DNA from: Mercurialis annua
Lineage: Eukaryota; Streptophyta; Magnoliopsida; Malpighiales; Euphorbiaceae
DNA length: 64,000 bases
Assembly: GCF_937616625.2 (NCBI RefSeq)
Contig: NC_065577.1
Location: 3,823,001 to 3,887,000 of the forward strand
Direction of reading: 5' to 3'
A program made the translations under genes and the position numbers. Of this stretch, positions 1-64,000 are shown piece after piece. The stretch's first letter is position 1. Each line of letters starts with the position of its first letter. Under the pieces are notes generated by a model that worked only from the letters and a program-made list of their open reading frames with translations, was not told the origin of the DNA and did no database searches.

Positions 1-1095
1 TCATATTATCATACTATTATCATAATTTTATTATTTTATTATCATCTGATTATCATACTGGTGTCATGAATCTTTTTGTAATTCTATTTTCACGTACGTT
101 ATCATCCAATTATCATAACCTTATCATAATTCATTATCATCTAATTATCATACTCCAGTGTTATGATAACGACATGATAATCAGACACTATTTTATCATA
201 CATTATCGTAGATATTATCATATATGTACCATAAATATTATCATCTCGTTATCATATGATAAAATATTATCATATGACACTATTTTGTAAATTTTTTTCC
301 ATGTAAGTATCATATTATCATACTGTTATAAGTTTATCATTATATTATCATAAAAACATTATTATACTATTATCATTATCGTACATTTGTATTATCATAA
401 CCTTATCATAAATCATATAATTAATGTTATGCAACATGATAATAACATGATAATCAGACGCTGTTTTCTAATAAAAAAATTGATTTTTTATGCAGTGTTA
501 TGATACTTGCATGATAATGCAGTGATGATACTCATATGATAATCAGAAGCAGTTTTTTTTCAAAAAATCATTTTTTGTGTATAAAAATATTTTTAATGCA
601 GATTTTTAGATCTAAAATTGAGAAAATCCAAGAGTAATTTATTTAGATCTGAAAGTTAAACAAATCGTATTAATCACCACGAGTCAAGGAAAAAACGCTA
701 AAATTGAATATGAAAAACGGATGAGTAGCGGCGGAATGATGGCGGAGCGACGGCGGAATGATGAATTAACGATGAAGAAGAAACAAAAATAAAAAATGAA
801 TGAAGAAGAAGAAGAAAATGAAGAAAAAGAATGGTGGAAAAAAAAGTACAGAGAATGAGAACAAAAGGAATGAAGAAGAAAGAGAAAAGGAGAGAGAGAA
901 AAAGAAAATAAATGACAGTTGTCAAATATGGCTAGAGTAAAATAACAATAAAAAGTAGGTATAATTATAATATAAATAGGTGTTAGAGTAAAAAAATAAA
1001 AACATTAAAATAGTGAGGTATTTTCTTTATCTTTTCCTTATTGAGATAGGAAGTCATATTATTTTCAAAAAGAGAGTATTTTTCCTAATTTTCTC
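1..1095. mobile_element. Non-autonomous Mutator-like element, copy A (5' end outside window)
   Basis: Dense TTATCAT/ATGATAA repeats occupy about 1-560. A purine-rich block (GGCGGAATGATGG, GAAGAAGAA runs) follows at about 710-910, then an AT-rich tail. The same order of blocks occurs at 6418-7650, where both ends are visible. The right end here, GTATTTTTCCTAATTTTCTC, matches the right end of that copy. The left end lies before base 1, so no target duplication can be checked. No coding capacity is seen; the short reading frames are by-products of the repeats. Confidence 0.7.
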
Positions 1096-2986
1096 TAATT
1101 TTTATATAAGTCCACCGGCCTAATTTCAGTACAACCGGGACTTACACTATACGGGTTTTTTTCAATTTCAAAAAAAATTATAAAAAGATCTGAACTTCTT
1201 CATAAAATAACGGGCTTACTATAAATTCGGCCCTATAAATATAGACCTGAACAGCAAGATGAACCATGAAATGAAATGATTTTTTGGTCGACATGTATTA
1301 CTAGCAATATTTAGGTTTAGGTGTATTTATTTATATTTTTTCACATTTAGTTTAACGCAAATTAAATGTTTTACAGTATAACTTGTCTATTTTTCAAATT
1401 TCAGTTTAGATTATAAACATGTAATCAAATTGGAATAAAAGAATTTAAATATGTTGTGCATGTAGTTTTATTCTATTTATTTAGGTTCTTGATAGTAAAA
1501 GTGAATTGTCACAATGTGAAAAAATTTAAAAGTTATAATTTAAATAAATAACTAATTAAAATTATAAATTGAAAATATTTTTTTTTGTAAATTTATGCCA
1601 TAAATGTAGTAGTTGAAAAGATGAGCTATATGTTAGATGTTTAACTTTAAACCATAAAAATTTAAAACTTAAGATCTTAATAGAAATAAAATTCAACAAA
1701 TGAAAATAAAGTGTGAGTTGTAGAATAATGAAATTTTTCATTTAGGCATGGTTCATATAAAATTTATGGTTATATACAATCGAATGTTATAAAAATAAGA
1801 AAAAAGATAAAATTATGAAAAAAGAGAGAAATATATAGTAAATTTTTTAACATTTTATTGGATAGATTTATGATTTTGTTCCAATTCCTCTCAACCCTCA
1901 AATGCCAACCCCCAAATTGGGGTGTTGGATTATTTTTAACTGAAATTTTTTATAAATTCTTAATTTTTTTTATTTCTTTTTCAAACACGGAAGAAGTAAA
2001 CGTTATTCTTATTTTTCTTTACCGTCCTTTATTTTATTTTACTTCACCAACCAGTCATTAGCTCTGTTCCATGTCACTAAACACATGAACTTAAAAGTCA
2101 GTGTCATATACTAGGGATGATGTATATACTGTAGTCCTAATGATTTAGCTAATCTAATGTTAACAATTATATTGTTTAAATAATAATTAAATCAAATGAA
2201 CAATAAGTTAAAGACTTAATATTAATTGATAATTTTAAAATCCACATAAAATATTATATAAACAATATTTTTATTTATCATGTAATTTTTTTGAAATTAT
2301 TTTAATCAGTGTTTTTACATATGTATAATTAAAATTATAAAAAAAATACAGTTAAATATGTTTAATTTCTAAATTAAATTAAGTAAATATTGGTTATCAA
2401 ATTGTAGTCTGTATTTGAATTTGGTTAAATTAGTTTGATGAAATTGGTTGGATTTTGTTTTTTTTTGGCTCATTTGTTACAATTAATTTTTTATTATCTC
2501 TTAATTGAAATTCTAATTCCAACTTTTAACATAAAAAAAAATTTCAATCCACCTCTCTTTCTTCTGCTCATCATCATCAGCTTATAATTTTTAAGATTTA
2601 ATATTTCAAAATGTAATTTAACTCTATCAAATTTGCAATGAAACTTTTCTACATATAATTATGATTACGTAATTATTTGATTTTGTGTTGGTCTTTGATT
2701 TAAATTTAAACTTATGATTATTTATGTTTAAATTGCTCATTAATTATTTACATCAATTTTTCTTGTAGTTAATTTATAATCCGGTTTTTATATAATATTT
2801 TGAATGAATAAATTTTATTCATATGTGGATTTGTGGTATTATTTGACAATTAATAAGAAGATTATAATTTCACCTCCAAGTTCTTGCCAAGATTAGAGCC
2901 TATTCACCCTATAAGTAGATTTACCTTTAAAAATGAGGCAGCTACCATAAAAAAACATTCCTCTTAAAAATTTCAGTCAGATGGAT
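1096..2986. other. AT-rich intergenic DNA, no gene seen
   Basis: Very AT-rich sequence with homopolymer runs and short AT palindromes. No reading frame has a recognisable domain, and no inverted-repeat pair or target duplication was found. Confidence 0.5.
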
Positions 2987-4561
2987 GGGGCGGCTGTCAC
3001 AGCTTGCCCCACCTTTTTTCGCATCAGTGTTTAGTGGCTTATAATTATGTAGTCCTAATTAATGTTTACTTTAACTCTAATTTATTCTAATTAAGTTTAA
3101 TTAAATCTAATTAAAACTTAACTAAAACCAAGAAACTTAATTAGCCCTAATCATAGGAACAACACCTTGTGAAATAGACAACAATAAGTACGAAAATATT
3201 AAATTAAAATAAAATAGACTTTTACTAATGGTTTCCACACTTTTACAAATAAAGTGGGAGTAGAAAGATAGTTCTTGATAATAAGTCCAATGTAGTTGTT
3301 ACTCCACCATCTACCCCATGAGTTTCCGACTTTAAATACATTGATTCCTCCCATTGTCTTAGTCATAAATTAGTGGTGCATGTTGCTTGTCCAACTGTTT
3401 ATCAGTCAGTACAGGTCTCTATATGCCTCTTAAACAATTTTATTAATATATATTTGTTTTTTGAATTGTAAAATATTTTAATAATAAATTCTTTTACCCC
3501 TGCTTAAATGTTCATAAACTTAACAGAGTTAACAATAATTCCCACAGCTGGTTCTTTGTCCAACCAATGCAGCAACTTAAACTCACCAACGTTATCTTAT
3601 GTCTTCTCAAGTGCACGTTGGATCTTATAAAAAAGTCTTCCAACCTGGAAATTTATATTAAAATTTAATATTAGAAGTTCAAATGTTTAGACAGCATGTA
3701 TAAGCTTCTTAATATGCAAAATAGAACATTAATTTTACAATTTACTTTTCCTCTTAAGTGCTTAGGTCGGAAGCCAAAAAATTTACAGTATTCGTCCAAA
3801 CATATTCTTACAGTTTATAATACCTCAATTATTTTTCTGCAATTTGAAATGTTTAGTGTCTTGTTGCCCGATTCAATAATTTGATTCACTAGCCATTGAG
3901 GTGATAAACTAATCTTCTTCTCGAGGTGCATTATGTTGCGGTTAATTTCGATAACATCGCTTATTTGAATAGCAACAACATTATTCACAAAACAAAAAAT
4001 GATAAATTAGTCAAAGAATTATCGGATCATTAAAAAAATAAATCAAACTTAATTAATTAATCAACACAAACTATATATTAGCAATTTAATTGATTATGAT
4101 AAATGATGTTTAGTACATTATGCACTAAGTTAGTGAAGTTTACATTTTTCCTGTTTTCTTAAAGGAGACTCTACATACTGTAACCAGTTCCTTTTTGTTG
4201 CGTGTCAATGTTGATGTGAATACTTCAAATTCTATTAGATAATATAAAAATAAATTAGTGATAATAGTTAATAGTTAATTAGCTTAAAAAAATTAAAAAA
4301 TTTACATTTGGTCTCATGTTTGTCTGTTGGATAGTTAGTAATGTGATGCTTTCTTTAATTGCACTCATATTTACTATACAAAATTATCTCTAATTAATTT
4401 AGTCAGAATGCTTTCCAACTAACCACATCTTTATTATTATCATTGAGCTTAAAATTGACAATCAAATCACTTAAAAAAAAATCCAAAAAGTTAACGAGAA
4501 AACACTAACATTGTCCATGAAAAAGGACAAACACATTGGGGCGGCCGCCGTCGGTCGCCCC
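2987..4561. other. AT-rich stretch bounded by two GC-rich hairpins
   Basis: Two GC-rich hairpins stand out against AT-rich DNA. One at 2987-3010 pairs GGGGC with GCCCC. The other at 4538-4561 pairs GGGGCG with CGCCCC. Between them only AT-rich sequence with TTAATTA/CTAATTAA runs is seen. This could be the decayed 3' part of the DUF1985-type gene on the minus strand, but no Ulp1 protease motif could be read. Confidence 0.3.
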
Positions 4562-4774
4562 AGTGTACCTCTGCCACTGAGTACGTTGAAGTATTTATTT
4601 AAACGACTAATTGATTTACCTGAAAACTGCTTGTATATAGTTATAAGGTTTTGACTTGCTTTATAAACTAATTTTTATAATTCGGTTTAAGTTTTGAGAA
4701 TATTGATGTTCAACTCGGCTGAGTTTACAAGTAATATTTAATCAAGACGTTGAGTTTTGTATATTTAATTTAGT

Positions 4775-5854
4775 CTACTTGCTACAATCGCCGTGGCAGT
4801 TTAAACGCGATAATAAAGCAAACTTTTCGATGCCAAATTTCAATCTAACACCGCTAACCTCACACCACATCTCTGACTTGTTTAATTGTTCAACCTCCCT
4901 CAATAATAAACAATGTACAATATGATTTTGCAATTTAATCTTAGGAATATCAATAAAGTATCTAAAGCAACACTTCCTAAACATTTCTAATTTATTAGAA
5001 GTACGAGTCGATTTGATCTCAACAATAACATCATAGGACATGCATGAATCAATTTTAAAGTGAACACGATTTTCTCGTTTAACTTTGAACTGCCATAGTT
5101 GTACAAAGATAAAAGAGAAAACTGTCAGAAAATAACTCAATGTGAACAATATATGAACCAAAAACACAAAAAACTGAAAATGTAAACATAAATTAATATT
5201 GAAAGAACAAATAAACAAAAAAGCAATAAATATGTAAATATGTACAACACAGTTGATTAAACCATGAAATTTTTTCAAAAAAACTCAATGTCAACAATTT
5301 ATGAACCAAAAATTATATAGAAAAATGAAACTGAAAATATAAATATAAAAATTGATTTTTTTTTATAAATATACAAAAATATCTAGTTATATAAATTAAA
5401 AATTAAAACAGTTTATTATAACATGAAAAAGAATCTAAAACCTAAAAGATAACACAAAACAGTAATTAAACAAAATACATAACAATTTGTTTAAAAAAAG
5501 AACAATTAAATTCAAAATTAAATATATTGTAAAAAAAAATCTAAATAAAAACTAAAATGATATAACATAATAAAGCCGCCAAAACAAACAAACCATAACA
5601 ATTAAAATCTAACAAAATCCTCAAATACACAAGGTGTAAAACCTAATAAAATTAGTAAAGCATTAAAAACAGACCTTAGGAGCCAATTGTTTCAATTCGT
5701 TGATGCAAATTCCTTTTTGCTTCTTTGATAATCTAGATACATTATCTACATGTTTCCTATTCAAAGAGATAGGAAATCGACGAACTGAAACTTCTCCAGT
5801 TGACTTCACTTTTAGGGTTATTGGAGTTTTTGTGGCAACCGTCTTCTTTCTCAT
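4775..5854 (-). pseudogene. DUF1985-type gene fragment (Ulp1-MULE associated)
   Basis: Two minus-strand exons can be joined. Exon a (5854-5675) starts at an ATG and ends CCTAAG|GT. Exon b (5099-4775) follows a CTATGGCAG acceptor in the same phase. Exon b contains LLLREVEQLNKSEMW and VRLKFGIEKFALLSRLNC, which resemble the DUF1985 pattern LLREV...ELWF...G.PVRFSL.EFALVTGLNC. In plants this domain usually sits upstream of a Ulp1-like cysteine protease in proteins carried by Mutator-like elements. Here the frame stops right after the LNC motif and no protease follows, so I read it as a decayed transposon-borne gene. The family call rests on motif memory only. Confidence 0.5.
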
Positions 5855-6304
5855 AGCTTTGGTTTTGGTTTTAGGTTGAATTTCAGAAGCGCGAATAACT
5901 AAGTAATAAAGAAGAAAACGAGAGAGATAATGGAGAATATGTAGGGAATAATGGAGAAGGTAAAAGCAATTGGTATTTGAAGTGTAATTAATAAGATAAC
6001 TGTTGTGAGAAATGGAGAAGAAAAAATAGGGTGAAATAATTCAGTGTAATTGATACACAATAGGCTAGATATACCATAGGGTTAAAATGAGAATGTCAAA
6101 TACAAAAATGTAGGCATAAACAATGTTGTCAAACTCGCTTTTTCACTGTAGAATCAGAATGAGTATTATAAACTCGTAACGTAAAATTGTATTGTAAAAT
6201 CGTAAGATTCTGCGGACGGTATAAAATATGTTCTTGAGAAGATTAAGACACAAATATTAAAAAATGTTATTAAAATTTTAGTTCTATTAAATTATTTATC
6301 ATTT

Positions 6305-6306
<2 letters not shown>

Positions 6307-6356
<50 letters not shown>
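6307..6356. repeat. (TA)n microsatellite
   Basis: About 25 uninterrupted TA units, just left of Mutator-like copy B. Confidence 0.95.
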
Positions 6357-6359
<3 letters not shown>

Positions 6360-6417
6360 CTATTTACAATGTTATTTACAATTAAATCACATGGGCCTTT
6401 TTGTAGTGTAATTTGAA

Positions 6418-7650
6418 GGGAAATTTAGGTATTTACCTAAAAAACAAAAATATTTGCACTTTTTACCTTAACAAAGAAAAGTTACAAAAAATACCTCACC
6501 TTTTTTCCATATTTATATTTTTACTCTCGAAATTAAAATAATTATATTTTTACTCCATTATCATAAAAGCAGCAGTTACATTATCATCTCGGTATCATAT
6601 TTTTTTTGTTAAAATTATTTTTCGTACGTTATCATATTATTATCATTAACTCTGTCATACTATTATCATAACTTATTTTTATAAAAGCAACAGTTACATT
6701 ATCATATCGTTATCACTGCAGCGTTATGATAACGACGTGATAATGTAGTGATACTGATATGATAACCAGACACTGTTTTATCATATAGGTACCATAAACA
6801 TTATCATCCCGGTATCATATGATAATGTTATGATAACGACATGATAATGTTATGATAACAATATGATAATAAAAGATTATTTTTTGTAAACAATCTTTTT
6901 TTTTCTGCAATATTATGATAACTACATGATAATACAGTGATACTCATATGATAATCAGAAACTGTTTTTTTATAGAAAAATATTTTTCTCTGCAAATATT
7001 ATGATAATGATATGATAATGCAGTGATACTCTTATGATAATCAGATGCTGTTTTTTTGCAGAAAATTGTTTTTATGCAGAAAATCGTTTTTTTCATCATA
7101 AAATCGCTTTTATGCGGATTTTAGATCCAAAGTTGAAAAAATTCAAGAAAAATTTATTTACATCTGAAATTAAAATAAATCGTATTTATTACCACAAATT
7201 AATAAAAAATCGCTTAAATTAAATATAAAAAAGCGGTGAAACGATGGCGGAACGACGAAGGAGTAATGGCGGAGAGATGACGGAGCGACGGCGGAGCAAT
7301 GGAAAAGAGGCGGCAGAGAAATAAAGAAGAAGAAGAAGATGAAGAAGAAAAAATAAAAAATGAAAGAAAAAATATCCAGGTTAAAAAAATGGAAAAGAAA
7401 AGAGAGAGAGAGAAAAAGAGAGAGAGAGAGAGAAAGAAAACATGTTAAAGTGACATGTGAAAGTGATAAGTAGTGGTTGGGAGTAAAAAAAGATGTTTGG
7501 AGTAAAAAATAATAAAAAGTAGGTATTATATTAAATAAAGATATGTTTTGAAGTAAAAAATAAATGAGTGATGTATTTTCTCTAACTTTTCCTTATTGAG
7601 GTAAAAATTATAATTATTTTATAAATTAGGGTATTTTCTCTAATTTTCTC
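6418..7650. mobile_element. Non-autonomous Mutator-like element, copy B, complete
   Basis: The left end GGGAAATTTAGGTATTTACC pairs with the inverted right end GAGAAAATTAGAGAAAATACC, and the inverted similarity runs for about 100 bp. The 9-bp sequence TAATTTGAA flanks both sides (6409-6417 and 7651-7659), the size expected for Mutator-like insertion. The interior carries TTATCAT/ATGATAA repeats and then a GGCGGAGCGACGG-type purine block, as in copy A. No transposase is present, so it must have been moved in trans. Confidence 0.85.
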
Positions 7651-7915
7651 TAATTTGAAAGCACAATTATCCCTTCTTTGCATCTTATTTCACATAAAAG
7701 TGAAATCATTAAATCCGGTTGTAAAATCGCTTTTCTATCGATTTTATTGATCTAACTCGCAATTTTATAACTATTATATCAAGATTTTATTTTAAGCCGA
7801 GTTGAATTGTTTGCATGATTTTAACTCGTAAAATCGTACGAGTTGAAACGCGATTTTGACTACATTGGGCATAAAAACTATTTTCAAAATCTGGGTGATT
7901 TCTGCAAAAAATTAA

Positions 7916-8383
7916 GGTCTAATCACTCAAAAACCCTTACCTTTAAATTTTTTTTCAATTCCACCCCGACGTTGAAAATTTGTCAATTTTACCCACTTTT
8001 GAATTTTCCGTTTTCAATTGTACCCCAATATTTTAATTTTTGTTAATTTTTTTACTTAAATGATGAAATCATTCAATTAATTAAGTCTAAACATGAAATT
8101 AAATTATTTTTTATTTAAAAGAGTACAAATAAGTCCTTTATTTTTAAAAACTAACTAAAAACCATAATCAAATTAACACTAATTTAAATTCTTAATTAAT
8201 TTAACTAAATTTAAATAAATTTTAAAAATATACAATTAATATATGCGAGACATGGAGAATGTTTTAAACAAATTTCCAAACGCAAAAGACGTTAATTTAA
8301 TTTTTCAGGGTACAATTGAAACACAAAAATACAAAATAGGGTAAAATTGATAAATTTTCAACGTCAGGGTATGACATTAGGCC
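7916..8383. mobile_element. GGCCTAAT-type MITE, copy 1
   Basis: 468-bp element beginning GGTCTAATCACTC and ending in the complement of GGCCTAATGTC. Its inner arms CGACGTTGAAAATTTGTC and GATAAATTTTCAACGTC are inverted copies. The perfect 9-bp duplication AAAAATTAA flanks it (7907-7915, 8384-8392), which fits a Mutator-type MITE. Confidence 0.88.
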
Positions 8384-8706
8384 AAAAATTAAAATATGGA
8401 TCACTAATATAAATATTTAGATTTTTGAGAAATTCTATATAATTTTTTTTATTTTCTTATTGTTTGATTTACATTTAACAATTTTACAAATTTTATAGAA
8501 TAAAATTATCATTTTTTTGAGAGAAAAATTATCATTATTATGTTTTTAAAAATAAAATAGAATTTGTTACGCCAAATAAAACTGCTATTAATACGATTCT
8601 ATAAATTATAGAAAAATGTGAAGACTTGACAAAATTTGACACTAAATTATGCATATGCTTAGCAATGAAATGAAACTGTGCATTTTGTTCTAACTGTTAA
8701 ATTTTA

Positions 8707-9212
8707 GGCCTAATGCTTTAAAACTCCGACTTTACTGTCTCTTTTTGATCTTGCCATAACGTTAAAAATTTGTCAATTTTATCCTATATGCATTTTATCG
8801 TTTCAATTGTACCCCAATTTTTTAACTTTTGTCAATTTTTTTACTTAAATGATGAAATCATTTAATTAACCATGTTTAAAGATAAAATTAAATTCATTTC
8901 CATTTAAAACAGTACAAATAATTTCAAAAAAGTCTTTATTTTTAAAAACAAACTAAAACCGTGATCAAATTAAAACTAATGTAAATTCTTAATTAATTTG
9001 ACTAATCTAAATAAATTTTAAATATGTACAATCAATATGTGTTATACATGGAGAACATTTTTGAATTTGTTTCCAATTAAAAAGGACGCAATGTAATATC
9101 TCGGGGTACAATTGAAACGAAAAATACAAAATTGAGTAAAATTTACACATTTTCAACATTAGGATAGGATCTAAAAGAGATTATAAACTCGGAACTTTTA
9201 AAGTATTAGACC
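8707..9212. mobile_element. GGCCTAAT-type MITE, copy 2
   Basis: 506-bp relative of copy 1 with ends GGCCTAATGCTTTAAAA and inverted GGTCTAATACTTTAAAA. The perfect 9-bp duplication TAAATTTTA flanks it (8698-8706, 9213-9221). Confidence 0.9.
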
Positions 9213-9221
9213 TAAATTTTA

Positions 9222-9608
9222 TCATTGTCGCTCTGATTTAAAAACTGCAATGGAGACCCTTAAAGCATCTGTTAACAATTGATACGAATGAAAAATGGAA
9301 GTATTTTTGGAAAATTTAATAAAACATCAGAAATTTTAAATAATGAATTAAAGTACAAAGATTTTAGTGGGAGAGAGAAGATAAATCAGGGACTACATAC
9401 AAAAATTACCTGATCAACTCTTATAAGTATTTTTTTAATTATGGACTAGTTTGTTATTAAAATAAGTTAGGAGATTAAAGTTTATTTGATAGAAAATTCA
9501 AGTGTTCAAGCAATCGTTGGGGTGTTTTAGCAATTACGTCCAATTGCGTCCAGAAATGCATGGCTATTTTTTGTAATGACGGCTTAAACTTTAGGGTTTG
9601 TTTTGACA
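9222..9608 (+). promoter_or_regulatory. Upstream region of cystatin-related copy 1 (duplicated)
   Basis: From about 9420 this sequence resembles 43490-43720, upstream of the other plus-strand family copy. The shared stretch runs from AATAAGTTAGGAGATTA through CACGTCCAAT-like and GACGGCTTA motifs to the ATG. The copied unit therefore included 5' flanking DNA. No clear TATA box could be assigned. Confidence 0.45.
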
Positions 9609-10603
9609 ATGGGTTCCAGAAGCGGCGATGAACAGTTATCTGACGGTAGCCAATCACCTTTGAAGAAGACAAAGCTGGAAGCGGAGGGCCAAGGCGGGGC
9701 TGAAGCAGTTGCCGCCGATGATGAGGCGGAAGAGCAACGCCCACACATTTGCAACAATTGGGAGAATTGTGTTATGCAATGTGACGACCCAAAAAAAGAT
9801 AGACAAATGCGATTATACACTCGCCAATACCATGAATCCGGTGTAAAGCTCTTGAATATTTTTGCTGTTTTTGTTGTTATTATTTTAATTATTAGAACTA
9901 TTCTAATAATTTTACAGGGTTTTGACGTCACCGACTTCCCGACTTTCGGATTTATCGGTAAACTAATTCCTGTGGATCTTAATGATTCGTATTCGACGGG
10001 TATCTGCACCAAGGCCCTTGAGTTGGCCATTGAACATCATAACAAAAAGAAGGTAATATTGCATCTTTTAATTAAATACCATGATGGTACTATATAGATT
10101 TAATTCTACTGGTATTGCCAAGCCTAATTTGATTTTTAATTCCTCCATTTTGTAGATTTTCTTTATCAAATGTATGACATGAATTACCTTATTTAGCATA
10201 ACTCTAATTTTAACATATCATTATATGAGATGTCATTCGATCCTGTAATTTTAACATTTCATTATATGAGATTTAGCCTGTTGAGAAAAAAAAGTTTTAA
10301 CGACATGTCGCTCTTCTTTCTCTATTGTAGCTCTCAAGATTATGTGAAAAGCGCTCAATGTTTTTGAATATTTGCTGGTGAGTTTTTGTTAACTTTTTTC
10401 TCTCTTTTAAACTTGCAGAATACAGACTTGGAACTTGTGAAAATTGTGAAGTCAAATATGCATCCATTTAGCAGTTTTTTACAACCTTTGAGGCTAAAAG
10501 TAAGTCTAAAAACGAAGATGCCAAAACCTATCAGGCTAGCATGTTTTACAATAAGCTCAACGGCCGCTTTATCGCTTACATTTTCTGAGAGAAAGGTAGC
10601 TAG
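9609..10603 (+). pseudogene. Cystatin-related plant protein, copy 1 (frameshifted)
   Basis: Three exons are visible: 9609-9842, 9918-10052 and 10419-10603, with GT/AG borders and phases matching the intact copy at 22277-23058. Exon 1 begins MGSRSGDEQLSDG and encodes an acidic N-terminus with a Cys-rich stretch (CNNWENCVMQCDD). Exon 2 encodes GFDVTDFPTFGFIGKLIPVD and ends ALELAIEHHNKKK. Exon 3 starts NTDLELVKIVKSN. After that a one-base loss near 10470-10485 shifts frame; the lost frame still reads TTFEAKSKSKNEDAKTYQ. In that frame a TGA at 10586 replaces the Arg codon of the final FREKG motif. I read it as a recent pseudogene. If it is transcribed, the product would be truncated. Confidence 0.7.
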
Positions 10604-11792
10604 TTTGTCTCTTCCGATTGAATGAGTTTTTATCCCACACAACGGATATGCCACGTCATTTATATAACAAGCCAATAAACATTTGCGATAGGGAATATTT
10701 ATTTATTGTTTATTTTTTTATCATTAAACATTTACACATTGCTAACGCCTTATGAGTGTTTAGCTAGTTTGTTTGAGTTGAAAAAAAGCACTGTTTAAAG
10801 CAGGTCTAATCAAGCTGATTTCATAATTTGCTGCTTCATTGTCCAACTGTTGAATTTTAGACATCCATTGATAAATAATTAGTATAAGAATTATCAATAG
10901 ATGTTTTGTTGGTCTGGGTTATAATGGTGAATGATGTTGTTCTTTATTACTTAGGACCAAATTTTTATAGTAGCTATTTTTATTAGTTGGAAATCATTTT
11001 GAAATTTGCTTGCATTTGATAAAACATATGTAAAGATATTTTTATAAAGATTGTTGCAATAGGTTTTTAAATTGAGGTATTATTATAAAAATTTGAAAGT
11101 TTTAGTTTCTGTTATGTAAATTCAAAACTTTACTTAAAAATTTATAATCACTTAAAATTGATGAAGTTTTAATTAATAATTTCTCAATTTTTAGGGGTGC
11201 ACAGTGGTCTTGCATATCCTCAAAATTGGTTCGAAAATATTTAGAACTGAAAAATATCTATTGAGCATTGACTTATCCCGAACTAGAGTGAAAATTTAAT
11301 TGGTATGCTTCTAGATTTTAGATAAATTTCCATATCAAAAACCATGCCAATTCAAATAATTAAAATTAAAATCGAAGAATCGAGTTATATATTTTTCAGT
11401 TTTAAATATTTTCGAATCAATTTAATCTACCACAAACCATCGTTGTGAAAAAACTAACAGTTTGTCATTAAATAAAGCTTAATCATTAATATATTTTACA
11501 TTTTTTTTGTTTATGATGCAAATTTTTATTTCAATAGAACCATTTATTTAAATTAAAATGAATAAAAAAAATCAGATATATCCTTCATGTTTGGAATTCT
11601 TGATGACCAAAAGAAAAATTAGAACAATATGGAATGTATGTTCAAACCTTTTTTTATTATAATTCGACGATTTAAAAATTTGGATCATAATCAAAACAAG
11701 TCAAAATTCTTAGTTTATTTTTAACCAAGTTTTGAACTTTAAAAATTACTAATGGAATCCGAGCAGTCATATACATAGTTATCGTCTGTTTA
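10604..11792. other. 3' flank of cystatin-related copy 1, AT-rich
   Basis: No gene is seen. The right part (about 11740-11801) is the left half of a duplicated segment whose uninterrupted counterpart lies at 21930-22000. A block beginning GGGGTGCACAGTGG near 11196 resembles decayed hAT-type MITE termini, but no partner end was found. Confidence 0.5.
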
Positions 11793-11801
11793 AAAGTTAA
11801 A

Positions 11802-11929
11802 GGGAAAAGGGTCAAATACACCCCCAATGTTTGGGGTATAGGTCAAGTAGGCCCTTAATGTTCGGAAAGGTGCAACAAAAACCTTAACGTTTTCAAAACG
11901 TATCACATAAGCCCTTCACATTAACACCG
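11802..11929. repeat. MULE left terminal inverted repeat
   Basis: 128 bp from GGGAAAAGGGTC to AACACCG. It aligns over its full length with the inverted right repeat at 20023-20150, with scattered mismatches. Weaker inverted similarity continues inward (CTGTCTGTTTTT, GGGTTAATGAC). Confidence 0.93.
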
Positions 11930-12985
11930 TTTCAATTGCCGTCTGTTTTTGCCTACGTGTATGTATTTGTGCTGACATGGATTATTACATGGATTATTAC
12001 ATGTTTACCCTTCTTCCCCCACATTTCTTATCTCCATCTAAGTGACCATGGTTCTTCTTCCTCACCAATAAAGATAACTCATCAAATCTCCACCTTCCAT
12101 TCCTCTGAAAATCTCACTGTCCATTCCTCTCAAAAATCGCTGCCGCCTCCGCCACAGCGTACATTATTGCTACTTGTCGTAACAGCCTCCACCGTCTCTT
12201 TCTCTTTCCTTTTCCAATTATTCATCTTTCAAATCAAAATTACAACACGCAACATGACAATTTTATTTACTAAAAATCCGGTGAAGCAAAAATTAGGTAT
12301 TGAAGAATCAATTTTTTATTTATTGATTGGGTTTGATCTTCAAAAATGGGTGAAGAAGATGGGTAAATTTATAGTAACTGGCGTTGCTTCAAGTTTTGGT
12401 TTTTGAATATGAACTCCACCCATGGTGATTGGGTGACTGCAACACCAGCACTATTTGTCGAAGTTTTTCCTCATTTGTCCAGGCCAATGACATTGATCGT
12501 AATTATGAGTGGTTAGAAGGTTAGTTATTAATTGGTTTGTCATTTTACTCTCAATTGCAAATGGGTAATTCAATTTACAGGTCATCAATAAATGAGTCCA
12601 ACACCTCACCTAAAGTTGTATGTGTAACTCATCACCTCAACTAAAGTTGTGTGGCTCAGATCCAATTTCAAGAGTTGCTGCGACAGCGACGATTGGAGAT
12701 CCGTGGCGGCGAAGATGACAGTTTGGAGGCGAGGAAATCTCAGCGGTGAAGACGGCTGTTGAGGCAACAACAACAACATGGGGGTCTAGATTTGAAGGGC
12801 GGCCATTGGTGGGGTTAAAGGATCAAATTAGGACGGCGGTGGCTGCAGTTGGAGCAGCGACCACTGCTATGTTGAGAATTGTTTTTCAGTTTAGGGTAAG
12901 GAAGGGTTAATGACCATTAAATTTGGTTTTTGTTAATTATTTCCGAAATTATCACCCAAAAACTCATAAATCCCATTTTATACCT
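11930..12985. other. Unique left-arm DNA of the MULE
   Basis: About 0.9 kb here has no inverted counterpart in the right arm. It contains a CT-rich stretch (about 12010-12200) and a GGCGGC-rich stretch (about 12670-12870). The base make-up differs from the AT-rich flanks, so it could be captured host sequence, but I cannot name a source. The open frame at 11936-12406 has no recognisable domain and no ATG at its start. Confidence 0.4.
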
Positions 12986-12990
12986 TTCAG

Positions 12991-13258
12991 ACCGCGGAAC
13001 AGTTCCGCGGTTTGTGTAAACCGCGGAACAGTTCCGCGGTCTGTCCTACGTGGCTCCTCGCTGGAGGAGCCACATAGGCAAAAGCAAACCGCGTAACACT
13101 TACGCGGTTTGCATTGCCAACGTGGCAAACCGCGTAAGTGTTACGCGGTTTGCTTGTGCAGCCAGGGAATTAATTCCCTGGCTGCACTGATTGGGAGAAA
13201 ATTCTCCCAATCATTTTGATTTTATTTTAAATGATTGGGAGGTTTTCTCCCAATCATT
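12991..13258. repeat. Left subterminal palindrome array of the MULE
   Basis: A run of near-perfect 19-24 bp palindromes in one block: CCGCGGAACAGTTCCGCGG twice, CCGCGTAACACTTACGCGG, CCGCGTAAGTGTTACGCGG, one centred on GGGAATTAATTCCC, and one centred on GAGAAAATTCTC. A GGCTCCTC/GAGGAGCC pair also occurs. A sister array lies at 19578-19826. Likely transposase or host-factor binding sites, by analogy with subterminal arrays of other DNA transposons. Confidence 0.85.
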
Positions 13259-13508
13259 TAAATAAAAATTTAAAAATGAGAAAATCTTTTATTAAAAAAA
13301 ATTTACGTTTTAAATTTAAAACATTTGAATTAGTTAATTTTTTAACATTCTACAAAAATAAATTTATAAAATACTACAAAATAATTATATTAACAAATAT
13401 TCAAATATAATTTATACTTCATAACAATAACATATTTAATAAACTAAAAATTACAAATTAAAAAAGATTACTACATCAGATAATAATGTACAAAGTACAA
13501 AAAAAAAA

Positions 13509-15897
13509 TCACCTAGGAGTCCTATCGTCATATCTGCTAGTTACCGGGAGGTTCGAGCGCAAGTTGTTTCTGTTACGGTTCGCCCGACGGCCTGTACTGA
13601 TGGTGAGGTAACGTCGACCTGGGCGACCATCACCATCTCCCTCTCCTGCATCGGCGTCCTCGTCGTCGGCTCCGTCGTCACCCTGCTGGTCCTGGGGAAT
13701 GGCCGTACTCGTCGTTGCTGGTGGCGGGGTAACAAATTCTCCTTGTTGGCGGAACATCATCGCCTCCATGCTGTCTAGACCTAACCAACTGCTACCATAT
13801 GACAGAAAGTCTGTAGTCCCAGGTGTCTGTGGAAGTCCCTGTGAAGCTGGAAAGTCCTGTGTACCCTGTGTAGGCTGATCCCACTGCACCTGAAAAGGAG
13901 GCACCGTAGGTGGTACATAAGCAGGCGGCGGTGGAACAAAAGGCGAAGAAGGTCCTGGTGGCACTGGATATGAACACGACCCCTCAAAATAGTGATGTGC
14001 CGAATCCCCGTAAAACTGGCCAGAAGAAGAAGGAGGACCCGATGAAAAGGGTGGCGGTGCAGAGCTGGACCCCGCGTAATAGTAATGCCCTCTGAAAGGA
14101 TGAAAAACCACTGGGGGAGGCATAGGATCAGTCGGACGCTGAGGTGGTGCAGGGGGGTGACGCCGCTGTCGCCGTCGATGTCGCAGTGTAGTCGGATCTA
14201 TCGGCGCGTCAGGTATGACTGGTAGTCGATGCGGCGGTATAGAAGGCTCGATAGGGGGCGATGTAACATCACGGCGGTCCTCTCTAGTGCCTCTCTGTGT
14301 GCTGGCTGCGAACCGCCGAAGCTCAGTGTCAACAGGAGCATCCCTACGTACACGCTCCACAAAATCGGCCTGCAAATAAAGATATAATACGTTAAAAAAA
14401 GTAGAAAATTAACCCACAATTTATTGATTAATTAATTGAAAAACATATAATTTTAAAAAATACCTGTGCTCCGAGCTCAGCGCCCTGTCGTGTGATCCAG
14501 CGACGCGTGACATACCGAAACCAATCCATATACTCGGAATGATAATGAGGTGGGTCCTGGAGGGGCTGTCCTGAAATTACAAACCGGAGCCGGTCGTCCC
14601 ACACACGAATGTAGTGAGAGTGTGTCTGGATCCAAGATGAGCTGCTCTTCAGGGTAAGGGAGTGTAGTGAGTGGTCCTGAAGTGGGGCGTCTGGAATACC
14701 CTGCTGCAATCCAAACTGCTGCAGAACTCTGTCTGCCTGGTGCCACTCCACAATATGAAAATAAATAAGTGGAACCGTGGCCCGCCAAAAAGCGCGCCCA
14801 TCTAAACAATACGCTGGGATAGTGTCCAGCATATCATCAGTGTACGGCTGCCAGATAAACTGCATGTATAAAATACAAGACATTTAGTATTAAAACATTC
14901 CCACAATGAGCTATTTAACATACGAGATAATAAAACCGAAACATAATTTCTTACATCTTCGTAGCGAGATGTGTCAAGCCGAACACGGATGTCAGGCAGC
15001 GAGTGTCGAGCCGCACGGCTGGCGTTTCTCCGGCCTCCCCATCTGTTATTCAAGAACAACAACACATTAATCCGTCAATATTTAAGAAATAGAATAAAAT
15101 TAAAAAATATTAAATAACAGTAAAACACACCTGTCGCCCAGTGGTAGATGTGGTGAAATAGTGGGATCGGCAAGAGCGGGAGCAATAACTCTAAGTCGGT
15201 CCAATGCCCACAACTGCAGTATCCACAACGGCCCGCCCATGTTGCGGCGATTCGCAGACCGCAACGAACATGAGCAAAGCTCGTGATATAAGTAAGCCAG
15301 TGTCGCCGATCCCCAGCTGTAGGTCCGGACTGCCGCCAAGTCCTCTAAAAGTGGAAGAATCCGTAACGAAGTCTTTCCACTACCGAGGTCAGTGAAGCAC
15401 AATCCTGTGACAGCGAGCAAGAGATACGCCCGTGTGTACCGATGGACAAGCTCGTCAGTCGCCTGGTCTGGTAATGCACCGAAGTCGGGGAAACTCTCTA
15501 GGATCCAAGAAGTCTGGACTGTGGAATTTGCAGGCTTTTTAGGATATCTACCCGCAGGAATCCCCAAAACCCTCTCTGCCACTGCAGCCCAATCATGTAC
15601 AATACCTCCTGTAACAGCATGACCGTCTACTGGTAATCCGGTCTGAATGGCCACGTCCTGTAGTGTAACCGTGCACTCTCCGCCGGGTAAGTGAAAAGTG
15701 TGGGTCTCCGGCCTCCACCTCTCCACAAGGGCTGTGATCAGCTGCATGTCGACGCTGTAGTGACGCATAGCAAAACAGCCTGCAAATCCAGTAGGCTCGA
15801 TCATCGACCGAATACGGTGGTCCAACCTAGCGAACGGCAGAACAGCGCTCCTTCTAGTCGTACAGCTAGCGCTAGACAGAAATCCCTCGTCAGATCC
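13509..15897 (-). CDS. Plant mobile domain (PMD) protein of the MULE
   Basis: Exons 15897-15131, 15042-14955, 14859-14464 and 14369-13509 join in phase with GT/AG borders and give about 703 residues. The first exon opens after a TTTTTTTCAG acceptor, so an upstream start exon may exist that I could not find; the first Met is at about 15804. The N-terminal half matches the PMD (aminotransferase-like, PF10536) pattern: MIEPTGFAG, LVERWRPETHTFHLPGGE, VTLQDVAIQTGLPVDG, then TRAYLLLAVTGLCF. The last exon is low-complexity and Pro/Ser-rich (FVPPPPAYVPPTVPPF), then acidic (DDGADDEDADAGEGDGDG), then Arg/Asn-rich. PMD proteins occur in host MAIN/MAIL genes and in MULE and retroelement lineages. Its role in transposition is unknown. 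It follows the transposase on the same strand by about 300 bp. Confidence 0.85.
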
Positions 15898-16203
15898 CTG
15901 AAAAAAATAAACATTAAGTTAGTTCAAAAATTTAATTAAGTTGCAAACGTAACTGTTGACAAAAAATAAACAATTAAATCATAATAATATCAAACACTTG
16001 TTCACAAATAATATGAAACAATTAAATAAAAATAACTTCATCAATTATACGGTCAAGTAAAAGTGTTACAAGAGTTTGTTATTTAAACTAAATAACTAAA
16101 CAAACACAAAATAGAATGAGCTGTCAGATTTTCAATTTTAATAGAACACAAATGGAATTACAACATCCTTAGTACATGATAAATGGAAACAGAAATTCTC
16201 ACA

Positions 16204-18809
16204 TCACTGAACTCTAAAAGGACATGAACTAAGGTTATTACCATATGTAAGACATCTTCTACAGTAGTTGCTATTCCGCCTGTCCCTAAATGTCTGGTCC
16301 ATTTCATTCCTACGCCTACTCTCAACCGGCCTACCCTTCTTCCTCATCCACTGTCTGTTAGGAACAAATGGAATTTCAGCGGAATTGATCCAACGATTTC
16401 GATTCCATAAGGGTTCAAATGAAACAGAGCTCCACGCTAAGATTCCATACTCGCATTTGTAATACCATGAAATGTAGTCACGGTAGTTCTCTCCATATTG
16501 GTTGCAGGCAGCTATCGCATGGGAGCACGGAATTTTCCATTGTTGAAATTTTCCACAGGTGCATGTCCCGTCCAGTAGACGAACTTGCTGTGTATTGCCA
16601 CCCTTTTGTCTTACATTGTCGCACTGGGTCAAGACATTGAATACCTTCTGTGCCACGTTGAACTGTGAAGCCGTATGAGTCTTTGACTTATTTTCCCAAG
16701 TCTCAATTCTGTGTGCACAGACTGGAGTCCACATGAAACCGGATGCCAACCACATTTTATAGTCGTTCACATGCTTAATGAATACGGAATTGACCTTGTT
16801 AAATATTGCTTCCAACATGGCTGTGATAGGGAGCCCCCGAATGTTCTTTAACATCGCGTTGACCGACTCAGCGTAGTTTGTTGTCATCACACCATGCCGC
16901 ATTCCAGACGTGTCGCCACTCATGCTCCATTTTCTAACATCAAGGCGGTCAAGATACGCATAACCCTCAGGTGAATCCGCCTCTATCAATGACATGTACC
17001 GATCTCTTTTATGCTCTTGGTATGCGCGTCCTACACGTCGATTAAACCGTCAATATTTTCCCATCAACCAAAAATTTATGTATTATATGAAATGACAAGA
17101 AAATTACCAGCTTTTTCAGCAAGCTTTTTGAGATATTTTTTCTTGAAGGCGTTGTGGAAGTGGCTCACTAGGTGTCTAATACACCACTTGTGGGTATCAC
17201 CCGCCCACTCAGGCCCCTCCATGGCACTCATAATACCGGAGTCGCGATCAGATATGATACACACCTTTCGCTCACCCAAAACATACCTCTTCAACATCCT
17301 CATGAAATACCTCCAGGATGCGGCAGTTTCCGACTTCACAATGGCAAAAGCTATCGGCATGATGTGATTGTTCCCTTCAATTGCAGAAGCAATCAACAAA
17401 GTCATTTCGTATTTTCCATATGTGTGGGTGCCGTCGATGTACACCACAGGCTTGCAATACTGAAAACCCTTCACCACTGGCTCGTAAGTCCAAAACATAT
17501 GCTTGAAAGTTCTGAATTGTGGATTGTTTTCAATTGGTGTACCTGTGCATACACCGTTATTAGTAATTATTAAATCGAACATATTTTTAATACTCGAAAT
17601 TTTAAAAAAATTACCGGTAGCATGCCAGACTGTCCTGGGATTAGCAACGGTGACATTCGTCATAAAATTGCAAATCTCCTTGAAAGAGTCGTCCCATTGT
17701 CCGAACCTGTTTGCAATGGCCTTTTCCTTGGCATACCATGTTTTTTTGTATCCGGGCCTAACTCGCAATTTTTGAAAAATGCCCTCTTGAAGCGTTTTAA
17801 TCCTAATGTCACGTTGCAGATGCAATTGCGTGTCGATGTGTTCAGCTATCTGTCGCGCTCTTAAATTGCGATGGTCTTGGTTCATTGATTGGCCGCTGCA
17901 TTGGTGGGGGCCGTTATATCTTGTTATTATCCAGTCTGACTCGCCTTTCAAAAGCGACGCACGCAACCTCCAATTGCAAGTGTCATTGTTCACACACACA
18001 AGAACTATTGTTTTACCATTTGTTACACTGTTCTTGTATTCTTTATTAGCTGCAATGTGATAACTCGCCGCGCATGTCTGGACAGCATACCTCGAACTAA
18101 AAACCATCCCCAATTCAAACTCTTTGCCTGCTTCCCATATTGCATTTTCTTTAGGCCACAGATTCATATTGACACACATGTCGTCAACATTCTGATGCGT
18201 GTACTCATGAGGAAGGCGCGACTCAAAATGATCTGTATTTTGTTCCGACCCACCACCGACATTCTCACCATGGGTGCCATCTCCATTATCACCACCGATG
18301 TCATCATCATCCTCGTTGTCATCAGCAACGGCCCCGTAGAAGTGTTCTTCTTCCTCATCCTCATCACTAAAATCATCACCATCGTCTACATCCGCACAGT
18401 CGTCTACATCCGCACAATCGTCTACATCCACAGAGTCGTCTACATCCGCACGTACTTGAGATAACGGATTGTACACAATATAAAACTCAAGTACCCTCAT
18501 TTGTGGCGTCCGCGAAACATTACGCCACATTGCTTGCATATGAACATCTGTCTCCATAGGAAAACCATCATATTTTTGAAATCTTCCATGTTCATCGAAC
18601 CGAGGCACTCGTAGATAAATCTTCACTATCTCGTCACCATCCTTCAGCCCAATTACCCTTCTAATTACGACTTGTAGTTGTGCAAAATTCACTACACTCG
18701 TCAGCTCAACCAGTTCTGATTTACCAGAAACATAATCAACTCCACCCGGAGTCGATAATATTGTACCATCCCAATAAATTTTTAGGGCTGGCAGCTCATT
18801 TGTCGTCAT
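16204..18809 (-). CDS. MuDR-type transposase of the MULE
   Basis: Three exons (18809-17615, 17542-17108, 17030-16204) join in phase to 818 residues, starting at ATG 18809. A variable N-terminus ends in an acidic tract with a repeated VDDCADVDD unit (about residues 125-190). A MuDR DNA-binding-type region follows (WPKENAIWEAGKEFELGMVF; CNWRLRAS). The MULE catalytic core has the first Asp in VYIDGTHTYG, the second in CIISDRDSGI, a CIRHLVSHFH C/H motif, and a probable catalytic Glu in TNYAESVNAML. The SWIM zinc finger is CTCGKFQQWKIPCSH. A CRRCLTYGNNLSSCPF knuckle-like motif lies near the C-terminus. No stop or frameshift was found, so it may be active. The first intron is 72 nt and stop-free in frame. 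Confidence 0.92.
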
Positions 18810-19577
18810 TACTACATTAAAAAAATATAATTTTAACTACATTTTAATATTTTCACTAATTCCTACATTAAATGTAAATTCAATTTTTTTACATTAAATG
18901 TAAATTCCGAATCTATTTATATAATATAAATCATAAAAATTTCAATATTTTCACTAATTTCAACCTAATTTAAAAATATTTTAAAAATTTCATATATTCG
19001 ATTTTCTAATTTTAATATGCTCTATTCATTTCTAAATATTTAATACACATTATTCTAATTTCATTTACACATTATTCTAATTTATTTTATAATACATTTT
19101 TGAACTAAATCTAACTATAATATTAACTAACTACATTTACACATTAATCTATTTTATTTTATAATACATATTTTTAAGAATTTTTAACTAAATCTAACTA
19201 TAATATTAACTAACTACATTTGAAATATTATTTTAATCTAAGTAAACATCATTTAAATCTAACTATATTCAATAATTAAAAATTAATATATCTAAAATTT
19301 TAAAGACTCACCCGATAATTCCGCGCCAAAAAATAATATTCCGCGCCAAAAAAATAATATTCCGCGCCAAAAATAATGTCCGCCACGAAAAAATAATATC
19401 CCTTTCCGAGAATAGACTCCGTCAAATTTTCTTCACAATAAATTAATATTCCGAAAAAAGCTTCAAAATTTATCTCTCCAACTCTCTAACCTCTCTCTAG
19501 CATCTCTCTACCTCACTCTTTTTTCTTCTACTTTGTGTGAATAAGGGGGAATGATTTCCCCCTTATATAGTGGTGTA
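18810..19577. other. 5' leader and promoter region of the MULE transposase
   Basis: AT-rich DNA upstream of the transposase ATG. Three near-identical units CGCGCCAAAAAATAATATT follow one another at about 19322-19375. A CT-rich block (CTCTCTAACCTCTCTC) at 19477-19530 could be a transcription start region reading leftward. No gene is seen. Confidence 0.45.
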
Positions 19578-19826
19578 GACCGCGGAAATTTTCCGCGGTC
19601 TACAACCACTCGGTCAGAGGGAATTTATTCCCTCTGACAGGGAATAAATTCCCTCTGTAAACCGCGGAAGAGTTCCGCGGTTTACAGTGACGTGTCACTG
19701 TAAACCGCGTAACTCTTCCGCGGTTTACAGTGACGTGGCTCCACCTGCACCCAGGTGGAGCCACATGTGCAGACCGCGGAACACTTCCGCGGTTTACCCC
19801 AAACCGCTTAAGTGTTCCGCGGTCTG
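19578..19826. repeat. Right subterminal palindrome array of the MULE
   Basis: Palindromes matching the left array: CCGCGGAAATTTTCCGCGG, GGGAATTTATTCCC, CCGCGGAAGAGTTCCGCGG and CCGCGGAACACTTCCGCGG. A long GTGGCTCCACCT/AGGTGGAGCCAC pair is also present. The order mirrors the left array, as expected for long imperfect terminal repeats. Confidence 0.85.
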
Positions 19827-20022
19827 TGAGGTATAAATGGGGAAAAATAATTAATCTGGGGTTAATTTAAGAATTTTGATTAATTTTAAAATTAAAAACG
19901 TCATTAACCCAATTAAATGAAAAGGATAGGTTAGGTTTTAATTTGTTCCTCAGATAATGACAAAGTCAACGGTAAATGAATCCACGTTGTTAAAAACAGA
20001 CAGCATTCTCTACTTTTTTTGA

Positions 20023-20150
20023 CGGTGTTAAAATCGAGGGCTTAAGTGATACGTTTTGAAAACGTTAAGGTTCTTGTTGCACCTTTCCGAACGTTAGGGG
20101 CTTACTTGACCTATACCCCAAACGTTAAGGGTGTATTTGACCCTTTTCCC
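20023..20150. repeat. MULE right terminal inverted repeat
   Basis: 128 bp ending GACCCTTTTCCC, the inverse of 11802-11929. The 9-bp target duplication follows directly. Confidence 0.93.
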
Positions 20151-20414
20151 AAAGTTAAAGCATCTGAGTAGGACTTAATTTTAGTAATGTGATAACAGTG
20201 CTAGAAAGCATAACTAATTTTCATGTACACAATTACCAATGAATCTTGCATCGTCTTGAAAGTTTCAAGGGAGCGGATTAACTACCGCACAGGGAAAATA
20301 AAAAAAAACGTAGACATTGTTGAACAGAACTAGGATCAATCTTACAAACTTTTATCTATACCAACCTTGTTCATCTTGTTTATTAATAAGATTATTCATA
20401 TATATATATATATA

Positions 20415-20907
20415 GGCCTAATCACTCAAAAACCCCTCACCTTTAAACTTTTTTTCAATTCCACCCCGACGTTAAAAATTTGTCAATTTTACCCACTTTT
20501 GAATTTTCCGTTTTTAATTGTACCCCAATATTTTAATTTTTGTTAATTTCTTTACTTAAATGATGAAATCATTCAATTAATTAAGTCTAAACATGAAATT
20601 AAATTCTTTTTTATTCAAAAAAGTACAAATAGGTCCTTTATTTTTAAAAACTAACTAAAAACCATAATCAAATTAACACTAATTTAAATTTTTAATTAAT
20701 TTAACTAAATTTAAATAAATTTCAAAAATATACAATCAATATATGCGAGACATGGAGAATGTTTTAAACAAATTTACAAACGCAAAAGACGTTAATTTAA
20801 TTTTTCAGGGTACAATTGAAACACAAAAATGCAAAATAGGGTAAAATTGACAAATTTTCAACGTCAGGGTATGATTGAGAAGGGGCTAAAAGGTCGGGGT
20901 TTTTTAA

Positions 20908-20908
<1 letters not shown>
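20415..20908. mobile_element. GGCCTAAT-type MITE, copy 3
   Basis: Near-identical to copy 1 over most of its length (GGCCTAATCACTCAAAAACC; GGGTAAAATTGACAAATTTT). Its right end stops at GGGTTTTTTAAGT without the last nine or so bases. It sits inside a TA microsatellite, so the target duplication (ATATATATA) cannot be proven. Confidence 0.8.

Positions 20909-20962
<54 letters not shown>
20909..20962. repeat. (TA)n microsatellite
   Basis: About 27 TA units flanking MITE copy 3; a shorter TA run lies on its left at 20397-20414. Confidence 0.95.
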
Positions 20963-20965
<3 letters not shown>

Positions 20966-21003
20966 GATACAAATTACAAAAAATTGTAATTCTTACATTT
21001 ATT

Positions 21004-21745
21004 CCTCAAAATAGAACTAAATTGTTATAAAAGATTTAGTAGGTTTTTACTGCGACTTGTTGAGTTAGGTTTTGACTCATGAGTCATGACATAAAATATA
21101 ATACAGGATTAAGACTTTGGATAAGATTAGTCGTCATTAATTTCAAACACCTACTTTGCTCCAAAGGATATGGATACGGCATTCATATGCTCCACAAGTT
21201 CCACTTAGGCTGCTTCATTATCCCCGTCTTAAAATTAAGCTTAAGTTTAGCAATCCTAATTTCAAGTCGCAGGTGAATTAATGAGACGTTTTCATGCTTT
21301 GAGTGAGATAATGGGTTCGAACCGTATTCATGTATGTATGCAGACGTTTAAAACTGAATACTAGCTAGAGTTTTATCTCCCGCAAGAAATTTTATCTTTT
21401 AGCCCTAAAACATAACTAAAACTTTGGATAAGATTAGTGCACATTAAATTCGGACGACAAAATTATATTTCGTTCTTTATAATTTGTGGTTTAAATAGCT
21501 TGTATTATATATGGCATAACTTTGCATTCCTATGCTCCACAAGTCCCATTTTGCTTGTTTCATTGTCTATTGTAAATAAACATGCCATCACATGGCTTTG
21601 GTTTAATTTCCAGCTGTGCCATTTGATCTCAATGCAGTATATAATCAAATCGTTAAGATTGCCTTAATTCTACCATCACATTCACATCTCAAATTCTTCC
21701 ATCTATTCGAACCTTTTCGGTTCAGATTATTAACTAATTAACAAG
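21004..21745 (+). promoter_or_regulatory. Duplicated SAUR promoter region (dead copy)
   Basis: Matches 49725-50685, upstream of the first intact SAUR gene, in two blocks (about 21004-21220 and 21410-21745). It keeps the CATCACATGGCTTTG block at about 21587, CAGCTGTGCC, and a TATATAAT box at 21638-21645, about 100 bp before the ATG. It lacks the hAT-type MITE seen at 49947-50123. Confidence 0.75.
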
Positions 21746-21835
21746 ATGATTAGTGCCAAGAATCTCCTCAAATTGGCAAAGAAATAGCAGAAACTCGCGG
21801 CTATTAGCCGAAAACGCATCACATCACCTCAAACT
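21746..21835 (+). pseudogene. SAUR pseudogene (N-terminal 30 codons only)
   Basis: Starts MISAKNLLKLAKK as in the intact gene at 50686. Codon 14, Trp in all other copies, is TAG (21785-21787). Homology ends after ITSPQT at 21835 and unrelated DNA follows, so the whole auxin-inducible domain is missing. Confidence 0.92.
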
Positions 21836-22276
21836 AATGTAAATTGCAAACCGGCTTAATTACTATAGGATATGGCCTGCTTTAAAGTGCACATCTCATA
21901 CCTCAAAAGTTTTTTAAATAAAGTCTTGGAACTTAAAATCTTAATGCAAATGGAATTTGAGCAGCCATAAACATCGTCTATTTAAAAGTTGAAGCATCTA
22001 ACTAAGTAGGACTTAATTTTAGTAATGTGATTACTGTGCTAGAAGCACTACTAATTTTCATGTACAAAACTACCAATGTATCGTATCTTGCATCGTCTTG
22101 AAAAATTCAGGGAGCAGGATTAACTACTCAGAGAAAACTAAAATATAAAATACACACAGGCCACTCTAAAAGAAAATATGTAGACATTGTTATCAAGAAT
22201 TGTATTTTATAAAATGGACAAGCAGCTGAACAGAAGTAGGAGTAATTGAAGCTAAAATTGAGTTGGAAGAGACAAA
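21836..22276. other. Paralogous empty site of the MULE and 3' flank of the cystatin-related gene
   Basis: 21930-22130 aligns with 11740-11801 joined directly to 20151-20270. The MULE is absent and only one target copy (AAAGTTGAA, 21985-21993) is present. No gene is seen. Confidence 0.85.
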
Positions 22277-23058
22277 CTAGTTACCTTTTTTCTCTCGAAA
22301 AATAAAAGAATTATTATCGCCGGAGACATGATTGTAAAACATCTCAGACTGATAAGTTCTCACATCTTCTATGTTAGACTTACTTCTCGCCAGAAAGGTC
22401 GTGCGATAAATAGTACAGCAACAAGTATTCGACTTCAGAATTTTCACAAGTTCCAAATCCGCATTCTGCATGGTAAAGAAACAACAAAACACACACGTAA
22501 ATACGGTCACTTATTCCGCATAAACCCTTATGCTAAATAGCTATTACTCCCTCCGTTCCGTAAAGATAGAAAAAGTAAAAATACCTCTTGCTGATTGTGT
22601 TGGTTAATGGCCAGCTCGAGGGCCTTGATGCAGCCAGGGAGACGGTAATCTCTGGGATGATCAAGATCTAGAGGTAATACCTTGCCGTAAAATCCAAACG
22701 AGGGGAAGGTGGTGACGTCAAAACCCTGTAATGTTAGAAAAATAAAGGGTTAAAATGTAGTATAATTAGTAAATTCAAACAACAAAGGAGGAGAAAATAC
22801 ATCGGATTCATCGAATTGGCGTGTGTATGCTTTGTAATTTTTCCTATCTTCGTCGTCCTTAAACTCATAGCCGTCGCTACTGCCTTCATCAGAATCCTTT
22901 TTATATTCAAATTCATCCCATGATCCGTCGTCAGAATCATCATCAACGGCAGCGGCAGCACCAGCAGCATCACCACCCACCTCAAGGCCCTCCTCAAGCC
23001 CCTTTTGTTTCTTGAAAGGTGATCCTTCAGCTGCAATATCGCCCTTTTCAGAAGCCAT
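22277..23058 (-). CDS. Cystatin-related plant protein, intact copy
   Basis: Exons 23058-22801, 22725-22585 and 22465-22277 join in phase to 195 residues, with GT/AG introns of 75 and 119 nt. The N-terminus is acidic and low-complexity (MASEKGDIAAEG, DDDSDDGSWDEFEY). The folded part begins near NYKAYTRQFDESDGFDV, continues YGKVLPLDLDHP and CIKALELAINQHN, then DLELVKILKSN and VRTYQSEMFYN, and ends FIFREKKGN. The order (central helix AI..HN, strand DLELVKI.K.N, then TYQ.E) recalls Arabidopsis cystatin-related and UPF0725-like proteins of the cystatin/monellin superfamily. Protease inhibition is not shown: no QxVxG motif is visible. The TAG comes just after a GT, so an extra 3' exon is possible. 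The intronless copy reads through the same point, which supports this end. Confidence 0.72.
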
Positions 23059-23124
23059 CGCGGATCGATTCCTTTCAAATTAAAAACCTAAACTTTTACC
23101 AACAAACCCTAATTTAAAGAAAGG

Positions 23125-23220
23125 CTTAATTACTTAAAATCTCCCATCTTTAACTCTTTTTGCGTTTATACCCTAACCTAAAAAAAGGTCACATATACCC
23201 TTAACGTTGTCTTTTTGTTT
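23125..23220. repeat. Partial GGCCTAAT-type MITE end
   Basis: GGCTTAATTACTTAAAATC followed by TTTATACCCTAACC resembles one terminus of the MITE family. No matching right end was found. Confidence 0.45.
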
Positions 23221-23875
23221 GGCCTCTACCCTCGAGGTATTAAATTGAATGCAAAAAAGTTTAAAATAGTTCTTCATTTTTAACATATATTTTAATTAGA
23301 CGTTAATGTTATTAATTATATAAAAAACACATTCTTCTTTAAAAATATCAATTATAATAATTATTTAATTTATATTACTTATCAATAATTTTTTATAAAT
23401 AAAAACCCGTAAAAAAATTTCAATTTACATAAAACAAATAAAATATTTTCGTCGTACAATTTTTTTTTTGTCAACAATATATAAATATATAGAAGAATGA
23501 CCATCCCATGAAGAAAACGAACACTCTTTAAACAAAATAAAATAATATCTTTTTGAAAAAATCGACCCACTGCTTTCTCCGGAGGACCCGCCCGTCCTCC
23601 TTCCATGGAGGAACAGAGATCCGTTCCTCCATGGAAGGAGGAACAGATGAAAGGAGGAACAACGATCTATTCCTCCTTCCATGGAGGAACATAAAGGAGG
23701 AGGAGCAGCTCCTCTTCCATGTCATTGTAATTAATGAATTTTTAAATTTAATTTTAAATACAATAAATGATGTGTTAATAAATGAATAAATTATTTATCA
23801 TAATTATGCCATATGGCATATCATTTGTGGATGGTTCATAATTTTACGTGGTGGACTAGGTTACCATAAGAATTT
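23221..23875. repeat. AT-rich DNA with a GGAGGAAC/GTTCCTCC foldback cluster
   Basis: At 23578-23722 the units GGAGGAAC and GTTCCTCC, with CCATGG centres, alternate in both orientations (TTCCATGGAGGAAC, GTTCCTCCATGGAAGGAGG). They can fold back in several registers. The flanks are AT-rich and hold no gene. Confidence 0.6.
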
Positions 23876-23932
23876 CTCATTTTTTACACAACCTTTGAGG
23901 CTAAAAAGTAAGTTTAAAAAAGAAGATGCGAG
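23876..23932 (+). pseudogene. Cystatin-related fragment, left piece
   Basis: Reads ACAACCTTTGAGGCTAAAA then GTAAGTTTAAAAAAGAAGA, matching exon 3 of copy 1 (10476-10520). It is cut at 23932 by the LINE. It resumes at 34611 after a 17-bp target duplication (23916-23932, ending GAAGATGCGAG). Confidence 0.8.
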
Positions 23933-24687
23933 TCATTAATCATGCAGTGGAGAATGGGGATATTCATGGAGTTAATTTTGGGGGAGGTATTCAAATATCT
24001 CACTTATTCTTTGCCGACGACAGCCTCCTTTTCGCTCAGGCCAACGTTAGAGAAGTCTCTAAGATCAGGGACCTTCTTCATGTTTATGCTAAAGCCTCTG
24101 GACAAGTCATAAACCTCCAGAAATCTGCTCTCTCTTTTGGTAAAGGCACTCCTATTCTTGTTAAATCAGAATTGCAGGATATCTTGCAGGTTCCTGTCGT
24201 CCAATGCCACGAGAGATACCTTGGGCTTCCATCCACAGTGGGAAGAAGGAAAGGCGAGAGCTTCAGGGCTATAAAGGATAGCATATGGAATAAACTACAA
24301 AGTTGGAAGGGAAGATTGTTCTCTAGTGGTGGGAGGGAGGTGTTGATCAAAGCCGTTGTTCAAGCAATCCCGAATTACTATATGAACTGTTTCAAGTTCC
24401 CAAAAGCTCTGATTGTGGAAATTGAAAAGTTGTGTAACCGTTTTTGGTGGGGGAGTGCTAATGGAAATAGAAAGATCCATTGGTCCAAGTGGGACCCTCT
24501 CTGCAAGCCCAAATGCCAAGGGGGTCTAGGGTTCCGAGACATGGAATGTTTTAATAAAAGCCTCTTAGCAAAGCAAGGGTGGCGAATATTATCACAACCA
24601 GAAAGTCTAGTGGCAAGACTCTACAAGCAAAAGTATTTCAGAGAGGGGGATTTCATGACTGCCAAGGTTCCAAGAAAAGCTTCATAT
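23933..24687 (+). pseudogene. LINE reverse transcriptase, C-terminal part
   Basis: Frame continuous with the downstream piece. The polymerase signature HLFFADDSLLF is present, with the catalytic FADD at about 24009-24020. YLGLPSTVGRRK and the conserved CNRFWWGS and GGLGFRDMECFNKSLLAKQGWR blocks of plant L1 ORF2 follow. The first palm motifs and the endonuclease are missing. The frame is cut at KASY by CACTA-1. Confidence 0.9.
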
Positions 24688-24716
24688 CACTACTAGAAAA
24701 CATGGAAATTGCGACG

Positions 24717-25125
24717 AACATTAGCGACGGATGGTAAATCCGTCGCTAATGTCACATATTGGCGACGGAATTAGCGACAGACACCATATCTGTCGCTAAT
24801 TCGTCAAAAATTCAGGCGGGAGCAAGCCCGCCAAATTAGCGTCGGATATTCCGTCACTAATCCGTCGCTAAAAATGGCGGGCTTTGGAGGGAAAAATAGT
24901 GCGCCACATTTTCAGTGAAATTAGCGACGGATGAAAAGTATCCGTCGCTAAATGCCCTTGATAAGGAAACGCTCCGTTTCACTAGTCAACTTGGCGACGG
25001 ATTGTTACTTCCGTCGCTAAATTTAGCGACGGAGGTAACAATCCGTCGCCAAGTTGACTAGTGAAACGGTGCGTTTATTTTGGTAAAGAGTTAGCGACGG
25101 ATATTGCAATCCGTCGCTAACTTTT
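24717..25125. repeat. CACTA-1 left subterminal array
   Basis: Repeated TTAGCGACGGAT and its inverse ATCCGTCGCTAA, often as facing pairs with 4-7 bp between them, at least six pairs. Such arrays are the usual binding sites of TNPA-like proteins in CACTA elements. Confidence 0.9.
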
Positions 25126-26264
25126 TACCCTACTTCAGAAACAGAACCGTTTCACTTTGCAGTTTAGAAAATATTTTTCTTCATTTCCGCCGCCGCCCCA
25201 TTTTCCGGTTTCCTCCCGCCGCTCCATTCTTCAGTCTTCCTCCCACCGCTCCGTTCTTCGGTCTTTTCCACCGCTCCATTTCTCCACTCTTCCGCCCGCC
25301 GCTCCATTTCTTCATCCTTTTCATCTCGGTCTTCCTCCCGCCGCGTCCGTTCTTGCTGCCGCCGATCGCCGGAGAAAGGTTAGTGGTGTTTTATTTCACT
25401 TTTGTTATTTATTATATTTATATAAGTGATTTTAATAATTTGTTAAAAAAAAAAAGGAAACTGCCGCCTCCTTTCATCTCCCCCTCGCCGGCGCCGTTGC
25501 AGCTGCCGCCTCCTTTCATCCTCCGTCACCTATTTCCGCAGCCCCTTGAAAGGTTAGTATTTTTCTGAATTTAATTTAATTTATTGTTAATTTATATTAA
25601 TTGTTTTCAATTAAATGATTAATTATATTGTTTTATTTATATTGATTAGGTTAAATTAGGTTAGTAAAATTAAATTAAGGTTAATTTTCTGTTTTTGTAA
25701 GTTATATTAAATTTATTTAGGGTTAGATTAGTTAAATTATAATTGTATTAGTTTAATTTTATTAGTTTAAGATTTGTTTTATAAATTAGGATTAATTTTT
25801 TAAAAATTATATTAAACTTTTTAATTTAGGGTTAGGTTAATATACATTATATTTGAATTGGTTTAATTTAATTAGTTTATGGTTTGGTTAATTAATTGGC
25901 TATTAATTATTTTATGTTTTTAAATTTTTTATTAAATTAGATTTAGTAATTTAAGTTATTTAAAATATTAATTGAATTAGGTTATATGTTAGGTGATTTA
26001 GGTTATATTTTAGGCTATTGTATAATGTTAGATTTAAATCTATATTCAAGTTAAAAACTTTGATGCGTATATTATATATAATTATTTAATTTGAATAATT
26101 CTGTTTATTATAATTAAGATTATTAACTAATAAAAATTGTATAAAATAAAAATTGTTATATTGATAATTAGGTTATTAGTTTAACTTAATTATATAATTA
26201 AATTGAATATTAGTAGTATGTTGGTTTGTGTATTGTAGTATGGTGGTTTGTGGATTGTAATTTG
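25126..26264. other. CACTA-1 leader: CT/GC-rich block, then AT-rich intron-like DNA
   Basis: 25170-25560 is rich in CCGCCGCTCC and TTCCTCCCGCCG units followed by two splice donor-like AGGTTAGT sites. 25560-26260 is AT-rich with TTAGGTTA runs. It looks like untranslated exons and introns of the transposon transcript. CACTA-2 has the same arrangement (37660-38650). Confidence 0.5.
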
Positions 26265-26330
26265 CTTGCAGGACTTCCCTGAAAAATGGGTGATGCTCAT
26301 TTTTAGGGGAAGTGCTGCCCAATTTTTTCT
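26265..26330 (+). ncRNA. Short conserved hairpin at a splice acceptor (CACTA-1, upstream copy)
   Basis: TTGCAG followed by GACTTCCCTGAAAAATG pairs, across a GGTGATGCT loop, with CATTTTTAGGGGAAGTGCTGC. The stem is about 21 bp with three mismatches. The left arm begins on the acceptor AG. The same block recurs at 31923, 38661 and 41302. Confidence 0.55.
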
Positions 26331-26441
26331 AGAAATTTAATATATTTATTGCGTGATAGGTGTGATATCCGTTAGTGTGTTGCAGCGGCTCGACATTCTT
26401 TATTGTTCTTTTATATCTGTTGCGGTTCTGCTCTACAACAA

Positions 26442-26983
26442 GTAAGTACCGTTATTATTTTTATTTTTATTTTCATTTATAATTAATTAGTTAATTTATA
26501 AGCTGTTTAAACCTAAAATGACCTCGATTTTATTCCCACCGAATAAAATCGTAAACCTAGCCGTAGAGTTCCCGTCCCGTGTGTTCAAGCGATTGAACGA
26601 CACGGGATTGTACAGTTTGTACAGTTCGCAAAACTGGTCCTCCCGTAACTCGATCACGAAAAATATATATGTCTAGTAGCGGTAGAAAAATATTCGGTTG
26701 TTTTCCAGCGTTTGTTCTCCGGGTGGATGTATAGTATATGTTATGTAACGCTTATTCCTCGCGGAATATATAATTAGCGTTACACCACATATGCTAAATA
26801 TCGCACTGAAGGAGAACGACGCCGGAAGGCTGCCGAATATTTTCGCCGTTGCTAGGCATATATCGTGGCCGAGTTAAGGGGCGCCAGTTTTGCGAATGGG
26901 ATAGGTCCATACCTTTAAAGCAGTCAATTACATTGACTTTGCTATTTTCGAGCGAAAACCCCTCCTAATTATCCGTGCTACAG
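26442..26983 (+). other. Leader intron directly before the TNP2 start codon
   Basis: Donor ACAACAA|GTAAGTACC at 26441/26442 and acceptor GTGCTACAG at 26983, two bases before the ATG. Unlike ordinary introns it is well conserved in CACTA-2. It holds small hairpins (GATTTTATTC/GAATAAAATC; CCCGTGT/ACACGGG) and one large foldback. Confidence 0.7.
26624..26897 (+). ncRNA. Long symmetric foldback in the CACTA-1 leader intron
   Basis: GTTCGCAAAACTGG at the left pairs with CCAGTTTTGCGAAT at the right. Going inward, TAACTCG pairs with CGAGTTA, ATATATGTCTAG with CTAGGCATATAT, ATATTCGG with CCGAATAT, TTGTTCTCC with GGAGAACGA, GTAACGCT with AGCGTTAC, and ATTCC with GGAAT. A 4-nt loop lies at 26759-26762, the exact centre. 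The counterpart at 39073-39357 keeps the pairing. It could be a small-RNA precursor or a structured intron. An old foldback insertion is the alternative. Confidence 0.6.
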
Positions 26984-26985
26984 AA

Positions 26986-29900
26986 ATGGAATCAGACCGA
27001 AGTTGGATGTATAGGCGGCTCCAGGGCGGGTTGTTGTACCCAGGTTTTGACGAGCGCGTACAAGAGTTTGTGAATTTCGCCTTACGTCATCCTGCGTGTA
27101 TGAGTGGGGCTGAGATTAAATGTCCTTGTCCTAGGACAGGATGTAAAAATACGAGTTATCGGGATGTCGAAACAGTCAAGCTTCACATTTTGCAGAAAGG
27201 GTTTGTCAAAGATTATCAAGTCTGGGTTTTTCATGGTGAGGGAAATGTTTTAAATCCCCGTCCCGTTGCAGAGCTACCGGAGTATGACGTTGACATGGAA
27301 TATGAGGGGGGTGACGAGTTCAGCTCCGTTCAGAGAATGGTTATCGATGCTGCCGGTCCAGAAGTAGTGTTCACGGAGGAGGAACCGAATAATGAAGCGA
27401 AACATTTTTATGATATGATGCGGGCGGCCGAAGAACCTGTATGCCCCGGTAATAGCAAACACTCTCCCTTGTCTGCAGCTGCTAAAATGTTAGACATCAA
27501 ATGTCGACATAGTGGGTCAGTAGCTTTAGTAGATGATGTGACCGAATTTATACAAGAGCTGCTCCCAGAGAACAACAAGATGCCAAAGAACTTTGCTGAA
27601 ATCAAAAAGATAGTTAGAGGTCTTGGATTGCCGGTTGAAGTTATCGATTGCTGTTTTCGCAACTGCATGATTTATTGGGGGCCAGACGCGGAGTTAACAC
27701 GATGCAAAATTTGCGATCACGAACGTTGGAAACCGCCCCCTAAAGGAAATTCTGTGAGACGACGAGTTAACGTCCCTTACAGGAAAATGTTTTATTTTCC
27801 TATAACTCCGAGACTGCAGAGGTTGTACGCTTCTATAGCCACCGCCAAGCATATGACGTGGCATGCAGAACACGAGATGGTTGATGGAAAAATGTGTCAC
27901 CCGTCAGACTCTCCGGCGTGGAAACATTTCAGTGAATTGCATACAGAGTTTGCAGGAGAAATTCGAAACGTCAGACTAGGCCTGTGTACTGATGGGTTTC
28001 AACCATTTGGGGCCTTCGGGCAGAATTATTCATCATGGCCAGTCATTTTGACACCCTACAATCTCCCCCCAGGGATGTGTATGAAAGATGAGTTCATGTT
28101 TTTAACTGTTATTGTCCCTGGGCCTCGAAATCCTAAACACCAAATGGATATATTCCTGCAGCCGTTAATAGCTGAGCTGAACCAACTGTGGGAATTTGGA
28201 GTCCAGACATTCGACGTTCATAGGCGACAGAATTTTCAATTGAAAGCGGCACTAATGTGGACAATTAATGATTTTCCCGCGTATTCCATGTTGTCTGGCT
28301 GGAGCACATCTGGGAGATTGGCTTGCCCACACTGCATGGAAGATACCGCTGCTTTTACGCTTAAAGGGAGTAGAAAACAGTCGTGGTTTGATTGCCACAG
28401 AAAGTTCTTGCCTCGTGGTCACCCGTACCGTCGTAACACAACTCATTTCCGTAAAGGGAAAACCGTAAATCAAGAATTCAGACAGCCGAAAATCGGAGAA
28501 GAATTGCTGGCAGAGGTGGACAATCTGGGTTTTATGAAGGCATATGAAATTGGGGCTGAGAAAAATAATGCTGCAAAGTCGACAGATTATGGTTGGAATA
28601 AAAAAAGCATTTTTTGGGATTTGCCGTATTGGAAAACAAATCTCATTCGTCACAATCTCGATGTCATGCACATTGAGAAAAACGTATTCGACAACATTTT
28701 CAACACGGTACTAAATGTTCCCGGGAAAACGAAAGACCATGCAAAATCTAGGGAAGAGTTGAATGACATATGTGATCGGCCTGAGTTAGCAAAAGATCCG
28801 ATAACTGGGAGATTTCCTAAGGCGATGTATGCTTTGGACAGGGACGGAAAAAAGGCTTTACTCGAGTGGATTAAGTTAATAAAGTTTCCAGATGGCTATG
28901 CGTCTAACTTGTCCAGATGTGTCGATACAATCAGTTTGAAGATGCATGGAATGAAAAGTCATGACTGCCACATTTTTATGCAAAGACTTCTGCCAATCGC
29001 TCTCCGTGAGTTATTACCGAAGGAAGTGTGGGAGCCTTTAACAGAGCTGAGCATCTTTTTCCGTGAGTTAACCTCCACGTCTCTAACAGAGAAAGATCTT
29101 GAACGTATGAGGCTGGAAATCCCAAAGATACTGTGCAAGCTAGAACATATTTTTCCGCCCAGCTTTTTTGACTCCATGGAACATCTACCCGTACATCTAC
29201 CGTACGAAGCTATGATGGCAGGGCCGGTTCAGTATCGCTGGATGTACCCATTTGAAAGGTAATGTTACTGAATTTTCTCAATACTGTGTATAAACATGTA
29301 ATGTTTGCTAACTGTGGCATGTGGAATCAGATATTTGAGAAAACTGAAAAAAAAAGTGTCCAATAAAGGGAGGGTAGAAGGAAGCATCAGTAGCGGATAC
29401 TTGAATGAAGAAACCGCAAAATTTGCAGCTTATTACTTTTCAGAAGGTGACCCAATGATACCTGAGCGGCTGCAGAGAAATGAAGTTTGTGACATTGAAG
29501 TCGACGACAATGTTGACAGACTATCTATTTTCAAGCCTCACGGGCAATCAGTGGGTGCTTGTCGAAAGAGATATCTTGAAGATGCCGAGATTGTTGCTGC
29601 CCGGACATATGTTCTGTTGAATTGTTCAGAAATTGAAAATTACAGAGAGTAAGCTTTACTACAGATGTTAATGTAAATAATAATAACGATTCAGAGTCTA
29701 ATTGTTGATTTCTTATTAACCTAAGGATTTTCGAAGGCGAGTTGCGGAGAGGAAACCCCGATATCAGCACCTCGCAAATTGAAGCAAAGTTTGAGAGTGA
29801 CTTTGCCTACTGGTTTCAACAATATGTAAGTATTTTAAAAATTATATTTCGATTATTTCAGTATAAAGTTCCGATTTACAATACACTTTTACGCTACAGG

Positions 29901-30586
29901 TTCAAAATCCAACTGTCTGTAGTAATCCCTTCATTCTTAGTCTCGCCAAAGGACCTCTTAGATCAGTCAAAACATTTAAGGGGTACCGGGTAAACGGATT
30001 CAAGTTTCAGACTCAAGCGTATGGGGAGGAACAACTTACGATGAATAGTGGAGTCTGCGTGAAGGGAACTCAATATGTCGATAACGAAAATGACTTTTAT
30101 GGAGTTTTGACAGACATAATTGAGTTGGAGTATCCGGCGCTTCCAATGAAGACGACTGTCTTATTTAAATGCGAGTGGTTCGACCCAGCGCACAATTCTG
30201 GCACAATTAGTAACAAAAAATACAACATGGTGGATATTAATAACAGAAAGAGATACAATAAGTATGAACCTTTCATCTTAGCCGAACAGGCCGATCAAGT
30301 TCATTACCTACCATATCCGAGTAAAAGAAGGGATAAATTAAATTGGTGGGCAGTTTGCAGAATAAAGGCACGATCAGAACTTGACATTCCCGAGGGGATT
30401 GTCCCGGCTTTTCAAGATGACATAGAAGAAAATCCTCTCATTGTTGCAACAGACGACAATCCGACATATTTAGCTGATCAAAATGGAGAAGCTGAAGAAG
30501 ATGCGTTGTTTATGCCTCCTGAACAAGAAACAGAAGATGAGTTCATCGCATCCTCATCAGACGAAGATGAAAGCGAAGAGCTTTAG
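26986..30586 (+). CDS. TNP2-like CACTA transposase
   Basis: Exons 26986-29258, 29331-29648, 29726-29825 and 29900-30586 join in phase to 1125 residues. In order: the transposase-associated N-terminal domain with a Cys/His cluster (IKCPCPRTGCKNTSY, about residues 45-60); the TNP2 core (VIDCCFRNCMIYW, LTRCKICDHERW, LGLCTDGFQPFG, NDFPAYSMLSGWSTSGRLAC, HNLDVMHIEKNVFDNIF); a DUF4218-type region (ELSIFFRELTSTSL to MYPFER); a DUF4216-type region in exon 4 (VLFKCEWFDP; INNRKRYNKYEPFILAEQADQ); and an acidic tail. TNP2/TNPD-type proteins cut and join CACTA ends. The start is taken at the ATG right after the leader-intron acceptor, the same position as in CACTA-2. Confidence 0.93.
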
Positions 30587-30738
30587 TAGTTTAGTAATTT
30601 TTTTGTATTACATTTTTTAAGTGTATACTCGTTGAATTTTAATTAATATTTATTAGTTTTATGTTTCACGAAATATTTCTTAATTTATATAATGTGTTGG
30701 TTGGTTGTGGAACATGTAAAATTGACGTATGTACAGGT

Positions 30739-32529
30739 ATGAGGGGTCGAGGCAGTGGCTCAGGCCGTGGCACAGGCCGTGGCACAGGCCGAGGACGCGG
30801 ACGAGGAGATGACCCTGTTGTTGGCGATACCGACGTTGCTGAGGAGCAACAACAGCTGGAGACCGGAGGACCTATTCAGCCTCGGCAGCAGCGTGAGCCT
30901 GGCGAGCCCCCGGCTATTCTGGACGACCAGGGCAGGGCGAGGGTTCACCCAGACCCTAGCAGGTTTGATTACTATTTAGTTTGTAATGATATCATAATAT
31001 GTAATTAATTTATATGTAAACTAATTTATGCTAATCAAATCACAGGACTTTGTTGCTGGACTCAGGGCCGGTTTCTCGTGCCATCAGAGAGATTTTCAGG
31101 AAGTGCTGGTTCGAGACTGGCTATGCATGGCGTTTTCTGACTGCGGATCAGAGGGATTTCTATTTCCAGGAGTTCCAGGTAATTAAATTAAAGTTAATAC
31201 ATGTACGTATTGATTTTCGTGAAAAACTAACTCACATCATACGTTTTTACTGTTGCAGAAAGAATTCTGGTGGGATAGTTCTGTCTACAGCGACGAGCTC
31301 ATCAGACAGGTCTTTATGACCCACGCAGCTACCCGCTACAAAGACAACGTCCATAAAATGAAGTCCAAAAAGCAGAAGCATCAATCTGTGGGCCAGGACA
31401 TATGGGATGCCTGGAATGCCTTCTGGGACACAGAGGCGGAGAAGAAGAAGTCGGAGATAGCCCGGGCAAACCGGATGAGCGAGCCGGCGGGCGCCGGTAC
31501 TGGACCGGTCCGTCATACCGGGGGATCCCGCTCAGCTCTCAAGCATATGGACGTGATGGTATGTTTCTAAATTCAGTAAGTAAAATTATGTTTTTTTTTA
31601 TTTTCGAACTTATTTAATCATATTTTTTCTAATAGGCTAAGGAGCTCGGCCGGAAACCGAGTGCGACGGAGCTGTACACTCGCATTCACTCCACGAAGGG
31701 TGAGAAGAAGCCTGTAGACAAGCGGGCTCAGAACATGACTGTAAGTTCTTATAAATTCATAAATCTATTAATTAGATTTAGGCTTCAGTGATGAATATAT
31801 ATATTGTACTTGTTAAATATATTTGGATTAAATCTTTAAGTATATAAGTTGTGTAGACTTGACGTTTGTATACTTAATTAGATTGAAAGTGTTTGTTGTT
31901 TGGGTTATATATTGTAATTTTCTTGCAGGATTTCCCTGAAAAATGGGTGATGCTCATATTATAAAGGAAATGCTGCCGAAATTTCGTTAACAATTTGAAT
32001 TACTTTTCATATGTTATGCTTTTTTATTTGTCATTAACCTGAACTGATATGTTTTTTAACTGTTTTGCAGGACGCTATTGCTGAGAGGCTGGCTGCTGCG
32101 ACTCAGTCGCCGACCGGAGAGGGTAGCTCGACGAGTCCAGCTGAGGTGGATGAGACCCAACTGTTTCTGGACATCGAGGGTGTCAATAAGAAGCACCGCG
32201 TGTACGGTTTAGGGTCGGCGAGTAGCAGGTATGCGGCCCCCAGTAGCAGCAGGGCGCAACGAGGCAGCTCTTCTAGGTCGACACATCTTGCGGACGAGGA
32301 CATCGAGTGCCGTGTGCAGACAGGCATTCAGGAGGGCCTGCGAGAGGTTGAGCAGAGGTTAGCGGAGCAAAATCGTCAACAGCTGGCAGAGCAACGGCGT
32401 GAGCACCAAGCGGCAATGGCCCAGCTTATCCGAGAGGAGATAGCAAGGATGATGCCTAATCTTCCTCCAGAGTATCAGCCACAGTTTCCCGCTCCCCCAC
32501 CAGACCGTGATGACACTACAGATTTGTAG
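30739..32529 (+). CDS. Ptta/En/Spm-type second transposon protein
   Basis: Exons 30739-30962, 31046-31178, 31259-31558, 31636-31740 and 32071-32529 join in phase to 406 residues. The start ATG lies just after an acceptor-like TACAG. The N-terminus is a GRGTGRG repeat. The middle matches the plant transposase Ptta/En/Spm family (Transposase_24): IREIFRKCWFETGYAW, RYKDNVHKMKSKK, IWDAWNAFWDTEAEKKKSEIA and HTGGSRSALKHMD. The C-terminal exon has a YGLGSASSRY motif and a coiled-coil-like Gln/Arg/Glu-rich stretch (about 32330-32450). In En/Spm the partner protein binds the subterminal repeats, and I infer the same here. The 331-nt last intron contains a copy of the short hairpin. Confidence 0.85.
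31923..31985 (+). ncRNA. Short conserved hairpin at a splice acceptor (CACTA-1, downstream copy)
   Basis: TTGCAGGATTTCCCTGAAAA, then GGGTGATGCTC, then AAAGGAAATGCTGC. The stem base pairs GCAG.ATTTCC with GGAAAT.CTGC. The upstream copy has ACTTCC with GGAAGT, a paired change. It lies inside the last intron of the Ptta-type gene and could also act as an alternative exon reading DFPEKWVML before a stop. Confidence 0.5.
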
Positions 32530-32740
32530 TGTCCTGTTAGATTAGGATTCAGAACTAATTATGTATTTTTTTTCTTTTAGACGACGTTATGTGTATTTTG
32601 ATATTTATCTATATATTCAGTGTCAACTTTCTATTAATTGTTATCCGTAAATGAATTTTAATTACTGTATTTACCGGATTTGAAACGACAGGGAAAACAA
32701 CTGCGAAAAATGGCATAAATCTGCCGAAAAAACATAAATT

Positions 32741-33177
32741 GGCGACGGATTTTAAATATTGGCGACGGATAAATCCGTCGCCAACTTGCCAAATCAGAGA
32801 CAAACTTGGCTACTTTGGCGACGGATTTATCCGTCGCTACTTTGGCGACGGAGTTGGCGACGGATATATCCGTCGCCAAACGTGCCCAGTCTGTCTCCAA
32901 ATTGGACAGTTTAGCGACGGATATATCCGTCGCTAATCCGTCGCGATTCGGTCTCAGCTTTGGTCTCAGCTTGAGACCATTTCGCGACGGTTTCTGGTGA
33001 ATTTAGCGACGGGTTATCCGTCGCTAAATCTGCCACGGAATACAATTTTGGTCGCTAATTTGTTTTGCGACCAAAAATGTTGCGACGGACACAGTCCGTC
33101 GCAATTCCGTCGCTAACAGCAGTTAGCGACGGAATGTGGGGCATTAGCGACGGATTTATCCGTCGCTAATGCCCTGT
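32741..33177. repeat. CACTA-1 right subterminal array
   Basis: At least eight TGGCGACGGAT or TAGCGACGGAT units and their inverses. Both TTGGCGACGG and TTAGCGACGG variants occur. Confidence 0.9.
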
Positions 33178-33189
33178 TTTCTAGTAGTG

Positions 33190-34576
33190 ATACACCTGGA
33201 GAAGTATAACATGGGCCAGAGATGTCCTTGAAGCAGGACTTCGGTGGAGAGTAGGGAATGAGGAGCGTATCAGGGTCTATTCAGATGGGTGGATCCCGAG
33301 AGAAAAGACTTTCAAAATATTCGAAGTACCAAGGTTGAACCCAAACCTGTTGGTAAAAGATCTTTTTCTAGAACAAGGAAACTGGAATGTAGAGCTGATC
33401 AGGGAATCCTTCTCGGAAGCGGATGCAGATTGTATCATGTCTATCCCTCTGTCCTTAACCAACCAACCTGACAGGCTAAAATGGCATTATGACAGACTGG
33501 GAACCTACAGTGTCAGGAGCGGGTATATGATGGCAAAAGAAATCTTTGAAAACCCTTCATCTTCTGAAGCTTCGGGGAACATGAGATGGTGGAAAACGCT
33601 ATGGAAAATTCCTACCCCATCAAAGATCAAGATTTTTATATGGAGATGCTTTCATAATTGGCTGCCAGCCAAAACCAACCTAATCCAAAGAGGTCTGAAG
33701 ATAGACAGTGTTTGCCCTGTTTGTCATAAGGAGAATGAAACGTTACTTCATACTTTTTGGTTCTGTAAAGCAGCCAGGAAGAGTTGGGACAGGTGGGAGA
33801 TGGCAGGTGTTATCAAACCTCAACGGGCTTGGCAAATCAAGGAATTCTTGTTGCATGGCTTTCAGAACTTACAGAAATCGGACTTCACTATTTTTTGTGT
33901 AATGATTTGGCTGCTGTGGAGTAACAGAAACAACATTCTGTTTGGGTCAAGAACAAAACCGGGGGATAATGTCTTAGATTGGGCAATATCTTATATAGAG
34001 GAATACCACAAAGAAAGTGTGATTGGGAAAATAAAGAATGGGCAGGGTAGAAGACTTCAGCAAGATGCCATAGACCCAAGATGGATCCCACCCAGACGGG
34101 GAACTTTTTGCTTAAATGTGGATGGGGGCTTTGATCAGAGGAGAAAGAGATTTAGTACCGGGGCAGTGGTAAGAGATAGCAGTGGAACTGTGATGGTTGC
34201 AGGTTACAGGAACCACAATGGGAATGCCTCAGTTGAGGTGGGGGAAGCTTATGCAATTTGGGATGGCATTATTATGGCAAAGGAGGCAAATCTAATTCCT
34301 TTTGAAGTTAAGTCTGATTCGAAAGTGGTAATAGATGCCTTCACTAGCAGCTCTTTGTCGTGTAATGATGTCAGTCTTATTATTTCTGATTGTTGTAATC
34401 TGCTCAAGGAGGGAGATTGTTTAGGTTTTTCTTATTCTAATAGGAAAACAAATGTGGTAGCACATGAATTAGCTAGGAAAGGCCTAAGAGACTCTTTTGT
34501 GAGCTGTGTTTGGAAGGGAAATGTCCCTCCTGATATTCTAAACTATGTATTGGCTGATCATGCAGCTCTTTGTTAA
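33190..34576 (+). pseudogene. LINE zf-RVT and RNase H region
   Basis: Continues the reverse transcriptase frame after CACTA-1 (TWRSITWARDVLEAGLRWRVG). It holds a zf-RVT zinc-binding block (CPVCHKENETLLHTFWFC) and a plant-type RNase H (RVT_3). The RNase H acidic residues lie in NVDGGF, VGEAYAIWDG and KSDSKVVIDAF, with NVVAHELARKG at the last site. It ends at TAA 34574-34576, then about 20 nt of 3' UTR and the A tail. It is open here, but the element is 5'-truncated and cannot be autonomous. Confidence 0.9.
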
Positions 34577-34610
34577 TGAAACTACTGGTTATTCTCAAAA
34601 AAAAAAAAAA

Positions 34611-34700
34611 GAAGATGCGAGGCAACTTTAAGCCTTATATTTTTCGAGAAAAATTAGTAACTACTTTGTCTCTTCAAATTGATTAGCATTATGATTTCTC
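34611..34700 (+). pseudogene. Cystatin-related fragment, right piece
   Basis: After the duplicated GAAGATGCGAG it reads GCAACTTTAAGCC then TATATTTTTCGAGAAAAA and CTTTGTCTCTTC, matching the C-terminus (FKPYIFREK) and 3' flank of the family. The TYQ.EMFYN block is missing, so the copy was already deleted. Confidence 0.75.
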
Positions 34701-35234
34701 TTCAATTGCACGTATAATGCAAGGTCTATTTATCAAATGAAATTCTTGACATTGTCTACATATTTTCTTTAAGGGGCCTCTATGTTTTTGCCAATCTCAT
34801 GGTTCTTTGTGTTGCCTAGTGCAGAAGTTAATGCAGTTCCCTGAAATTCTCAAGACAATGCAAGATCCATGGATGTTTTGTGCATGGAATTCAATTATGC
34901 TTCCAGTAGACTAATAGTATATTGATATTGTGAACTTTTAAACAGATGACATATATATTTATTATTGTTCATTTTTAAGAATTTTTCACGTCGTATAGTA
35001 ATAATTAAGCTGTCTTACAATTGAGTTATTTATTATCATCATCTATCACAACATTTCACATTTTTTATAAATTTTTCATTCTATAGCCGGTTTGCGTTTT
35101 ATGTTTTATTTTTTATAAAAATAATGTCGTTTTTTGCCGTGCGAATGAACAAAACGACGTTGATGCTATATATGCCAAACAATAAAAAATTGAAAGAAAG
35201 TTCCTCAAAGTTGGTTAAAATGTCTTCAGCAGAT
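34701..35234. other. Duplicated 3' flank of the cystatin-related family
   Basis: 34780-34960 matches 44445-44610 (TTTTTGCCAATCTCATG; GTTTTGTGCATG; AAGCTTC/ATGCTTCCAGTAGACTA). Similar blocks continue to about 35790 and 45160 (GTGGGTGCTAGAACTTTC). No gene is seen. Confidence 0.6.
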
Positions 35235-35412
35235 CTCGAATATGTCTTTCAGAGTTTCTTACATTTACAGAGAAGGAAATCAAGTGGCTGATTTGATTGC
35301 GAAGCATGGAGTTTCAGCCGGGTCTTTTGTTTGGTGGGACTCGGCTCCCACTTTTTGTAACTCTTTTATTCAAAGAGATTTTAGTAGGCAGATTTCTTAT
35401 AGATTCTGCTAA
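35235..35412 (+). pseudogene. LINE RNase H C-terminal remnant
   Basis: One frame reads FRVSYIYREGNQVADLIAKHG and then WWDSAPTFCNSFIQRDFSR up to TAA 35410. This is the terminal helix region of plant LINE RNase H (REGN..AD.LAK.G). No A tail or duplication was found. Confidence 0.75.
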
Positions 35413-35851
35413 TTTCTTGTTCCGTCATGTATGACATTTTTGGTTTTAATCATTTATGATATTTATGGATTTTTATAAGCGTGATGCATACGCTAAGAGT
35501 GTGTCAATCTAGTTGAGATGCTCATGTGCGATCCTGATTTCTAAAATCCAACTTTTCACTAAAAAAAGGTGAACCGTTTAGAAGATTGTGCTTAAATAAA
35601 AAAAACACAAAAAATCATGACATTAACCCTACGATTTACATAAGCAAATCACAGTTGCAAATAGCATAAGTGGGTGCTAGAACTTTCTTGCTCTCGCATA
35701 TATTCTAAACTTATTTTTGAAATTCATTAAATTTAATCTAAACAATGACATTAATAAAAAAACTTTAAGAGCTCAAAGAACCGAGCTCAATAACTAAAAA
35801 ATGTACCATATCTGAATCTAAATGGGGTTCGCGGGAGTTTGATGAGACAAA

Positions 35852-36425
35852 CTAGTTACCTTTTTCTCGAAAAATATAAGTCTTAAAATCGCCGGAGAGA
35901 CGATTGTAAAACATCTCAGATTGATACGTTCTGACTTCTTCGTCGGACTTACTCTTAGCCAAAAAAGTTGTGCGATAAATGGTAAAGCAGCAAGTATTCG
36001 ACTTCAAAATTCTCACAAGTTCCAAGTCCGCATTGTTTTGGTGATTATGCTGGTTAATGGCCAACTCAAGGGCCTTTTTGCAGCCGGGGAGATGGTAAGC
36101 AGTGGGATCATCAACGTCTACCGGAAAAACCTTGCCGTAAAATGAAATTGCGGGGAAGGTGGTGACGTCGAAACCATCGGATTCATCGAATTGGCTTCTG
36201 TATTCTTTGTATTTTTTTTCTGTCTTCGTCGTTCTTAAACTCCTTATCCTCGCTGCTATTTCCATCGGAAAAGTGTCTCCCTTCAAATACAACCCAGGTT
36301 CCCGATCCATCATCGGAATCATCATCATCGCCGGCAGCACCTTCATCGCCCACCTCAAGGCCCTTTAGTTTCTTCAAAGGTGATGGTGATTCTTCTATTG
36401 CAATATCGCCATTTTTGGAACCCAT
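35852..36425 (-). pseudogene. Cystatin-related plant protein, intronless frameshifted copy
   Basis: From ATG 36425 the product begins MGSKNGDIAIEESPSPLKK with the acidic N-terminus. An extra A in a run of eight (36212-36219) shifts frame after EDRKK. The correct frame then runs YKEYRSQFDESDGFDV, FYGKVFPVDVDDP, CKKALELAINQHN, DLELVRILKSN, VRTYQSEMFYN and FREKGN. Both introns of the 22-kb copy are precisely absent (ESD joined to GFDV; HNHQN joined to NADLELV). This suggests a retrocopy or intron loss through cDNA. No A tail was found. Confidence 0.8.
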
Positions 36426-36556
36426 CGCCGATCGATTTCTTTCGAAAACTAACCCTGAATTTTATTCAACAAAACCTAATTTAAACAATGCCCGTAATTT
36501 ACAAATCTACCCCAGTTTTGTGCATCTTATTAACTAAGTCTCCATGTATTCTTAAA

Positions 36557-36925
36557 CACATACTAATATCTTAAAAAAACTCCTACTTTTTTCAATTATA
36601 TCCTAATGTTCATAAGTAATCAATTTTATTGTATTTTGCATTTTTTCGTTTTAATTATATCTTAATTTTTAAATTTATAATAATTTTTTTTACTTTAAAA
36701 ATGAAATCATTCAAATAATTAAGTTTAAGACTAAAATTATATTCTTTTATTGAAAAAAGTATAAATACATCTTTAATCTTTAATAACTAACAAATGAATC
36801 TATTCAATGCTTAGAGTACTTTGAAATAAAAAAAAATATAAAATAGAGTGAAACTGACCATTTTCAACGTAATGGTATAACTGAAAAGATGATAAAAAGT
36901 CAGAATTTTTTTAAGGAATTAGCCC
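36557..36925. mobile_element. GGCCTAAT-type MITE, copy 4
   Basis: Diverged relative with right end TTAAGGAATTAGCCC and inner arm CCATTTTCAACGTAA. Flanks ATTCTTAAA (36548-36556) and ATTTTTAAA (36926-36934) are a 9-bp duplication with one mismatch. Confidence 0.7.
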
Positions 36926-37307
36926 ATTTTTAAATGAAGAAAGGATTAACACTTAACACGACAACATGACACTCAAACTGCTTTCTCGGATAATATAAGT
37001 TTATTTTACAACAATTTGTTCAACTATTTATTGATAAATTTTACATTAATAAGATATTCAAATTTCATTAATAAGTAACAATTAAATACTAAAATTATGT
37101 TTTTAATAAAAAAAATGTATTTGGATTATCATTTTTTAGGCTAATAATCACCCATGGCCCCTCAATTTTAGGGGTACGGGCGCTAAACCCCCTGATGTTT
37201 AAAAACGGGCACTAAACCCCCTGATGTTTAAAAACGGGCACTAAACCCCCTAAGCTTTGAGTCGGCGCTCACAAAACCCCCTAAGCTCCACTACTAAAAT
37301 ACAGTAA

Positions 37308-37655
37308 TTTACCGACGGAATTTAGCGACGGATTGTAAATCCGTCGCTAAATTACTTTTACCGACGGATTTGGCGACGGAACCAATATTCCGTCGCCAAA
37401 TCGCTAAATTGAAATGGCGGGAGCTTCCCCGCCATTTTCGACGACCAAATTAGCGACGGATTGTAAAATCCGTCGCTAATTTGGTTCAACTTAGCGACGG
37501 ATGGAAGAATCCGTCGCTAAGTAAAATGACTTTGGCGACGGATTTTTCAATCCGTCGCTAAAATGTCAGCTAAGTGAAACGCACCGTTTCACTTAGCACT
37601 TAGCGACGGAATATTCATTTTAGCGACGGATTAGAATCCGTCGCTAAAATTCAAT
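37308..37655. repeat. CACTA-2 left subterminal array
   Basis: TTAGCGACGGAT/ATCCGTCGCTAA facing pairs like those of CACTA-1, at least five. Confidence 0.9.
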
Positions 37656-38654
37656 TAATAACCGATCCCCTTTCTTCTTCCCCCCATTTATTTTCTTTTC
37701 CAAATTGCAGAGCCCTTTCTTTTCTTCCCCGCCGCCCCCATCTTTCCCCTCCTCCGGTCTGCCATTTTTCCCTCCTCTGCTGCCGCCATCTTTCCCTCCT
37801 CTCCCACGCCATTTTCCCCTCCTCTGCTGCCGCCATCTTTCCCTCTCTTTCCCCTCTCCTCTCCGCTGCCGCTGCTGCCGTTGCCGTTTGTAGCCGCTGC
37901 CGCCTGTAACCGTTGCCGCCGTCGTGGACTACAAATCGCTGCCATCTCTTCTTATTCCGGTAAGTTTTCTCTCTTTTCTTTTCTTTTACTTGTTAATTAT
38001 ATATTTTAGATGTTAATTTTTTTTTAAAACAGTCCACTCCTCCATTGCCTCCATCTGCCGACCTCCGACCGCCGCTTGGATCGCCGACCATCGCCTCCGC
38101 CTCAGCCTTCTGTTGACAGTGAGTATGTGGTGTTTTTTTATAATTTATTTGTTATTATTTTAATTATAAATTAGGTTAGATTATGATAATTATTAAGTTT
38201 ATTTAGGTTAATATATTATGTTAATTTATTAATTATTAGGTTAGATTATTAAAAGTAGGATATATAATTGTAATTTCAATTAATCTTAACAAAGTTTAGA
38301 TTATTCAATTATAAATTAGGTTATTTTATTGTTAATTATAGGATAATTAATAATTACTATAAGATTAATTATTAAGTTAATTTATTTTTATTTACATTAG
38401 GTTAATGTGTTTTATTAGACTATATATAATTGTAATCTTAGGCAAGTTAAATTGTTTATTAGTAATGATAGGTTAATTTGTTTAGGTTTACTGTACTTTT
38501 GGTGTCTTATATTAAATTTGTTAAATAGTTTGTCGTGATTTTGATAGTTAATTAGATTATTAATACTAAATTATCAAATAAATTTAGGTTAATCGGTATG
38601 AATAGGTTGGGTTAATTGGTATGATTTGTGTGTTGGATTTTTTTTAAAATGTAT
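37656..38654. other. CACTA-2 leader: CCGCCATC-rich block, then AT-rich DNA
   Basis: 37730-37950 is rich in TGCTGCCGCCATCTTTCCCT units, followed by donor-like CCGGTAAGTTTTC at about 37957. AT-rich intron-like DNA follows. It parallels 25126-26264 of CACTA-1. The GA-rich minus-strand frames are not genes. Confidence 0.5.
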
Positions 38655-38722
38655 TATTTACTTGCAGGCTTTCCCTGAAAAATGGGTGATGCTCATTTTT
38701 AGGGGAAGTGCTGCCCAATTTT
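38655..38722 (+). ncRNA. Short conserved hairpin at a splice acceptor (CACTA-2, upstream copy)
   Basis: TTGCAGGCTTTCCCTGAAAA, GGGTGATGCTC, then TTTTTAGGGGAAGTGCTGCC. Nearly identical to 26265-26330, at the same distance (about 0.75 kb) before the TNP2 ATG. Confidence 0.55.
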
Positions 38723-39072
38723 TGTAAAAAAATTATAAATATTTAGTTTAATCTTAAATTAGAAACATTTGTAGTATTCTAAAAAAATGATTTGAAACTA
38801 TTATTATAGGTTTGTGTGTTGGCGATTCTTGAGATAGCCGATCGATATTTTTAGTTCGACTTTCCCCTATTTGTTGCGGTTCTGCCCTGCAACAAGTAAG
38901 TACCATTGTTTATTTTTTTTTTAATTTTTTTAATTTGTTTAATTACAATATACTGAATTAACTTAAACAAAAAAAATGATTTTATTCACACCGAATAAAA
39001 TCTCACCTAGCCGTAGAAAACCCGTCCCGTGTCCTCAAGAGATTGAACGACACGGGATTGTACGTGTGTACA

Positions 39073-39357
39073 GTTCGTAAAACTGGTGTCTACGTAATTC
39101 GATCACGGAAAAAAATATATGTGTAGATGCGGTAGAAAAATATTTGGTAGTATTTCCGTCGTATGTTCTTCGGGTGGCTATCTAGTATATGCCGTGTAAC
39201 GCTATTTCCTAACGGAATATGTATTTGGCGTTATTCAGCATATATTTGATAATGCACTTGGAGAACTGCGCCGGAAGACTGCCAAATATTTTTCTCCGTA
39301 TTTACGCATATATCGTGATCGTATTAAGTAGACCCAGTTTTGCGAATGGGATAGGGC
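39073..39357 (+). ncRNA. Long symmetric foldback in the CACTA-2 leader intron
   Basis: GTTCGTAAAACTGG pairs with CCAGTTTTGCGAAT; TCGATCACG with CGTGATCG; ATATTTGG with CCAAATAT; GTTCTTC with GGAGAAC; TAACGC with GCGTTA; TTCC with GGAA around a TAAC loop. Where CACTA-1 has C-G pairs (ATATTCGG/CCGAATAT; AACTCG/CGAGTT) this copy has T-A. Confidence 0.6.
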
Positions 39358-39436
39358 CCTACCTTTTTAAGCGGTCAATTGCATTGACTTTGCTGTAACC
39401 GAGCAATAAACCCACCTAAATGTCCGTGCTACAGAA

Positions 39437-41170
39437 ATGAATTCAGATCGCAGTTGGATGTATAGTGGGAGACTGGTCAGAGGATTGTTGACTGAAGGGT
39501 ACATCAGTAACGTTAGGGAGTTTTTGAACTTTGCTGTGCAACACCCCGAGTGTATGAGCGGGGCTCAGATAAAATGCCCTTGCCCTAAACCCAAATGCCG
39601 GAACACTGCTTTTCGAACTGTTGACGAAGTGGAGTTTCATCTCTACACAGACGGGTTTGTGAGTAATTACCACGTCTGGACTCACCATGGTGAGGAAAAT
39701 AGGAGGGTCGAGGTGCCTGTTAATGTTCTGCAAGCGGACAACATGTGGGAGCATAGAAATGAAGACGAGGGTTGCAGTTCATTCCAGAGAATGGTTACTG
39801 ATGCGGGTGGTCCCGAAGTTTGGACAGAAGAGCCTCCGAATGCAGAAGCTCAGAAGTTTTATGATATGATGCGTGCGGCCGAAGAACCCATATGGCCTGG
39901 GAATGACAGACACTCCGCTTTGTCTGCAGCCGTAAAATTTTTAGAATTCAAGTGCCGATTTCAAGCGTCTGACGGTCTGATGAATGAAATGAGCGAGTTT
40001 GTACATCAGCTGTTGCCTAAAGACAACAAGTTAGCCAAAAATTCGTACAGCATTAAAAAGCTAGTCAGAGGGCTTGGGCTTCCAGTTGAGGTGATTGACT
40101 GCTGTAAAAATATGTGTATGATATACTGGGGTGACGATGCGGGTTTGACTTTGTGTAAAGTATGCGGGCATGACAGGTGGAAACCAGCTACTGCGGGTAA
40201 TTCAAAAAGAAGAAAGACGAATGTGCCTTATAAAAAAATGCATTATTTTCCTTTAACTCCGAGGCTGCAGAGGTTGTACGCTTCTAGGGCAACAGCTAAA
40301 CATATGAGGTGGCACGCCGAGCACGAGATGGAGAATGGTGTGATGAATCATCCGTCTGACTCGCCAGCTTGGAAACACTTTTCGGAGTTACATCAAGATT
40401 TTGCAGCAGAAGTTAGAAATATCAGATTGGGGTTGTGTACGGATGGGTTTCAACCATTTGGTGCATTTGGGCAACAATACTCGTCATGGCCGGTAATTGT
40501 GACTCCGTATAACTTGCCTCCTGGCATGGCCATGAAAGACGAGTTCATGTTTCTAACGGTTCTTGTTCCCGGACCCAATAGTCCAAAAGGCAGTTTGGAT
40601 ATTTTCCTACAGCCGCTAATAGCAGAACTGAACCATTTGTGGGAATTTGGGACGCGGACATATGACATTCATAGGCGGCAAAATTTTCAATTGAAAGCCG
40701 CTCTTATGTGGACGATCAATGATTTTCCGGCTTATTCAATGCTGTCTGGATGGAGCACATCGGGTAAACGGGCATGTCCTCACTGTATGGAAGAAACTGA
40801 TGCAATTACCCTTCCGAAGAGTGGTAAACAATCGTGGTTTGATTGCCACAGAAAGTTCTTACCACCTGAACATTCGTACCGTAATAACACTACGGATTTT
40901 AAAAAGGGCTACAAAGAAAGAAAATCATTCAGGGGATACAGAACTGGAGAGGAAATTGAACAAGAGATTGATAGCCTTGGTTTTAAAAAGGCATACGAGG
41001 TTGGAGCTCAGGAGACGAATGCTCATAAATCAAAGCATCATGGGTGGCATAAGAAAAGCATATTTTGGGATTTGCCGTATTGGAAAACGAATATGATTCG
41101 TCATAATCTGGATGTCATGCATACTGAGAAAAATGTATTTGACAACATTTTCAATACAGTGCTTAAGTAG
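39437..41170 (+). pseudogene. Truncated TNP2-like transposase of CACTA-2
   Basis: 577 codons from an ATG directly after the leader-intron acceptor (GTGCTACAG). It aligns with CACTA-1 TNP2 from the Cys/His N-terminal domain (IKCPCPKPKCRNTAF) through VIDCCKNMCMIYW, LGLCTDGFQPFG, NDFPAYSMLSGWSTSG and HNLDVMHTEKNVFDNIFNTV. The homology stops at LK, with TAG two bases on. The DUF4218-like and DUF4216-like parts are gone. The remaining frame has no other break. The missing 3' half means no working transposase, so mobility would need CACTA-1-like help. Confidence 0.9.
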
Positions 41171-41300
41171 TTCAATAGTTTGAATATAATATCTCAATTG
41201 TTTGAAACACGTAATTTATTTTATTTGAATTAGGTATTTTTGTTGTTCCTTTGAATTAAGTGGTTTGGTTGTTGATATGTGCTAGTTTGTACAATTTGAA

Positions 41301-41362
41301 GTTTGCAGGATTTCCCTGAAAAATGGGTGATGTTCATTTTATAAACGAGATGCTGCCGAATT
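41301..41362 (+). ncRNA. Short conserved hairpin at a splice acceptor (CACTA-2, downstream copy)
   Basis: TTGCAGGATTTCCCTGAAAA, GGGTGATGTTC, then ATAAACGAGATGCTGCC. It lies just before the surviving last exon, as in CACTA-1. The right arm is more diverged, but the stem base GCAG.AT/AT.CTGC remains. Confidence 0.5.
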
Positions 41363-41438
41363 TTTATTAGAAATAACGTTTAAGTTGTTTGAAACATGTA
41401 ATTCATATGAAACTAATTGGTTTAAATTATTATTGTAG

Positions 41439-41861
41439 GAGCGTTTTGAGCAGGAGATGTTGGCCGCTACACAGACAGCCGAGGGGAGTACAGCATCTAC
41501 CCCAGTGGATCCGGACGAAGTTTATCTTGCTGTTGAGGGGGTGAGGAAGCGGCGTATCTACGGATTAGGCTCAGTTGGTTCTGAGTACGTAGCCTCGCAG
41601 CGGGGTACTTCTAGTAGACGACCCGGCAGCTCCTCTCAGACCATGTCGCCAGCCGACGATGCGAGGTTCCGCACTGATCTCATCGCTCAGTTTGCGGATA
41701 CGATCCGTGATCAAGTCCAGATTGCGGTTGCAGCGGCGATGCAGCAGATGCAGCAGCGGGCCCCGGGAGATGTTTTACCCACTCCTCCACCACCGCCTCC
41801 ACCACCGCCTCCACCGGCTACTGATGACGTTGTCCCAGATGACGACGTCACAGATTTGTAG
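41439..41861 (+). pseudogene. Last exon of the CACTA-2 Ptta-type gene
   Basis: Opens after a TATTGTAG acceptor and reads ERFEQEMLAATQTAEGSTAS, then VRKRRIYGLGSVGSEY, the counterpart of CACTA-1 HRVYGLGSASSRY. A Gln-rich stretch and a poly-Pro run follow, ending DDDVTDL. The four upstream exons were removed with the deletion, so it has no start of its own. Confidence 0.8.
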
Positions 41862-42047
41862 TACTGTAGTGTAGGGACGTTTTTGATATACAATTTTCAT
41901 GTATCGTACGTTATATATATATATAATATTTATGATATTTTCGGTGTTTTTATAATTTGCGTCAATTTATGCGTATTTAAACAGGGTATGCATTCATTTA
42001 AAAAGCCAAAAAATCAAAAAAATTATGCTTGATTTTTGTCAATTTCC

Positions 42048-42475
42048 CGACGGATTTGTCCGGATTAGCGACGGATAAAGTCCGTCGCTAAACCCAATCA
42101 TAAAATTAAAATACGTCGCCAAAACTGTCGCCATTTGGCGACGGACTTTGGCGACGGATTTAAATCCGTCGCCAAATGGCGACGGATTCAAATCCGTCGC
42201 CAAATGGCGACGGATTCAAATCCGTCGCCAACTCCGTCTTGGAACGTCGCCAAACGCGTCGCCTGGCGACACGTTTGGCGACGGACCTTTGCCATTTGGC
42301 GACGGATTTTTCCGTCGCCAAATGGCGACGGATTGTTTTGTGGCGTCGCTAATGTATTTAGCGACGCCACATTTCCCGACGGATTACGTCCGTCGGGAAA
42401 TCCGTCGGGAAAGCAATTCCCGACGGATATGGGCTTTTTAGCGACGGAAAAATCCGTCGCTAAAAAGCTCCATTT
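42048..42475. repeat. CACTA-2 right subterminal array
   Basis: Dense GGCGACGGATT and AATCCGTCGCC units, many as back-to-back palindromes, plus a TTCCCGACGG variant near the end. Confidence 0.9.
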
Positions 42476-42731
42476 TAGTAGTGCTCCAAATATGACGAAA
42501 ATACCCCTGGCGCCGTTTTTTCAGTCAGTTCTCAGTCTTAAAAAAAAAACTGACACTGCCATCTAATCTGACACGTCAGAAATATACCTTAAAAATTTCA
42601 AACACCCAAAATACCCTTACTTTAATTTAGAAAAAGAAAAAAAAAAACAAACCAACCCAATCTAATCTAACCATTTGATTAACCACAACAACCAACCCAA
42701 CCAGCACTCCCACCCAACCACCGCCGCCACC

Positions 42732-43056
42732 CTACCACCGCCGGAAAATTTTTCCGGTCATCTTCTCCGAGCGGAAAATGACCGGAAAAATTTTCCGGTC
42801 ATCCCTAAGCAAGGATCTGTTCTTGAAACAGATCCTTGCCGGATCTGTTCCAAGAACAGATCCGACTGGGATCTGTTCTTGGAACAGATCCGGCCAGTCG
42901 GGGATCTGTTCCAAGAACAGATCCGGCAAGGATCTGTTCCAAGAACAGATCCTTGCTGCTGTTCTTGGAACAGATCCTTGCCTGGATCTGTTCCCGGATG
43001 ACCGGAAAATTTTTCCGGTCATCTTTCACTTGAAGAAGATGACCGGAAAATTTTCC
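42732..43056. repeat. Palindrome array: GGATCTGTTC / GAACAGATCC
   Basis: About six 23-bp palindromes of GGATCTGTTC, a CCA or TTG centre, and GAACAGATCC at 42813-42990. They are framed on each side by paired ACCGGAAAA/TTTTCCGGT palindromes. This is the core of the inverted-repeat element that hosts CACTA-2. Confidence 0.9.
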
Positions 43057-43363
43057 GGCAGTGATGTGGCGGAGGTGGTTGGGTTGGGGTGGTTTGGGTT
43101 AGAACAGGTGGTTGGATTTTGGGTTGAGTTTTTTTTTTATCAGATATTATATTTAGGGGTGTTTTGGGTATTTTTAGTTTTTTTTGTCTTTTGATGACGT
43201 GTCAACTGGCACATGGTGTCAGTCAATTTTTTTTTTTTTAAAGACAGCCGCCAAATAAAAGACGGCACAAAGGGTATTTTCGTCCAAAAGGGCCATGGTG
43301 AGCGCCGACACAAAGTTTAGGGGGTTTAGCGCCCATTTTTTAATAATAATAGCATAATTTTTC

Positions 43364-43718
43364 ATCAAAAATTATTATTATTATTATTATTTATGTTTTT
43401 ATTTGATTTATATTTAACAATTTTTTTAAAAAAATTATTGAATAAAATTTATTATTATGATAGTACTAAAATAATTTATTAAATACAATTTATTACTATT
43501 ATGTAACTTAGATTTTTTCTAATTATTGACTAATTTGTTACTGAAATAAGTTGGGAGATTATAAAGCTTATTTGATTGAAAATTCACGTGATTATGACGG
43601 AAGCAAGGGAGTAGATATATGCATAACGTTGTGTTATTTTAGTAATCACGTCCAATCGCATGGCATGGATCAATGACGGCTTAGGGTTTTTTGTTTTGTT
43701 TAACGGAATAGATCGACA
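43364..43718 (+). promoter_or_regulatory. Upstream region of cystatin-related exon-1 copy
   Basis: From about 43500 it matches 9420-9608 (AATAAGTTGGGAGATTATAA; CACGTCCAATCGC; TGACGGCTTAGGGTTT). AT-rich TTATTATTATT repeats fill the left part. Confidence 0.45.
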
Positions 43719-44401
43719 ATGGCTTCTGATGAGCAGTTATTGTTGGAATTAATTAATAAAGTGATTAATTATTCCATTATTGTTCTTTAACGATTAAGCC
43801 AATATGTTGAGAATAGAAGAATCGTGACTTTTGGTCAAGGGTTGCGACTTTTGAGAAAAGGTGTGACTTTTGATCAAAGGGTGTGTGTTTAATCAAGTAT
43901 CGCAACCTTAAAGAAACAACACCAATTGTTCTATAAATAGAGGATCAACATCATTAATTCATAAGTTAATTTTTTGATTGATTTCTCATATTCTCTACAC
44001 TTTTCTAGAAACATATTCTTACCTATTGTTGGATTATCATTTTGTCTTGTGCAAATTCAACTAGGCTTGTCTTATCTTGGGTATTCTTGCGTGTAGACTC
44101 TAAGACATTTAAGAGTGCTCGAAATACTATTAGGAAAGCGGATGAGCGATTCAAGCCTTGATACTTTTAATTTACAAGAATTATCTAACAGTTATTTGAC
44201 GGTAGCCGATCACCTTTGAAAACGACAAAGCTGGAAGCCGAGGTCGAAGGGGGCGCTGAAGCTGTTGCTGCAGATGATGAGGCGGAAGACCAATGCCCAC
44301 ACATTTGCAACGATTGGGAGAATTGTGGTATGCAATGTGACGACCCAGAAGAAAATAGACAATTCCGATTATACCGTCGCCAATACCATGAATCGGCCGG
44401 T
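43719..44401 (+). pseudogene. Cystatin-related exon 1 with solo LTR inside
   Basis: Exon 1 reads MASDEQL, is broken at 43740 by a 450-bp solo LTR, and resumes at 44191 as FDGSRSPLKTTKLEAEVEGG, then CNDWENCGMQCDDPEENRQF, to the donor GGCCGGT|GTAAAG. The intron is cut short at about 44435 and joined to DNA matching the family's 3' flank (34780), so exons 2 and 3 were lost by deletion. It is most like copy 1 at 9609. Confidence 0.85.
43741..44190 (+). mobile_element. Solo LTR (Ty1/copia-like), 450 bp
   Basis: Starts TGTTGGAATTAATTAATAAA and ends TTATCTAACA, the TG...CA termini of an LTR. The perfect 5-bp duplication GTTAT flanks it (43736-43740, 44191-44195). It contains a TATA-like CTATAAATAGAGG at about 43932. 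No internal retroelement domain is present, so it arose by LTR-LTR recombination. The copia assignment rests on the TGTTGGAATT start only. Confidence 0.9.
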
Positions 44402-45654
44402 GTAAAGCTCTTGAATATTTTCGCTGTTTTTTTCTACGTATGGCAGCCTCTTTTTTTTTGCCAATCTCATGTTTTTTGTGTTGCCTGGTGCAGTAGCTAA
44501 TGCAGCTCCCTGAAATGCTAGATTCATGGGTGTTTTGTGCATGAAATTTCATTAAGCTTCAAGTAGACTAATTTTATGGATGTTGTAAACAGATGGCAAC
44601 TATATTCATTTGTGTTATGATTTTAATTTCTGCAACTTTACTTAAGATATTTTTGAGTTATGAGTTGGAAAAATGCACTCTTTAAACAAGGTGATGTCTT
44701 GTAGTAATTATTAATCTAATTTACAATTACATTGTTGTCACTATATATCCCAATTTTTTTCATTTTTTTCTTGATTTATATAACAAACTACAAAATGCCT
44801 AATCTAACATTCCATATCTTTCCAAACTTTACATTCCATAGCCTTATTATGCTTTATTTTTTTTGTAAAAATAATATTGTTTTTAAGAATATGAATGACC
44901 AACAACATCGTTTTAGACATTTATGCTATATATGCTAAATAATACAATGTTAGAATATTAGGTGAAACGTTTTGAAATTGTCCTTAAACAGAAAAAAAAG
45001 TTGTTATATATATAGTGATATTAGCCTTTTACAATTTACATTAGTAAATCATGATTGAAAATAGCGAAGTGGGTGCTAGAACTTTCTTGCTCTTGCACAT
45101 ATTTTAATTTTTTTTTTGAATTCATTAAATTTATTAAAAATTTAATCAAAACAAGTATATTAATAAAAAACTTCAAAAGAGTTTGAAAATCAAATTTGAC
45201 GGTATGACACAGAACAAAAATGCCTTGCCTGATTAACTGAATGTGGAGCTCATAGATGTTTGATTGCATAGGGTTCTAATTGTATGAGCGGGTGATATAA
45301 TTGAATACCATCACCCGCTCATACCTTTTAGATAGCGTAGTAATGTTTTAATATATGACCATTACGGGACGATGCATAAACTGAATAATCAGTGAATACT
45401 AAAAACTACAGACCGCAACTCTGTAATCACTGGCATTTGAAAAGGGACTAAAATATCGAAGAAGTTTTAGGATATTAAACTTTTTTTAAAATAATAATTA
45501 ACTTTTCTGCAATTTGAATATCAATTGGATCTATATTTGTACTTATATAATTTATAAATTTTTGAAATCCATATCAAAAAAAAATTTAAAATTGTCTTTT
45601 GACATTATTAAAATTAAGAATTTATGTTAATGTGTTTATTTGACCTGCAAACAC
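44402..45654. other. Duplicated 3' flank, AT-rich, no gene
   Basis: Matches the flank at 34780-35790 in several blocks. The remainder, including a palindromic ATGAGCGGGTGAT/ATCACCCGCTCAT pair near 45280-45325, holds no reading frame with a known domain. Confidence 0.5.
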
Positions 45655-45664
45655 ATATTTCAAA

Positions 45665-45941
45665 GGCCAAATTCATTTAGAGGTCCCTGTATTTTTTTTT
45701 CGAGAGGTCCTTATATTTCAATTTTATATTACTTGGTCCCTGTACTTACTTATTTTTTTAATTTTTATGTCCTTTTGTGTGGATGAAGGAAAAAAAGTTA
45801 TAAATAGAGGGACCTGAAAAAACTACAAAGGACTTGAAAATCGAAAAATAGGTAAGTAGAGAAATTAAATAATACAAAATTGAAGTATAAAAATTTCCGG
45901 AAAAAAGGATTAAAGTACAAGGACTTTTAAATGGGTTTAGC
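45665..45941. mobile_element. 277-bp MITE with 10-bp target duplication
   Basis: Ends GGCCAAATTCATTTAGAGGTCC and inverted GCTAAACCCATTTAAAAGTCC. ATATTTCAAA flanks both sides (45655-45664, 45942-45951). Confidence 0.85.
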
Positions 45942-45954
45942 ATATTTCAAAAGA

Positions 45955-47158
45955 CTAGTTTCGCATTACGTGCTACGCACGTGGCTCGTAATATGACTCG
46001 TCGATGTATATGTTAGTTAATTCAGAGCATTTTTTATTTATAGTTGGTATTAAATTAGTTAGAGTTTTTGTTATAATAATTATATATTTTAATTTTATTA
46101 ATTTATTATAATTAATTGATGTCAATGACATTTAATTATAATTTATTATTAATATATCAATGTATTTTTGTATAACTAATAGTATTAATTTAGTAATATA
46201 TCTATCTTACTATTTAAATTAAATATTTTAACAATTAAATATCTTAACTAATAATTAAATCTACAATTATGCATTATATTATAAAGTAAAAAATATTAAA
46301 TGAGTGAACTTATAAAATACCCAAGTAAGATTTTAGTAAAAAGAAAGTAAGATTTTAAGGCTATTGTTTAAGTTTGAGGGACTTAAACTTTGGATGTTCA
46401 ACAATTTATTTCGTAATTGTTTTTTTGATTGATGGAATAACTTTTCAACTATAAATTTTGTTATTCAACCGCTAATATAAAGAAAAAAAATAACACATGA
46501 TATCTATTGTTTGTATCATCCAAATAAGCAAAGTTGTTGCTACTACTATTACTTATGGAGTTACAAAGGTTTAATTTAATTTAATTTTTCCTATTACGAT
46601 TAGACTTTTATTGAACATCAAATTCATATTTAATTTATCTTTCTCTATTTCAAATTAATAATGTAGGAAATATATAAAATATTTTATGCCTGTATATGAT
46701 ATTGGAGAGTTGATTATGGTAAGTATATTCCTATTATTGATTCAGTGGATGGTTTACACAAAATTGTTGCTTTTAATTGACATATGGTACGTAAAGTATT
46801 AATCTCCTATAAGCATTCTTTTATCCAAATCAACATGAATTGGACTCTAATTCTATTAGCACGGTTAATTTTTAATTTACTATTGGAATTGTACCTAGCA
46901 AATAGTCCTAGCCCAAATATAATACTATTAATTAAATAAACAATTATTTTCTTTTCGACATCAAAATCGTAGAGTATCTAAAAATATCAAAGACAACCCT
47001 ATAAAATAGGAAAAATACTCTCTACAAAATAGGAATTAAAAATAGTTTGAATTAGCTAAAATTTAGATAGAATAATTATTGTTTAATAATAATTGAATAG
47101 ATTTAAGGACAGTGACGTAAATTTGCCTGTCCCCCCATCCGAGCTTTTATATATAGTA
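45955..47158 (-). mobile_element. Helitron-like element (outer of a nested pair)
   Basis: Read on the minus strand, the 3' end has a hairpin ACGTGCGTAGCACGT followed by AATGCGAAACTAG and a flanking T, the classic Helitron 3' terminus. The 5' side reads TACTATATATAAAAGCTCGG then GGGGGGACAGG, like a Helitron 5' end lacking its first few bases. No Rep/helicase gene is present. The missing bases appear to lie beyond 48430. Confidence 0.7.
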
Positions 47159-48430
47159 CTAGTTTTTCGCCACGTGCTACGCACGCGAGCAATATTTATA
47201 TGACTCGTTAATATATTAAAATATTAGTAAATTACCTTTTTCACAACTTTTTAAATTTTTTTAGAATATGGCCAACAAGACAATTTTTTTTTTATTTTCT
47301 AATGACTTTTATTAAAATTAAACTTTTTTTCTATAGAAATTAGACTTCTATTTAGATTTTATTCTCTTGTTAAGTTCAAGATGAGTTGGACTCTCATCCT
47401 ACTTTTGTTCTTATTATTACCATATGACTTCGATTTAAAATAAATCTTATTTAATAATTAATTTTATAAACTATTAAATTAGCTTTTATATTTGATTAGT
47501 AGTTTATTATAATTAAACAATTAAAATAACCTTTTTTATTGGATTGGGCCTCTATTTAATTTTATATATTTTTTATAATCAAAATTGATTATTGTAATAT
47601 AAATAAATTAAATTATGGCCAATTTAAAATTTCAATTTGAATAGTTCTGAAACTTAAATTAAATACGCACTTGATAGGCGGAGATTAATAAATTTTTTAG
47701 CTGGAGCATAGCATGTTGCAGACTGGTTAGTGATTAAGGTTTTTTATTTCTTTTTGCAAAAAAGAAGCGAATTCCATACGATAATAAAACAATAACACTA
47801 ATACATTATTTTGAGATTCAAAACCAATGCCTAAGTGATAGAAATTACAACATAAAATATAATCTTAAATATAATAAGCAAACAATAACACTAATACATT
47901 GTTTTGAGATTCAAAACCAATGCCTAAATGATAGAAATAACAACATAAAATATAATCATAAATATAATTTCACTTTATACCAAAACATACATATATATGA
48001 TGGGTACCTTATTCGAAGTAAATGTACTGCTAAACCCTTTGATGACTTGTAATCGTCTTTTAAGTAATGTGTCAGAACCATCAACAATTAACAATATTGT
48101 GGGTAAACTTTTAGATTTCTTGTTTTATTTATATAGTAATCGATAATGAGTTCTATTGAAATTAAACTTCTTGTTTAGTTGAATATGTTTCAAATTAGAA
48201 TCAGATTTTGAATAAAACTATAGTATTTTATATTGCTCTAAACATATAGTATTTTAATAGTATTTGAATTTAAACTAAATGCTAATTCTTTTCATAATAT
48301 CTTATTAAAATTTAAATTTAAATAATTTTATTTTATAATTGTAAATTATACCCTTAATGAAACCTATTACTGTAATTTTGCCTGTCCCCCCCCTTCGCTC
48401 TTATAGTATAGTTATAGATTATAGATAGAT
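47159..48430 (-). mobile_element. Helitron-like element (inner of a nested pair)
   Basis: Its minus-strand 3' end has a GCGTGCGTAGCACGT hairpin, then GGCGAAAAACTAG, then T. Its 5' end reads TCTATAACTATACTATAAGA, then GCGAAGGGGGGGG. Both ends resemble the adjacent element, so the two are one family. The exact 5' base is unclear because of ATAGATAGATT repeats at 48413-48445. An internal 100-bp direct repeat (47780-47880 and 47885-47970) is present. Confidence 0.7.
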
Positions 48431-48781
48431 TATAGATAGATTAAACTTTTGTGTTGCGATTTTGTTATAGCGCTAGATTGATCAGCGCTGGACCACCCAC
48501 TCTACCTAATTTTTTTTTTTATCTACATTCCTTATTATATCACACCTTGACTAGCATCATCGGAGCGCTGATTCATATGTCCAGAAATGTAACTCAATTT
48601 CTTAAGTAATTTATGATAAATTAGTTTAAATTTGGAGAATGGAAATTAATTTTTTCTGTTAATGTCATAATTCTTTTAAAAAAAAATTATAATATGATAA
48701 TTTTGATAAAATACATGGATTGTTGTTTAAGTTTCTCCAATTATCGATTAATGTGTCATTAAAATATATTAATAGATTAAA

Positions 48782-49156
48782 GGCTTAATGTCTCAAAAAA
48801 ACAACCCCACTTTTAGTTTCTTCTCAATCCTGTTATGATGTTGAAAATCGGTCTATTTTATCTATTCGTATTTTCTCCCTTTGATTGTAGTTTTAAATAT
48901 TAAAATGACCTTTTTTATTTAAAAAAATTCAAAAAAAATCAATTTAACTTTTTTAGCTCCTTTTTTTATTTGAAAAAAGTTCATCGTTCTCATGGAAGAA
49001 CTTTTATTAAACTTTTTTCAAATGAAAAAGATCAATTTAATATTTAAAGGTACAATTGAAACAAAAAAAAACAAATTAGATAAAATTGATCGATTTTCAA
49101 CGTTGTAATAGGATTAAAAAGAGGCTAAAAGGTGGGAGATTTTGAGACATTATGTC
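48782..49156. mobile_element. GGCCTAAT-type MITE, copy 5
   Basis: 375 bp, ends GGCTTAATGTCTC and inverted GACATAATGTCTC. Perfect 9-bp duplication TAGATTAAA (48773-48781, 49157-49165). Confidence 0.9.
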
Positions 49157-49275
49157 TAGATTAAAATATGTTTTATTTTTTTATCAATTAGATTGTTCTT
49201 TTATTTAATATTCAAATATATATAATATATTGATACAAATTATAAAAAAATTGGACTAAACCGGCATAAATATTT

Positions 49276-49648
49276 GGCCTAGTGTCTTAAAAAAATCCTG
49301 ACCTTTCATTCTCCTTTTAATCCTACTCTGACGTTGCAAATCAGTCAATTTTACCCTATTTTATATTTTTTCATTTCAATTGTACCATATAGCATAAAAT
49401 TGACCTTTTTTGTTTGACAAAAATTCTCTAAATAATTTTTTTTTGCATTAGATTAACTTTTTATATTAAACTGACCCTTTTTGAAGAATTCTTTTGAATT
49501 TTTGTCAAATAAATAAAGGTCAATTTTATGATTCAGGGTACAATTAAAATAAAAAAAAATGCAAAATGGGATAAAATGACAAATTTTTAATGTCAGGGTA
49601 GGATTGAAAAGGGATGAAAGGTTGGTGTTTTTTTTAAGGCATTAAGCC
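49276..49648. mobile_element. GGCCTAAT-type MITE, copy 6
   Basis: 373 bp, ends GGCCTAGTGTCTTAAAAAAA and inverted GGCTTAATGCCTTAAAAAAA. Perfect 9-bp duplication TAAATATTT (49267-49275, 49649-49657). Confidence 0.92.
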
Positions 49649-49946
49649 TAAATATTTTGGCGTATATTTATATTATAATATATACTATACCTGACCAAAA
49701 GCTTTTTCTTACATTTAATTTATTCCTCAAAATAGAACTAAATTGTTATAAAAGATTTGGTAGGTTTTTACTGCGACGCGTTGAGTTAGGTCTTGACTCA
49801 TGACATAAAATATAATACAGGATTAAAACTTTGGATAAGATTAGTCGTCATTAATTTCAAACACCTACTTTGCTCCAAAGGATATGGATACGGCATTCAT
49901 ATGCTCCACAAGTTCCACTTAGGTTGTTTCATTGTCTGATGGAAGT

Positions 49947-50123
49947 CTGGGTAGCAAGGACACAGACACGGATACGGTAAAACGGGACACTTGGATATGG
50001 CGAAACGGTATAATTTTAAAGTTTCCTATGTATAAAATGAAGTTTTTGTGTCCGAAACGTCAAATGTCCGAAACGTTTCCGAAACGAAAAACGTCGATTG
50101 AATGAAGTGTCCATACTACCTAG
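49947..50123. mobile_element. hAT-type MITE in the first SAUR promoter
   Basis: 177 bp, ends CTGGGTAGCAAGGACAC and inverted CTAGGTAGTATGGACAC. Perfect 8-bp duplication ATGGAAGT (49939-49946, 50124-50131), as for hAT. The interior carries GGACACGG-like and CGAAACG units. The paralogous promoter at 21.2 kb lacks it. Confidence 0.88.
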
Positions 50124-50581
50124 ATGGAAGTAAACTATGTCATTATCAGACAAAGAAACGATCTTGAATACCCGTCTTAAAATTAAACTACAATTTAGCC
50201 ATTTTAATTTCAAGTCGCAGGTGAGTTGATGAGAAACTTTCTTGTTTTAAGTACGAAGTCGCGGGTTTAAACCGTATTTATGTATGCGGACGTTTAAAAC
50301 TGGATACTAGCTAGCTTTACCTCCGGTAAGAGAGTTATCCTTTAGTCCTAAAACATGATTAAAACTTTGGATAAGATTAGTACGCATTAAATTCGAACAA
50401 CAGAAGTATATTTTTTTCGTTATAATTTGTGGTTCAAATAGCTTGTAACGATATATGGCATAACTTTGCATTCCTATGCTCCACACGTCCCATTTTGCTT
50501 GCTTTATTGTCTATTGTAACTAAACATGCCATCACATGGCTTTGCTTCAATTTCCAGCTGTGCTATTTGATTTCAATGCAC

Positions 50582-50589
50582 TATATAAT
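50582..50589 (+). promoter_or_regulatory. TATA box of SAUR 1
   Basis: TATATAAT about 100 bp before the ATG. A CATCACATGGCTTTGCTTC block and CAGCTGTGC precede it, as in every SAUR copy here. Confidence 0.8.
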
Positions 50590-50685
50590 CAATTCATTAA
50601 GATTGCCTTAGTTCTACCATCACACTCACATCTCAAATTCTTCCATTTATTCGAACCTTTTTGATTCAGATTATTAACTAACAAG

Positions 50686-51117
50686 ATGATCAGTGCCAAG
50701 AATCTCCTCAAGTTGGCAAAGAAATGGCAGAAACTCGCGGCTATTAGCCGAAAGCGGATCACATCACCTCAAACTATAGATGCAAGTAGTTCTTGCAGCA
50801 CTTCATCACAAGCGGAAAAGGGTTACTTTGTGGTCTATTCTGCCGATCAGAAACGTTTCTTGTTGCCTTTGGAGTATCTCAACAACGAACTAGTTCGAGA
50901 GCTATTCGACATGGCAGAAGACGAGTTTGGATTGCCTAGCGACGGGCCTCTTACTTTACCATGTGATGCGGAGGTTATGGAATATGCAATCTGTTTGATT
51001 AAACAAAAGGCGGCAAGGGACGTACAACAAGCCTTGTTGACTTCTATAGCAAGCAATTACTTTTCATCATCGTTACATCAATCAAGAACCCGTCTATTAT
51101 CAATTTGTAGCTTCTGA
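50686..51117 (+). CDS. SAUR family protein, gene 1
   Basis: 143 residues, no intron, as usual for small auxin up RNA proteins. The basic N-terminus MISAKNLLKLAKKWQKLAA is amphipathic. A Ser-rich linker (DASSSCSTSSQ) leads to the auxin-inducible domain at about residues 45-125: GYFVVYSADQKRFLLPLEYL, VRELFDMAEDEFGL, GPLTLPCDAEVMEYAICLIK. The C-terminus ends LLSICSF. The MIN/MIS..KLLKLAKKWQ start and PCD motif place it with the SAUR61-68 group. SAURs of this kind inhibit PP2C.D phosphatases at the plasma membrane and so promote proton-pump-driven cell expansion; that role is inferred. It is the copy closest to the dead gene at 21746. Confidence 0.95.
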   Translation: MISAKNLLKLAKKWQKLAAISRKRITSPQTIDASSSCSTSSQAEKGYFVVYSADQKRFLLPLEYLNNELVRELFDMAEDEFGLPSDGPLTLPCDAEVMEYAICLIKQKAARDVQQALLTSIASNYFSSSLHQSRTRLLSICSF

Positions 51118-52500
51118 AAAGATACAATTACATTTATACATATAGATATAGATATACCGTTACATTTGTAGAGATAAATTTATTTAGAAATACGGGTTAG
51201 GATTCATATCAAACTGTTATTATTCAAAATGTTATTATTCAAAATTTTAAATACTCAAATATAGTTATTAAAACTGTATTACGTAATACATGATTCATTC
51301 ACATTCACTTTATTTCCGCCTATGATAGAGATTTAGATTTGGGGTGGCAATTGGACTAAACAGAAATTGATGGATTTAATTATAAAAATTATGCTAGTTC
51401 AGATCTAATTACAGATTTTCCTACATAAATATTTAATTATGTTTATGATGCGCTGCAAATTTCCATTTGTTTCGGTAGTAAAATAAGAGGGAAAAAGAGA
51501 CTGGGACCCAATTAAATCAAATTAACGTTGAAGGACATACTTATAAAACTAATGATAGTTTATGACAATGTTTTAAAAACCGGACCAGATCGGCCGGTCG
51601 AATCGGTCAAACCGGCGGTGCTACGGTCTAAAACAGCAAAAAACCGGATTTCTTGGTTGAACCGAATTGGACCGGATCGAACTGGTAAAAAACCAATGTT
51701 GAACCGTTAAAAACCGATAAGCTCAATTTTTTTCATATTTTTTTAAATGGTTAAACCGGTTGAACCGGTTCGGCCAACGGTTTAATTTTTAAAACACTGG
51801 CTTAGGGACCAACTTATTGGTTTTGTCTTTCAGAGATTAAATTGAAGACGTAAACGAGTTGGACTACTTGCGATTTATTCGAGATAAACTCAAAAAGAAC
51901 ATGAAAACAACTCGAAAAGGTTAAGAACTAAATTACGTAAAATAATTTTTCCAAAAATTATGAAAATGATATGAAAAGGTTGAAAAACTCAATTACATAG
52001 AATAACTTATGTAAAAATTATTAATAGGTCATGAAAAGGATATCAAAAGGTTATAAAAAGTTATCAAATAATATTTTTCAACATTATTAGAATATTTGTT
52101 TTTTTTTTCCAAAGGCTAAATCTATATACTTATATAATTGAGAGGACCAACGGAGCTCTCTCATTGATTCTCACCAAATAGAGCATTCTCATAGTCTCCA
52201 CTTTTATTAAAATACTTATTCTAATCTAATTATTTTAAATAAATTGTTATCATGAATTTTAATTAATATGATAATATATATAGATAAGTATTCAATAGTT
52301 GAGTTGTTGAGAAAGTGATAAGTTTCAGGTTAAACACAATTCGTCATATTTCGATCTATATAAACTCTACCGATGTACTTCTAATTTACATGAATAACAA
52401 TTTCATTCAGCAATTCTATTCCAGCTACTTGTGTGATTGATATCCCAAGAAGGAATACTATATTTTTTGCAGCAAAACTTATATATATACAGAGGTAACT
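51118..52500. other. Intergenic DNA with one MITE
   Basis: Contains the inverted-repeat element at 51566-51800. Otherwise AT-rich, with TAGATATAGATATA repeats just after the gene that may lie in the SAUR 3' UTR. No gene is seen. Confidence 0.5.
51566..51800. mobile_element. AACCGG-rich MITE
   Basis: Left end CAATGTTTTAAAAACCGG; right end inversely CCAGTGTTTTAAAAATTAAA. The interior is built from AACCGG, GAACCG and CGGTC motifs in both directions, typical of a common plant MITE group. No clear target duplication was found. Confidence 0.7.
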
Positions 52501-52507
52501 TATATAC

Positions 52508-53330
52508 TTGTTTTATTCTTGCATTTTGGCGAGGGATAGCTGGAGGTTGGCGGGATTGGCTTCATTGGGGAGCAGGTTGGATAATATTCAGTTGTGGTGT
52601 AGTGACTGGATCAATCGTTTGGAAGAGGAGGAGCAGTCCCTAGCGGCTTTTATTTGCTGGAATCTTTGGTTATGTAGAAACAATGCGGTCTGGAACAATA
52701 AGACAGGTTCGGCGTCGGAGGTGGTAGCGGCTGCTTGTTTTCAGTATACGTCTTGGACAACCGCAAACTCTGGTGTTGAGCATCTCAGGTTAGCGCCGGT
52801 AAGGAGAGAGGACGGGTGTACCAGTTGGCGTGCCCCTCCACGTGGCTGGCTTAAAGTCAATACTGACGCGGCTATTTTTCCGGGACGGCAGTCTATTGGA
52901 GTAGGCATTGTAGTTCGTGATGAGTTTGGTAATCTTGTTAAAGCTCGGCAGTGTAGTTGGCTTGGGTCGTTCTCGGCTAGACATGCTGAAATTATGGGTA
53001 TTAGAGAGGCTTTAAGTTGGCTCAAGGACGAAGATAAGTTGATTGTGGAGTCGGATGCTTTGGATGTTGTTTTAGATATTAGGAATCCTTCTCTTGCGGA
53101 TTCTGATATCCTTGTGGAAGACTGTGCTGAGTTAGCGAAGCAATTTGATAATGTTGATTTTGTTTTTGTGAGGAGATCTGCGAATCAGGCAGTGCACGCT
53201 TTAGCGCATAATGTCAGTTCCAATTCAGGTCATCAAGAGTGGGTCTGTCACTTCCCTGAGTTTCTCACTAATGTAATTGTTTCGGATTTGATTATATAAG
53301 AATCAGCTATTTTGCCTTCAAAAAAAAAAA
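52508..53330 (+). pseudogene. LINE RNase H fragment with A tail
   Basis: The frame runs from about 52508 to TAA 53299: FICWNLWLCRNNAVWNN, then RGWLKVNTDAAIF (first RNase H Asp), FSARHAEIMGIREAL (Glu), LIVESDALDVVLDI (Asp) and FVRRSANQAVHALAHNV. An 11-A tail follows at 53320-53330. This is the 3' end of a second L1-type LINE, of a different subfamily from that at 33190-34576, and 5'-truncated. No target duplication was found. Confidence 0.88.
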
Positions 53331-54525
53331 TTCAAATCTAAGTCCTTTATTAGAGAGCATGCATTTTTTAATTAATTTCCTTTAACATCAGATTAGTAAA
53401 TATACGTGCGCATTATTAGAAAACCTTCATTAGTTGAACAAAATTAAGGTTAGAGACTATATGGATGATTATTTTAAAATTGGCAGGTAGGGGAGTATGA
53501 TAGGAGCTAATTAACGACTTATTAAATTAATTATATTTTACGATGAGACTCATAATTTTAGCTAATTTAAAGTGTTGCATCCCAATTATAAATTAATAAA
53601 TTACTTTAGTTATTGTTATAGGGACTTAAAGATAAGATACTTTAAAATCAAAATTGATTTCATTCCACTCATATTTCTTAAAAATTAATTTTATCTAATT
53701 ACTATAATATTCATTGTAATCATATCAGTTTATATTGATAGATACAAGGTGCTTTATTTCCAAATTATAAAAAATTCAATATCAACCTTGAAAGTCATTC
53801 GAAAAATAGCTATAGTTTTTTTAAATTTCATTATAGAATTATATATAATGTAAAAAAACCCTCAATATATTAATACTAAAATATATGCTCTATTTAGGAG
53901 TATTAAAATTTATTATTACTATTTATTCGTAGGAAAAATAGTATTGGAATTCGTCACTATAAAGCATTCTAATAAAAAGGAATATAAATATGCAATTTCT
54001 GCCCATCTAATAATTAAACGCATGTTTTCTAATAGCAAATGAACAATAATTTTTATATATTTATTACGAGAAGTAGCATTATGCACAAAACCTTTATACA
54101 AAAAATTAATAAGAATGTAAAATGAAAAAAATATATTTTATAGATAATCATATACTTTAAAACAATTTATTATAAAAATTATTAGAATATAATATAATGT
54201 TATTTTATTTAATATTATTAGTTTATATATTATTCATTATTATTATTTTGGCATTCTATTAATTCTTTTAATAAAAATATTACTGGCTACATAGAATTTG
54301 AAATTGATTTCGAGCAAATGCGCGAGCCTACGACTAGTATTATAATGTTTGTTAGTACGTCTTTCATTGTTAAAAAATATTTTTCGGCACCTTTTTTTTA
54401 CTTTTCACTGTTAAAAAATATTTTTTTGCTAAAAATATTTTTATGTAAATATATAGTTATCTTTTAATAAATAATTACTTTATATAGCTAGAGTGAAAAC
54501 ATAAACTTTTAAATTATGGGAGTAA
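53331..54525. other. AT-rich intergenic DNA, no gene seen
   Basis: Mostly poly-A/T and TTATTATTA runs with no domain-bearing frame, no paired terminal repeats and no similarity to the SAUR promoter block. Confidence 0.5.
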
Positions 54526-54534
54526 AAATATATA

Positions 54535-54932
54535 GAGCAAATTACGCTAAAATTCTTGAGATATATCATAATTAACAGTTTGATACCCCTTATTTCAAAA
54601 GTCTATTTAATGGTCCCTCAATTTTAATTCCGTTAACTATTAGGTCTCTCCGTTAATTTCGTTACGTATTTTCAAACGATTTGGTACCCCACATTTAATT
54701 TTGTGAACGATTTGGTCCCTCACTTTTAATTTTACTAAACGATTTGCTCCCTCACTTTTAAACGATTTAGTACCCGAGTTTCAATCCATTAAACGATTTA
54801 GTCTCTCAAATTAACAGAAGGATCTCTCAGTTAACAAAATTAAAACTGAAAAACCATTAAGTAGATTTTTGAAACAAAAAGTATCAAACTATTAATTACG
54901 GTATACCTCAGAGGTCTTTAAGTAATATTCTC
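54535..54932. mobile_element. 398-bp Mutator-type MITE
   Basis: Ends GAGCAAATTACGCTAAAATT and inverted GAGAATATTACTTAAAGACC, with about 110 bp of inverted similarity. Perfect 9-bp duplication AAATATATA (54526-54534, 54933-54941). Confidence 0.85.
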
Positions 54933-54986
54933 AAATATATATAAATGAAATAAATTGCAATGCCATAAATATCCCTACAATCAACA

Positions 54987-55447
54987 AAGCCAAATCTATT
55001 GTATGGCCTTTGTATTTTTACCGTTTAGTTTGGACATATTTTAAAATTTTGTCTTTATGTAGTTTTTATTTTTGAATTTAATTTGAATTTATAAATTTTA
55101 TGTTAGATGAAAACGGAGCGTGTACTGCACACGCTGCAAAAGCACTTGAGACTGAACTTCAATAGAGACTAAATATATAAACATTTAAAATTAAAGAGAC
55201 CACATAAATAAAAATTTAAAAGTACAAAAATCTATTTAATAAAAAACTTAACCCGTTAACTCAATCCCGATATATCATTTTTCACGTGGTAATGGTAATG
55301 GCAACTGAAGACACGTTTACAAATTCCATTCAAAAAAGACCTATTAAATCAAATTCGTGAAGTAAAAGGATCTAATAAATATAGAATTTTGAAAAAAGAA
55401 CAGAAAAACAAAACGGTAAAAGTACAGGAACTCAAAATGAGTTTAGC
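54987..55447. mobile_element. Probable MITE upstream of the J-domain gene
   Basis: Left end AAGCCAAATC with TGTATTTTTACCGTTTAG inside; right end inversely GGCTAAACTC with TGTACTTTTACCGTTTTG inside. Flanks CAATCAACA and CAATAAACA would be a 9-bp duplication with one mismatch. It ends only about 55 bp before the J-domain ATG, so it may supply promoter sequence. Confidence 0.6.
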
Positions 55448-55501
55448 CAATAAACAATTCAGAGTAGGACTAGGACTCTCCCATCAATATAAATACGATT
55501 A

Positions 55502-56050
55502 ATGCAAATATATCTTGAAGTTGAAACCATGACTGATCGATCAACAGCAATGAGAACTGATTTTGTAGATCATTATCTAGTCTTAGGTATTTCAAACATT
55601 GAAGGACTTAACCTTGTGGAAGAAGATATCACAAAATTGTTCAAGAAAAAGGCCTTGAAGTTGCATCCTGACAAGAATCTTGATGATCCAAACGCCAAGT
55701 CCAAATTTCAGAAGCTACTTTCTTCGTATCAGATCCTGAAAAACCCGACTTCACGTAAAAAATTTCATGATTTGCTGTACGAACAGCGTTCGTATAATCA
55801 ACAGAAACGTTCTCGAGTTTATGAGGTTTCAGAATCTCTCAAGAAACGTTCTCGAGTTTATGAGGTTTCAGAATCTCTCAAGAAACGTTCCAAGATGCGG
55901 TGGAGGGAGCAGAATGTCGAGGCTAGAAAAGCACGAAAACGGAGGGATAATAATGTGAACTTTTTTAGCTTGAATGCAGCGGCGGAAGCTAGTCGTCAGG
56001 ATAATTTACTTAAATTTTTTGATGATAGTTACAGTTTTATGAGAATTTAA
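55502..56050 (+). CDS. Small J-domain (DnaJ-like) protein
   Basis: 182 residues, single exon. The J domain spans about residues 20-90: DHYLVLGI, ITKLFKKKALKLHPDKNLDDP with the HPD motif that stimulates Hsp70 ATPase, then KFQKLLSSYQILKNPTSRKKFHDLL. There is no Gly/Phe region, zinc finger or membrane segment. The C-terminus is basic and contains a perfect tandem duplication of KKRSRVYEVSESL (about residues 104-129), visible as a 39-bp DNA repeat near 55806-55885. Starts at ATG 55502, 55529 or 55550 are all possible. It sits inside the SAUR array, and fragments of relatives lie at 56150 and 59688. Confidence 0.78.
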   Translation: MQIYLEVETMTDRSTAMRTDFVDHYLVLGISNIEGLNLVEEDITKLFKKKALKLHPDKNLDDPNAKSKFQKLLSSYQILKNPTSRKKFHDLLYEQRSYNQQKRSRVYEVSESLKKRSRVYEVSESLKKRSKMRWREQNVEARKARKRRDNNVNFFSLNAAAEASRQDNLLKFFDDSYSFMRI

Positions 56051-56149
56051 TTCTGTGTTATTTGGTTTTTCTTGATTGTTTCTGTATTTGAATTTATTAA
56101 TCATTATGGTCTTTGTTTTCTTTTCTTGTTTGATTTTATGTCAGGACCA

Positions 56150-56290
56150 ATTCATCCGAATGAAAATCTCGAAAATCCGGCTTCTGGTTCTGGAAAATAA
56201 ATTTAAGATTATAGACTGTATCAGGCTGCTGAAAAAACGCTTGTGCGGAACTTTCTGATAATCTGCAATGCATCATTATCAGAACCCGTT
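56150..56290 (+). pseudogene. J-domain gene remnant
   Basis: AATGAAAATCTCGAAAATCC, then GGCTTCTGGTTCTGG and TATCAGGCTGCTGAAAA, match the remnant at 59715-59790 (AATGAAATTGTAAAAAATCC; TATCAGGCTGCTGAAAA). The frame is broken and the HPD region is missing. Confidence 0.6.
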
Positions 56291-56845
56291 CTGCGAAACT
56301 TTCTGATAATTTGTTTACCGCAGCGTAAGTCCAGTTTGATGGAGACAAATATTCATTAATGGTGTTTGAGTTAATTATTCATTATGGTCTTTATTTCTTT
56401 TGCATGTATTTTGAATCTTTCTTGATATCAGATATGCGGCGAAGTCCGTATATATACGTATCATAGTAACGCAGAATGATGAAGGAAACATGGGATATTG
56501 TTAGACAATTTCATTAATTCCACAGAATTGGTCTTCAAGTCTAAACAGTAAGTAGCTCTGCTTCTAATATTTATATACCATGTTATCTGTTTTGTGGTTC
56601 ATAGACATAAGGGGTCCAATTTGTAGTATGTTCAGTTTCTTGAATGCAGATTAGTAATTCTGAATCAGAATTAGACTCACATAACATTTGTTGAGGTTCA
56701 GGCAAAAGGATATAGACAAGACGCATTTATATGCTCCACCTCGATTATTAAACGCAGACATGCCGGCCCTAGAAACAGTCTCTCTTAACCATCCTTCACA
56801 TGGTTTTGCTTCCAATTCCAGCTGTACTGTGGGATCAATTTGGAC
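56291..56845. other. SAUR repeat-unit spacer
   Basis: From about 56500 it aligns with the spacers before SAUR 3, 4 and 5 (ATTGGTCTTCAAGTCTAAAC; AGGATATAGACAAGACGCAT; ACATGCCGGCCC). No gene is seen. Confidence 0.6.
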
Positions 56846-56853
56846 TATATAAT
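56846..56853 (+). promoter_or_regulatory. TATA box of SAUR 2
   Basis: TATATAAT about 110 bp before the ATG. The shared block TTCACATGGTTTTGCTTCC and CAGCTGTAC lies 20-60 bp further up. Confidence 0.8.
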
Positions 56854-56962
56854 CAAGTCATTTAGATTGCCTTCTACCATCACAAGCTAACCATTCGGAT
56901 CTCAAATTCTTCCTTTTCTTCTTATCTTAAAACCTTTTCGATTCAATTTATAATCAAACAAG

Positions 56963-57397
56963 ATGATCAATTCCAAGAAACTCCTTAAATTGGCAAAGAA
57001 ATGGCAGAAACTCGCTGCTATTAGCCGCAAACGCATCACATCACCTCAAACCAGTTCTACTACAGATTCAACTTGCAGCACATCATCAAAAGCCGAAAAG
57101 GGCCATTTCGTAGTGTACTCTACTGATCAGCAACGCTTCTTGTTGCCTTTGGAGTATCTTAACAATGAACTAATTCGAGAGCTATTCGACATGGCAGAGG
57201 AAGAGTTTGGATTGCCTAGCGGCGGACCTCTTACATTACCATGTGATGCAGAGCTTATGGAATATGCAGTTTCTTTGATCAAACGAAAGGCTGCGAGAGA
57301 CGTAGAACAAGCATTGTTGACTTCTATAGCTACAAATTGCTTTTCATTATCATTACAACAAAAAACAATCCACCGATTACCAATTTGTAGCTTTTGA
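56963..57397 (+). CDS. SAUR family protein, gene 2
   Basis: 144 residues, single exon. N-terminus MINSKKLLKLAKKWQKLAA, linker TTDSTCSTSSK, domain GHFVVYSTDQQRFLLPLEYL to GPLTLPCDAELMEYAVSLIK, end LPICSF. It keeps SRKRITSPQ as in gene 1 where genes 3-5 have RRKRITSPQ, so it may be the older type. Position 2 of the array, 1.64 kb before gene 3. Confidence 0.95.
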   Translation: MINSKKLLKLAKKWQKLAAISRKRITSPQTSSTTDSTCSTSSKAEKGHFVVYSTDQQRFLLPLEYLNNELIRELFDMAEEEFGLPSGGPLTLPCDAELMEYAVSLIKRKAARDVEQALLTSIATNCFSLSLQQKTIHRLPICSF

Positions 57398-58488
57398 ATA
57401 GATACAATTAGAGACATAGATATACAAAACTGTACATCAATACATTTTTAAATAGAATCTCAATTTTTTTGTTAATAACTAATTTTTATCTCCAAAGAAA
57501 TATTATTCTCATTAATATTGTATATGTATGCTGAATTATTTTTGTATTAGCTGCTAAGGAAACAATGTAATCTTTGATTTCTTCAATAACAAACTTACTC
57601 TCAAGAATCACTTGGTTATGAATATTCTAGCTAATCATAGTCTGAATTCTGTAAGGAATCCTAATACATCATTAACAATGCTTAAGATATTTGATATTCT
57701 AAAATATTATAGTAGCAGCAGATGCATATATTGTTACACAAAAATTCTGCTAATTATACCAAGAATATTCAGTACTAAGTTTTGATGAATTATTGATGAT
57801 CAAAATCACGTAGAAAATCTCGTTCTTATTCATAATGAAAGCATCATCTATATCATCATTTGCCGTTTTCGTATATTATTTAGCAGTTCCTGCTGAAGAT
57901 TGATTCAAAGATTACTGCAGTAAAATCAACTTATTGACTTAGTCATTTACGGCTGATCTTGGTTCATTCAATTTTGTTATTCTTGTTGTAAATAATTATG
58001 ATGTTAGTGGCTGATATCACATGGCTTTGTTTAATTTGTAGGGCTGCATAACAGAGTCTTTAATGCCTGGCCTTGTGCATATTTAATTAATCAACTTCCT
58101 TAAAATTCTACTCTTCACAAACATTAGCACTCACCAATGTTGCACAGAAACTTATCGAGTACGACATTTTGGCATTTGTTTTTCATTTATATCTATATCT
58201 ATTTTGCTGGCTACCTACTTGGCAAAGGGAATTTGAGCATCACATGCCTTTGTTTACCATTTATTGTGAGGCTCCATTTGCTTTGAATGCAGATGAGCGA
58301 TTCTGAAATCCGAAATAGACCCACATAATATGTTTTGAGGTTCAGACATAAGGATATAGACAAGGCACATTTATATGCTCCACCTGGATCGTTTGACGCA
58401 GGCATGCTGGTCCTATGAACAATCTCTCTCAACCATCTATCACATGGTCTTGCTTCTATTTCAGCTGTGCTATGGGATCATATTGCAC
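57398..58488. other. SAUR repeat-unit spacer with MITE empty site
   Basis: At about 57890-57960 it reads GAAGATTGATTCAAAGATTA, the undisturbed version of the place where a 972-bp element sits at 61267-62238. Further blocks repeat the CATCACATGGCTTTG motif. No gene is seen. Confidence 0.7.
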
Positions 58489-58498
58489 TATATATAAT
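58489..58498 (+). promoter_or_regulatory. TATA box of SAUR 3
   Basis: TATATATAAT about 110 bp before the ATG, after the shared CACATGGTCTTGCTTC and CAGCTGTGC block. Confidence 0.8.
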
Positions 58499-58603
58499 CA
58501 ACTCACTTGCATTGCCTTCTGCCATCACAACCTTACCTTTCAGATCTCAAGTTTTTCCTTTTCTTCAAACCTTTTTTATTCCGTTTGTTAACTAATTAAC
58601 GAG

Positions 58604-59038
58604 ATGATTAATTCCAAGAAACTCCTGAAATTGGCAAAGAAATGGCAGAAACTCGCTGCTATTCGCAGAAAACGCATCACATCACCTCAAACTACAGATT
58701 CAGCTAGTGCTTGCAGCACTTCTTCATCAAAAGCTCAAAAGGGTCATTTCGTAGTTTATTCTGCTGATCAGAAACATTTCCTGTTGCCTTTGGAGTATCT
58801 TAGCAATGAAATAATCCGAGAACTATTCGACATGGCAGAGGAGGAGTTTGGATTGCCTAGCGGTGGACCTCTTACGTTACCATGTGATACAGAGCTTATG
58901 GAATATGCAATTTGTTTGATTAAAAACAAGGCCACAAGAGATGCAGAACAAGCATTTTTGACTTCCATAGCTAGCAGTTGCTTCTCATCATCATTACATC
59001 AAACAACAATCCACCAATTACCAATTTGTAGCTTTTAA
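58604..59038 (+). CDS. SAUR family protein, gene 3
   Basis: 144 residues, single exon. It differs from its neighbours by AQKGHFVVYSADQKHFLLPL (His for Arg) and PCDTELMEYAICLIKNKATR. C-terminus HQLPICSF. The 3' flank starts ATAGATACAG...GATTGTAGAC, recalling the ATAGAT and GTA parts of the DST instability element of SAUR mRNAs; the GGA part is not seen. Confidence 0.95.
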   Translation: MINSKKLLKLAKKWQKLAAIRRKRITSPQTTDSASACSTSSSKAQKGHFVVYSADQKHFLLPLEYLSNEIIRELFDMAEEEFGLPSGGPLTLPCDTELMEYAICLIKNKATRDAEQAFLTSIASSCFSSSLHQTTIHQLPICSF

Positions 59039-59687
59039 ATAGATACAGTTAGATTGTAGACATAGATATATACACAAGTGTACATCAATATATTTTTGAA
59101 CGGACTCTCGGATTTTTTGTTTATCACTAATCTAGACTATATCTCATTATCATTACAATTGCTGAAGTTTATATAGCTGCTAAGGAAACAAAGCAATCCT
59201 TTGTTTCTTGAAGACTACATATTCTCAAGAATCACTAGCCATTCTAATCATCAATAGATTATTTATAAATAATAAACAAAGTTCGTATTCTAAAACACAA
59301 GAATTCGGTCTTCATGCTAATGTTTGATGCACTAATGATCAAAATCACATAGAAATTTCATCGTCATCGGTTACCATAACGGGTCCAACATGATTTACAC
59401 CATATATTACAACTGATTTGCTCATCACATGGCTTTGCTTTGCATCTCAGAGACTTAATGCCTGGCCTTGTGTATATATTTAATCAATCAACTTTGTGGG
59501 GCTGCATCACATACATTATCATCCACCTACATTGCAGATAAACTTATTGAGTAATCCCTTTCAGCGTTTGGTTTTCGTATATATTTTAAATCTACTTTGT
59601 TGGCTACCTACTTGGCAAAGGGAACTCAAATAAATTTGACCATCACATGCCTGTGTTTACCATTTATTGTGGGGGCTCCATGACCAA
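59039..59687. other. SAUR repeat-unit spacer
   Basis: Carries the CATCACATGGCTTTG motif (59423) and TTGGCTACCTACTTGGCAAA (59599), which recur in each spacer. No gene is seen. Confidence 0.6.
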
Positions 59688-59838
59688 GACTGGTTTTCAG
59701 AAGCTAGTATCATCCAATGAAATTGTAAAAAATCCGTCTTCTGGCAAAGATTTTTATGATTATAATCTGTATCAGGCTGCTGAAAACTTCATGCCTGAAT
59801 TTTTTCCGATTAAATGTCGTTTTGTTGCCTTCAAATAA
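59688..59838 (+). pseudogene. J-domain gene remnant, second
   Basis: One frame reads GFQKLVSSNEIVKNPSSGKDF then YDYNLYQAAENFM and stops at TAA 59836. The first part matches KFQKLLSSYQILKNPTSRKKF of the intact J protein (just after the HPD helix). The front of the J domain is missing. Confidence 0.72.
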
Positions 59839-60320
59839 TTATTAAAATTGTTTTATTCTTAGCAGAATAAATGGAATGAGCTCTCTGACAAAGCAGGTAT
59901 TCTGCTTTACAAGTTTAGTATACATACTTATTATAACTACTCACAATGATGAAGAAAATATTGGATCCTGCTAGACAATCTCACCAATTCCACAATATTT
60001 CTCTTTTAAGTCTAAATAGTAAGTAGTTCTGTGTCTGATATTTATATTCCATGTTCTCTATTTGGTAGTTCTTAAACATATGGGGTCCAACTTGTAGTCT
60101 GTTTAGATTCTTTAATGCAGATTAGCAATTCAGAAATCAGAAATAGACCCACATAAGCAATATTTTGAGGTTCAAGTAGTAGGCTATAGACATGACACAT
60201 ATATATGCTCCCACCTCGATCGTTAAACGCAGACATGCCGGCCCTGCAAACAGACTCACTTAACCATCCATCACATGGTTTTGCTTCCATTTCCAGCTGT
60301 ACCTTGGGAGCATAACGAAC
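59839..60320. other. SAUR repeat-unit spacer
   Basis: Aligns with 56470-56845 (AAGTCTAAATAGTAAGTAG; AACGCAGACATGCCGGCCC). No gene is seen. Confidence 0.6.
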
Positions 60321-60328
60321 TATATAAT
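60321..60328 (+). promoter_or_regulatory. TATA box of SAUR 4
   Basis: TATATAAT about 110 bp before the ATG, after CATCACATGGTTTTGCTTCC and CAGCTGTAC. Confidence 0.8.
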
Positions 60329-60437
60329 CAAGTCATTTACATTGCCTTCTAACATCACAAGCTTACCATTCAGATCTCAAATTCTTCCTTCTATTATTCT
60401 CTTCAAACCTTTTTGATTCAGTTTATTAACTATTAAG

Positions 60438-60869
60438 ATGATCAATCACAAGAAACTCCTGAAATTGGCTAAGAAATGGCAGAAACTCGCTGCTATTAGG
60501 CGAAAACGAATCACTTCGCCTCAAATTGCAGGTTCAATTAGCTCTTGCAGCACATCATCAAAAGCTGAAAAGGGACATTTCGTAGTTTATTCTTCTGACC
60601 AGAAACGTTTCTTGCTGCCTTTGGAGTATCTTAGCAACCAAATAATTCGAGAGCTATTCGACATGGCAGAGGAAGAGTTTGGATTGACTAGCGGTGGACC
60701 TCTTACGCTACCATGTGATGCAGAGCTCATGGAATATGCAATTTGTTTGATAAAAAACAAGGCTACAAGTGATGCAGAACGAGCCTTGTTGACTTCCATA
60801 GCTAGCAGTTGCTGCTCATCATCCTTGCATCAAACGACAATCAAACAATTACCAATTTGTAGCTTTTGA
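60438..60869 (+). CDS. SAUR family protein, gene 4
   Basis: 143 residues, single exon. N-terminus MINHKKLLKLAKKWQKLAA (His for Ser at 4), RRKRITSPQIAGSISSC, domain GHFVVYSSDQKRFLLPLEYL, then EFGLTSGGPLTLPCDAELME. Thr replaces the usual Pro in GLPS. C-terminus KQLPICSF. All core positions are kept, so it should be functional. Confidence 0.95.
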   Translation: MINHKKLLKLAKKWQKLAAIRRKRITSPQIAGSISSCSTSSKAEKGHFVVYSSDQKRFLLPLEYLSNQIIRELFDMAEEEFGLTSGGPLTLPCDAELMEYAICLIKNKATSDAERALLTSIASSCCSSSLHQTTIKQLPICSF

Positions 60870-61256
60870 ATAGATACAATTAGATTTGTAGACATAGATA
60901 TACAAAACTGTACATCAATATATATTTTAAATGGAATCTCAAATTTTTTGTTTACAACTATTTTGCATCTCCATAGAATATTATTCTGACATTCACTACA
61001 TATGCTGAAGTTTTTGGTATTAGCTGCTAAGAAAACAAAGCTTTGTTTGGTATCTTCAAGAACAAACATACTCTCAAAAATCATAATTTGAATCCTATAC
61101 AGCATTCTAATACATAATTAACAAAGCTTAACACATTTCATATTTTTTGATGAATTAATGATCAAAATCATATAGAAAATCTCCTTCTTAGCTGTAAATA
61201 GAGCATCATCGATATCATCATTAACTGTTTCCATGCATTATTTAGCAATTCCTATT
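60870..61256. other. SAUR 4 3' flank
   Basis: Begins ATAGATACAATTAGATTTGT, a DST-like pattern, then spacer sequence shared with 57400-57890. Confidence 0.55.
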
Positions 61257-61266
61257 GAAGATTAAT

Positions 61267-62238
61267 GAACAAAGGATCAATTTACCCCCTCAACTTGGCA
61301 CGAAATATCAAATGAGTCATTTTCGAAGAAAGTGGATCAAACAAACCCGCAACTTGCGTTTTCGTATCAAAAAGACCCCTCGGAGAGTGAGTTTCTTAAT
61401 TTCATTCAATTAACGTAATTAATCATAATTAATTCTAATTTAATCTCTTATCATACCCTAATTGAAATCTTAATTAATCAAAATCCTAATTATACCCAAT
61501 TAACCCTAATTAAATTAATTAAACACAATTAACCATAACTAAATTAATAAAATACAATTAACCATAATTAAATTAAATCTAACCCTAACATGTTGTTCTT
61601 GGTCGAGATTCTTTGGCCGAAGACTTGCTGTTCTTGATAAACTAGACCTACCCAACATCTTTACCACCTTGAACACCAATAAACTACTAAATTTAACTAA
61701 AATCCATAAAAAAAAACTGCAGAAATTAGCAACGGTTGCTATTTCTTCCTCTTCCTATTGACAGATCGCAGAAGCAAATACAAAGGCGAGATTGATGAAT
61801 GTGGGGCTGGAATTCAAGGCTGGTTGTGGCGACAAGGATATGGGTGCAGCTGGGTTAGTTTTAGGATTTAGATTTAGGTTTTGAATATTTTTGGATTTAG
61901 GGTACAAATTGGAAGAAGGGCAATATTAGTCCCTAAAATTTTAATTAAAAGTAATATTAATTTTTAATGTTTTAAAATTATAAGGACTATGACTAAATTT
62001 TTTATACTGTTAATTGTTAATTTGAAAAATAAACTAAATATAAGGAGTTTTTTAAACCTTTTTTCATAATGTAAGTGGAGAGTGAAACACACTCACCGGG
62101 TGCGACTGAGGGAATAGGTGAGCGAGGGGTCTTCTTGATACGAAAACGCGAGTTGTGGGTTAGTTTAATCCACTTTCTTCAAAAATGACTCATTTGATAT
62201 TTCGTGCCAAGTTGAGGGGGTGAATTGATCCTTTATTC
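61267..62238. mobile_element. 972-bp Mutator-type MITE between SAUR 4 and 5
   Basis: Ends GAACAAAGGATCAATTTACC and inverted GAATAAAGGATCAATTCACC, with about 115 bp of terminal inverted repeat. Perfect 10-bp duplication GAAGATTAAT (61257-61266, 62239-62248). The undisturbed paralogous site is at about 57893. The centre (61595-61880) is less AT-rich and may be captured sequence, but no gene can be named. Confidence 0.93.
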
Positions 62239-62248
62239 GAAGATTAAT

Positions 62249-62750
62249 TCAAAGATCTACTGCAGTACAATCAACTTACTGATAGTGACTTAGTCATATT
62301 TAAATAATCAACTTCCTTAACATTTTTTACTCATCACCAACATTAGCATTCACCTATGTCGCACAAAAACTTATCGATTACTAACTCTCGAGGTTTTGTT
62401 TTCATTTAAATTTTATATCTATTTTGCTGGCTACCTACTTGGCAAAGAAATTTGATTGTTCACATGGCTTTGTTTACCATTTATTGTGGGGCTATATGAG
62501 CATTGGCCTAAATTGTAAGTAGCTCCGTCAACTTATAGTCTGTTGAGTATCTTGAATGCAGATTGGCGATTCTGAGATCAGAAATAGACCCACATAACGT
62601 TTTTTGAGGTTCAGACGGAAGGATATAGACAAGGCGCATTTATATGCTCCGCCTTGATAGTCAAACACAGACATGCCGGCCCTGCAAACAGTCTCTCATA
62701 ACCTTCTATCACATGGTTTTGCTTCCATTTCCAGCTGTATCATAATGGAC
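62249..62750. other. SAUR repeat-unit spacer
   Basis: Continues the unit interrupted by the MITE: TTGGCTACCTACTTGGC-like (62428), then AGGATATAGACAAGGCGCAT and ACATGCCGGCCC. No gene is seen. Confidence 0.6.
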
Positions 62751-62758
62751 TATATAAT
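62751..62758 (+). promoter_or_regulatory. TATA box of SAUR 5
   Basis: TATATAAT about 110 bp before the ATG, after TATCACATGGTTTTGCTTCC and CAGCTGTATC. Confidence 0.8.
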
Positions 62759-62862
62759 CAACTCACTTGCATTGCCTTCTACCATCACAATTTGCCTTTC
62801 AGATCTTTAATTTTTCCGTTTCTTGAAACCTTCTTGATTCAGTTTGTTAACTAATTAACAAG

Positions 62863-63300
62863 ATGATTAATTCAAAGAAACTCCTGAAATTTGCAAAGAA
62901 ATGGCAGAAACTCACTGCTATTCGCCGAAAACGCATCACATCACCTCAAACTACAGATTCAGCTAGTTCTTGCAGCACTTCTTCATCAAAAGCTGAAAAG
63001 GGTCATTTCGTAGTTTATTCTGCTGATCAGAAACGTTTCCTGTTGTCTTTAGAGTATCTAAACAATGAAATAATCCGAGAGTTATTCGACATGGCAGAGG
63101 AAGAGTTTGGATTGCCTAGCGGTGGACCTCTTATGTTACCATGTGATGCAGAGCTGATGGAATATGCAATTTGTTTGATTAAAAACAAGGCCACAAGAGA
63201 TGCCGAACAAGCATTGTTGACTTGTGTAGCTACAAATTGTGGTTCATCATCAGTTCGAGATCAAACAACAATATACCAATTACCAATTTGTAGCTTTTGA
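62863..63300 (+). CDS. SAUR family protein, gene 5
   Basis: 145 residues, single exon. N-terminus MINSKKLLKFAKKWQKLTA, RRKRITSPQTTDSASSC, domain GHFVVYSADQKRFLLSLEYL (Ser for the conserved Pro in LLPLEYL) and GPLMLPCDAELMEYAICLIK (Met for Thr). The C-terminus is one residue longer (RDQTTIYQLPICSF). These changes at conserved positions suggest relaxed constraint or a shifted role; no stop or frameshift is present. Closest to gene 3. Confidence 0.94.
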   Translation: MINSKKLLKFAKKWQKLTAIRRKRITSPQTTDSASSCSTSSSKAEKGHFVVYSADQKRFLLSLEYLNNEIIRELFDMAEEEFGLPSGGPLMLPCDAELMEYAICLIKNKATRDAEQALLTCVATNCGSSSVRDQTTIYQLPICSF

Positions 63301-64000
63301 AATGATATACTTAGTTAGATACTTAGACATAGATATATACCATTGTACATCGATATAATTGTAAATGGAATCTCCAAAATTTTGTTTACCACTAATTTAT
63401 ATCTCATTATCATAACAAATTCTGAAGTTTATTGTAAGCTGCTAAGGAAGCTAAACCATCCTTGGTTTCTTGTAGACTGTATTCTACTCATTGTTTGATT
63501 GTTCATACATAATAAAAAAAGCTCAAGACAGTTCGTATCGGATATACAAGGATCCTGTTAATTATACTAAGATTCTTCAATGCTAATTTCCTTATTAGGT
63601 GTAATTAAAGCATCAGATATATGATCATTAACAGTTTACAGTTTGCATATATTATTTAACAGTTTTAAGACATACATGATTTACACCATATTTAAATCTC
63701 AAATGGTTTTATGATTTCACATGATTTTGTCTTGGCTGTATAATAAACTGTTACTATAATATTTGTTTTGGCAAATGGAAGTCAGATATATTATTATTAC
63801 TACACCATATTTTCCCATCACATGGCTTTGTTTACCATTTATTGCCTACTTTGTGAGGCTACATCACAGAGTCATATCACAAACATTAGCATCCACATAT
63901 GTTTCAGAGAAACTTATCGAGTACTTACCTTAGGCATTTGGTTTTTTCCTTTCTATTTTATATCTGTTTTGCTACGGAAACGGAAACGGGAAACGGAAAC
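63301..64000. other. Start of a further SAUR repeat unit
   Basis: Repeats the spacer order of earlier units: ATAGATATATACCATTGTAC, CTGCTAAGGAAGC, CATCACATGGCTTTGTTTACC and GAGAAACTTATCGAGTAC. It ends in CGGAAACGGAAACGGGAAAC, which may be the start of an inserted repeat. Another SAUR gene may follow outside the window. Confidence 0.6.

Follow-up and report, generated by a model that had tools for sequence, protein, structure and literature searches.

Evidence for a conserved sense-strand RNA structure in the probable TNP2 leader intron of four CACTA transposon lineages in Mercurialis annua

Research on plant transposons has usually been concerned with the proteins they encode and with their termini. 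Foldback structures comparable to the one described here are known from a few systems. Rice pre-miR820 is a foldback RNA within a CACTA element; it resembles OsDRM2, the target of miR820, which suggests a recent origin (PMC3459959). In maize, genome-wide folding and small-RNA mapping revealed stable, local, miRNA-like folds in transposon transcripts, including those of CACTA elements (PMC10760457). The 35S leader of caulimoviruses, or 8S RNA, forms an elongated rod before the first large open reading frame (ORF) of a genetic parasite, and its structure is kept more than its sequence among relatives; the stem of a ribosome-shunt leader is preceded, at a distance of 5-10 nt, by a short ORF (PMC4462095). 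The soybean CACTA element Tgm contains subterminal stem-loops in the form of arrays of short inverted repeats near its ends (PMC2613891).

The block described here resembles these systems in part. Like pre-miR820, it includes a foldback within a CACTA element, but it is not significantly similar to three DRM-like loci, is common to four diverged lineages and has no assigned mature strand. Whereas the maize study surveyed folds across a genome, we consider one block with covariation between lineages. As in caulimoviruses, a rod precedes the first large ORF, but here it lies in a probable intron of a plant DNA transposon and the upstream short ORF is not conserved. In contrast to the arrays of Tgm, it contains a single rod, which lies some 1.9 kb inside the 5' end of its element. 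No CACTA block of this kind was described in the literature or in Rfam as searched, judged from titles and the starts of abstracts and thus short of a full survey. Conserved 13-14-mers of the block had no match in paper texts, the term 'secondary structure' was not used in passages on CACTA structure and introns of PMC8978399 or PMC4158355, and exact 23- and 20-mers gave 0 matches in viral_contigs.

The window, i.e. the whole stretch of 64,000 nucleotides that was analysed, contains two CACTA (En/Spm) elements on the plus strand, both with CACTA terminal inverted repeats (TIRs) and the TNP2 domain (Transposase_21, E 4.9e-78 and 1.6e-74). CACTA-1 (24688..33189), a member of lineage 1a, was delimited by its inverted arms and end sequences and by the domains Transposase_21, DUF4218 and DUF4216. 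Its TIRs are CACTACTAGAAAACA / TGTTTTCTAGTAGTG and its flanking bases TAT / ATA, and therefore it lacks a perfect 3-bp target duplication. CACTA-2 (37289..42483), a member of lineage 2 recognized by the same kinds of evidence, is flanked by the target duplication CTC. It is shorter than CACTA-1, and its TNP2 ORF comprises 577 aa, compared with 762 aa in the lineage copy L118. The TNP2 transposase ORF of CACTA-1 (26986..29262, plus strand, 758 aa) contains Transposase_21, Transpos_assoc and DUF4218. Elsewhere in the window (16204-18809, minus strand), adjoining ORFs carry a MULE transposase domain and a SWIM zinc finger.

Upstream of the TNP2 ORF lies a probable leader intron (26442..26983, plus strand). 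The preliminary description had placed its end two bases before the start codon, and the boundaries fit this reading: a GTAAGT donor at 26442, preceded by AA, and a TACAG acceptor up to 26983, followed by AA and the ATG at 26986. The donor is kept in lineages 1a, 1b (as GTAGGT) and 2, and so is the acceptor, with exceptions such as the copy L046. Between the donor and the TNP2 start there are seven ATGs in 1a, nine in 2 and four in the examined part of 1b.

The centre of this probable intron is occupied by the foldback H3 (26624..26897, plus strand, 274 nt), which was characterized by folding, lineage alignments and pairing tests. Its minimum free energy (MFE) is -154.9 kcal/mol, compared with a mean of -71.96 for shuffled sequences (z -17.99; 0/200 shuffles as stable). 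The sole hairpin loop is located at 26759-26762, and the centre of the foldback at 26760.5. In a symmetric alignment, the H3 consensus of each lineage contains 101-103 Watson-Crick pairs. The equivalent H3 of CACTA-2 (39078..39347, plus strand, within a probable intron at 38896-39434), identified by folding and alignment, folds at -138.6 with a central loop, and the slightly longer segment 39070-39350 at -148.6. The preliminary description, which had proposed a single hairpin of about 274 nt with a central loop in CACTA-1 and its counterpart in the same place in CACTA-2, and had suggested folding both, was therefore correct, and the observation is stronger than was claimed there.

What that description did not include is that H3 is only one part of a larger conserved block (26525-26983) inside the probable intron. 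Upstream of H3, the plus strand carries H1 CGATTTTATTC/GAATAAAATCG (26525..26551) and H2 (26571..26608), both supported by folding and alignment, followed by H2b TGTAC/GTACA (26609..26623), supported by alignment; H4 and H5 follow downstream, with H5 GCAGTCAATTACATTGACTTTGC (26920..26942, plus strand, from alignment) placed between H3 and the acceptor. The first CCC of H2 pairs with a GGG beyond H3, which produces a multi-branch junction of H2, H2b and H3. A further short conserved hairpin in the leader, H0 (CTTCCCTGAAAAATG..CATTTTTAGGGGAAG, 26271..26323, plus strand), was recognized by 28-mer matches and by the alignment of 1a, 1b and 2. Its 28-mer has four matches in the window at ≤3 mismatches and 0 in 100 shuffles, and H0-like stretches also occur at 31928, 38667 and 41308. 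Each of the two window elements thus has H0 twice, once ahead of TNP2 and once far downstream.

The M. annua genome (451 Mb, 55 contigs) was searched for further copies, and the block was found in four CACTA lineages, namely 1a (CACTA-1), 1b, 2 (CACTA-2) and 4. A Pfam search (150 TNP2 N-termini scored of 549 candidates) and a protein search with CACTA-1 (150 scored of 627 candidates) provided 108 TNP2-selected loci, i.e. the 30 best and 60 further rows of the former and 18 from the latter. Among these, 41 have a TNP2 matching that of 1a, 1b or 2, with the single copy L099 assigned to 1a for the count, and H3 is present at or near full length in 37 of the 41 (exceptions: L048, L051, L100 and L104). 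The remaining 67/108 loci gave no blastn match to H3 or to TNP2 of 1a, 1b or 2. A 22-nt signature within H2 is repeated at 431 places of the genome at ≤3 mismatches, and its reversed control at 0. Four of these places (L125-L128), picked by eye and having no TNP2 match in either TNP2 search, are all copies of lineage 4; TNP2 follows in three of them, and in L127 an interruption falls at the base of H3. These four places are absent from the scored lists of both TNP2 searches.

TNP2 begins 88-89 nt after H3 in 37 of 40 scored copies (431 candidates), and the other three are collinear with the CACTA-1 leader. Since all 40 scored copies lie within a CACTA leader and none stands alone with its own target duplication, a separate foldback MITE, which the preliminary description had named among the findings that would overturn its reading, was rejected.

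The block is on average better conserved than the transposase that follows it. Between CACTA-1 and CACTA-2 (1a-2), the TNP2 proteins are 69.2% identical over 575 codons, with 52/150 fourfold sites the same; for whole TNP2 the figure is 69/196, which is nearly saturated. Per 100 alignment columns, the identity between the same lineages is 75-87% (about 80%) in the block and 55-82% in TNP2. Lineages 1a and 1b share 78.8% identity over the whole TNP2 protein and 112/220 fourfold sites; identity is 90-98% in the block, 64-88% in TNP2 coding sequence and 45-71% in upstream noncoding sequence, apart from the H0 stretch (79%). In a 27-row alignment, 32/288 paired and 53/174 unpaired sites changed between 1a and 2, and 4/288 paired and 22/178 unpaired sites between 1a and 1b. 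The 1a-1b difference at paired sites is thus 1.4%, compared with 49% at fourfold sites (108/220), and there are fewer paired changes than the 1a-2 comparison would predict. This would be explained by very strong constraint, by families having exchanged the block, or by both together. The block of L068-L086 (1b copies) and of L112-L116 is far closer to CACTA-1 than their TNP2 or flanks. The closeness of the 1a and 1b blocks hints at such an exchange and, as it exceeds what the proteins would lead one to expect, exchange may inflate the apparent constraint.

Compensatory changes provide the first line of evidence for selection on pairing, which the preliminary description had proposed from two paired differences. 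Both of these, ATATTCGG/CCGAATAT in CACTA-1 versus ATATTTGG/CCAAATAT in CACTA-2 and the change from C-G to T-A within AACTCG/CGAGTT, are present in the alignments. For the main tests, the structure was taken from a single lineage (1a, 151 pairs within 26524-26900), because deriving it from the whole alignment favours pairs that have been kept. From 1a to 2, single changes kept 11 pairs and broke nine, double changes kept nine and broke one, and two pairs contained gaps. Permuting the 3' partners gave on average 1.3 double compensations and at most six in 5000 permutations, compared with the nine observed. Lineage 4, which was found last, served as hold-out. When the 1a structure was applied to it and 13 gapped pairs were set aside, 21 of 26 changed pairs still paired (single changes 14 kept and three broken; double changes seven kept and two broken), and the seven double compensations compare with a mean of 0.87 and a maximum of four in 2000 permutations. 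Compensation beyond chance was thus found outside the lineage from which the structure was derived, except for the comparisons 2 to 4 and 4 to 2, where three double changes each lie within the permuted range (maxima five and four).

Mutations private to single copies, which were used as a guide to decay without selection, kept 17 pairs and broke 39, whereas changes between lineages kept 20 and broke 10 (Fisher p 0.0015). For the whole intron block, the contrast from 1a to 2 is weaker (23 changed pairs kept, 17 broken). The lone diverged copy L099 (77% identical to 1a) has 27 changed pairs kept and 26 broken under the 1a structure; as the only copy of its kind available, it was left out of the tests on the four lineages. 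Its counts would speak against selection on pairing if the copy was ever active, and would count neither way if it decayed long ago.

A second line of evidence distinguishes the sense RNA from a DNA palindrome. In a palindrome, G.T and A.C mismatches should be equally frequent, because either mismatch becomes the other when the opposite strand is read, whereas a selected RNA tolerates G.U only. Symmetric scoring of H3 gave G.T:A.C ratios of 10:1 (1a), 11:1 (1b), 14:1 (2) and 16:1 (4), which are not independent since the lineages share ancestry; when the two window copies were aligned in another way, the counts were 13:3 and 14:2. With so few pairs, H2 by itself gives no usable ratio (1:0, 1:0 and 0:1). 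The sense strand of H3 folds at -154.0, -163.9, -148.2 and -157.5 in 1a, 1b, 2 and 4, while the antisense strand is weaker in each (-131.2, -133.4, -100.2 and -104.6).

Foldbacks upstream of TNP2 also occur in other CACTA families of this genome, and none was accepted as the same structure, as they show no blastn similarity to the block. The family with a 776-aa TNP2 has a foldback of similar length with ACTCGAG motifs (L062 about 825-1097, L077 725-995), which served as control: 12 of 19 listed copies were tried, L070 had no anchor, and in the 11 scored, closely related copies the ratio is about 1:1 (3:5 to 7:6). With G.T and A.C balanced, it was rejected as an equivalent of H3. The CACTA family starting with ATGGCTCCAGAA has tandem CAATTCTGCTGCAGAATTG palindromes in this position (L054 about 771-1060, oriented; L027 about 971-1225).

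The excess of G.T in H3 together with its balance in the control indicates that selection acts on the sense transcript. Combined with the compensation in the hold-out lineage, it follows that sense-RNA pairing is under selection. The proposal of the preliminary description is in this way borne out: the paired changes were followed through four lineages and compared with permutations, and the strand-specific wobble test had a negative control. From the sequences, we therefore consider it nearly certain that the block forms a conserved sense-RNA structure whose pairing has been maintained by selection across four CACTA lineages.

The conserved fold suggests a regulatory RNA. Our main reading, to which we assign a probability of roughly one half, is that the TNP2 pre-mRNA contains a multi-helical RNA domain, with the H3 rod and short helices in a multi-branch junction, which is confined to the probable leader intron and would regulate transposase expression. 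That the mechanism operates in cis, on splicing or expression, we infer with odds just short of even. The block would then act as a gate on transposase production, in which the fold determines the rate of leader-intron splicing, or whether splicing takes place at all. As the retained intron contains several ATGs in addition to the rod, no TNP2 is expected from the unspliced transcript, which the rod may also make accessible to Dicer. Such a gate would let the element keep its transposase low and responsive. Against it, nine of the 20 single-sided changes from 1a to 2 break a pair.

A conserved helix with freer loops would suit a Dicer substrate equally well, and a small-RNA precursor is the main rival to the regulatory intron. 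A Dicer-like enzyme would cut the rod, and miRNA- or siRNA-like species would act in trans on silencing genes or related transposons, or would limit the element's own copy number. We regard this as possible, at clearly less than even odds. At about 274 nt and with 101-103 Watson-Crick pairs, the rod stays below the 300-nt ceiling for the foldback precursor of a plant miRNA, and its paired sites change less than its unpaired ones. Its best-conserved 21-nt stretches (about 26679-26706 versus 26824-26849) show four changes when both strands are counted in the 1a-2 comparison, but a 21-nt duplex invariant between these lineages, as expected for a conserved mature duplex, was not found. The other conserved helices and the conserved unpaired sites are also left unexplained. 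Rfam gave 0 matches above gathering score in the window; below it, the only matches within 26400-27000 were CyVA-1 (E 0.012; 23.1 bits, where 41.4 are required) and, on the minus strand, mir-8303 (E 0.38). A few bases presumably common to the base of H3 and miR820 were not used as evidence. Precedents are miR820 in a rice CACTA element (PMC3459959) and the maize transposon structures, CACTA included, to which more small RNAs map (PMC10760457).

The more specific suggestion of the preliminary description, a miR820-like precursor aimed at DRM2, gained no support. The CACTA-1 and CACTA-2 blocks were compared, as ungapped 21-mers, with 4.0-4.5 kb parts of three DRM-like loci of the same genome, of which L119 looks DRM3-like and L123 and L124 look DRM2-like. 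No blastn match below E 0.2 was obtained for these loci, and no clear target site was detected: the best 21-nt target scores (6.0-7.0) lie within the range of locally shuffled controls (3.5-7.0; 10 controls for L119, four each for L123 and L124). The comparison with host DNA-methylation genes, which had been proposed, thus stayed at the level of shuffled sequence in these three loci, and the likeness to host DRM2 that marks miR820 was not seen.

A decoy is improbable. The excised intron lariat with its double-stranded rod, or the unspliced leader, would occupy dicing proteins and weaken transposon silencing. That the helix and not a fixed sequence is kept between lineages agrees with this, but the conserved junction and the conserved sequence on the acceptor side would not be needed. 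Transposon transcripts are usually rare, which also counts against a decoy. Lariat RNAs are described as associating with DCL1/HYL1 and lowering miRNAs (PMC5147768), and the caulimovirus leader or 8S RNA as giving a huge set of siRNAs that suppresses silencing (PMC4462095).

A pararetrovirus-type shunt leader, with the intron left in the transcript and ribosomes passing over the rod after a short upstream ORF, is very unlikely. The long rod directly ahead of the first large ORF and a 34-codon ORF in lineage 2 with its stop at the base of H3 would fit, but this short ORF is not kept in 1a or 1b. The ORF that precedes H3 in 1a extends into it, no ATG was found ahead of H3 in the part of 1b that was examined, and a short ORF at 5-10 nt from the stem was not seen in the examined sequence of 1a, 1b and 2; the conserved splice sites would be unnecessary in a retained leader. 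A palindrome kept at the DNA level by arm-to-arm gene conversion, protein binding or MITE insertion, with RNA pairing as a by-product, is already disfavoured and hardly credible. In its favour, another CACTA family of the same genome does have a foldback without strand bias ahead of TNP2, but the excess of G.T over A.C in H3 (10:1 to 16:1) and the leader position of all 40 scored copies (431 candidates) contradict it.

The boldest reading that the data allow is a decoy of the lariat or caulimovirus type. We consider it unlikely, though worth stating, that this clade of CACTA transposons possesses a dedicated structured RNA which predates the split of the four families and protects the element from silencing, with the rod, spliced out or in the pre-mRNA, diverting the dicing machinery. 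The block would be an independent functional module whose conservation exceeds that of the transposase and which families may have exchanged. If true, the double-stranded rod would be the DNA-transposon counterpart of the caulimovirus leader RNA. With 431 matches to the H2 signature, the block is present hundreds of times in one genome, which makes tests of expression, splicing and small RNAs straightforward. A noncoding RNA block that evolves on average more slowly than the transposase implies that the element depends on RNA structure, either for the control of its transposase or for dealing with host silencing.
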